From NCBI GenBank assembly GCA_019163335.1, contig JAFLKM010000034.1, forward strand, positions 1 through 40,592: 40,592 nucleotides of DNA. Direction: 5' to 3'. A program made the translations under genes and the position numbers. A model generated the notes under the pieces. It had not been told where the DNA came from. It ran no database searches and saw nothing but the letters and a program-made list of their open reading frames with translations. Every line of letters begins with the position of its first letter. The stretch's first letter is position 1. Shown here piece by piece: positions 1 to 40,592 of this stretch. This stretch comes from Desulfobulbaceae bacterium (GTDB taxonomy: Bacteria > Desulfobacterota > Desulfobulbia > Desulfobulbales > Desulfocapsaceae).

Positions 1-226
1 ACATCATCGGCGGAAATCTTAAATTTGGCTTACCCACTTGAAACAGCGAGGAACCTTAAATATTGATTCAACAAACGAAAAAGAATAGGCTCATCCATGG
101 ATAATTTTTTGTAGTGTCGATTAAAAATTGAAGAGCAACTTTTCAAGACTGAACTCAAACGTAAACTGGCAATTTTTTGAAGCCGGCGGCTGTCGATTGT
201 CCTGCCGGCGCTAACAGGAGGTTATT

Positions 227-385
227 ATGGAAAGCACCAACGACGACGAAAAAGACATCAGCCCTGAAGAACTGGAAAAAATGGACGCCGATTTGTTGGC
301 CATTGATTTTCTCATCAGATCCCGTGGTGTGCGAATGCCTGGTAATTCCAATGTCACTGTTCGGGAGATTGAGGAAAAGAAGTAG
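227..385 (+). CDS. Small acidic hypothetical protein (52 aa)
   Basis: This ORF encodes 52 residues, beginning MESTNDDEKD and ending REIEEKK before a TAG stop. I do not recognise a family. The case for a real gene is contextual. A perfect AGGAGG Shine-Dalgarno (217-222) lies 4 bases before the ATG, and a strong hairpin terminator follows within 40 bases. The product is rich in Asp, Glu and Lys, has no signal peptide or membrane segment, and is probably a small cytosolic protein. It runs toward the 3' end of dctM and stands alone. A longer frame through the same DNA (177-407) has no comparable ribosome binding site and looks like a shadow. Function unknown. Confidence 0.6.
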   Translation: MESTNDDEKDISPEELEKMDADLLAIDFLIRSRGVRMPGNSNVTVREIEEKK

Positions 386-420
386 ATGGGAAGAGGCGGG
401 CTGTTAAGTCTCAATGCCTA

Positions 421-472
421 AAAAAAGCTAAAGGCCGAAGGATATTCTCCTTCGGCCTTTAGCTTTTTTTTT
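421..472. terminator. Bidirectional rho-independent terminator
   Basis: A 16-bp perfect stem (427-442 with 448-463, loop TATTC) is flanked by an A-run on the left and a T-run on the right. It can therefore terminate both the plus-strand small ORF and the minus-strand dctPQM operon, which ends at 491. Confidence 0.9.
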
Positions 473-490
473 AGCCTTTTTGCTACAAGT

Positions 491-1774
491 TTACATCATC
501 CCGAGCATATGGGGCAGCCACAGCGACATGGTTGGCCAGTAAGTAACGGCAACCAGGAAGACGACCATGGTCAAAAGCCAGGGCCAGACGGCCACGGTCA
601 GCTCGGTGATCCCCATCTTGGTGATGCCCGAGGCGACGTAGAGGTTCAGTCCCACCGGTGGATGGCACATACCGACCTCCATGTTGACGGTCATGAGAAT
701 ACCGAAGTGAATGGGATTGATCCCCAAGGTCATGGCCACCGGAAAGAGGATGGGGGCAAAGATCAGGACAATGGAGGAGGGCTCCATGAAATTACCGGCC
801 ATCAAAAGCAGAATGTTGACTGCCAGCAGGAAGGTAATCTTGCCCAAGCCCATGTCCAGCAGCCAGCCTGCCAGTTCCTGGGGAATATTCTCGTTGGCCA
901 GGATAAAGGAGAACATGACCGCATTGGTGATGATATAGAGTAGCATTGCCGCCATGTTGGCCGAATTGAGCAGCACCTTGGGGACATCTTTAAAACTTAG
1001 ATCCCGATAGACGAAGACCGCGACAAAGGCGGCATAGACGGCGCTCATCGCCGCTGCCTCAGTGGGGGTGAAAATTCCTGAGTAGATTCCGCCCATAACC
1101 ACAACGATCAGCATCAGGCCCCAGGCAGAGGCACGGAAGGCCTTCCAGCGCTCTGACCAGGACGCCTTGGGTTGACGCGGGTAGTTGAATTTGCGGGCCC
1201 GGTACCAGGTCATGCCGCCCAGCATGGTGGCCAGGATCAGTCCCGGGATGACGCCTGCCATAAACAGGGAGCCCACTGAGGTGTTGGTGGCCACCGAATA
1301 CATGACCATAACAATGGAAGGCGGGATAAGAATGCCCAGGGCCCCGGAGGTGGTGACGACGCCTGCCCCGAATTTCATGGGAAAGCCGGCCTTGACCATG
1401 CCCGGCAGGAGGATGGAGCCGATGGCGACGACCGTGGCCGGAGAAGAACCGGAGACCGCGGCAAACAGGGCGCAGGCCATAACCCCGGCCAGGGCCAGAC
1501 CGCCATGCCAGTGGCCGACCATGGAGGTGGCAAAGTTGATCATCCGGCGGGCCACGCCGCCATGGGTGAGAAAATTTCCGGCCAGGATAAAGAACGGAAT
1601 GGCCATGATTTCAAATTTTTCAATGCCGGTGAACAGTTTCAGGGCCACCGACTCCAGGGGAACCTGGGTCATGGTGAAGAGGAAACTCAAAACCGTCAGA
1701 CCAAGGGAGATCGAGATCGGCATGCCGGTGAGCATCAGGGCCAGCAGAATGCTGAAGATAATAAGTGCGCTCAT
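491..1774 (-). CDS. dctM: TRAP transporter large permease subunit DctM
   Basis: This is the large membrane subunit of a tripartite ATP-independent periplasmic (TRAP) transporter, the cation-coupled translocation channel in the inner membrane. The 427-residue length is normal for DctM. The sequence is a series of hydrophobic helices with family landmarks, such as FILAGNFLTHGG near residue 60, GSSPATVVAIGSILLPGM near 110 and the GILIPPS segment near 150. The ATG overlaps the dctQ stop by 4 bases (ATGA), so the two permease subunits are translationally coupled. It is the last gene of dctP-dctQ-dctM and ends at the shared terminator. The substrate is probably a C4-dicarboxylate, judging from family tendency and the nearby succinate dehydrogenase/fumarate reductase. 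Sequence alone does not fix the ligand. Confidence 0.95.
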   Translation of the reverse strand: MSALIIFSILLALMLTGMPISISLGLTVLSFLFTMTQVPLESVALKLFTGIEKFEIMAIPFFILAGNFLTHGGVARRMINFATSMVGHWHGGLALAGVMACALFAAVSGSSPATVVAIGSILLPGMVKAGFPMKFGAGVVTTSGALGILIPPSIVMVMYSVATNTSVGSLFMAGVIPGLILATMLGGMTWYRARKFNYPRQPKASWSERWKAFRASAWGLMLIVVVMGGIYSGIFTPTEAAAMSAVYAAFVAVFVYRDLSFKDVPKVLLNSANMAAMLLYIITNAVMFSFILANENIPQELAGWLLDMGLGKITFLLAVNILLLMAGNFMEPSSIVLIFAPILFPVAMTLGINPIHFGILMTVNMEVGMCHPPVGLNLYVASGITKMGITELTVAVWPWLLTMVVFLVAVTYWPTMSLWLPHMLGMM

Positions 1775-2382
1775 TTGAGATTCTCCTTCTCTTCTTCAAT
1801 GCCATCCACATGGCCATGGTCGTGATGGGGCAGGTCTCCGGTGCGGATGAACTGGGTCATAACCTGGAGAAAACGGAAGCACATGAGTGAGGAACCCAAA
1901 GGCACCGCACAATAGACAATCCATGTCGGCCACTCCAGATCAGGTGTGGTCGGGCCTTGCGGTATGCCTGTTGTATCCAGGCCAAGGAGGGTGTAAACGG
2001 CGTAATGCATGCCGTTGTCCCAGACAAAGTTGCCGCCCAGGGTACCGACGATGGCGGTAAATGTGGCCCCGGCGAAGAGGCCGAAGATGATAAATTTATT
2101 GCGCAAAGGGGTTTGCATCTGGTTAATCAGCACGTCGACACCAACATGGATGCCGGTACGTACCCCGTAAGCCGCCCCGAATTTGGCCATCCATACAAAC
2201 ATGATGATGCACAGCTCCTGGGTCCAGCCGAAATTCACCCCAAGCAGCCAGTCTTGAACGCCCGGAATGGGAAGGCCAGCCGCATACCGATGCATTACCG
2301 CCACAAAGATGATCGTGGTCGCTCCACCCATGAGGAAGGTGATGAACCACTCCTCCAGATGATTAAGAACTTTCATACCCAT
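1771..2382 (-). CDS. dctQ: TRAP transporter small permease subunit DctQ
   Basis: This is the small membrane subunit of the TRAP transporter, a 203-residue four-helix protein. An N-terminal helix covers roughly residues 10-33, a second contains WTQELCIIMFVWMAKFGAA, and a third lies around 105-125. About 30 polar residues (LLGLDTTGIPQGPTTPDLEW) separate the third helix from the fourth, so this loop is longer than in minimal DctQ proteins. The C-terminus is charged and His-rich (DLPHHDHGHVDG). It lies 76 bp downstream of dctP behind a hairpin and overlaps dctM by 4 bp. Confidence 0.92.
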   Translation of the reverse strand: MGMKVLNHLEEWFITFLMGGATTIIFVAVMHRYAAGLPIPGVQDWLLGVNFGWTQELCIIMFVWMAKFGAAYGVRTGIHVGVDVLINQMQTPLRNKFIIFGLFAGATFTAIVGTLGGNFVWDNGMHYAVYTLLGLDTTGIPQGPTTPDLEWPTWIVYCAVPLGSSLMCFRFLQVMTQFIRTGDLPHHDHGHVDGIEEEKENLK

Positions 2383-2405
2383 TGAATCCTCCCGAGAAAA
2401 ACAGA

Positions 2406-2431
2406 GGACGGTCAGATTTCACTGACCGTCC
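2406..2431 (-). terminator. Intercistronic hairpin between dctP and dctQ
   Basis: A perfect 10-bp stem (2406-2415 with 2422-2431, 6-nt loop) sits between dctP and dctQ. On the transcribed strand it is followed by a short U-rich stretch, TCTGTTTTTC. Such hairpins often attenuate transcription or protect the upstream mRNA, giving more binding protein than permease. That role is inferred from position. Confidence 0.6.
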
Positions 2432-2458
2432 CCTTCTTCTTACCTATAAAATTTAACC

Positions 2459-3463
2459 TTATTTCTTGAAATTAAGGGCTTTGTACACGGCATCAATGGT
2501 CTCTTTGCCGATACGGTCAGTCATTTTTTCGTGGACCGGAATAAGGGCAGCGCGGAAGGCTTCACGTTCTTCCGGGGTGAGAACGGTGACTTCGGTCTTG
2601 CCGGTGGCCTTCACAGCGTCAAGGTCTTTGATGCTTTTCTCATTGGCCATATGGTTGGCATAGATGGTGGCTTCTTTCATAGCGGTTTCCAATTGAGTGC
2701 GAATATCCGCCGGCAGGCCATCCCAGAATTTTTTGTTGACGATAACCGCATAGCCAAGATAGCCATGGTTGGTGATGGTCATGTATTTCTGCACTTCCTG
2801 CATTTTCTGGGTATAGAAGTTGGAGATTGGGTTCTCGGTGCCATCGACAACGCCGGTTTGCAGAGCCTGATAAACCTCGGAGAAAGCCAGGGTCTGGGGG
2901 ATGGCCTTCAAAGCCTGCATCTGGGCTTCAAGGACCTTGGAGGACTGGATGCGGAGTTTTTTGCCCTTCAGATCAGCAGGGGTTTTGATGGGAGTGTTGG
3001 CAGAGAAAGACTTAAAGCCATTATCCCAGTAGGCCAGTCCTTTGATCCCTTTTGGCTCAAGTTTGGCAAGCAGTTGCTGGCCAACGGGGCCTTGGGTTAT
3101 CTTGTGCAGATCTTCATCGTTGTTGAAGATGTAGGGCAGATCAAAGACCTCGAAATCTTTGACTCCCAAGGGGCCGAATTTGGCCAGTGACGGCGCCAGC
3201 ATCTGGACTGCGCCAAGCTGCAGGGCCTCCATTTCTTCCTTGTCTTTATAGAGCTGGCTGTTGGGATACAACTCAATCTTCACCTTGCCCTGGGTCAGTT
3301 CTTCGGCCCGTTTTTTGAAAAATTCGGCAGCTTGTCCTTTGGGGGTATCAACGGCAACAACATGGCTGAACTTGAGGGAAATTGGTTCAGCAAACACTGG
3401 AGTGGCCAGCATGGCCGCTGAAATTGTGAGTGCCATTAAGGCCTTTGTGACGGTTTGAAACAT
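2459..3463 (-). CDS. dctP: TRAP transporter periplasmic substrate-binding protein DctP
   Basis: This is the periplasmic binding protein that delivers substrate to DctQM. The length of 334 residues is typical. A Sec signal peptide is clear (basic start, hydrophobic core, cleavage near TPVFA-EP at about residue 26). DctP-family landmarks follow: LKFSHVVAVDTPKGQAAEFF near residue 30, the RIQSSKVLEAQMQAL region with the conserved Arg that contacts the substrate carboxylate in this family, and GVVDGTENPISNF near 210. AGGAG lies 4 bases before the ATG. It is the first gene of the operon and has a 365-bp leader region containing two dyads. Confidence 0.95.
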   Translation of the reverse strand: MFQTVTKALMALTISAAMLATPVFAEPISLKFSHVVAVDTPKGQAAEFFKKRAEELTQGKVKIELYPNSQLYKDKEEMEALQLGAVQMLAPSLAKFGPLGVKDFEVFDLPYIFNNDEDLHKITQGPVGQQLLAKLEPKGIKGLAYWDNGFKSFSANTPIKTPADLKGKKLRIQSSKVLEAQMQALKAIPQTLAFSEVYQALQTGVVDGTENPISNFYTQKMQEVQKYMTITNHGYLGYAVIVNKKFWDGLPADIRTQLETAMKEATIYANHMANEKSIKDLDAVKATGKTEVTVLTPEEREAFRAALIPVHEKMTDRIGKETIDAVYKALNFKK

Positions 3464-3498
3464 AATACTCCTCCGTTTTCTGTGGTTGGACTCCTGGG

Positions 3499-3516
3499 AT
3501 CACTGGTGACAGTGAT
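3499..3516. promoter_or_regulatory. Dyad ATCACTG-n4-CAGTGAT in the dctP leader
   Basis: A perfect 7-bp inverted repeat with a 4-base spacer (gtga), 36 bp upstream of the dctP start codon. It could be a repressor operator or an mRNA hairpin near the ribosome binding site. No regulator can be assigned. Confidence 0.45.
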
Positions 3517-3544
3517 GTTTATTGCCGGGCTCCTGCGAATGCTT

Positions 3545-3566
3545 CCCCTGAGGTAATTTTCAGGGG
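3545..3566. promoter_or_regulatory. Inverted repeat CCCCTGA/TCAGGGG in the dctP leader
   Basis: Perfect 7-bp arms separated by 8 bases, about 80 bp upstream of dctP. It may be an operator or leader hairpin, and it is not followed by a T-run on the minus strand that would make it a terminator. Confidence 0.4.
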
Positions 3567-3828
3567 AATATTGCAAAATTGTCTTTTCGTCCAAGCTCTG
3601 CGCAGCACTCAAAATTTTATCCTCAGAGTGTCACTTCTACATCTGCGGAAAATCTGAGCCGCCGCCTTGAGTCTGGCAGAAAATGCTAATTTTAAGGGAC
3701 CCTACAATTTTGTTGGGTGGACTATAACAAGATAAAGAGCAAAGATGAAAGGATATAATGATGAATGGTCGGTGAAATTCCCTTCATTCCTGTGAGCCTT
3801 TCAGCTCGATTCTGCCTCGGTCAGCTGT

Positions 3829-4320
3829 TTACATATTGGGAATAATCAATACCGGCACCTTGGCCATCCGGGCAACCCGTCTGGTGGTGGAGCCCATGAC
3901 CTTACTCCCCAGGATACTTTTGATCGATTGTCCCATGATGATCATATCCACCTTTAACGCTTCGGCTACGGTCAGAATTTCTTCACTGGGCCTGCCGGCG
4001 ATCACCTTCATCTCTTTGACCGGGATGGTATCCTCATCCTGCCCTTCGAATTCTTCATCATGGAACTTGTTGATGCGCTCCTGCATCTTTGCAATGATGT
4101 CCTTCTCTCCTGCTTTCTGGTGGCCATCAATGTCCATGTTCGGCATATAGGCGGCAATCACTGCCCGAGCGGTTTCACTGAGCGGCTCAACAACATGGAG
4201 CATGATAATCGAAGCATGATGAGCTCTCGCCTGGGCAATGGCATGTCTGAAAACCGGCCGGGTATGATCTCCCAGGTCAGTGGCATAGAGAATGGTGGAA
4301 ATTTTAGGAATGTGAGGCAT
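3829..4320 (-). CDS. Universal stress protein (UspA family)
   Basis: A 163-residue single-domain cytosolic Usp protein. The N-terminus (ISTILYATDLGDHTRPVFRH) is the first strand and helix of the fold. The C-terminus holds the nucleotide-binding region, MGQSIKSILGSKVMGSTTRR followed by VPVLIIP, resembling the G-x2-G-x9-G(S/T) motif. These proteins bind ATP or AMP and help survival under energy or redox stress. Their exact role varies. The start has a strong AAAGGAGA ribosome binding site 7 bases upstream. It sits alone between the sdh/frd operon and dctPQM on the same strand, with long gaps on both sides. I saw nothing definite in the 258 bp upstream (4321-4578). Confidence 0.9.
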   Translation of the reverse strand: MPHIPKISTILYATDLGDHTRPVFRHAIAQARAHHASIIMLHVVEPLSETARAVIAAYMPNMDIDGHQKAGEKDIIAKMQERINKFHDEEFEGQDEDTIPVKEMKVIAGRPSEEILTVAEALKVDMIIMGQSIKSILGSKVMGSTTRRVARMAKVPVLIIPNM

Positions 4321-4578
4321 GGCAAGATCTCCTTTAGAAGTGCTTGGTTGAGGGTGAATTCTTGTCGATTCTGTTCCTGTCGCTGTACTGGCCTACTATT
4401 CGAAAGTTTCTTTGAATGTCGGGAACGGAATTTTTAAGAGTTGTTATCTGGTAAAATCAAAAATGACTGGTTGTCCCAGAACGGTCTCTAAAAAATCCTG
4501 TCCCCTTCGTTCGTGTTCGTAAAAAAAACAATGTTTATTCTTTGACTGGTCAGCATCCGCGGTCGAGAGGGGATGGGA

Positions 4579-5348
4579 TTATTTCTCCCGGGAGAACAGG
4601 GACGCCTTGAAAAACTCGCGGTTGAGCCGGGCAATATTGGTGATCGAAATCTGTTTGGGGCAGGCGGCCTCACATTCTCTCTCGTTGCCGCAGTTTCCAA
4701 AGCCCAGCTCATCCATTTTCCGGACCATGGCCAGTGCCCGTTTCGCCCGTTCCGGCTTACCTTGGGGCAGCAGGGCCAATTGCGAAACCTTGGCGCTGAC
4801 AAAAAGCATGGCAGAGCCGTTGGGGCAGGCGGCTACGCAGGCCCCGCAACCGATGCATTCGGAGGCGTCCAGGGCCTGGTCGGCGGTCTGCTGGGGGACG
4901 AGGATGGTGTTGGCCTCGATGGCACCGCCGGTGTTGACCGACACGTAGCCACCTTCGGCAACGAGGGTGTCCAGGGCGCTCCGGTCAACTATCAGATCTT
5001 TGATCAGGGGAAAGGCCCGGGAACGGAAGGGTTCGATGACGATGGTGTCGCCATCCTTGAAATTCCGCATGTGGAGCTGACAGAGGGTGGTGCCCTGCTG
5101 GTGACCGTGGGCCTGGCCATTAATGACCGTTCCACAGGCACCGCAGATCCCTTCGCGGCAGTCATGGTCAAAGGCCACAGGCTCTTCGCCCTGTCGGGTC
5201 AGTGCTTCATTCACCACATCGAGCATTTCGAGAAAGGACATATCTGTGGAGATGGGTCCGCTTGGGTAATTTTTGAAGGCTCCGGCAGAGGCTCCGTTTT
5301 CCTGACGCCATATTTTCAGGGTCAAATTGATGATCTTGCTTGTGTCGC

Positions 5349-5352
<4 letters not shown>
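4579..5352 (-). CDS. sdhB: Succinate dehydrogenase/fumarate reductase iron-sulfur subunit
   Basis: This 257-residue subunit carries electrons between the flavoprotein and the membrane cytochrome. The [2Fe-2S] ligands are C65, C70, C73 and C91 (motif CREGICGAC, then a longer-than-classical spacer before the last Cys, as in non-classical SdhB proteins). Two ferredoxin-type clusters follow, with ligands at C166/C169/C172/C176 and C221/C227/C231. The start is GTG overlapping the sdhA stop (GTGA) behind a GAGGAG ribosome binding site. It is the last gene of sdhCAB. Sequence does not tell whether succinate oxidation or fumarate reduction dominates in vivo, so frdB is an equally valid name. Confidence 0.93.
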
Positions 5353-7274
<1,922 letters not shown>

Positions 7275-7421
7275 TACTGAAGGTCCTTTTGAGAGGTTGT
7301 TGTTGTGATACTGAATTCATATGGGAATGATGAATGGTACGGGATGGATGGGGATAACGGCAACGCATAGATCCCTTTCCTCTGATACCCTTTAAGGATT
7401 CCCATGGTTTCTCACCGGGGG

Positions 7422-8072
7422 TTAAAGCAGGAAGCCCGGAACCAGGAGGGCGAGCACCGGGATCAGCGCAAAAATAAGTCCCACCATTAGGCCGCTGATG
7501 GCTGCTTTTCGGTCGAGGGTGCTGGTGTACTTGGGATGTTCAATCCCGAAAGATTGAAACAGGCTCCAGAAACCGTGACTGATATGCAGCCCCAGGGCCA
7601 GGACTCCGACAATGTAGAAAACGGCATACCCCGGCTGTTGCAGGGTGTTGCGGACAACATCGGCGATGGGGAGTTCACGGGTAATAAAGTGAAAATTGAG
7701 CAGATGCACGACCACAAAAACCAGGATGATCCCTCCGGTGTATATCATCGTCTTCGAACCAAAGGTTCTGCCGCCCCGACTGTTGACCACAGCGTAGCGC
7801 TGGGGCCGAGCCTTGCGGTTTTCCAGGAGCAGGAGCAGGGCGAGGACAATATGAAAGGAGAAAACCGTGAGCATCGTGAGTTCAAAGATGGGGATCAGAA
7901 ATCCCAGGCTGTGCAGATGGTGGGCATAGGAGAGAAAGACCTCCCTGCCCAGGAAAGAGGTACTGTTGCCGACGACGTGGATCAGGATAAACAGCCCGAG
8001 AAAAGAGCCGCTGGCTGCCATCAGCATTTTTTTGCCGATGGAAGACGAGAATGTTCGAAAAATAAAGCCCAT
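7422..8072 (-). CDS. sdhC: Succinate dehydrogenase/fumarate reductase cytochrome b subunit
   Basis: This is the 216-residue membrane anchor that carries heme b and exchanges electrons with menaquinone. Five hydrophobic helices are visible, with candidate heme-ligand histidines at ILIHVVGN, HHLHSLGF, FHIVLAL, VVHLLNFHF and LGLHISHGFW. This is the pattern of the single-subunit, diheme (b558-like) type. I chose the ATG at 8072 because AGGAGG lies just upstream, although the 12-base spacing is long. An upstream in-frame extension to 8177 would run through the hairpin region and is unlikely. First gene of sdhCAB. Futalosine-pathway genes elsewhere in the window fit menaquinone as partner. Confidence 0.92.
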   Translation of the reverse strand: MGFIFRTFSSSIGKKMLMAASGSFLGLFILIHVVGNSTSFLGREVFLSYAHHLHSLGFLIPIFELTMLTVFSFHIVLALLLLLENRKARPQRYAVVNSRGGRTFGSKTMIYTGGIILVFVVVHLLNFHFITRELPIADVVRNTLQQPGYAVFYIVGVLALGLHISHGFWSLFQSFGIEHPKYTSTLDRKAAISGLMVGLIFALIPVLALLVPGFLL

Positions 8073-8101
8073 GATGTAGTTATTCCTCCTTGCTATAGAT
8101 T

Positions 8102-8115
8102 CGGCAATATTGCCG
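8102..8115. promoter_or_regulatory. 14-bp perfect palindrome upstream of sdhC
   Basis: CGGCAATATTGCCG is fully self-complementary and lies about 30 bp upstream of the sdhC start codon, close to where RNA polymerase would bind or begin. It is a good operator candidate for control of the sdh/frd operon. The binding protein is unknown. Confidence 0.5.
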
Positions 8116-8183
8116 GATAAGTGCCTTACAGGCTGTTTTCTTGCAAAAAAAAAACAAGAAAATAATCGGTAGGGCACTTATCC
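8115..8183 (-). terminator. Nested inverted repeat between the DGC gene and sdhC
   Basis: The outer arms are 11 bp (GGATAAGTGCC at 8115-8125 with GGCACTTATCC at 8173-8183). The inner arms are 8 bp (TTTTCTTG at 8136-8143 with CAAGAAAA at 8155-8162), closed by an A10 run. It lies just past the stop of the upstream diguanylate cyclase, so a terminator or operator role is plausible. The T-run is in the loop and not after the stem, which argues against a classic terminator. Confidence 0.45.
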
Positions 8184-8195
8184 CTTTTGTCGGGG

Positions 8196-9515
8196 TTAGA
8201 TGTGGATGGATGTCTGTATTGAATCCTCGGTTTCCACCCGGTTCCTGCCCTGTTCCTTGGCTCGGTACAGGGCGCTGTCGGCCCGATTGGTCAGGCTTAA
8301 TTCCGTGTCATCCGCCCTGAAGATCGCAACCCCAAAACTGGCGGTGACCTTGCGGGGAACGGAGAACGTCGTCTGCTCCACTTTGAGACGCAAGATGTCG
8401 GCTAATTGCCTTCCCTGTTCGAGTCCGCAGCCCGGGGCGATAATAATAAACTCTTCCCCGCCCCAGCGGGCAAGAATATCGGTGGATCGGATATTGCTGT
8501 TAATAATCCTTGCCATCTCAATCAAGACCTTGTCGCCGGCTTGATGACCATAGGTATCGTTTACGTCCTTAAATCGGTCGATGTCAAACATCAGAATGGA
8601 CATCGCTGATCCATAGCGAGTGGCCCGGGCTATTTCCACCTTCAGCAGTTTAGAGAACTTCATCCGGTTGCAGATCCCTGTCAGGCCGTCGGTTGAGGCC
8701 TGCATCTCGAGCAGGGCATTAATTTTATGCAGGGATTCCTGATATTTCTTCTGCTCGCTGATATCATGGAAGGCAAGCACCGAACCTTCCAGTTTGTCCC
8801 CGGTGACGACTGGCCGACAGGCCAGAGAGACAGGCATTAACCGACCGGATTTGCAGGTGAAGATGCAGCTGTCATCATTATACGTCAAGCCCTCTGCAAT
8901 GGCGCTGAGGAGCTGTGTCTCCTCCGGCGCGAAAAGGGTGCCATCGGCGTACTGCTTATGGATGGCATGGAGGATGACTTCTCCTGCCATCTCCTCAGCG
9001 CCGTACCCCAAAAGCCGTTCGGCTTCAGGATTGGCAAAGAGCAGTGCTCCTTGTGTGTCCACCAGATAAATCCCTTCTCCCATCACATCGGTGATGGTTT
9101 TCAGTCGCTGCTCCAGGGATTTTTTGTCCCGGAGTGATGCAATCATGCGATTGAACGACTCGGAGAACTCCCCCAAAAAAGTCACCTGTTGACTCAGGTC
9201 GCCGTCAGCTACCTGGTTGGTCTGCCAGGTAAGATGACGAAGGCTGGACTGCAAGGCCTTGAGAGGCATGGCAAAGATATTGGAGCGGGACACCTCGGCC
9301 TTCAGCTGGCCTATTGCCAGATCCTCGGCAAATCGGTAGGCCTCATTTATCTGGAGGAAAAGCTGCTCCAGGTGTTCGCAGAAAGAGCGGCAGTCTGGAT
9401 CTTCTATCTCCTCCCAGTTGATGGGGAAGATCAGGCCATTCTTGCCGAGCCCCTGCTCCATTGCCTGCACCAGGTACTGGTTGAGTGTCTCCAGGGGCTG
9501 GGTTAAAGAACTCAT
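8196..9515 (-). CDS. PAS-GGDEF diguanylate cyclase
   Basis: This is a 439-residue soluble protein predicted to make c-di-GMP. Residues 1-130 are helical and end in a HAMP-like stretch (NQVADGDLSQQVTFLGEF). A PAS domain follows (about 135-260, beginning DVMGEGIYLVDTQGALLFAN). The C-terminal GGDEF domain spans about 275-430, with the active-site motif GGEEF at 352-356 and an RxxD inhibitory site (RSTD, 343-346), so feedback inhibition by product is expected. No membrane helix is seen. Its ATG lies 1 base after the stop of the V4R gene, so the two are cotranslated and the V4R protein may be its sensor partner. Confidence 0.93.
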   Translation of the reverse strand: MSSLTQPLETLNQYLVQAMEQGLGKNGLIFPINWEEIEDPDCRSFCEHLEQLFLQINEAYRFAEDLAIGQLKAEVSRSNIFAMPLKALQSSLRHLTWQTNQVADGDLSQQVTFLGEFSESFNRMIASLRDKKSLEQRLKTITDVMGEGIYLVDTQGALLFANPEAERLLGYGAEEMAGEVILHAIHKQYADGTLFAPEETQLLSAIAEGLTYNDDSCIFTCKSGRLMPVSLACRPVVTGDKLEGSVLAFHDISEQKKYQESLHKINALLEMQASTDGLTGICNRMKFSKLLKVEIARATRYGSAMSILMFDIDRFKDVNDTYGHQAGDKVLIEMARIINSNIRSTDILARWGGEEFIIIAPGCGLEQGRQLADILRLKVEQTTFSVPRKVTASFGVAIFRADDTELSLTNRADSALYRAKEQGRNRVETEDSIQTSIHI

Positions 9516-9516
9516 G

Positions 9517-10035
9517 TTATGCCTCGACAGGTTTCACGATAAAGCGGCAGGTTCGATCACCGGTGGCCCAGCAGTCGAGCTCCCTGGCCATGAATTCCTT
9601 CCCCGTGTATTCCCTGAGAATCCCGGCAATAAACCCCTCGTCATAATCGCAGACGGTCTCGCCAAAGATCGGCAGTCCCGAGCAGTCCAGGTCTTCGGAG
9701 ACGGTCAGGACAAACTCAAGGCGCTCCATGTCTGTCTGCTCCACCTGCAGTATGCCGACTTTGAGATCGATGAGTTTCAGCTTCAGGTCGGCGATAAATT
9801 CGTTGAAGGGAAGGGCGGGGTTGAGCATATTGCGGCAAAGTTGGCGCCCCGCCAGGTAGCCCGCCTTGATAAACAGTTCACTGGTCTTCTCACGCCCAAG
9901 CTCCTTGGACAAGACATCCTTGAAGGTGAACTGCATGAGCCGATAGACCGCCACAGAGGTCTCACCCCCCAGATTTGGGCGGCCGGCGGTCAGATCACCA
10001 AGGTCCTGCCAGGAAAAGTCATACGCTTTTTTCAT
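9517..10035 (-). CDS. V4R-domain (4-vinyl reductase-like) sensor protein
   Basis: A 172-residue protein whose C-terminal half is a V4R domain: DLDCSGLPIFGETVCDYDEG, FIAGILREYTG, then ELDCWATGDRTCRFIV with paired cysteines. V4R domains are small-molecule-binding modules found in sensor proteins and in bacteriochlorophyll and hydrocarbon pathways. The ligand here is unknown. I chose the ATG at 10035 (MKKAYDFSW); a TTG 78 bases further upstream is possible but leads into non-family sequence. The gene is immediately followed, with a 1-base gap, by the diguanylate cyclase, suggesting control of c-di-GMP synthesis. Confidence 0.82.
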   Translation of the reverse strand: MKKAYDFSWQDLGDLTAGRPNLGGETSVAVYRLMQFTFKDVLSKELGREKTSELFIKAGYLAGRQLCRNMLNPALPFNEFIADLKLKLIDLKVGILQVEQTDMERLEFVLTVSEDLDCSGLPIFGETVCDYDEGFIAGILREYTGKEFMARELDCWATGDRTCRFIVKPVEA

Positions 10036-10370
10036 CTGGTTTGCCCCATTCAATAGAATCAAAGCCCATCTCAACGAAATGAAACCGCATCTTTGAGTAC
10101 TGTAAACTGCCAAGCTGCCCTGTAGGGCTATGCCTTAAAGCGCTTGGCATCTTCGCCTGCGAACTTAATAGAAAGCCTGTATCTGTCAAGTAGTTTTACG
10201 ATTTTTGCCGTCAAACCCAGGTTTTGTTTCTTTTTATTTCAACGGCCCAATGCGACGGGGATCTTGCCCTGAGAGGCAACTTCCCATTTCAACATCAATT
10301 TTTTACCAGAATTCACCTGATTCCATTGGTTTCTGTTTGGGCCACTTGGCGTGACTTCGAACGCTATCCT
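10036..10370. other. Intergenic leader of the V4R-DGC operon
   Basis: 335 bp without a gene on either strand. It holds a possible sigma-70 promoter and a hairpin-rich leader, including TGCCAAGC/GCTTGGCA arms around 10109-10149 that enclose GCCC-TGTA-GGGC. I compared it with c-di-GMP (GEMM) riboswitch landmarks and saw no match. A long plus-strand frame beginning here (10224) is only the shadow of the AICAR transformylase gene. Confidence 0.5.
10162..10189 (-). promoter_or_regulatory. Possible sigma-70 promoter for the V4R-DGC operon
   Basis: On the minus strand, a perfect TTGACA (10189-10184) is followed after 16 bases by TAAGTT (10167-10162). The -10 is a weak match. It would give a leader of about 120 nt before the V4R start. 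Confidence 0.4.
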
Positions 10371-11660
10371 TTAATGTTTAAACGACCGCTGACCGGTGAA
10401 CATCATCGCCACCTTGGGATCGGCCTCGTTGCAGGCCTGGATGGTTTCGAAGTCACGCATGGAGCCGCCGGCCTGGAGGATGGCGGTAACCCCCTGCTGA
10501 ATACCGACATCGGCGCCGTCGCGGAAGGGGAAGAAGGCGTCCGAGATCATTACGGAGCCCGGGATTCCGGCCCGATCCTCTTTGGTCTTGGCGTCGATTG
10601 CTTCCAGATCGGCCTTGTCCCGTTTGCCTTGGGCAATCTGGAGGGCAAGATCAGCGTAGGGGATTTTGTACTGGTCAAAGCAGAGGATGTCGGCGTATTT
10701 GATGTAGGCCTTGTGCACCGCTATCTCGGCCACACCGACGCGGTCCTGTTCGCCGGTGCCGATGCCCACGGTGCAGCCGTCCTTGACATAGAGCACCGAG
10801 TTGGAGGTGACGCCATGCTCCACGGCCCAGCCGAAGATCATGTCGTCAATTTCCTGTTGGTTCGGGGCGCGGTCGCAGGTGAAGGTCTCGCCCTTCCAGG
10901 TGGCGGTGGCAGCTTTGAGGTCGGCGGCCGAACGGATGGAGTTGACCGCCGACTGCTGGGCGATGATGCCGCCGTCGATCAGGCTCTTGAAATCCACGTA
11001 ACGGAATTTTTCAAACTCGGCCAGGCGGTCGATGCGGTTGATCTGGATAACCCGCAGGTTCTTGCTTTTTTTCAGAATTTCGAGGCTGCCCTCTTCAAAG
11101 GAGGGGGCGCAGACGACCTCCAGATAGTTCTGGGAAAGCAGGGTGGCTGTTTCTGTGTCGCAGGCCCGGCTCATGATGACGGCTCCACCGAAGGCGGCAA
11201 TGCGGTCGCAGCGGTTGGCACGGTCAAAGGCATGGGCCAGGGTCTCTCCATAGGCGGCGCCGCAGGGGTTATTATGCTTGAGGATGACTGCGGCCGGGCG
11301 GTCCATCAGGTACTTGAGGATGTTGAGGCCGTTGTCGATGTCGGTGAGATTGATCTTGCCCGGATGCTTGCCTACCTGGAGCATATCTTCCACTCTGATC
11401 CCTGAAACCAGGCCGTTGCCGGGTGCAATAAAGGTGCATTCGCCCAGCGTCAGATTGCCGTTGACCAGTTCATAGAGGGCGGCCTCCTGATCCGGGTTCT
11501 CGCCATAGCGCACCCCGCGCTCATCGATGGAGCCGTCCTCCTGCTTGATACCCCAGGTGCGCTTGCGATAGACCAGTTTCTGGTCGCCGAAGGTGATGGT
11601 CATGTCCATGGGGAAATGATCACCCAGGATGGTTGAGTACATTTTCTTGAGATTGCTCAT
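10371..11660 (-). CDS. purH: Stand-alone AICAR formyltransferase (PurH C-terminal-type)
   Basis: Predicted to transfer a formyl group from 10-formyl-tetrahydrofolate to AICAR, the penultimate step of IMP synthesis. The 429 residues correspond to the transformylase domain of PurH. The catalytic Lys-His pair is in LKHNNPCG (K128, H129). GVRYGENPDQEA (49-60) and GIGTGEQDRVGVAE are further family landmarks. The N-terminal MGS-like IMP cyclohydrolase domain (about 200 residues in bifunctional PurH) is absent. IMP ring closure must therefore be done by another protein, if the pathway is complete. GGAG lies 7 bases before the ATG. It follows thiSGH on the same strand after 112 bp. I saw no ZTP riboswitch upstream. 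Confidence 0.88.
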   Translation of the reverse strand: MSNLKKMYSTILGDHFPMDMTITFGDQKLVYRKRTWGIKQEDGSIDERGVRYGENPDQEAALYELVNGNLTLGECTFIAPGNGLVSGIRVEDMLQVGKHPGKINLTDIDNGLNILKYLMDRPAAVILKHNNPCGAAYGETLAHAFDRANRCDRIAAFGGAVIMSRACDTETATLLSQNYLEVVCAPSFEEGSLEILKKSKNLRVIQINRIDRLAEFEKFRYVDFKSLIDGGIIAQQSAVNSIRSAADLKAATATWKGETFTCDRAPNQQEIDDMIFGWAVEHGVTSNSVLYVKDGCTVGIGTGEQDRVGVAEIAVHKAYIKYADILCFDQYKIPYADLALQIAQGKRDKADLEAIDAKTKEDRAGIPGSVMISDAFFPFRDGADVGIQQGVTAILQAGGSMRDFETIQACNEADPKVAMMFTGQRSFKH

Positions 11661-11772
11661 GATGGCTCCACGTTGTTGAAATTATCAATTATGAAATGAG
11701 TCGCAGCCACTTGAGAGCTGACGGAGCAAAGGGTTGTTCCATGCCACCCTCAAGTGTCTTTGTTTTTTTAAT

Positions 11773-12888
11773 TTATTTCCCTGCCTGAAAGGCGCTGTCC
11801 CAATCCTTGCTCACCGGATCAAATCCCTTGGCGATAATGGCCTGGGTAACCTCTTCCACGGTGCGCTCGTCGCCGACGCTGAATTGTTGGCCGTCGGTCA
11901 TTTCCGGGTTGGAATATCCACCTGGGGCGGTGCAGGAGCCAGCCGAATAGCGTGTGGGGCCAAGGCCCAGCATGCCGTCGCGGTAGCGAGCCTCTTCGCG
12001 GGTGGAGAGGTAGAGTCCCACGTCCGGATCAAAAATCCGCAAGGCAAAGATGAGCTGGCTCAGATTTTTTTCCGAGACTGGAACCAGTGGCTCAAATGCC
12101 CCGGCAGCCGGACGCAGGCGCGGAAAAGAAACGGTAAAGGCGGTACTCCAGAAATTCTTGCGCAGCCAGGCGAGATGCAGGCCGATGGCCAGGCCTTCCG
12201 CCCGCCAGTCATGCAGTCCGAGCAGGGCCCCAATGCCTACCTCGCGCATTCCGGCGGCGGCGGCCCGGGCCGGGGTCTCCAGCCGGTAATGGTAATCGGT
12301 TTTTTTCCCTGAGAGATGGACCTGCTGGTACAACTCCGGATCGTAGGTTTCCTGATAGACTGCCACAGCGGTGATCCCGGCCGCAAACAGCCGGGCGTAG
12401 TCGGTGGTGGACAGGGGCTGCACCTCGATGGAAACGGCGGCGAATTTGTCGCGCAACCGGAGGGCAATGGTCTCCAGATACTCCACCCCGACCACGTTTT
12501 CCGCCTCCCCCGAGACCAGCAGAATATGCTGGAACCCTCGGCTGTGAAGGATTTCGGCCTCGGCCTCGGCCTCGTCAAAGCTTAAGACACGGCGGGCTAT
12601 ACGGTTGTTGGCGGCAAACCCGCAATAGGCACAGCGGTTGGTGCAGAAATTGGAGAGATAGATGGGGGCGTAGAGCTGGGTGGTTCTGCCAAAACGCTGG
12701 GCGGTGATGCGGGCCGAGCGGCGGGCCATCTCCGGCAGAAAGGATTCGGCGGCAGGCGAGATCAGAGCTGCCAGATCATGAATGTCGGGAGTCCTGGCTG
12801 CAAGAGCCTGCTCCACATCCCGACTGGTGGGGCTTTGGACGGTTTGGGCAAGTGTCTGGAAATCAGGAAGAGTAAATAAGGGGTTCAT
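11773..12888 (-). CDS. thiH: 2-iminoacetate synthase ThiH
   Basis: This radical SAM enzyme cleaves tyrosine to dehydroglycine and p-cresol, supplying the glycine-derived part of the thiamine thiazole under anaerobic conditions. It has 371 residues from the ATG at 12888. The [4Fe-4S] ligands are C82, C86 and C89 in [11 protein letters not shown]. The SAM-binding region follows (ILLVSGEAE). The C-terminal [16 protein letters not shown] is characteristic of ThiH. The start overlaps the thiG stop by 4 bases (ATGA). Upstream in-frame codons are ignored because they lie inside thiG. The enzyme choice (ThiH and not the oxidase ThiO) fits an anaerobe. Confidence 0.95.
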
Positions 12889-13679
12889 GCCAGAAATCCA
12901 AGATCCGCGGCAAGGGTGCCTTTCACAGGGGATGAGGCATGGGCCTGTTTGCTTCGGCACCCCATGCCTGCGGTAAAGGCGGTGCGCCCGGCTTCCACCG
13001 CCTGGGCAAAGGCGCGGGCCATGGCCACGGGATCACCGGCCACCGAGATGGCGGTGTTGACCAGTACGGCATCGGCCCCCAACTCCATGGCGAGGGCGGC
13101 GTGCGAGGGAGCGCCGATGCCGGCGTCCACTACCACCGGAACTCGAGCCTGGTTAATGATGATCTCGATCTGAAAGACGGTGAGGATGCCTTGATTGGTG
13201 CCGATGGGGGCACCCAGGGGCATGACCGCCGCCGCTCCAGCGTCCTGCAGGCGCAGGGCGAGGATGGGGTCGGCGTTCATGTAGGGCAGAACGATGAAGC
13301 CGTCCCGCACCAGTATCTCCGTGGCCTTCAGGGTCTCAATCGGGTCCGGGAGCAGGGTGCGCGGGTCAGGGGTCACTTCCAGTTTCAGCCAGCTTGAGCC
13401 GGAAGCAGCCCGTGCCAGATGGGCCAGACGAATGGCCTCTTCTGCGGTGCGGGCGCCGGAAGTGTTGGGCAGAAAGAGGCAGCGGTCCCGGTCAAGGGCG
13501 CTCATGATGTCATCTTCCGGGTTGTCCAGATCAACGCGGCGCAGGGCCACCGTCACCATTTCGGTGGCGGAGGCGGCAATGGCCTCTTTCATCACCGCCG
13601 AGGAAGAAAATTTTCCCGTGCCGAGAAAGAGCCGGGAATGGAAGGTGTGTCCAGCAATAACGAGTGGGTCAGTCAGCAT
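12885..13679 (-). CDS. thiG: Thiazole synthase ThiG
   Basis: ThiG condenses deoxyxylulose 5-phosphate, dehydroglycine and ThiS thiocarboxylate sulfur into the thiazole phosphate of thiamine. It is a 264-residue TIM-barrel protein. The N-terminal [12 protein letters not shown] and the Schiff-base lysine K99 in WLKLEVTPD are present. The phosphate-binding segments [16 protein letters not shown] and [13 protein letters not shown] follow. It lies one base after thiS and overlaps thiH. The 3' end has about ten residues beyond the usual end ([17 protein letters not shown]). Confidence 0.96.
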
Positions 13680-13680
13680 C

Positions 13681-13881
13681 TCAGCCGCCTCCTACAAAAC
13701 GGATGATTTCCACCTGGTCATTGTCTTGAAGCAAAACGGTCGCATAGCTGTCCGGCTGAAGAATGGCGCGGTTGAGTTCGATTACCACGGACGCGGAGGG
13801 AACACCCAGCTCCTCCAGGAGGCCGGTCACGGTCATGGCCTCGCTGATGGTTCTGGTGCTGCCATTGAGTCGAATCTGCAT
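13681..13881 (-). CDS. thiS: Sulfur carrier protein ThiS
   Basis: A 66-residue ubiquitin-like sulfur carrier. The chain ends IIRFVGGG, giving the C-terminal Gly-Gly that is adenylated and thiocarboxylated before sulfur is passed to ThiG. It lies immediately upstream of thiG (TGAGATG junction). ThiF, the adenylating enzyme, is not in the window, so an E1-like protein must be encoded elsewhere. The ribosome binding site is poor (no clear purine-rich core before the ATG), and no TPP riboswitch landmarks are visible upstream. Confidence 0.9.
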
Positions 13882-14373
13882 AAAAACAATGATGACGGAA
13901 AAGAAAGGGTAACCAGTAAATCGCCATGCGGGTTGTGTCGGATGGCAGACGCTGTGTTCAAGAATTTCAAAAACGGTATCTTAATCTGAGAACAATAACT
14001 TGCCAATAGTGATTTGCGCCGGTCGTGCCTTTTCGCCACTAATCTGAATTCCCCGGATCCGGTGAAGTGGTGCCGGTTTGTGAGACAGGTGATCCTCAGA
14101 TGAAACAGGATTAGAGCTTTCTAACGAGCTGACATATTGATTTTCCTCTTCCAACGAAAACATTCATCACTTGACAAACAGACCCCAAATGAGGCTTATT
14201 CAAAGAAACTTGAACAATAGAAAAAATGCTGCCAGAGGCCGGTAATTATTAAAAAAACAGGGTCATTGCTTATTTCAATAGTTCATGTTGTCTTGCACGT
14301 CCAGAGCAGCTCTCAATCAGGTATTCGTGAGCTTAATATTAAATGCTCCAATTACAATTAGAACCCGCAAGTC
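13882..14373. other. Divergent intergenic region, thiS / NtrC-type regulator
   Basis: 492 bp separating thiS (minus) from the sigma-54 activator (plus). On the minus strand, AGGCACGACCGGCGCA (14030-14015) has the GG-n10-GC spacing and GGCACG core of a sigma-54 promoter but lacks TT before the final GC; it could drive thiSGH. On the plus strand, TTGACA (14171-14176) is a possible -35 without a good -10. A 60-codon minus-strand frame (14163-13981) has no ribosome binding site and is not called. The regulator start at 14374 has only a weak ribosome binding site. Confidence 0.5.
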
Positions 14374-15711
14374 ATGAAACATGATTTCACCATACTCGCC
14401 ATTGATGATGATCCTGCCTTGTTACGTTCTCTTAAACGGGTTCTTTTTTCTGAGCCATACCGTTTGATCACAACCACTGATCCTAAAAAAGCATTTCTTC
14501 TGTTGGAACAAGAGAAGATCGGGCTGGTCTTACTTGATTTGAAGATCCCGGGGTATGACGGTATGACGATCCTGCACGATATCACGAGTCTTTATCCAGA
14601 CGTCACGATCATTATGTTGACAGGACATGGCGGTGTGCGGGAGGCCGTTGAAGCAATAAAAATAGGGGCGGCGGACTTCCTTGAAAAACCCTGTCCTCCC
14701 GAGGTGCTCTGCCAACGACTGGCTATTTACCATATCATTTGGCAGGAACAACAGGAGCGCAGAGAAAAAGGAAAGAAGATTTTCAGCTACCCTGGGTTTA
14801 TTGGAGAATCTTCGGTTATAGAGGAGTTGAAGTCTCTCATTGTACGGGTCGCAGCCTCTGATGCAACTGTCCTGATTCAGGGAGAATCCGGAACCGGCAA
14901 GGAGTTGGTGGCGCGAGCCGTACACTATCATAGTGTCAGGAAATCAGGGCCGTTTGTTCCGGTTGACTGTGCGGCTATCAGTGAAAATATCCTCGAAAGT
15001 GAGTTCTTTGGCCATGAAAGAGGGGCCTTTACCGGTGCGGACACAGCAACCAAAGGGTTGATTCGGTCCGCTGAAGGAGGGACCCTTTTTCTTGATGAAA
15101 TTGGCGAGCTTACAACACCCATGCAGGCAAAGCTGTTGCGTACTTTGCAAGAGCGTGAAGTACGGCCTGTGGGAAGTGCAAAAAATTATCCTGTCAATAT
15201 ACGGGTCCTTGCCGCCACCAATCGAAGCCTTGCCCAGGAAACAGCTCAGGGGTGCTTTCGTAGCGATCTCTTTTATCGACTCTCTGCCATCTCTCTTGAT
15301 TTGCCACCTCTCCGTGACCGTGGCGATGATATTTCTCTTCAGGCCAGGTATTTTATTGCCCGTTTTAGCGAAGGCAGATCGCTTGGCATCAGCCAGGAGG
15401 CCTTGGAACTGCTGCATCATTACAGTTGGCCTGGTAATGTTCGAGAACTGGAGAATGTTATACGCAGAGCAGTTGCCCTGACGGAACAGGAGATTATTGG
15501 TGTTGCTGATCTGCCCGCTACCATCGTCATGAACCGTGCCGCTGTTGACGATTTCAAGACGGACAAGGATTCACTCAATGCTTATGAACGGGTGGCCTTT
15601 GAAAAGGCCTTGAAAAAGACAGGCAACAATAAAAGACAGGCTGCCGCTCTTCTTGGTATCAGCGAAGCCACTCTCTATCGTAAACTGAAACAGTTTAATC
15701 TCTCATATTGA
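14374..15711 (+). CDS. NtrC-family sigma-54-dependent response regulator
   Basis: A 445-residue bacterial enhancer-binding protein. The receiver domain covers 1-120 with phosphoacceptor D55 (LLDLKIPGYDG) and K105. The AAA+ domain spans about 145-380, with Walker A GESGTGKE (170-177), the sigma-54-contacting GAFTGA loop (217-222) and Walker B LFLDEI (D241-E242). A Fis-type helix-turn-helix ends the protein (about 400-440, RQAAALLGISEATLYRKLK). All features needed to activate sigma-54 polymerase are intact. Its stop codon lies inside the first of two 17-bp dyads, and a near-perfect sigma-54 promoter follows, so it very probably controls the downstream operon. The cognate kinase is likely one of the two histidine kinases of that operon. 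Confidence 0.95.
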   Translation: MKHDFTILAIDDDPALLRSLKRVLFSEPYRLITTTDPKKAFLLLEQEKIGLVLLDLKIPGYDGMTILHDITSLYPDVTIIMLTGHGGVREAVEAIKIGAADFLEKPCPPEVLCQRLAIYHIIWQEQQERREKGKKIFSYPGFIGESSVIEELKSLIVRVAASDATVLIQGESGTGKELVARAVHYHSVRKSGPFVPVDCAAISENILESEFFGHERGAFTGADTATKGLIRSAEGGTLFLDEIGELTTPMQAKLLRTLQEREVRPVGSAKNYPVNIRVLAATNRSLAQETAQGCFRSDLFYRLSAISLDLPPLRDRGDDISLQARYFIARFSEGRSLGISQEALELLHHYSWPGNVRELENVIRRAVALTEQEIIGVADLPATIVMNRAAVDDFKTDKDSLNAYERVAFEKALKKTGNNKRQAAALLGISEATLYRKLKQFNLSY

Positions 15712-15749
15712 GAGACGGTTGTCTGTCCCGTGTCTCTCAATATGAGAGA
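15699..15749. promoter_or_regulatory. Paired 17-bp dyads: candidate enhancer (UAS) for the NtrC-type regulator
   Basis: Two copies of a dyad, TCTCTCATATTGAGAGA (15699-15715) and TCTCTCAATATGAGAGA (15733-15749). Each has perfect 7-bp arms around a 3-bp centre, and the two are inverted relative to each other. Centres are 34 bp apart, close to three helical turns, so two dimers could bind on one face. They lie about 185-215 bp upstream of the predicted transcription start, a normal distance for enhancer-binding proteins. A structure using the full 18-bp inverted arms could also form an RNA hairpin after the regulator gene, but no T-run follows. Confidence 0.8.
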
Positions 15750-16069
15750 CATCACGGGATGGTTTGTCATACTCCCCCTTTCTTTTTGTCGATTCTGATA
15801 ATCTGTGTTTATTTCACCCGTAATTATTCTTTATTGTTTCAAGTTGTTAAAGAAAACGTCTCAAGATATTCAGCTTTTTATTTGTTAAACTATGTTCAGG
15901 CACGGGCATTGCTTAATGTTACTGAGTACCAGGCCAGAACCATAGGGCCATACAGTTGGGGTGTGGATACCGGTATTCTGGTTTCTTGTTTCGTCCAGAC
16001 GGACTTTGAACCTGAAATAATGACAATAAACACACAACAAAATTCAATGAACAGAAAGGAGAATCGATT
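15712..16069. other. Regulatory intergenic region of the signalling operon
   Basis: 358 bp between the sigma-54 activator and the solute-binding protein. It contains the second dyad, an AT-rich stretch (about 15770-15895) with no clear IHF consensus, the sigma-54 promoter at 15898-15913 and a leader of about 145 nt. An open frame across it (15708-16073) overlaps all these elements and is not considered a gene. Confidence 0.7.
15898..15913 (+). promoter_or_regulatory. Sigma-54 (-24/-12) promoter
   Basis: AGGCACGGGCATTGCT matches the consensus TGGCACG-n4-TTGCW at all positions but the first, with correct GG-n10-GC spacing. Predicted start of transcription is near 15924, giving a leader of about 145 nt before the solute-binding protein gene. 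Ten fixed positions matched in a 40-kb window make a chance hit unlikely. Confidence 0.85.
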
Positions 16070-16951
16070 ATGAAGAGTAAATTTGCTGCGCTGCTTTTCT
16101 TTGTTTTTGCCAGTGCCTGCATGATAGGGCATGCGGCCGCACGTGATCTTGCAGATATCAAGAAGGCCGGGGTGTTGCGGCATCTTGGCGTCCCTTACGC
16201 CAATTTTGTTACCGGTGACGGTCAGGGCCTGGATGTGGAGGTTATGCAGCTTTTTGCCAAAGAAATTGGAGTAAAGTATCTGTATGTCAAGACCAGCTGG
16301 AAAGATGTCATTCCAGATCTGACCGGCAAACAGGTAGAATCTGATGGAGACAATGTCAAAATTACAGGCGAGGCCCCGATTCGAGGTGATGTTATTGCCA
16401 ACGGCTTGACCATCCTTCCCTGGCGGCAGAAGGTACTTGATTTTTCCGCCCCGACTTTCCCGACTCAGGTTTGGTTGGTCGCCGGACCCCAGTCGTCTAT
16501 AAAGCCCATCGTACCCAGCGGCTCAATTGATGGGGACATTGCGGCAATGAAGAGGTCTTTGGCGGGAAAGAAAATACTTGGCAAAAACAAAACCTGCCTG
16601 GATCCTAAACTCTACTTTCTTGAGGATGCAAACGCTGTTACCAGTCTATTTGAAGGTGATTTGAACGAACTGGCTCCTGCTGTTATCAGTGGAGTGGCGG
16701 ATGCAACCCTGCTAGATGTTCCCGATGCCCTGGTGGCCCTTGATAAGTGGCCTGATCAGATAAAAATATTGGGACCGATTTCAAGGCAGCAGGAGATGGC
16801 CGTCGCCTTTTCCAAGGATATGCCGGAATTACGCCAGGCTTTTGCTGTTTTTTTGAAAAAGATATGGCAGGATGGGACCTATACCGCCATGGTAACGAAA
16901 TATTATCCGGATGTTTTTGGCTACTATCCTGATTTTTTCACTCTCAAATAA
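16070..16951 (+). CDS. Periplasmic solute-binding protein (family 3-like), probable sensor input
   Basis: A 293-residue exported protein of the amino-acid-type (SBP_bac_3) fold. A signal peptide is clear (MKSKFAALLFFVF...HAAA, cleavage near residue 24). Family features include LRHLGVPYANFVTGDGQGLD, the DVEVMQLFAKEIGV segment and ANGLTILPWRQKVLDFSAP. The central part, where the ligand would bind, is less standard (PSGSIDGDIAAMKRSL). The ribosome binding site AAAGGAGA is strong. No ABC permease or ATPase is present. The next gene is a membrane histidine kinase, so this protein probably presents a ligand to a kinase and does not feed a transporter. The ligand is unknown. Confidence 0.85.
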   Translation: MKSKFAALLFFVFASACMIGHAAARDLADIKKAGVLRHLGVPYANFVTGDGQGLDVEVMQLFAKEIGVKYLYVKTSWKDVIPDLTGKQVESDGDNVKITGEAPIRGDVIANGLTILPWRQKVLDFSAPTFPTQVWLVAGPQSSIKPIVPSGSIDGDIAAMKRSLAGKKILGKNKTCLDPKLYFLEDANAVTSLFEGDLNELAPAVISGVADATLLDVPDALVALDKWPDQIKILGPISRQQEMAVAFSKDMPELRQAFAVFLKKIWQDGTYTAMVTKYYPDVFGYYPDFFTLK

Positions 16952-17015
16952 GAAGAAACGGCTCCACGCTGACAGGTGTTGGTCTGGAGCTGCCCACAAA
17001 AAAGAATCGGTGATA

Positions 17016-20000
17016 ATGAATCAACCTCAGCAGCATAATCGCAAGATCTTTGGCAACATTCCCTATGTGGCTGCCTTAGTGTGTTTTGCCGCGCTTATTT
17101 GTGGCTTGTTGACCGTGAACTATATCTCTCAACGTTCACTGCAGCGGGCAAATATTCAGCGTGTTCAGCAGAATCTTAAAGAACGTGCCCTGACGATCAG
17201 CTATTTTTTTAGCGAACGGCAAAAAGATGTTCGTGAGCTGGCAAGCTCTAAAGTGGTAACCGGTTTTTTTGCTAACCGGGCTTTGGGGATGTCCATGACT
17301 TATGGCCTGCAGGCAAGTCTGAACAATATTGCCAGATTGTTTGAACGGAGGGTGGATATCTCTCGCTTAGGAACGAAGGCGCTCTACTCTCGTCTGATTT
17401 TACTGGATAGTAATGGTCAGGCACTTTCAGGATGGCCGGCTCTTGATTTGCCTGAATATCAATCCATTCCAGAAGAAATCGATTTGAAAGGTGCTGAGGT
17501 TATCGTTGATAGCGATGCCGGCGGCAGTGTGTTTTTTACCTATCCTGTTCTTATCAATGATAAGTTGGAGGGATATATCCGGGTGTGGGTAAATTATAGG
17601 GATCTGGTTGATTCCTTGTTGGGTCAGCCGCACGGAGGGCTCTTTATTACCGACCACAAACGTCTGGTGTTTCAATCGCAGCAAGACCATTTGTTGCTAA
17701 AGTCTAATATCCTCAGTGAGCTTCTTCGGACAGATGCTAAATGGCCCCTTGAATTGAGTTCAAAAGCAATCTTTGAACCTGTGGTTGAACCAGGCCAAAA
17801 GGACGATACCCCCTATCTTCTCTTTTTCACGAATGTTCCCGGTTATGAGATTGATTTATTTTTGGCAGAACAAAGCAGTGTCATTACTAAATCGCATAGC
17901 TTTTATCTTTTCATGGTCATCCTTGCTATCCTGTCAATGGGAGGATTTCTGGTTGTTGTCGCTATGCTGCGTGCCAACTCAAAAAATCTTGTCCTTGAAA
18001 CATCCCTTGTCGAGGCACACAAAAGAGAAAAAGAGGTTGCCGAAAAAAAAGAAGAACTTGAACTTATTATTGAAGGTACCCGGCTTGGTACCTGGAGCTG
18101 GAATATTCCAAGCGGCAAGGTGTCCTTTAATGAACGTTGGACGCAAATGCTTGGTTATGAACTGGAAGAGATTGATGGCACCGTTGATACCTGGAAGGCT
18201 CTGATGCATCCCGATGACCTGGAGATGGTCATGGAGAAAGTCCAGGCACATCTTCTCCAGGGAGAAACTTCTATCTATATTGCTGAGCATAGACTCCGAC
18301 ATAAGTCAGGAAAATGGATCTGGATCTATGCCACAGGAAAAGTTCTCAAGCGTGATTCGGCCGGGAAACCTCTCCTGGCAATCGGGATTCACCTTGATGT
18401 TACGGCACGGAAGGAGGCACAACAAGAGCTTGCCAAGGCCAAAGATGAAGCGGATACCATTATTCGTAATTTTCTGGATACCCTGATCGTTGTTCAGAGA
18501 AATCTGCTTATTGCCAGGGTTAATCCGGCCACCTGTCAATTGCTCGGGTATGAAGAAAGCGAATTGATTGGCAAGCCTATCACCATGCTCTTTCATGATC
18601 CTTACGATCTGGTGAAAAGTGTTTTTTCTTTTTATGAAGAATCACAAAAGGATGTCTTTAATGGTAGAACTGAACTGCGCAATATTGAGTTGTCGTACCA
18701 GACCAAAGACGGCTCGCTGTTGCCCATGTCCGTGAATATCAGTCTGTTGAAGGATGAAGCAGGCCTGATAGTGGGGGTTATTGCCGGGGCTAAGGATATA
18801 TCGCACCTCAAGAAGGCCATGGACACCGTTGCCAGCCAGAAGGAATATATTGAACATCTCTTTGATGTCGTTCCGCAGGGGCTGATAACGCTTACCCAAT
18901 CCATGGAGATCATAGGGAGCAACAGGGCTTTCAACGAAACAATCCGAACCTGGTCGGCACTCTTTAATCTGACGGAACAGGGATTCAGATCAGAGTTACT
19001 GGGGAAACTCCAGACATCGCTGAAAGATAAGCCACAGTACGTATTTACGTTGTCGCATAACAATATCAGCGCATCCTTCAAATACCATGCGACATCTGTG
19101 TCAACGCTCGCAGGTATTGAATATGTTGTCGCGATCAGCGACATCACCAATGAACGAAAGGATGCGGCCGCAAGAAAACTCCTGGCCACGGTTATTGAAC
19201 AGACAGCCGACGCGGTTGTGCTCACCGATATCGATGGCACAATTCGTTATGTCAATCCCGCGACAATATCGCATACCGGCTACAGCGAAGATGAACTGAT
19301 TGGTACAAATCCGAGAATTTTCCAAAGCGGTCTGACACCTGTTGCTGTCTATAAAAATCTTTGGCGGACCATTTTAAGCGGTAGAATTTGGTCTGGCCAG
19401 ATTTCCAATCGCAAAAAAAATGGTTCTCTCATTGAAGAAAATATGACGATTTCACCGGTGCGCAATGAAGACGGTGATCTAACTCATTTTGTTGCCATTC
19501 GACGGGATATTACTGCCACGGTTCTCTTGCAACGACAATTGCTGCAGGCGCAAAAGTTGGAAGCCATTGGTCAACTGGCCGCGGGCATTGCCCATGAGAT
19601 AAACACGCCAATGCAGTATGTGCAGAACAACGTCTCTTTTTTTGAACGAGCCTTCGGTGATTTCTCTCTGTTGTTAACTGACTACCTGCAATTACAAGAT
19701 GCGCAGGGTGCACTGCTCACGGAAGAGGCGCGGAGCCACTTGAAAGATATTGATGTGGAATTTCTTATGGCCGAAATTCCAGATAGTATTGCAGAGATCC
19801 AGGAGGGGATCGCCCGGGTGGTAAAAATCATCTCAGCCATGAAAGTTTTCAGTCATCCCGGCAGCGGTGAGAAAATAGCAATCGACCTCAATCGCGCTCT
19901 GGAAAGCACGATCGTGGTAACAACGAATGAATGGAAGTATGTGGCCGAGATGGTCACTGACCTTGATCCGGACCTCCCCATGGTTCCCTGTCTGTCTGAT

Positions 20001-20366
20001 CAGCTGAACCAGGTGATGCTTAACCTGATTGTCAATAGCGCCAATGCCATCGAAGCGACCGGGGCATCCTGCCCTGATAATCCGGGCCGCATAAGCATCA
20101 GTACCCGTCAAGATAACGACTGGGTGGAGATCCGGGTGAGTGACACCGGCGGCGGGATCCCTGAAGCTCTTCGCAATAAGGTCTTCGAGCCTTTCTTTAC
20201 CACAAAAGAGGTGGGCAAGGGAACGGGCCAGGGATTGGCCATTTCTCATGACGTCGTCGTTATTAAACATGGCGGCACCATTGATTTTATAAGCGACCCG
20301 GGCAAGGGCACGACTTTTATTATCCGGTTGCCGCTCAATCCCGTAAACAACGAGGTGATACTATAG
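17016..20366 (+). CDS. Hybrid-free multi-PAS sensor histidine kinase (copy 1)
   Basis: A 1116-residue membrane kinase. TM1 (15-36) and TM2 (294-316) enclose a periplasmic sensor region of about 255 residues that I cannot assign to a named family, although it resembles Cache-type sensors. Cytoplasmic PAS domains follow at about 350-470, 480-600, 605-720 and 718-840. The phosphoacceptor is H860 ([13 protein letters not shown]). The ATPase domain (about 935-1110) has the N box [43 protein letters not shown] and a final glycine-rich motif. The ATG at 17016 is chosen because it starts a normal basic-then-hydrophobic N-terminus. The C-terminal 780 residues are duplicated in the next kinase. Confidence 0.92.
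18031..20366 (+). repeat. Direct repeat, copy 1 (kinase PAS-HisKA-ATPase module)
   Basis: About 2.3 kb that recurs at 22291-24623, offset by 4257 bp over most of its length (4260 bp before a 3-bp indel). It covers the end of the TM2 linker to the stop codon of the kinase. Most of it differs at scattered sites, but 18471-18802 is identical to 22728-23059. Confidence 0.95.
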
Positions 20367-20385
20367 AGTCTCTCGGAGGTTCTAT

Positions 20386-20613
20386 AAAAAGACCATTCTC
20401 TTTGTCGATGATGAACCAAATAAATTGAGAAGTCTGTGGCGTATGCTCTACCCTTTGTGCACTGACTTTCTCTTTTTTTTACAGGTTGTGCAAAGGAAAG
20501 ACATTCTGAAAAAACGGTGGTGTTGTTTGTGTGAACGCGCCATGCCGGAAGCCGACGATACAAGCCGGATTATTGGAGGGAACATTTTTATTCTCCATTT
20601 GCTTATAGAGTAG
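20386..20613 (+). pseudogene. Remnant of a REC response-regulator gene
   Basis: The first 85 bases or so (20386-20470) align closely with the start of the intact REC-HDOD gene at 24620, encoding KKTILFVDDEP... RMLYPLCTD. The start codon has been lost, because the equivalent of ATGAAC is replaced by a 20-bp foreign stretch after the kinase stop. The homology ends before the phosphoacceptor Asp. After that only a short stretch (LQVVQR) faintly recalls the original (LKIVQN), which would fit an internal deletion. The frame stays open to a TAG at 20611-20613, but the product would lack a start, an active site and an output domain. Confidence 0.75.
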
Positions 20614-20663
20614 AAGTCGGCAGTATTTTTATTATCAGTGAAGCCATCCCGCGAAAGGACATT

Positions 20664-23600
20664 ATGAAACGCACCTTCGGTCCACTCCTCACTACTTTTC
20701 TGGCGTACACAGCCTTGGGCTTATTAGGAATAGCCTTGGCTATTCCCCCGGGCTATGCAAGTCCCGTCTTCCCGGCAGCAGGGTTGGCCGTTGCCCTTGT
20801 GTTATATTTTGGTAACCGCATTCTCCCCGGTATATGGCTCGGTTCGCTAACAATAAACATTGTTATTGCCTGGCAAACCGGTGGTTTGGGTGCGATAAAC
20901 ATTGTCATAGCAGGGGTAGTGGCCGGCGGGGCGGTTCTTCAAGCCTTTGCAGCCCATTGGATGATACTGCGTTTGTTAGGCGACAAATGGCGTAGCCTTG
21001 AAACAGAGAAGGACATTATGCTGTTTCTTGTCGCAGGTGGTCCTTTGAGCTGTTTCATCTCCGCCACGATTGGTAACTGTACCCTGTATGTTGCAGGGGT
21101 CATCCCGACGAAGGAAGAGTTTTTTCATTCGTGGTGTAACTGGTGGACTGGCGACGTCCTCGGTGTTTTGATTTTTACCCCACTGATCCTGCTTTTTCTG
21201 TTTAGAAAAAAATCGCCATGGAAAGAACGAAGGCTAACCATCACTCTTCCTATGATGCTAACACTTTGTCTGGTTATCGTGGCCTTTCTCGGTACGTCAC
21301 ATCGGCAGAAAACGCAGCAAATAGGTCAAGTTGAAGAATGCGGCAGGAATATAGCTCAATTGCTTGAGCACCGTTTCGTTGCACATCAGGAGGCACTTTC
21401 CGCATTGAAACGATTGATTGAAGTAATGCCGGATATGACATTCCTTCAGTTTGAATACTTTACGGGGATTACCCTGCAGGACAATAAAGATATTTTTGCG
21501 CTGAGTTTCAATCCTTACGTCCTCGATTCGTCACGGAGTGCGTTTGAGCAAACCATGGCTAAGAGCGCGATGGATTCTTTCAGAATTCGAGAACGAAACA
21601 GTCAGAACCAGCTCGCGCCGGCTCCAGAAAAACCGTTTTATATCCCTGTTGGGCTGATCGCGCCCCTTGAAGGCAATCGACCAGCTATAGGTTTCAACAT
21701 TCACTCGGAACCCACCCGGCGAGATGCAATCGAAAAGGCGTTCCTCTCAAAATGTTCAACGGTAACAGCTCCAATCCAACTGGTGCAAGAGGCGAAAAAG
21801 CGCTTAGGAGTGCTAATTTTGACTCCCGCCTATCGGAGGGGGGAGTCACCAGCCAACGATGGCATGGAAAATCTGATTGGGTTTGCCGTAGGGGTATTCA
21901 AGATCGATGAAATGGTGCAGATCGCTATTCAAGACAAGGTTCCGGCAGGTATTGTCTTTCGTCTTACAGATCAATCGCCAGACGGTGTTCCGGTTGTTCT
22001 TTTTCAATCGGATGGAGGGCAGCAGAGACCAACAGAGCCGTATGTATGGCGAAAGCAACTATCCATGGTGGATCGGCAGTGGACCCTAGAGGTCTTCCCG
22101 ACTGAGGCCTATCTGCAACAACAACAATCGAGTTTCGGATGGGTTGTCGGTATTGCGGGCTTGCTTGTTGCGACATTGCTACAGATCCTGTTGCTGGCGA
22201 TGACAGGACGAACATCTGTTATTCAACAAAAAGTCAACGAGCAGACAGCGCAGCTTACGGAAGCATTCGCAGCAGCTCAGGAAAGAGAACAAGAGGTTGC
22301 CGAGAAAAAAGAAGAACTTGAACTTGTCATCGAAGGTACCCGGCTTGGTACCTGGAGCTGGAACATCCCAAGCGGTAAGGTTTCTTTTAATCAGCGTTGG
22401 GCGCAAATGCTTGGCTATGACCTGAAGGAACTTGATGGCACCGTTGATACTTGGAAAGCTCTGATCCATCCCGAAGACCTGGACATGGTCATCCATAAAG
22501 TCCAGTCACATATCCAGGGAGAAACCTCTCTCTATGTGACTGAGCACAGGCTGCGACATAAGTCAGGGAAATGGGTATGGGTCTATGATACAGGTAAGGT
22601 GCTCAAACGTGATCCGGAAGGAAAGCCTCTCCTGGCAATAGGGATTCACCTTGATATTACCGAACGGAAGGAAGCACAACAGGAACTTGCCAAGGCCAAA
22701 GAAGAAGCGGATACCATTATTCGTAAATTTCTGGATACCCTGATCGTTGTTCAGAGAAATCTGCTTATTGCCAGGGTTAATCCGGCCACCTGTCAATTGC
22801 TCGGGTATGAAGAAAGCGAATTGATTGGCAAGCCTATCACCATGCTCTTTCATGATCCTTACGATCTGGTGAAAAGTGTTTTTTCTTTTTATGAAGAATC
22901 ACAAAAGGATGTCTTTAATGGTAGAACTGAACTGCGCAATATTGAGTTGTCGTACCAGACCAAAGACGGCTCGCTGTTGCCCATGTCCGTGAATATCAGT
23001 CTGTTGAAGGATGAAGCAGGCCTGATAGTGGGGGTTATTGCCGGGGCTAAGGATATATCAAACCTCAAAATAGCCATGGATACCGTTGCCAGCCAGAAGG
23101 AGTATATTGAACACATCTTTGATATTGTTCCACAGGGGCTTTTAACTCTTACCCAATCCATGGAGATCGTGGAGAGCAACAAGGCTTTCAACGAAATAAT
23201 CCAAACCTGGTCAACACTTTTTAGTCTGCCGGAGCAGGACTTCAGCACAGAACTACTGGGAAAACTCCAGGAATTGCTGACGGATACGTCAAAAGCCGTT
23301 TTTACGTTATCGCACAACAATATCAGCGCTTCCTTTAAATACCATGCGACATCTGTTTCAGCGCGTGCAGGCATCAAATATGTTGTTGCGATCAGCGATA
23401 TTACCAATGAACGGAAGGATGCGGCCGCAAGAAAACTCCTTGCCACGGTTATTGAACAGACCCCCGACACGGTTGTGCTCACCGATATCGATGGCACAAT
23501 TCGTTATGTCAATCCCGCGACAATATCTCATACCGGCTACAGTGAAGGTGAATTGATTGGTAAAAATCCGAGAATTTTCCAAAGCGGCCTGACACCTGTT

Positions 23601-24623
23601 GCTGTCTACAACGACCTTTGGCAGACCATTCTAGACGGTAGGGTTTGGTCTGGCCATATATCAAATCGCAAAAAAGATGGTAGTATCATCGAAGAAAATA
23701 TGACGATCTCACCGGTACGTAATGAAGATGGTGACCTAACTCATTTTGTTGCCATTCGACGGGATATTACTGCCATGGTTCTCTTGCAACGACAATTGCT
23801 GCAGGCGCAGAAGTTGGAAGCCATTGGTCAACTGGCAGCGGGCATTGCCCATGAGATAAACACGCCAATGCAGTATGTGCGGAATAACGTCTCTTTTTTT
23901 GAACGTGCCTTTGCTGATTTCTCTCTGTTGTTAACCGACTACCTGCAATTACAAGATGCGCAGGGTGATCTCCTGACTGAAGAGGCGCGGAGCCACTTGA
24001 AAAGTATAAATCTGGAATTTCTTATGGCCGAAATTCCAGATAGTATTGAAGAGATCCAGGACGGGATCGCCCGGGTGGTAAAAATCATTTCGGCCATGAA
24101 AGAATTCAGTCACCCCGGCAGCGGTGAGAAAATAGCAATCGATCTCAATCGTGCTCTGGAAAGCACGATCGTGGTAACAACGAATGAGTGGAAGTATGTG
24201 GCCGAGATGGTCACCGACCTTGATCCGAATCTCCCCATGGTTCCCTGTCTGTCTGATCAACTGAATCAGGTGATGCTCAACCTGATAGTCAATGGCGCCA
24301 ATGCCATTGAAGAGACGGGGGCATCCTACCCTGATAATCCTGGCCGCATTAGCATCAGTACCCGTCAAGATAACGACTGGGTAGAGATCCGGGTGAGTGA
24401 CACCGGTGGCGGTATCCCTGAAGAGCTGCGTAATAAGATCTTCGAGCCTTTCTTTACCACAAAAGAGGTGGGCAAGGGAACCGGCCAGGGATTGGCCATT
24501 TCTCAAGACGTGGTCGTTGTTAAACATGGTGGCACCCTTGATTTTATTAGCGATCCGGGCAAGGGCACGACGTTTGTCATCCGATTACCGCTCAATCCCG
24601 TAAATAATGAGGTGATACTATGA
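20664..24623 (+). CDS. MASE1-CHASE multi-PAS sensor histidine kinase (copy 2)
   Basis: A 1319-residue membrane kinase. Residues 1-200 form a MASE1-type multi-helix domain ([38 protein letters not shown]). A periplasmic CHASE domain follows (about 225-480, containing [18 protein letters not shown] and [10 protein letters not shown]), then a last TM at about 491-513. The cytoplasmic part is the same module as in copy 1: PAS domains from about 558, 688, 812 and 924, H1063 in [13 protein letters not shown], and an ATPase domain ending at about 1313. AAAGGA lies just before the ATG. The stop overlaps the start of the REC-HDOD regulator (ATGA), marking that protein as its likely phosphoacceptor partner. 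Confidence 0.94.
22291..24623 (+). repeat. Direct repeat, copy 2 (kinase PAS-HisKA-ATPase module)
   Basis: Second copy of the 2.3-kb module starting at 18031. The 332-bp stretch 22728-23059, coding most of the second PAS domain, is identical to copy 1, while sequence on both sides differs at many synonymous and some non-synonymous sites. Confidence 0.95.
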
Positions 24624-25804
24624 ACAAAAAGACCATTCTCTTTGTTGATGATGAACCAAAAATCTTAAAAAGTTTGCGTCGCATGCTCTATCCTTTGTCC
24701 ACTGACTGGAACATGATTTATGTCGAGAGCGGTGCCCATGCCCTGGAGATTCTGGCCCAAACCCCGACAGCTGTGCTGGTTTCCGATATGCGTATGCCAT
24801 CCATGACTGGCCTTGAATTACTCAAAATTGTGCAGAATCGTTATCCGGAAATCGTCAGGGTGATGCTCACGGGTCAACCGGGCAAAGATATGTATTGTGA
24901 CGTGATGGCCATCTCCCATTATTTTTTATGGAAGCCGACCAGCTTTGAAAATTTTGAAGCCCTGTTTGGGAGAATAAAAGAGCTGGATTCCATCCTGAAA
25001 GATGAACACCTGGTCCGGCTTATCGGCGGGATTTCCTCTCTGCCGTCGCTGCCCGAACTTTTTACCCGGCTTACCGAACTTCTTGATAAACCGGAAGCAA
25101 ATAGTGCCCAGATTGCCACCGTGATAGGTGATGATCTGGCTATGACCGCCCAGATCCTCAAACTGGTGAATTCCGCTTTTTTCAATTTGTTAAAGCGGGT
25201 TGACACCTTGTCGGATGCGGTCGCGTACCTCGGATTGGACATGATTCGCAATCTTGTGCTGGTGCAGCATCTCTTTTCACAGTTTACCCCGGAAGAATAC
25301 CAGGAGTTTCAGTTGAACCAGTCATGGCAGCACAGCTTTTGTGTAGCGAACCTGTCAGAACAAATTGTTACTTCTCAATGTAAGATAGGCCAGGACCATA
25401 AGCACCATTCCTATCTAGCCGGTCTGCTTCTTGATATCGGGAAGCTGGTTTTGATACGACATCTTCCTGACACCTATCGAGAAATTCTTGTAAAGGTTGC
25501 GCAGGAAGACAGGGCTCAGGTTGAGACTGAGAGAGAATACCTGGGTACCGATCATGCGGCCATCGGTGCTTACCTGGCCTCTCTCTGGGGACTGCCCAGG
25601 GAAATATTTGAGTCCATCGCTCTTCATCATAAAGAATTACCGGTGAACCTGTCTGGCCCATCGTCTATTACTGAAGCGGTCTGGCATGCCACCCGGATCT
25701 GCCATGGAGATTTTTCACTTTCAGAAAGCAACAATGCAATTTATTCATTGGGAAAGCAATTTGTCTCCGGTATTGAATCACCCTCTTCCTTACCAAAAGA
25801 GTAA
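24620..25804 (+). CDS. REC-HDOD response regulator
   Basis: A 394-residue regulator. The receiver (1-120) has acidic residues in LFVDDEP, phosphoacceptor D56 (VSDMRMP) and lysine in FLWKP. An HDOD domain (about 140-335) follows, with LPSLPELFTRLTELL, the helix ILKLVNSAFFNLLKRV and LLLDIGKLVLIRHL. HDOD domains are HD-like but non-catalytic and are usually signalling scaffolds in c-di-GMP and stress networks. Cotranslated with kinase copy 2 (4-bp overlap). A remnant of a sister gene follows kinase copy 1. Confidence 0.92.
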   Translation: MNKKTILFVDDEPKILKSLRRMLYPLSTDWNMIYVESGAHALEILAQTPTAVLVSDMRMPSMTGLELLKIVQNRYPEIVRVMLTGQPGKDMYCDVMAISHYFLWKPTSFENFEALFGRIKELDSILKDEHLVRLIGGISSLPSLPELFTRLTELLDKPEANSAQIATVIGDDLAMTAQILKLVNSAFFNLLKRVDTLSDAVAYLGLDMIRNLVLVQHLFSQFTPEEYQEFQLNQSWQHSFCVANLSEQIVTSQCKIGQDHKHHSYLAGLLLDIGKLVLIRHLPDTYREILVKVAQEDRAQVETEREYLGTDHAAIGAYLASLWGLPREIFESIALHHKELPVNLSGPSSITEAVWHATRICHGDFSLSESNNAIYSLGKQFVSGIESPSSLPKE

Positions 25805-25953
25805 GGCACTAATCACATTTATCTGGGTTAGCTTTTCGGAACCGCCTGTGTCGCCGATGAAGGTGTCGGCTTGAATATAAATTGAAATAAAAAGCTCAGT
25901 GTTCATAGCCTTGGGCAACACCATAGAAAAAGATACCCTTCAAGGAGGAAAGT

Positions 25954-27108
25954 ATGAGTTACCAGATTCTGTTTATTGATGATGACGAAAAAATTCTGAA
26001 AAGTTTTCAAAGAACCCTGTCTTCACAATTCAAGGTTATGACGGCAGTGGGTCCGGAAGAAGCACTACGCATTATTGAGGAAAAGGGTCCGTTCCCGGTG
26101 GTAGTTTCCGATATGAAGATGCCCGGTATGAATGGAATTGAGATGTTCAGCCATGCCAGAAAAATCAGCCCGGATTCTATCCACATTCTCCTTACCGGGT
26201 TTGCTGATCTTCAAACCGCCATGGATGGTGTCAATAAGGGCGGGCTTTTTCGGTTTTTAACCAAGCCCTGCGATATTGATACCTTGAGCACAGCGCTTCA
26301 AGACGGACTGAGGCAGTACCAGCTCATCATGTCGGAAAAGGAACTGCTGGAACAGACCCTTCTTGGCACGGTCAAAGTGCTGGGGGAGATTCTTGCATTG
26401 GTCAATCCCTCAGCTCAGGGCGTTACCAATCGGTTGAAAAAATATTGCCGCCATATGATCAATGTGCTGGGACTGAAAGAACGATGGCTGTTTGATATGG
26501 CGATCATGCTCTCCCAACTGGGGTCCCTGACTATTCCTTCGGAAATTTTGAACAGATTTATTTCCGGCGCGACAATGTCAGATGAGGAAATGGCAATGAT
26601 CAAGCAGCTTCCCACTGTCACTGTAAAACTATTAATGCATATTCCTCGTCTGGAGGATGTTATAGAAATCATCTCCCGGCAGAATACTTCCTATTCGCAG
26701 TTTCCAGAATATTCCAATCCTGAGGAATATTCAAAACTCCATCTTGGCGCCCAGATGCTCCATGTGGCAATTGGACTGGATTGTCAACTCATGTCGGGAG
26801 TTACTCCTGCCAAGGTTCTCACTCATATGAGGGATGATATAAAAGAATTTAACCCGGCTCTGGTTGCTGCCATGGACAGTTATGACTTTGAATTACTGAA
26901 CATGGTGCGCATGAGAGTTGCTTGCAAAGATTTGAACACCAAGATGATCCTGGATGAGGATGTTTACAGCAAAGGCGGGGTGTTGTTGGCCCCCAATGGG
27001 CAGTGGGTAACGCTCGCCTTGATGATGGGCCTGCTGAATTATTCTCGAAGTATCGGAGTTAAGGAACCTTTTTACGTGCTTATTCCTCTGGTTGACTATG
27101 AAGTTTGA
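25954..27108 (+). CDS. Response regulator with degenerate HD-GYP output
   Basis: A 384-residue protein. The receiver (1-120) is intact, with D53 (VSDMKMPGMNG) and K104. The region 135-260 aligns in spacing with the HD-GYP domain of the next gene but every expected metal ligand is changed: PLHDLGKIGISDQIL becomes MLSQLGSLTIPSEIL (HD to SQ at 187-188), and the HHE...GYP motif becomes RQNTSYSQFPEY. A C-terminal part (260-384) of unknown function follows. It cannot be a standard c-di-GMP phosphodiesterase and is probably a binding or regulatory protein. AAGGAGG precedes the ATG. Confidence 0.85.
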   Translation: MSYQILFIDDDEKILKSFQRTLSSQFKVMTAVGPEEALRIIEEKGPFPVVVSDMKMPGMNGIEMFSHARKISPDSIHILLTGFADLQTAMDGVNKGGLFRFLTKPCDIDTLSTALQDGLRQYQLIMSEKELLEQTLLGTVKVLGEILALVNPSAQGVTNRLKKYCRHMINVLGLKERWLFDMAIMLSQLGSLTIPSEILNRFISGATMSDEEMAMIKQLPTVTVKLLMHIPRLEDVIEIISRQNTSYSQFPEYSNPEEYSKLHLGAQMLHVAIGLDCQLMSGVTPAKVLTHMRDDIKEFNPALVAAMDSYDFELLNMVRMRVACKDLNTKMILDEDVYSKGGVLLAPNGQWVTLALMMGLLNYSRSIGVKEPFYVLIPLVDYEV

Positions 27109-27272
27109 TGGTCTCGTGAAAATTCGCAAGAAAGTCTTTTTCGTCATCGCCAGCGGCTAAATGAATGCCAAAATCAACGGAGTTGATAGCGTGATGTGTC
27201 ATGCGAATTCAATTACTTATCGTAGAGTGGATGGTTGAATCAGAATAACATCTATTAGGCCGGAGTCATAAA

Positions 27273-28436
27273 ATGGAGCACCTCAATACCGTTGATTTGA
27301 AGCAGCATATCCTTTTCGTGGAAGATGACCCAAAAATACATAAAGGGATTTCCCGATTGTTTCAGCAACATCAGGTTCCGTGGGGATACACCTTTGCTTC
27401 AGGGGTTGACGAGGCCTTGGCCATCATGGACGAGACAGACATGGACGGAGTGATCTCCGACATCAAGATGCCGGGCCGCGATGGCTTTGATTTGCTGGCC
27501 TATCTGCGCAGTAGTGCTAGATGGAATGATCTTCCGGTTGTGATGCTTACCGGACTGGATCATCCTGGACTTAAAAATAAGGCACTTGATTTGGGGGCGA
27601 CAGATCTGCTCAATAAACCGATCAATCCTGAAGAATTGATGGCCCGTATCCGCTCGGTACTTCATCTCAAAAAGTGTCTTGATACGATCAAGTCTCAGAA
27701 TTTATACCTTGAACAATTAGTCTGCCAACGAACTGAAGCGCTGGAAGCAACCAGGCTGGATATGATCTGGCGTCTGGCCAGGGCAGCGGAGTCCAGAAGT
27801 GAGGAAACTGGTAATCATGTTATCAGGGTTGGCTATTATTCAAAAATTCTGACAGAAGAGCTTGGAGTCCCTAAGGCTTTCAGCAAGATGGTTTTTCTCA
27901 CCAGCCCTTTGCATGATCTGGGTAAAATTGGCATTTCAGACCAGATTTTATTGAAAAAAGGTCCGTTGACTTCCGCTGAATGGGACATTATGAAAACCCA
28001 TTGTCGCATTGGGCAGGACTTACTTCTTCAGGATACTCATTTGCGGGATCCCATTCACAGCACCAACGGGACCTTGGTGCAGGACATTCTGGATCAAGAG
28101 AACAATCCTTTCCTGCAAATGGCGGCAGAAATTGCCGGATCCCATCATGAGCAGTGGCAGGGGAATGGCTACCCTTTCGGAATAACGGGTGAAGAAATAC
28201 CATTGGCTGCGAGAATCGTTTCGGTGTGTGATGTGTATGATGCCTTGAGAAGCAGGCGTAGTTATAAATCTATAATGAAGCATGACGACACCTTGACCAT
28301 TATGCGCAAAGAAAATGGTGTTCGCTTTGATCCGGTTGTGTTTGATGCTTTTGAACGGTGCTTGTCCACATTTGTCGATATACACCACCAATATAATGAC
28401 ACCCCAAGTGTCTCCAGGCTGACGAGCTTGAAGTAG
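27273..28436 (+). CDS. REC-HD-GYP response regulator (c-di-GMP phosphodiesterase)
   Basis: A 387-residue regulator. The receiver has D63 (ISDIKMPGRDG) and K115. A coiled linker (140-165) leads into the HD-GYP domain (about 165-370). Metal and active-site residues are all present: H182, H214-D215 (PLHDLGKIG), H243, H291-H292 and the GYP motif at 299-301 (HHEQWQGNGYP). It should hydrolyse c-di-GMP when phosphorylated. CGGAG lies 8 bases before the ATG. It is the only evident c-di-GMP catalytic enzyme in the island and can oppose the GGDEF protein at 8196-9515. Confidence 0.94.
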   Translation: MEHLNTVDLKQHILFVEDDPKIHKGISRLFQQHQVPWGYTFASGVDEALAIMDETDMDGVISDIKMPGRDGFDLLAYLRSSARWNDLPVVMLTGLDHPGLKNKALDLGATDLLNKPINPEELMARIRSVLHLKKCLDTIKSQNLYLEQLVCQRTEALEATRLDMIWRLARAAESRSEETGNHVIRVGYYSKILTEELGVPKAFSKMVFLTSPLHDLGKIGISDQILLKKGPLTSAEWDIMKTHCRIGQDLLLQDTHLRDPIHSTNGTLVQDILDQENNPFLQMAAEIAGSHHEQWQGNGYPFGITGEEIPLAARIVSVCDVYDALRSRRSYKSIMKHDDTLTIMRKENGVRFDPVVFDAFERCLSTFVDIHHQYNDTPSVSRLTSLK

Positions 28437-28487
28437 GAGCTATCCCAAAAGAGGGTCTAATCGGAGATTTATCGAAAGTCGGTGGCT

Positions 28488-28521
28488 CCGGCATTAGATT
28501 TTCAGTAAAAATTAATGCCGG
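28488..28521. repeat. Inverted repeat CCGGCATTA/TAATGCCGG
   Basis: Perfect 9-bp arms separated by 16 bases in the 202-bp gap between the HD-GYP gene and the CheA-like gene. There is no T-run after it. It may be an mRNA-stabilising hairpin or a remnant of a small mobile palindrome. Confidence 0.45.
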
Positions 28522-28638
28522 CGAAGTTATGACGCCGATGGAATCGATGGTTTTTCTCAAGGGCAGACCAATCATATTCACCGAACAGACCAGAAGAACA
28601 ACTCTATTTTTACGTGAGAAAGGGGTGAGACAAGGCGG

Positions 28639-31227
28639 ATGAAAATTGAAGACGATGAAATGCTGCACGCTTTTATTGAAGATGCCCTTGAACATCTTGT
28701 TGATATTGAAACTGATCTTCTGGCGATAGAAAAGATAGGGGACAATATAGATGTGGATTTAGTAAACAAGGTTTTTGGAGTCGCCCACTCCATCACGGTT
28801 GCGGCCGGTTTTATGGGGCTTGCGGTGATCCGGAAGTTATCGCATGTCACAGAAAACATTCTGGGGTTGATCCGCAGCAGAAAAATAGTGCCAAATCCCG
28901 ATATCGTCAACGTCCTGATCCTGGCCACGGATAAGCTGGAGGCAATGCTTAATAATGTTCATACCAGCAATGATGAGGACATTACCGAACATCTCGTCTC
29001 TTTGAGTGCCATCGTGGAAAGCAGCAGGCTCCAGGCTGCAACACCCAGTTCGGTAATGGAACCCGTGGCCCCAAAAGCAGTTGTCGTTGAAAAAGGGCCA
29101 GCTCAGGTGCCTGGGCTCCCTAATCTTCCAGTACCTCAGCTTGCATCTGCATCTTTCTCGTCAATTCCAGAACCAATCGAGCCTCTTGCTGTAGAAATAT
29201 TAACAGCCACACCTTCGGTGGACCCTCAAACTTCTCTTGTCGCGGCGGATACCAGCCTCAGGGTTCAAGTCAGCCTTCTTGATTCGCTCATGACTTTGGC
29301 CTGCGAACTTGTTTTCAGTAGAAATCAACTTCTGCAGGCCATTGGCTTGAAGGACCTGTGTGCCGCCAAGGCCGTTGGGCAGCGGATTAACCTGATCACC
29401 TCTGAGTTGCAGGAAACCATCATATTGACCCGGATGCAGCCCCTTAGCAACGTTTTCACCAAGTTTCATCGGGTGGTACTGGATCTTGCCAGTCAGCTCA
29501 ACAAGACCATTGAGTTGACTATTATTGGGAGTGAAGTTGAATTGGATACGACCATTATTGAATCCATCAATGCACCCTTGACCCACCTGGTTTGTAACTT
29601 ACTGGATTATGGAGTGGAAATGCCTGCCGACAGGAAATGCGCAGGAAAATCTGAAAAAGGAAATATTATCCTCAAGGCCTACCATGAGGCAGGTCAGGTT
29701 GTTATTCAAATTGACGACGACGGCAAAGGGATTGACGGCGAGGCGCTGGTAGCATCTGCCATCAACAAGGGGCTTATTTCGGTTGAACAGGCCCAGCTTA
29801 TGTCTGACGAAGAGAAGCTTAAACTCATCTTTCTCCCAGGTTTTTCTTTAGCCGAGAAGGTCGCCGATGTTTCTGGACGTGATGTTGGCATGGACGTGGT
29901 GAAAACTAATTTTGATAAACTTGGAGGGCAGGTGGAAATTTTCTCTGAGATCGGACGCGGAACCGCTATCTCTATCAAGTTTCCCCTGACTCTCGCGGCT
30001 ATTGCCTGTCAGATCATCACCACCAGTGGCCAACGATATGCTATTCCTCAAGTCAATCTGGAAGAGCTTCTGCGTATCCCCTCGGATCAGATTAAAAAAC
30101 GGGTGGAAAAAATTGGTAACGTTGAAGTAGTTTCCCTGCGTGGCAATATTTTGCCCTTGATCAGGTTGTCTGATGTCATAGGTGTAGAACGTACTTACTG
30201 GGATTCGAAGGAGGTGGAGCGAAAAGTTGAAAGAAGAGTCAACATCGCCGACAGGCGGGGCAAACAATCGTTTCCGCTTCTGAGCTGTGGCGAGGAACCG
30301 GGAAGTGAAAATAATGTCAGCAATGACAACCGTATTTGCATGGAACGCCGCGATAACGTTACACGTGCCCTGAATATTGTGGTGGTTTCTGCCAACTCCA
30401 TGAAATATGGCCTTATTGTGGACCGCTTTCTCGATTCAGAGGAGATCATTATCAAACCTCTGAGCAGATATCTTCAGCAATGCAAAGGCTATGCTGGCGC
30501 CACGATCATGGGTGATGGCCGCATCGCCCTGATGCTGGATGTCCATAATCTGGCACAGATGGCCCGTATTGCCGATATTGATGGTTTCGCGGCTGCCAAT
30601 GAGGAAGCCCTGGCTGCCGCAAAACTCTTGCAGACCCCAAAAAATACTCAGACCTTCCTTGTCTTCCACAGCTCGGAGCATGAGCGGTTTGCCGTTTATC
30701 TGGGTCAGGTTGAACGCATTGAAAAGATCAGCCGCTTAAAAATTGAAAATCTGGGGGGGAAACGGGTTCTACAGTACGGTGGAGGGATACTCGCCCTCGT
30801 TACGATCGATGACGTTTCTAAGGCACATCCCCTGGCTGACCAGGACGAGTTACTGGTGTTAGTTTTTCAAATTTCCTCGCAGGCAATTGGTCTTTTGGCG
30901 AATGGCCCCATTGATGTTGTTGAGATTGATTCTGAGATTAATAGAACGATGATGAAGCAACCTGGCATTATCGGTTCCTTGATCATCGATGGTCATTCCA
31001 CCCTGCTTGTGGACATCGTTGAGATAGCACAGGCTATCTTTCCTGACAGGTTTCCCGGAAATGCGGCCTTTGAGGGTGACAAGAGTCTCGAGATTGCACC
31101 CACTATTCTTATGGGGGAGGATTCGGGCTTTTCCCACAATCATGTCAAAAACGACATGGCGGAATCTGGACACAAAGGTATAGAGACAGCGGATGAGCCC
31201 ATTGGGTCTGCTGCAGCACCATGCTGA
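28639..31227 (+). CDS. CheA-like histidine kinase with Hpt and two CheW-type domains
   Basis: An 862-residue cytosolic protein in CheA order. The N-terminal Hpt domain (1-105) has phosphoacceptor H50 in GVAHSITVAAGFMG, with the usual HSIKG reading HSITV. A Pro/Ala-rich linker (130-195) precedes a dimerisation region (about 205-280) and an ATPase domain (about 285-445, HLVCNLLDYGVE, IDDDGKGID, GRDVGMDVVK). Two CheW-like domains follow, at about 450-630, carrying a charged insertion (VERRVNIADRRGKQS), and at about 665-800. There is no receiver. No MCP, CheY, CheR or CheB gene is near. It probably acts as a phosphorelay hub for the regulators upstream. Confidence 0.88.
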   Translation: MKIEDDEMLHAFIEDALEHLVDIETDLLAIEKIGDNIDVDLVNKVFGVAHSITVAAGFMGLAVIRKLSHVTENILGLIRSRKIVPNPDIVNVLILATDKLEAMLNNVHTSNDEDITEHLVSLSAIVESSRLQAATPSSVMEPVAPKAVVVEKGPAQVPGLPNLPVPQLASASFSSIPEPIEPLAVEILTATPSVDPQTSLVAADTSLRVQVSLLDSLMTLACELVFSRNQLLQAIGLKDLCAAKAVGQRINLITSELQETIILTRMQPLSNVFTKFHRVVLDLASQLNKTIELTIIGSEVELDTTIIESINAPLTHLVCNLLDYGVEMPADRKCAGKSEKGNIILKAYHEAGQVVIQIDDDGKGIDGEALVASAINKGLISVEQAQLMSDEEKLKLIFLPGFSLAEKVADVSGRDVGMDVVKTNFDKLGGQVEIFSEIGRGTAISIKFPLTLAAIACQIITTSGQRYAIPQVNLEELLRIPSDQIKKRVEKIGNVEVVSLRGNILPLIRLSDVIGVERTYWDSKEVERKVERRVNIADRRGKQSFPLLSCGEEPGSENNVSNDNRICMERRDNVTRALNIVVVSANSMKYGLIVDRFLDSEEIIIKPLSRYLQQCKGYAGATIMGDGRIALMLDVHNLAQMARIADIDGFAAANEEALAAAKLLQTPKNTQTFLVFHSSEHERFAVYLGQVERIEKISRLKIENLGGKRVLQYGGGILALVTIDDVSKAHPLADQDELLVLVFQISSQAIGLLANGPIDVVEIDSEINRTMMKQPGIIGSLIIDGHSTLLVDIVEIAQAIFPDRFPGNAAFEGDKSLEIAPTILMGEDSGFSHNHVKNDMAESGHKGIETADEPIGSAAAPC

Positions 31228-31671
31228 AGTGGGGATTCAAGCCGGCGCGGGGATGACGGTTGTTGGACATAAATCCTCATTTGCAATGATCCTCAATTGA
31301 TTATAAATTTATCCTGATGGGCAAAAGGGAAAAAGCAAGACGCTTTGACTATTGCTCTCCTCCCTGATCTTTTCATTCTTTTTTCAGAGATTGAGAGCAG
31401 GTCATGAAACCCTGGTTTTCAGGTCACGGGTCCGCCAGTGACCACCTCAGGAATGGCCGGAGCTGTGTGCATGCAAGAAATGAAAATGCGCAAAGGGACG
31501 TAAGTGCTCAAGTGTATGAGTTCAAAGTGTTGACAGATTGGATCACTCGCATTACATTTTCATCGGTTCTGTTTTAAAGCAGAGAGACAGAGAAATACAT
31601 ACCGGGCCATTGTGTCTGGGAATACATATAAAACAGTAGAGATCAGAACAGATCAGAAATGGAGTGAAAAA
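31228..31671. other. Intergenic region before fmdB-like gene
   Basis: 444 bp without a convincing gene. It ends the AT-rich signalling island. It has short inverted repeats (CCTG-GTTTT-CAGG near 31410) but no clear terminator, and near its end a good sigma-70 promoter. Confidence 0.5.
31530..31558 (+). promoter_or_regulatory. Sigma-70 promoter for the FmdB-family gene
   Basis: Perfect TTGACA (31530-31535), 17-bp spacer, then TACATT (31553-31558, 5 of 6 match to TATAAT). It gives a leader of about 105 nt. Confidence 0.65.
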
Positions 31672-31962
31672 ATGCCAGTCTATGAGTATGAGTGTGACAG
31701 TTGTGGAAAGACTTTTGAGGTGCAGCAGCGTATGGCGGACGCGCCATTGACCAGTTGTCCGGAATGTTCAGGGAACGTAAAGAAGGTGATGTCCATGAGC
31801 TCTTTTCAGCTCAAGGGTGGTGGGTGGTACGCCGATGGTTATGCCAGTGCCCGTAAGGATACCGGCACCAGTACTACTACTTCCGCGCCGGCCAGTACGC
31901 CCCCGGCCCCGGCAGCATGTCCTGCTGGTGGGTGTTCGAAGTGTCCGGCAACGGCGAGCTGA
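31672..31962 (+). CDS. FmdB-family zinc-ribbon protein
   Basis: A 96-residue protein with an N-terminal FmdB/CxxC_CXXC zinc ribbon: MPVYEYECDSCGKTFE with a second pair in SCPECSG, followed by a Ser/Thr/Pro/Ala-rich tail and a last Cys cluster (CPAGGCSKCP). Members are small putative regulators of uncertain function. I use the ATG at 31672 (GGAG 8 bases upstream) because the zinc ribbon begins directly there. An earlier in-frame start at 31612 adds 20 residues with no family similarity. Monocistronic, followed by a strong terminator. Confidence 0.85.
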   Translation: MPVYEYECDSCGKTFEVQQRMADAPLTSCPECSGNVKKVMSMSSFQLKGGGWYADGYASARKDTGTSTTTSAPASTPPAPAACPAGGCSKCPATAS

Positions 31963-31999
31963 TTTTTTATTGTAAATAATAGTTAAGCCGCTGTAAAAA

Positions 32000-32087
32000 A
32001 ATAACATGGCCATCTCAGAGCCTGGAGCGGCATAAGGATCCGTAACGAAATAGAGATATATGGCCGTGTTATTTCGTAACGGCTCCT
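32000..32087. repeat. Two interleaved, imperfect inverted repeats
   Basis: Pair A is AATAACATGGCCAT (32000-32013) with ATGGCCGTGTTATT (32060-32073), one G-U wobble in RNA. Pair B is CCGTAACGAAATA (32040-32052) with TATTTCGTAACGG (32070-32082), one mismatch, and can be extended to 32035/32087. The right arms overlap by 4 nt, so the two hairpins cannot both form completely. It lies between convergent genes fmdB and queA, like a REP-type palindromic unit. Confidence 0.55.
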
Positions 32088-32098
32088 AACGTTTTTTG

Positions 32099-32134
32099 GG
32101 CGGTTGCAGGGTTTTTCTGCAACCGCCTTTTTTT
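32099..32134 (+). terminator. Rho-independent terminator after the FmdB gene
   Basis: A perfect 11-bp stem GGCGGTTGCAG/CTGCAACCGCC (32099-32109 with 32117-32127) with a 7-nt loop, followed by seven T's. It abuts the stop codon of the convergent queA. Confidence 0.92.
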
Positions 32135-33203
32135 ATTTCAGGATAGCCATGGCATCGCCATAGGAGTAAAAGCGGTAGTTTTGGGCGATGGCCTCGCGGT
32201 AGCAGTCGAGTAGTCTTTCCCGGCCGCAGAGGGCGGAGACCAGGAAGAGCAGGGAGGACTGGGGCAGGTGGAAGTTGGTGATCAGGTTATCGATGACTTG
32301 GAAGCGGTAGCCAGGGACGATGTAGAGGTTGCACCATCCTTCCGTCGCGGTTACCCGGCCGGTCTCTTGGGCGGCAAATTCCAGGGCACGGACGGTGGTG
32401 GTGCCCACCGCCCAGATCTTGCCGCCCTGTTGCCGGACCTGATTGATGGTGACGGCATTCTCTTCCGAGATGTGGATATACTCCTGATGGATAGTGTGCT
32501 CACGGATGGCCTCGGTGCGCACCGGGGCAAAGGTGCCGTAGCCCACGTGCAGGGTGATCCGGGCGATGGTCACTCCTTTTTTTTTGATTTTTGCGAGCAG
32601 GTCTTCCGAGAAATGGAGGCCGGCAGTGGGAGCGGCCACGGCCCCCGGCCTGTTGGCATAGACGGTCTGGTAGCGCCGGCTGTCCTCGTCCGTGCTGCCC
32701 GTGTCCCTTGCGATGTAGGGAGGCAGCGGGATCTGGCCGCAGACGCTGAGGATTTCCGCAAGTCCCCTGGCCCGGTCGTAGTGCAGAGCGATTCTCACCC
32801 GGCCTTCGCCCAGATCTTCGAGGATGGTACAGAAAAGCTCGTCATTGATGATGATCGATGAGCCGGGATGGGGGCGTTTGGAGCTTTTGATCAGGGCGGT
32901 GGCGGTTGCCTTGCCGTTCTCTTCCAATTCCTGCGGGTAGGAGAGGAGAAAGACCTCGGCCTTACCGCCGGTATCCTTGCGTCCCAGCAGACGTGCCGGA
33001 AAGACCCTGGTGTCATTGACGACCAGCAGGTCGCCTGCGTGGAGCAAATCGACAATGTCGGTGAAGCGCCGGTGCTCCCGGACATCGGTTGTCTGATGGA
33101 GGACAAAGAGCCGGGATTCTTCCCGTTTGTCGACCGGGTGCTGGGCGATATTTCTGGTCGGCAGATGGTAGTCGTAGGCCTTGAGTGTGAAATCCTGTTG
33201 CAT
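32133..33203 (-). CDS. queA: tRNA preQ1(34) S-adenosylmethionine ribosyltransferase-isomerase QueA
   Basis: This enzyme transfers and isomerises the ribosyl group of SAM onto preQ1 at the tRNA wobble position to make epoxyqueuosine. The length of 356 residues is typical. Family landmarks are present: the N-terminal LKAYDYHLPTRNIAQHPVDKREESRL, DLLVVNDTRVFPARLLGRK near residue 60, the central YQTVYANRPGAVAAPTAGLHF, and the C-terminal TNFHLPQSSLLFLVSAL. It is single on the minus strand. A 98-bp divergent region separates it from mqnB. The ribosome binding site is weak. Confidence 0.96.
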   Translation of the reverse strand: MQQDFTLKAYDYHLPTRNIAQHPVDKREESRLFVLHQTTDVREHRRFTDIVDLLHAGDLLVVNDTRVFPARLLGRKDTGGKAEVFLLSYPQELEENGKATATALIKSSKRPHPGSSIIINDELFCTILEDLGEGRVRIALHYDRARGLAEILSVCGQIPLPPYIARDTGSTDEDSRRYQTVYANRPGAVAAPTAGLHFSEDLLAKIKKKGVTIARITLHVGYGTFAPVRTEAIREHTIHQEYIHISEENAVTINQVRQQGGKIWAVGTTTVRALEFAAQETGRVTATEGWCNLYIVPGYRFQVIDNLITNFHLPQSSLLFLVSALCGRERLLDCYREAIAQNYRFYSYGDAMAILK

Positions 33204-33301
33204 GGTTGTTCTGTTTTGCGGTAAAAACTAAAGATGAGGGGAATTGTAAGGGTATATTTTGATGCCGATGTGTTTTTCCTGGAAGCCGTGAATTACCTAC
33301 C

Positions 33302-34003
33302 ATGATCCTTGCCGTTGCCGCAACTGAATTTGAGATGAGCCCCCTGATGAAGCTGCTCAGCATGGGCGGGGAGAAGGGCACTGTTCCAGAACCAGCGCCT
33401 GCCTGGCGCACTTTGATTGCGGGAGTCGGACCGGTGGAGACGACCTTGCGTCTGACTCGCTATCTGGAAAGCTGCGATGTGCAGATTGATTGGGTCTTGA
33501 ACTTTGGGGTGGCCGGTGCCTATGTCCCGGGACCGTCTGATTCCGGCGGCAGTGCCGGGCTGCTTGATCTCTGTCTGGCCGAGCAGGAGAGTTTTGGGGA
33601 TTTTGGGATCTGTTTTGCCGATCACATTGAGGCCTTCGATGTTCAGCTGGGCGGTTCGGTGGTTTTTCCCTTGGATCATAGCCTTTTGCTTCGGGCCGAA
33701 AAGACCCTGACCCGACATGGTCAGGCCTACCGGTGCGGTAACTTTGTCACCGTTGCTGCCGCCAGCGCCACCCGGCAACGGGGGATGATGCTTGCCGCCC
33801 GTTTTAACGGACTGTGCGAGAACATGGAAGGGGCGGCAGTGGCCAGGGTCTGTGCTGAGTTTTCCCTGCCTGTTCTTGAGCTGCGGGCCATCTCCAATCT
33901 GGTGCAGGACCGGGATCTCAGTCGCTGGCAGATGGCTGCGGCCTGTGGTCGTGCGGCCGCAGCTGCGGCACTTATCATCGGAGAACTGGAGAAAACATCA
34001 TGA
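33302..34003 (+). CDS. mqnB: Futalosine hydrolase MqnB
   Basis: Predicted to remove the purine base from futalosine in the alternative menaquinone pathway. It is 233 residues of the purine-nucleosidase/phosphorylase fold, starting MILAVAATEFEMSPL. The base-contacting NMEGAAVARVC segment is conserved (about 178-188), along with AGVGPVETTL and LRAISNLVQDRD. The stop overlaps the mqnD start (ATGA). mqnA and mqnC are not in the window, as is common when mqn genes are scattered. The product, menaquinone, is the quinone expected for the succinate dehydrogenase/fumarate reductase at 4579-8072. Confidence 0.9.
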   Translation: MILAVAATEFEMSPLMKLLSMGGEKGTVPEPAPAWRTLIAGVGPVETTLRLTRYLESCDVQIDWVLNFGVAGAYVPGPSDSGGSAGLLDLCLAEQESFGDFGICFADHIEAFDVQLGGSVVFPLDHSLLLRAEKTLTRHGQAYRCGNFVTVAAASATRQRGMMLAARFNGLCENMEGAAVARVCAEFSLPVLELRAISNLVQDRDLSRWQMAAACGRAAAAAALIIGELEKTS

Positions 34004-34980
34004 TCTCATCGTCAGCGCCGGCAGGGAATCCAGCCCTGACCATCGGCTATTCCCCCTGCCCCAATGACACCTTTATCTTTTACGCGCTGACCCATGGCCT
34101 TATTGAGCTCCCGGAAATGGAGCTGGCCGCTCCCCTGCTCGAAGATGTGGAAACCCTGAATATCTGGGCCCTGGAGCACCGGCTGGATGTGACTAAACTC
34201 TCATTCCATGCGCTCGGCCATGTGCTGGATGAGTATTGTGTGCTGTCGGCGGGCAGTGCCCTGGGCCGGGGATGCGGACCCTTGCTGGTGGCGCGCGGCC
34301 CATTGGAAATATCCGGCTCCAAACCTTTGCGGGTGGCAATCCCCGGGCGCCTGACCACCGCCGCTCTGCTTCTTCGTCTCTATCTCTCCTCGTACTCGCA
34401 GGCCATGGACGGCCAAGTGTCGCAGGCGCCAAGGACGGTGCAGGAGCGACCGCAGGCCATGGACGGCCAAGTGTCGCAGGTGGCAGGTGGACCGGAGCTG
34501 ATCGAGATGCGTTTTGACACCATCATGGAGGCGATCAGGCTGGGAGAGGTGGATGCCGGGGTTATTATTCACGAGAGTCGCTTTACCTATGAGCAGTTGG
34601 GACTGGTCTGTTTGCAGGATTTGGGACAGTGGTGGGAAAAGAGCACCGGCCATCCCATTCCTTTAGGCTGTATCGCGGCCCGGCGCTCCTTGGGTCGGGA
34701 GCGCATTGCGGCCATTGATCAGGCCATCCGGTCCTCTGTTGACTGGGCCTTTGCCAACCCGGCTGGGTGTCTTCCCTATATCCGTCAACATGCGCAGGAG
34801 CTTGATTCCCAGGTTGTTTTTGACCATATCGGGTTGTATGTCAATGATTTTTCCCGAGATCTTGGGCCAGAGGGGACGGCGGCCATTACGGCCTTTCTAG
34901 AACGGGGCAGAGTTGCCGGGATCTTGCCCTTTGTCTCTCAGGGCTTACGCTGTGAGGAAGAGTCAACCCCAGGAATATAA
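34000..34980 (+). CDS. mqnD: 1,4-dihydroxy-6-naphthoate synthase MqnD with internal repeat insertion
   Basis: Predicted to convert cyclic dehypoxanthine futalosine to 1,4-dihydroxy-6-naphthoate. Family landmarks are present: GYSPCPNDTFIFYALTHG (10-30), DVTKLSFHALGHVLDEY, SALGRGCGPLLVAR and GVIIHESRFTYEQLG. The 326-residue length exceeds the usual 270-290. The excess is an in-frame stretch at about residues 130-165, made from two copies of QAMDGQVSQ, between the RLYLS strand and ELIEMRFDTIMEAI. The rest of the family sequence is continuous around it. The insert lies at what is probably a surface loop, so function may be kept. Cotranslated with mqnB. Confidence 0.9.
   Translation: MISSSAPAGNPALTIGYSPCPNDTFIFYALTHGLIELPEMELAAPLLEDVETLNIWALEHRLDVTKLSFHALGHVLDEYCVLSAGSALGRGCGPLLVARGPLEISGSKPLRVAIPGRLTTAALLLRLYLSSYSQAMDGQVSQAPRTVQERPQAMDGQVSQVAGGPELIEMRFDTIMEAIRLGEVDAGVIIHESRFTYEQLGLVCLQDLGQWWEKSTGHPIPLGCIAARRSLGRERIAAIDQAIRSSVDWAFANPAGCLPYIRQHAQELDSQVVFDHIGLYVNDFSRDLGPEGTAAITAFLERGRVAGILPFVSQGLRCEEESTPGI
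34397..34480 (+). repeat. Two 30-bp direct repeats inside mqnD
   Basis: Copies at 34397-34426 and 34451-34480 are identical over 30 bp (starting CGCAGGCCATGG). They begin 54 bp apart, which keeps the reading frame. The unit contains a short self-complementary core (GGCCATGGACGGCC-like). It resembles a small mobile palindrome that inserted in frame and was then partly duplicated. Confidence 0.85.
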
Positions 34981-35041
34981 CACTCTTGTCGTCATGAGAT
35001 GAAAGACGGCGTAATGAGCTGCAGCGGATATATAACCCCCG

Positions 35042-36178
35042 ATGAATGGGGTTGCAATGGAGACCATGAATCAGAAATCTATACGATACCAGGACAGACA
35101 GGAGCCTGCGCTCTTTGCCCCCACATTGCCGATTATAGGTATTTGCGGTCATTCGGGAGCGGGCAAGACCACGTTGATTGAGGCCATGCTGGCGGAGCTG
35201 ATTTTACGCGGCCTGCGGGTGGCTGTGGTCAAGCATGACTGTCGCAATCCAGTTGTGGATATCCCCGGCAGGGACAGTGACCGGCTGTATCGGGCCGGGG
35301 CCGATGTCTTTTTTCTGGGTGGAGAGCAATTTGCACGATTGCATGGGGAGGGTGAGGCCGACTTTGAATTTCAACTCAAGGGGCTTGCCTCTCGCTATGA
35401 TCTGGTGCTGGTGGAGGGGCATGAACAAACCCTGATTCCGAAGATCTGGCTCCTGGCTGAGAATGAGACAGAGGCACCTGCTGAAACCGGCCCGGCGCTG
35501 GCCGTCTTTGCCCGGGGTGAGGGCCGGGCGCCCCAGGTCTTTGACTTTCTTTTGCAGTGGCTGCAGGAAATCTGGCAGCAAACCCCTGTGTGGGCCTGTA
35601 TTCTCATCGGTGGTCGCAGCTCGCGCATGGGTCGGCCCAAGCATCTGATTGAAACGGAGAATGCTAAAGAAAACAGTACCTGGCTGGAGCATACCGTAGG
35701 CCTGCTCCAACCCTTGATCGGCGATCAAATTGCCCTTTCTGGTGGCGGGCTGGTGCCTGCATCTCTGCATCATTTGCCGCGTCTCCCGGATATTCCTGAG
35801 GCCCGTGGTCCGCTCACCGGGATTATCGCTGCCATGCGCTGGCAGCCCCGCGTTTCCTGGCTGCTTATTGCCTGTGATATGCCTGATATCAGCACCGAGG
35901 CTGTCAGCTGGCTGCTTTCCCAGCGTCGGCCCGGATGTTGGGGCACAGTGCCCCGTCTGCATGAAGACGGGCATGTGGAGCCGCTGCTGGCCCATTATGA
36001 TTATCGCTGCGGCTTTCTTTTTGAACGGCTTCTGGTCTCCGGTTCGCTGCGGATTGGTCAGGTTGCCCGGCAGGGCAAGATCGACTCTCCCCTTATTCCG
36101 CTGTCGCTCAGGCCATCCTGGCATAATATCAATACCCCTGAGGAGCTGGCCGTATCCCGACAAGTGGAGCGGGAATAA
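35042..36178 (+). CDS. mobBA: MobB-MobA fusion, molybdopterin guanine dinucleotide synthesis
   Basis: A 378-residue fusion. The N-terminal part (30-170) is a MobB-type P-loop GTPase (GHSGAGKTT at 36-44, VVKHDCRNPVVDIPGRDSDR). The C-terminal part (180-378) is a MobA nucleotidyltransferase (LIGGRSSRMGRPKHLI, IACDMPDIS, NINTPEEL), which attaches GMP to molybdopterin. Fusion of the two is known in several bacteria. ATG codons at 35042, 35057 and 35066 are all possible starts; the GGGG just before 35057 favours that one slightly. It follows mqnD after 61 bp and implies that molybdenum or tungsten enzymes occur in this organism. Confidence 0.9.
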   Translation: MNGVAMETMNQKSIRYQDRQEPALFAPTLPIIGICGHSGAGKTTLIEAMLAELILRGLRVAVVKHDCRNPVVDIPGRDSDRLYRAGADVFFLGGEQFARLHGEGEADFEFQLKGLASRYDLVLVEGHEQTLIPKIWLLAENETEAPAETGPALAVFARGEGRAPQVFDFLLQWLQEIWQQTPVWACILIGGRSSRMGRPKHLIETENAKENSTWLEHTVGLLQPLIGDQIALSGGGLVPASLHHLPRLPDIPEARGPLTGIIAAMRWQPRVSWLLIACDMPDISTEAVSWLLSQRRPGCWGTVPRLHEDGHVEPLLAHYDYRCGFLFERLLVSGSLRIGQVARQGKIDSPLIPLSLRPSWHNINTPEELAVSRQVERE

Positions 36179-36190
36179 GGCGTTTTTGTT

Positions 36191-36943
36191 GTGGCGATGA
36201 GTTCCTACGATCAACAATGTGCCCGTGAGTTTGCGGAACTGCAGGCTCGCTTTGATGATTATTTCATCGAGATGGCCGTGGAGTGTCCGTATCATCTTCC
36301 CCATACCGCGACCTTTTATCAGGCACTGTTCGGGGTGATTCCAGAGCGGATCATGGAGCTGTTTCTTGCCTCCGGCTATCGCCGTAACGGGAATTGTCTC
36401 TATGCCATGCGCTGCGAGGGGTGTTCTGCCTGTATTCCTATCCGTCTGCATCCCTCTGAGCTGCGATTGAACCGGAACCAGCGGCGGGTGAGGCAAAAAA
36501 ATCAGGATCTGGAGATTGAGCTGGGGCCGGTGGTCATGAGTCCGGAAAATCTGGCTTTGTGTCAGAAGTTCCTGTCCGTCCGCTATCCGCACAAGAATAA
36601 TCTGGCCGAAAGCTATTATTCCGGTTTTTTCCTGACCTCCATTGTTTCCTGCATGGAAATCCGCTATCGGCTGGCAGGCAAGCTGGTTGGTTGTGCCATT
36701 GTGGATATGGGCGAAAATTGGATGAACGCGGTCTATTTTTATTTTGATCCGGATCTTGGCAGGCGGAGCCTGGGCACCCTGAACATCTTGACCCTGGCTG
36801 AAATGTGTCAGATGCAAGGGATGAACTATCTTTATCTTGGATATTATATAAAGTCAGTGGCGGCCATGAATTATAAAAGCCGATTTACTCCGTACTATCT
36901 GTATCTTGACGGCAGGTGGCAGCAGATGGCGAAGGAGAAATAA
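36191..36943 (+). CDS. bpt: Aspartate/glutamate leucyltransferase-type aminoacyl-tRNA-protein transferase (Bpt/Ate)
   Basis: A 250-residue member of the arginyl/leucyl-tRNA-protein transferase family of the N-end rule, which adds a destabilising residue to protein N-termini. Visible family features are GYRRNGNCLYAMRCEGCSAC with IPIRL, RNQRRVRQKNQDL, DPDLGRRSLG and LGYYIKSVAAMNYKSRFTP. An AAGG sits 10 bases before the GTG start at 36191; the ATG at 36197 is an alternative. The family assignment is firm, while the tRNA specificity (Leu or Arg) is not decided by inspection. Confidence 0.87.
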   Translation: MAMSSYDQQCAREFAELQARFDDYFIEMAVECPYHLPHTATFYQALFGVIPERIMELFLASGYRRNGNCLYAMRCEGCSACIPIRLHPSELRLNRNQRRVRQKNQDLEIELGPVVMSPENLALCQKFLSVRYPHKNNLAESYYSGFFLTSIVSCMEIRYRLAGKLVGCAIVDMGENWMNAVYFYFDPDLGRRSLGTLNILTLAEMCQMQGMNYLYLGYYIKSVAAMNYKSRFTPYYLYLDGRWQQMAKEK

Positions 36944-36959
36944 CCGGGAGGGTCAGATC

Positions 36960-37973
36960 ATGCACGAGGCGCAATTGTACGGTCAGGGCAAGGAAGGTGA
37001 GGTCATCTGTGAACTCTGTGCCCATCACTGCCGGATCAAGGATGGGCATCGGGGAATCTGCGGGGTGCGCGAGAATAGATGCGGGATTCTTTACAGCCTG
37101 GTTTATGGCTGGCTGGTGGCGGAGCATGTGGATCCCATTGAGAAGAAGCCGCTGTTTCATTTTCTCCCGGGCAGCCGGTCCTACTCCATCTCCACTGTGG
37201 GCTGCAATTTTCGCTGTCGCCATTGTCAGAACTTTTCCATTTCCCAGGCGGATGCCTTTCCGGCCGAGGCTCCCCCCGGCATTTTGCGAACCCCTGAACA
37301 GGTGGTGGCAAGCGCTGAGGACAGCGGCTGCCAATCGATCAGCTATACCTATGTGGAGCCCACGATTTTTTTTGAGTTTGCCTATGACTGTAGTGTGCTG
37401 GCCCGTAGCAGGGGGTTGAAAAATGTCTTTGTTTCGAACGGGTTCATGTCAGAGAAGACTACCCGGAAGCTTGCGTCGGTCCTCGATGCCATCAATATTG
37501 ATATCAAGGCCTTCAGCGAGGATTTTTACCACACAATTTGCGGCGCACGGTTGCAGCCGGTCCTCGATACAGTGCGGCTCATGCATGAGCTGGGAGTATG
37601 GGTGGAGGTGACCACCCTGATTATTCCCGGTCTCAATGACAGCGATGCGGAATTACGCGCGATTGCTGATTTCATCGTTGCCATTGACCCATCCATGCCC
37701 TGGCATGTGACCGCCTTTTATCCCACCTATAAGTTGACCGACAGACCAGCCACACCGGCCCATACCCTGCTAAAGGCAAGGAATATAGGTCTCTCGGCGG
37801 GACTCAGGTGTGTCTACGAAGGGAATATCCCGGGTGCCGGGGGAGAGAACACCACCTGTCCCTCGTGTCAGGCCTTGCTTGTGCAGCGTTTCGGGTTCAG
37901 GATTCAGGAAAACAGGCTGGTGCATGGCCGCTGTCCACAATGCGGGGAACGGCTTGCCGGGATATGGGAATAA
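36960..37973 (+). CDS. amrS: AmrS-type radical SAM protein
   Basis: A 337-residue radical SAM protein of the pyruvate-formate-lyase-activase-like AmmeMemoRadiSam group. The N-terminal Cys cluster (C17, C20, C24, C34; CELCAHHC) is a zinc-ribbon-like site. The [4Fe-4S] motif is C82, C86, C89 (GCNFRCRHC). PLFHFLPGSRSYSISTVG and the SYTYVEPTIFFEF segment are characteristic. A C-terminal CPSCQ...CPQCG zinc ribbon is added. The ribosome binding site GGGAGG is strong. The partner proteins A and B of the AmmeMemoRadiSam system are not here. The biological role is not established. Confidence 0.9.
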   Translation: MHEAQLYGQGKEGEVICELCAHHCRIKDGHRGICGVRENRCGILYSLVYGWLVAEHVDPIEKKPLFHFLPGSRSYSISTVGCNFRCRHCQNFSISQADAFPAEAPPGILRTPEQVVASAEDSGCQSISYTYVEPTIFFEFAYDCSVLARSRGLKNVFVSNGFMSEKTTRKLASVLDAINIDIKAFSEDFYHTICGARLQPVLDTVRLMHELGVWVEVTTLIIPGLNDSDAELRAIADFIVAIDPSMPWHVTAFYPTYKLTDRPATPAHTLLKARNIGLSAGLRCVYEGNIPGAGGENTTCPSCQALLVQRFGFRIQENRLVHGRCPQCGERLAGIWE

Positions 37974-38022
37974 AAGGGGAAATAAATCTGTTGCTGGATG
38001 ATATTACCGTTTTGTAGCCGGA

Positions 38023-38904
38023 TTATTTGAGCTTGCCTGAAAAAAGCATGTGAAACTTTCCAGGGATCTTGATCTCGAAATCCATCCGTTTGTCCGGATT
38101 TGTCGGGTGATTAAAGGACAACTTATAGGCGTGCAGGGCCATCCTCTTCAAAGGGTTGGTCTTGGCGCCGTATTTTTTGTCGCCGGCTATGGGGTGGCCA
38201 AGGTCGGCCATATGGACTCGGATTTGATTCTTGCGGCCGGTGAGCAGGGTAATGTCGAGGAGGGCGAAGTCGTCCCCTTCTTTTTTGACCGTGTACCTGG
38301 TGATGGCCTCCTTTCCCTCCGTCCCACTGCCCTTGACGCTATAGACCCGCAGGGCCTTTGATTCGGCAAGTCGGCTGATGATCTGCCCCTCTTTCTGGTG
38401 GGGCACCCCTTCAACGATGGCGGCGTATTGTTTGTCGGCCTGCTCCCACTGCTCCTGCAGGGTCTTTTTTACCGTCTCATTTTTGGCAAAGACGAGGAGC
38501 CCGGATGTCCCCTGATCCAGGCGATGGACGATGAAGATGCGTGCCTGGGAAGAATTCTCCCGTTCCTTGAGGTAGTCGCTGAGCAGGTAGAATGCGGTCT
38601 TTCTTTTTTCCTTAGCGGTTGCAATGGTGAGCAATCCCGCCGGCTTGTCAATGACAATAATGGATTCGTCTTCGTAGACGATCGTCAGTCCCGGGCAGGT
38701 TCCGGCCTGTTCCCGCAACTCCTGTTCTGTTCGGATGCACACGACCTCTCCTGCCACTAAAAGCTGGTCGGGACGTGTCGCCACCCTCTCGCCGATGGCA
38801 ACGGCGCCATGCTTAATCAACTGTTTGGCCTTGGTTTTTGAGTAGCCGGAGTCCGTCAGCAGGAGGAGGAGTTCTAAAGGCTTGGGAGCCGGAATTTTTC
38901 TCAT
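38023..38904 (-). CDS. RluA-family pseudouridine synthase with S4 domain
   Basis: A 293-residue RNA pseudouridine synthase. An N-terminal S4 RNA-binding domain (about 5-60, ELLLLLTDSGYSKTKAKQLI) precedes the catalytic domain, with the nucleophile D130 in IVHRLDQGTSGLLVFAK and VIDKPAGLLT upstream. NQIRVHMADLGHPIAGDKKYG is the conserved C-terminal RluA signature. It probably modifies a uridine in rRNA or tRNA; which site cannot be told. Its start overlaps the upstream DUF1456 gene by 4 bp. Confidence 0.92.
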   Translation of the reverse strand: MRKIPAPKPLELLLLLTDSGYSKTKAKQLIKHGAVAIGERVATRPDQLLVAGEVVCIRTEQELREQAGTCPGLTIVYEDESIIVIDKPAGLLTIATAKEKRKTAFYLLSDYLKERENSSQARIFIVHRLDQGTSGLLVFAKNETVKKTLQEQWEQADKQYAAIVEGVPHQKEGQIISRLAESKALRVYSVKGSGTEGKEAITRYTVKKEGDDFALLDITLLTGRKNQIRVHMADLGHPIAGDKKYGAKTNPLKRMALHAYKLSFNHPTNPDKRMDFEIKIPGKFHMLFSGKLK

Positions 38905-39404
38905 GGAGATTGCTGCCCCGCTGGTTTGGTCTTCCCTCGCTGGGCCCTTAGGTGGAGTGCAAGGCCTTTGAGGAAGTTTCTGAGAAACTGATCACCGCAC
39001 TCCTTGTAGTTCTTATGTCCTTCTTTCCTGAACAGAGCGCTCAGCCTGGCCCTGGTGATGCCGGTGTCGGTTTTTTCGAGGATCGAAAGAAGGGTGTCTT
39101 CCTGCAACTCCAAGGCAATGCGCAGTTTTTTGAGGATGACATTGTTGCTGAGATGTGATGTCGTTGCTACCTGTTCGGTGTCATTCTCCTTTTTTCCTCT
39201 TTTCTGGAGAATGAGGCCATCAAGAAAAGCCTCCATGATCAGATCACTGCAAGCCAGAAAGCCGTCCTCTTCTTCCTTTTTCAACAAGGCAGAGACTGAG
39301 GATGGTTCGAGCTTGTGTCCGCCGAGGGTGCAGAGGGTGACGATGGATGAGTCGTGCAGGTCGAGGGCGTAGCGGATACTACGAAGAATATCATTGTTGA
39401 TCAT
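38901..39404 (-). CDS. DUF1456 (YehS-like) family protein
   Basis: A 167-residue protein made of two related halves: NDILRSIRYALDLHDSSIVTL (3-23) and NVILKKLRIALELQEDTLLSI (88-108), each followed by a conserved ALLKKEE/ALFRKEG element. This is the DUF1456/YehS repeat arrangement. Function unknown. Cotranslated with the pseudouridine synthase. Confidence 0.85.
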   Translation of the reverse strand: MINNDILRSIRYALDLHDSSIVTLCTLGGHKLEPSSVSALLKKEEEDGFLACSDLIMEAFLDGLILQKRGKKENDTEQVATTSHLSNNVILKKLRIALELQEDTLLSILEKTDTGITRARLSALFRKEGHKNYKECGDQFLRNFLKGLALHLRAQRGKTKPAGQQSP

Positions 39405-39431
39405 AGAGTGTTCCTGAGAAATCCTGGGCGG

Positions 39432-39734
39432 TTACTTTTGGGTATCAGCGGGTTTTGGCTCATCTGTCTTTGCCGGGTCACGCTCACTGTCTTTGAGGAT
39501 GGTGGCGCTCATGTCGGTTGCGGCCTGTCTGGCGGTGGCTTTGAGCTCTTCCGCCTTCTCCGCTAAGGTCTGGGAGGCGGCCGCAGTCTTGTCAATGACC
39601 TCATGGGCCTTGTCGGCAGCCGTTTGGATGGTCTCTTTTCCTGGTGTATTTTTGGGCTCTTCACTACGACATCCGGCCAGAAGTAAACCGGTTAATGTCA
39701 GGGGGACAATCACGCCTGCAAGGATCTTTTTCAT
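39432..39734 (-). CDS. Small secreted lipoprotein
   Basis: A 100-residue predicted lipoprotein. A signal peptide (MKKILAGVIVPLTLTGLL) ends in the lipobox LLAGC, with the lipidated Cys at residue 22. The mature part is Ala/Lys/Glu-rich and helical (AADKAHEVIDKTAAASQTL), resembling small Lpp-like or stress lipoproteins, and has a charged tail. A clear ribosome binding site (AGGA 8 bases before the ATG) supports the start. Function unknown. Confidence 0.82.
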   Translation of the reverse strand: MKKILAGVIVPLTLTGLLLAGCRSEEPKNTPGKETIQTAADKAHEVIDKTAAASQTLAEKAEELKATARQAATDMSATILKDSERDPAKTDEPKPADTQK

Positions 39735-39845
39735 CTACTGTTTCCTGTGGTGAAATATTGAGAGTGGAGCTGCGAGACCCTTTCTCCCCATTGAGTGGAT
39801 CTCCTATGCTTAAAGTAAGGTACAATATATCTTTCGGAATGGATA

Positions 39846-40592
39846 CTATCTTTTTCCCCCTTGCAGAAAGCTGAAGTTCTCCGGCAGGGCCTGGATCGCG
39901 CCTTCCAAGGCCTGCCGGCTTTGTCGACCGCCTTCAGTGGCAGGTGTGCTGAGTCCAAGGATGGCCTTGACAATGGTTCCCTGGGGCAGGTCTGCGGCGG
40001 GGATGGAAGGGAACAGGTGCTGTTGTTTGTTGTCGCTGTGGATGATGCCGGCGGCAAGGAGTTGTTCCGTTGCCGCTGTGAGCAGGGCGGGGGAATGTTC
40101 CGGGCAGAGTTCAGGAAGCATCGCACCCGTCAGTGGTTTTTGGCGGTAAAAAAAGAGAAAAATCTGATGGATGATGTCAAAGGCGGCGCTCAGCTGCGCG
40201 GCAGGTGTGGGCGGCAGAGGCAGGAGTTGATGGTTGTGACGACTCTGGCAGGCAAAGGCAAGCTGGGCACCGGTGAGAATAAAGATCCAGCCAAGGTAGA
40301 GCCAGAGCAGGAATAAGGGCAGGGTGGCAAAGGAGCCATAAATGGCATTGTAGTTCGAGACCCCGATTTGCAGGCTGATGTAGACATTCTGGGCGGCAAA
40401 CCAGAGGGAGCCGGCAAAGACGGCGCCGATACAGGCGGGGCCTGGCCGGACGCTGGTGTTGGGGAAGATCATATACGTGACCGCCAGGGCCAGGGAGATG
40501 GAGAGGACCGGCAGTAAAAGCAGGAAAACGGGCAGGAAGATGGTCTCAAGTCCCGGCAGGTAGGGCTTGAGGCGAAGGAGCAGTAAGGGATT
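39846..40592 (-). CDS. YihY/BrkB-family inner-membrane protein (5' end outside window)
   Basis: The last 248 residues of a YihY-type membrane protein; the frame is open to the right edge of the window. Helices are visible at LETIFLPVFLLLLPVLSISLALAVTYMIF and at FATLPLFLLWLYLGWIFILTGAQLAF. The family signature segment GVSNYNAIYGSFATLPLFLLW is intact. A soluble C-terminal part of about 110 residues follows (ISAAFDIIH-like to FSFLQGGKR) and looks like a winged-helix-type extension. It was once annotated as RNase BN, but that activity belongs to another protein, so I give no enzyme function. Confidence 0.88.
   Translation of the reverse strand, partial: NPLLLLRLKPYLPGLETIFLPVFLLLLPVLSISLALAVTYMIFPNTSVRPGPACIGAVFAGSLWFAAQNVYISLQIGVSNYNAIYGSFATLPLFLLWLYLGWIFILTGAQLAFACQSRHNHQLLPLPPTPAAQLSAAFDIIHQIFLFFYRQKPLTGAMLPELCPEHSPALLTAATEQLLAAGIIHSDNKQQHLFPSIPAADLPQGTIVKAILGLSTPATEGGRQSRQALEGAIQALPENFSFLQGGKR

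Follow-up and report, generated by a model that had tools for sequence, protein, structure and literature searches.

The gene cluster and its features

Two histidine kinase genes, here called K1 and K2, are neighbours on one strand of the window, by which we mean the whole stretch of 40,592 nucleotides that was analysed (the source genome is designated G000, other genomes likewise by G numbers). The features of the cluster are:

14374–15711, plus strand: sigma-54-dependent response regulator (Pfam), which opens the conserved cluster
16070–16951, plus strand: family-3 solute-binding protein (SBP; Pfam SBP_bac_3, 2.3e-19), immediately 5' of K1
17016–20366, plus strand: K1, histidine kinase with dCache head, PAS repeats, HisKA and HATPase
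17016–18020, plus strand: K1 sensor head, predicted two-TM periplasmic double-Cache domain
18021–20363, plus strand: shared module in K1, copy 1 (PAS repeats, HisKA, HATPase), alpha type
18471–18802 and 22728–23059, plus strand: tract of 332 bp with zero differences between the copies
20386–20467, plus strand: startless 82-bp remnant of an HDOD response-regulator gene, 85% identical to 24626–24707
20627–20658, plus strand: K2 leader, 32 bp 5' of the K2 start, with 81% identity to the corresponding segment of G059
20664–24623, plus strand: K2, histidine kinase with MASE1-CHASE head and the same module as K1
20664–22280, plus strand: K2 sensor head, MASE1, CHASE and coiled coil, an old gene segment
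22281–24620, plus strand: shared module in K2, copy 2, alpha type (beta in the other three K2 genes)
24620–25804, plus strand: REC-HDOD response regulator (Pfam HDOD 6.5e-57, Response_reg 2.2e-14)
25954–27108, plus strand: regulator with REC and degenerate HD-GYP (LSQLGSL at the HD motif)
27273–28436, plus strand: regulator with REC and HD-GYP (motifs HDLGK, HHEQW, GYP)

The sigma-54-dependent regulator occupies an equal position in the clusters of G058, G059 and G098. An SBP gene lies directly upstream of the K1-type gene at five of the six other K1 loci examined (G058, G059, G098, G110 and G165), while at the sixth (G159) only 190 bp of sequence remain on the contig past the K1 start; the SBP is probably a co-receptor for the K1 head. 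Judged by the protein starts of K1 in relatives, a K1 start at 17016 is more likely than the longer reading from 16911.

The REC-HDOD gene overlaps the K2 stop by 4 bp and encodes the only intact HDOD regulator beside both kinases; from what is known of its family, we take the REC and HD-GYP regulator at 27273–28436 to be a probable c-di-GMP phosphodiesterase. A promoter and terminator search of 20250–20720 gave nothing resembling a terminator and three sites resembling promoters, each of them on the minus strand. Searched at E up to 1, the spacer between K1 and K2 contained no RRHD2 remnants, its matches being the starts of the HDOD gene and of other REC genes, the K2 leader and two 17-bp stretches (E 0.3). 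The match of the leader to G059 (E 0.007) is weak alone, yet co-linear with the K2 start. A plasmid origin of the window was rejected, as the four plasmid records matched covered at most 5% of the query each.

Two unrelated sensor heads

As the preliminary description had it, the N-termini of the two kinases differ: the heads are unrelated, with about 20% identity even in a forced alignment. The K2 head is clearly recognised by Pfam as MASE1 (4.9e-24; 85.4 bits against a cut-off of 29.8) and CHASE (8.3e-37; 127.2 against 25 bits). That of K1 reaches only a sub-threshold dCache_1 match (25.6 bits against a cut-off of 45), and a profile search with its sequence gave no solved relative in the PDB up to E 1. 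Its AlphaFold2 model (pLDDT 72, pTM 0.64) matched in Foldseek the dCache domains of Tlp3, DctB and PctA (E 4e-8 to 1e-6), and by this model the head is predicted to be a double-Cache fold between two TM helices.

Across 16 other genomes of the source genus, the best match to the K2 head is 32% identical and the sole match to the K1 head 27%. Horizontal transfer of the cluster into the genus was considered; the head trees, weakly resolved for K2, are too weak to place a donor.

A repeat that runs past the kinase gene

In a self-comparison of the whole window (blastn, plus strand, E 1e-5) there is a single internal repeat of 2.45 kb, 18022–20467 versus 22282–24707, with 89.6% DNA identity over 2446 columns (234 mismatches, 3 gap openings). 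The module repeated 4.26 kb apart, as previously described, is thus real, and so is its closer relation to its partner than to other kinases of the genome: the two modules share 89% protein identity over about 780 aa, against 59% over 283 aa for the next-best match. The extent of the unit, however, had been given as 2.3 kb of kinase alone, and this needs correction. The repeat overruns the kinase stop into the following gene (20386–20467 corresponds to 24626–24707, at 85%), and since it crosses the stop, the repeat unit consists of the module plus the start of the HDOD regulator gene. Such a head-to-tail repeat that takes in part of a neighbouring gene is what defines a tandem duplication.

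By their H-box, found in both proteins, and their HATPase_c domains (Pfam 3.6e-25 in K1 and 1.3e-25 in K2), K1 and K2 are HisKA-type sensor histidine kinases; HisKA itself matched below the curated cut-off (20.1 and 24.7 against 26.9 bits). Of the four PAS domains reported earlier, the first and last are clear in Pfam and the second is weak (K1 residues 518–624), while the third is not separately resolved. The catalytic cores differ at 19 of 280 positions, nine of them within the first 110, and the copies as a whole have a dN of 0.055 and a dS of 0.28.

The differences are unevenly spread. After the 332-bp identical tract, the next longest identical run among the 2106 ungapped positions compared is 58, and a run of 332 was reached in none of 20000 random placements of 192 mismatches; the source genome is a draft of 103 contigs, in which assembly error could also give rise to such identity. 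Within the tract dS is about 0.01, compared with 0.45 before it and 0.33 after it. An identical tract longer than expected is a mark of gene conversion, and its lack of differences points to a later exchange between the module copies.

An old gene with a probably new module

K2 heads 66, 67 and 72% identical to that of the source genome occur in G098, G059 and G060, respectively, each joined to a beta module; in all three genomes the MASE1-CHASE kinase is a full PAS-kinase with its own module. Where gene order is visible (G098 and G059, two of these three), K2 closes the operon behind the RRHD2 gene(s), in contrast to its position between K1 and HDOD in the source cluster. Judged from these sequences, K2 is an old gene, and the part that differs in the source genome is its module and not its sensor.

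In the module tree the K2 module of the source genome does not join the other K2 modules. It groups with K1 of its own genome (100/100) and then with K1 of G058 (96/95). A single clade of all four K2 modules is rejected (AU p 2.2e-66), as is a group of the K1 modules of G000, G058 and G098 that leaves out G000 K2 (AU p 1.6e-5). At eight sites diagnostic for alpha and beta, K1 and K2 are alike, each with six alpha and two beta states; the alpha branch has a support of only 80/80. In some single 40-residue stretches, the K2 module is nearer to a beta module than to K1 of G058. A remnant of an older, beta-type K2 was not found elsewhere in the window, where the sole extra match lies in a CheA gene (23% identity).

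Homogenised cores in other genomes

The cores of K1 and K2 group by genome in all four genomes found to have both heads (G000, G059, G098 and G110), unlike the heads, which do not; for G000, G059 and G098 this was seen again in a second core tree. In G059 the group also takes in a third kinase. Trees of different parts of the same proteins conflict. The core tree joins K1 and K2 of G098 (98/95; 91/77 in a wider core tree) and the G059 trio (95/91), and it rejects a grouping of the orthologous HAMP kinases (p 0.004). The PAS2-4 tree instead places K2 of G059, G060 and G098 together (91/92) and rejects both the G098 pair (p 1.9e-16) and the G059 trio (p 0.003). The groups entered in these AU tests were defined with earlier trees already in view.

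Synonymous sites follow the same pattern. Between K1 and K2 of G059, dS is 0.31 in the core and 3.05 (saturated) in the PAS region, while for control orthologues, the HAMP kinase of G059 and G060, it is about equal in core and PAS (0.71 and 0.68). The exchange in G059 thus appears largely confined to the core. The signal in G098 is modest (1.08 in the core versus 1.84 in the PAS region). Cores that follow the genome while other parts follow orthology, synonymous sites included, are the pattern of concerted evolution by gene conversion, to which these comparisons point, more weakly in G098.

In G110 the kinases with K1 and K2 heads have cores 86% identical in DNA over 882 bp, though without a PAS2-4 region this genome offers no internal control, and its K1 is split over three reading frames. 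A REC-SpoIIE regulator adjoins, and a core of another kind stands behind the same two heads. A gammaproteobacterial MAG (L070) carries a tandem array of four kinases whose heads are unlike and whose cores are 86–91% identical. Homogenisation is not the rule, as only 2 of 24 database loci with at least two such kinases (L070 and L091) include a pair whose cores reach at least 80% aa identity, in a survey of all 46 pairs where 3 of the 24 loci had no pair of 150 aligned residues.

A scenario of exchange and its alternatives

Taken as a whole, the explanation that we favour, and consider quite probable, is that gene conversion and unequal exchange hold the co-operonic kinases K1 and K2 on one output. 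The near-identical modules would then not simply be a recent duplication. We infer the following order of events. The ancestral K2 would have carried a beta module of its own and stood last in the operon, as it does in relatives. Unequal exchange in the source lineage may have given the K2 head a copy of the K1 alpha module along with the beginning of the HDOD gene; a deletion would next have produced the arrangement K1 – HDOD stub – K2 – HDOD, and a later conversion would have wiped out all differences across 332 bp. In relatives, in-place gene conversion appears to pass the HisKA-HATPase core between K1 and K2, a core exchange through which the cores would evolve in concert while the heads diverge.

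The preliminary description had proposed duplication followed by a swap of the sensory part. A duplicated segment did give one module two heads, but the MASE1-CHASE PAS-kinases with their own modules in G059, G060 and G098 speak against a sensor swapped onto a fresh copy. That view, taken as a tandem duplication of K1 whose second copy then captured a MASE1-CHASE head from elsewhere, with no existing K2 module replaced, we consider unlikely; it differs from the favoured scenario mainly in whether the K2 head arrived without or with a module. That a segment was duplicated is evident from the HDOD stub and the 2.45-kb repeat, and head capture would also agree with the place of K2 after K1 and ahead of HDOD, which differs from that in G098 and G059, and with a window devoid of any beta-type remnant. 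The K2 head is, however, orthologous to those of the module-bearing K2 genes in the three genomes above, and capture leaves unexplained both the core-limited homogenisation in G059 and G098 and the 332-bp tract.

It is very improbable that this similarity arose with no exchange, through an old duplication and ordinary purifying selection that then conserved the core. The cores are indeed as conserved as the PAS region, or more so, in the comparisons made, yet such selection does not account for the contrast in synonymous sites between core and PAS region of G059, or for a tract almost without synonymous change in surroundings that have them, and the alternative groupings were rejected by AU tests. 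An assembly artefact, in which merged reads of two similar copies generated the identical tract or a fused K2, is only slightly less improbable: the draft state of the assembly and a tract longer than common short reads would allow it, and most of the compared genomes are likewise drafts, where long repeats are at risk of faulty merging. However, outside the tract the copies disagree at about 10% of sites, each kinase keeps an open reading frame, the dN and dS of the copies fit two real genes under constraint, and similar patterns occur in the independent assemblies of G059, G110 and L070.

Whether core-limited gene conversion has made the cores of co-operonic kinases evolve concertedly in several lineages independently of one another, with sensor sets kept on or moved between outputs and arrays like that of L070 built likewise, is in our view evenly balanced. 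Because the cores change together, a sensor set could stay on one output or move as a unit. If so, G110 would represent a moved set, with the same two heads and binding protein, a different core, and a REC-SpoIIE phosphatase in place of REC-HDOD.

Two inputs and their probable output

K1 and K2 would serve a single two-component cluster as its input arms, with K1 sensing through its periplasmic double-Cache domain, probably with the SBP encoded just upstream, and K2 through MASE1-CHASE. As the heads feed nearly the same catalytic core, they should act on the same response regulator(s), in the first place the REC-HDOD protein coupled to K2 and perhaps the pair of REC-HD regulators that follow as well. 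An HDOD regulator follows such a kinase within 150 bp at 56 of 78 database loci. Gene order and the near-identical cores suggest that both kinases are wired to one regulator, and selection may have favoured this co-wiring. The earlier proposal of two inputs driving one output fits the single intact HDOD regulator for two kinases and the recurrence in relatives.

The same description also raised mixed dimers, in which K1 and K2 would integrate both signals within one kinase. This is conceivable, if on the doubtful side. The few differences between the cores would permit pairing, and co-expression is likely as the genes are neighbours on one strand; PAS and head regions, however, also shape pairing, and the heads are unrelated.

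Relation to known systems

The usual account of duplicated kinases, according to PMC8175716, is that specificity residues diverge and the pathways become insulated. K1 and K2 seem to be the reverse, with sensors fully diverged and cores kept alike, and they represent natural sensor-core fusions at a defined coiled-coil junction. If this is general, a common output of neighbouring kinases could be predicted straight from sequence where their cores are shared, and the persistence of many-to-one signalling would be easier to explain. Among the papers listed by searches of the open-access literature, judged by title and start of abstract, none reported gene conversion between histidine kinase cores.

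A close parallel in function is the GacS multikinase network, in which, according to the same paper, several kinases, each with its own input, act on a common output, and those that share an ancestor with GacS possibly remain in its network. That network consists, as portrayed there, of hybrid kinases formed by duplication and receiver recruitment, whereas the adjacent K1 and K2 appear to exchange the core itself. One transmitter behind different input domains also recalls the domain shuffling of histidine kinases surveyed in PMC4603909; shuffling is described there as rare, and the loss of one domain with later gain of another is suspected in place of a direct shuffle, while the replacement between the neighbours K1 and K2 can be traced through the stub and the identical tract. 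In the concerted evolution of repeated bacterial genes such as rRNA operons (PMC6002687, PMC8022953), gene conversion keeps paralogues within a genome alike, as we propose here, but only part of K1 and K2 is homogenised and the remainder is unrelated. With its REC-HDOD regulator beside a PAS kinase, the source cluster has the same gene order as the database loci counted above, and it is set apart from them by its two kinases ahead of one intact HDOD gene, with the remnant of a second HDOD gene.

The K1 and K2 kinases

The neighbouring histidine kinases K1 and K2 lie in the following gene cluster.

Genes of the cluster (coordinates in the window, strand)
14374-15711, +, sigma-54 response regulator
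15708-16073, +, 121-aa reading frame
16070-16951, +, family-3 solute-binding protein (SBP)
17016-20366, +, K1 kinase
20386-20467, HDOD gene remnant, 82 bp
20664-24623, +, K2 kinase
24620-25804, +, REC-HDOD regulator
25954-27108, +, RRHD1, REC regulator with a degenerate HD-GYP domain
27273-28436, +, RRHD2, REC-HD-GYP regulator
28639-31227, +, CheA-like protein

One repeat is common to both kinases (18022-20467 vs 22282-24707, 89.6% identity over 2446 columns). It begins ahead of the first PAS domain and ends beyond the kinase stop, inside the next gene; behind K1, this leaves an 82-bp piece of a second HDOD gene that lacks the start codon. The preliminary description had proposed one module behind two unlike sensor heads, and this is borne out: MASE1 and CHASE both score well above cut-off in the K2 head, while the K1 head has only a weak match to dCache_1. 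An AlphaFold2 model of the K1 head (input: seven K1-type heads; pLDDT 72) is similar to the solved dCache domains of DctB, Tlp3 and PctA. At the protein level the modules are 89% identical, and closer kin elsewhere in the genome, named in that description as counter-evidence, were not found, since the next best module match in the 3.2-Mb genome reaches only 59% over 283 aa. In the HisKA-HATPase core, 19 of 280 residues differ; the module-wide values of dN (0.055) and dS (0.28) show that both copies are under constraint.

SBP is encoded directly 5' of the K1-type gene in five of six other loci (genomes G058, G059, G098, G110 and G165), the contig of the sixth (G159) stopping 190 bp past the K1 start, and would hand its ligand to the K1 head. 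A distant SBP and K1-head pair occurs in a Planctomycetota MAG (locus L069; SBP 56%, head 35%). The 121-aa frame, which has no Pfam or NCBIfam match, overlaps each neighbour by 4 bp and has a G+C content of 39% vs 48% in the flanking genes. RRHD1, directly before the intact RRHD2, has lost its HD motif (LSQLGSL vs LHDLGK); the two genes are also together in G059 and G098. Beyond the regulators, the CheA-like protein has Hpt, dimerisation, ATPase and several CheW matches, and none of the reading frames in the stretches read from G059 and G098 matches it.

An old K2 gene with a probably replaced module

Judged by its relatives, K2 is evidently an old gene. Its head is 66%, 67% and 72% identical to those of G098, G059 and G060, the complete K2 of G059 is 60% identical over 1310 residues, and about 32 bp 5' of the K2 start are shared with G059 (weak alone). 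G098 and G059 have the genes in the order sigma54, SBP, K1, HDOD, RRHD1, RRHD2, two extra genes (G059), K2; there K2 is therefore at the far end and not between K1 and HDOD. The G060 contig carries K2 only. In G165, a single contig, SBP, K1 and REC-HD are present, the part examined contains no K2, and a K2-head search at E 1e-60 was negative; a whole-K2 query gave no head match in G058 among the matches listed. On the G058 contig (L056, 6124-8133), a REC-REC-PAS-HisKA-HATPase protein between K1 and HDOD, with a core that shares 62% identity with the K1 core of G058, occupies the place held by K2 in the window. In the 257 genomes searched from the order, which include that of the window (G000), K2-type heads were found in seven at E <= 1e-60 (two just 33% identical) and K1-type heads in five at E <= 1e-35 or, by profile search, in 11 at E <= 1e-40; clear forms of both are present in G000, G059 (= G157), G098 and G110.

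Both window modules fall into the alpha branch of the module tree (80/80) with K1 of G098 and G058. The beta branch (87/92) holds K2 of G098, G059 and G060, K1 of G059, G159 and G165, and two HAMP-headed kinases. A clade of the four K2 modules is rejected (AU p 2.2e-66), as is a grouping of the G000, G058 and G098 K1 modules without the G000 K2 (p 1.6e-5). These sequence comparisons indicate that the K2 module was probably replaced. In every 40-residue stretch the identity of K2 to the G058 K1 is within 10 percentage points of that of K1, and at 8 alpha/beta diagnostic sites each copy has 6 alpha and 2 beta letters; thus no beta segment is left in K2 as judged along the module by these stretches and sites. 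The simplest path would be an unequal exchange that placed a copy of the K1 module, plus the HDOD gene behind it, after the K2 head; a deletion would then have removed most of the first HDOD gene and what lay beyond. K1-HDOD contact in G059 and G098 is as tight as the 4-bp overlap between K2 stop and HDOD start in the window.

Within the repeat, 332 consecutive bases (18471-18802) are the same in both copies, the second-longest run being 58, and when the 192 mismatches were scattered at random over the 2106 positions 20000 times, no run reached 332. dS is ~0.01 in this tract, 0.45 before and 0.33 after it. We interpret the tract as a later exchange between the copies. An assembly error behind it is unlikely but conceivable, because the tract is longer than usual short reads; most compared genomes are drafts, G000 itself being in 103 contigs. 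Taken as a whole, two input arms, with the K2 module replaced by a copy of the K1 alpha module and a later exchange, are quite probably the best explanation. It is slightly less secure because some module stretches are nearer to beta than to alpha, for K1 and K2 alike, and because the alpha branch reaches just 80/80.

Recurrence of a probable core exchange

Separate trees were built for PAS2-4 and for the core, with p values that serve as guides because the groups were named after sight of earlier trees. The PAS tree unites K2 of G059, G060 and G098 (91/92), makes the G059 and G060 HAMP kinases sisters (100/99), and rejects both a pair of K1 and K2 in G098 (p 1.9e-16) and a trio of the G059 kinases (p 0.003). 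These two groups do form in the core tree (98/95 and 95/91), which instead rejects a pairing of the HAMP orthologues (p 0.004). Core dS between K1 and K2 of G059 is 0.31, against a saturated 3.05 in PAS2-4; the orthologous HAMP kinases, as control, have 0.71 and 0.68. The contrast in G098 is weaker (1.08 core, 1.84 PAS region). G059 and G060 each carry a HAMP-headed kinase (L193 4804-7830, L140 290-2911), and the two share the same beta core; the G059 one appears to have exchanged cores with the K1 and K2 found there.

G110 has the order SBP, K1, K2, REC-SpoIIE phosphatase (L192 3748-11054, minus strand), with K1 split into frames of 308, 184 and 346 aa. Its SBP and both heads are as in the window, but the kinase core is different: the K1 and K2 cores match over 882 bp at 86%, vs just ~40% identity to the window core. 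Cores group by genome in all four genomes with both heads (in G059 including the HAMP kinase; in G098 with support of 91/77), and independent genomes are few.

Outside the group, a gammaproteobacterial MAG (L070, 153-14472) has four tandem kinases followed by one HDOD regulator, with heads of MASE3 plus weak dCache, weak dCache, NIT, and MHYT-GAF, and cores 86-91% identical (codon-aligned). L091 holds two kinases at 86%, of which one has a REC head. As these are two of the 24 loci (among 78) with at least two such kinases, 46 pairs in all, the pattern recurs and is not general.

Output and relation to known systems

HDOD is the likely partner of such kinases, because an HDOD regulator lies <=150 bp 3' of the kinase in 56 of 78 database loci; two of the 22 loci without a nearby HDOD stop just past the kinase. 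With two kinases and a single intact HDOD gene in the window, K1 and K2 would phosphorylate one regulator, giving two inputs and one output as the preliminary description proposed; the mixed dimers suggested there are possible. Through the HD-GYP protein, assigned by its motifs, the shared output may touch c-di-GMP.

Many-to-one networks and domain shuffling are already known. Duplicated hybrid kinases are described as converging on one output (PMC8175716), shuffling is called rare (PMC4603909), duplication of one operon gene is described as a possible route to a pathway served by two or more kinases (PMC8895600), and C-terminal parts are reported to be less variable than upstream domains (PMC5108060). 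No report of gene conversion between kinase cores was found in the open-access literature among the matches listed.
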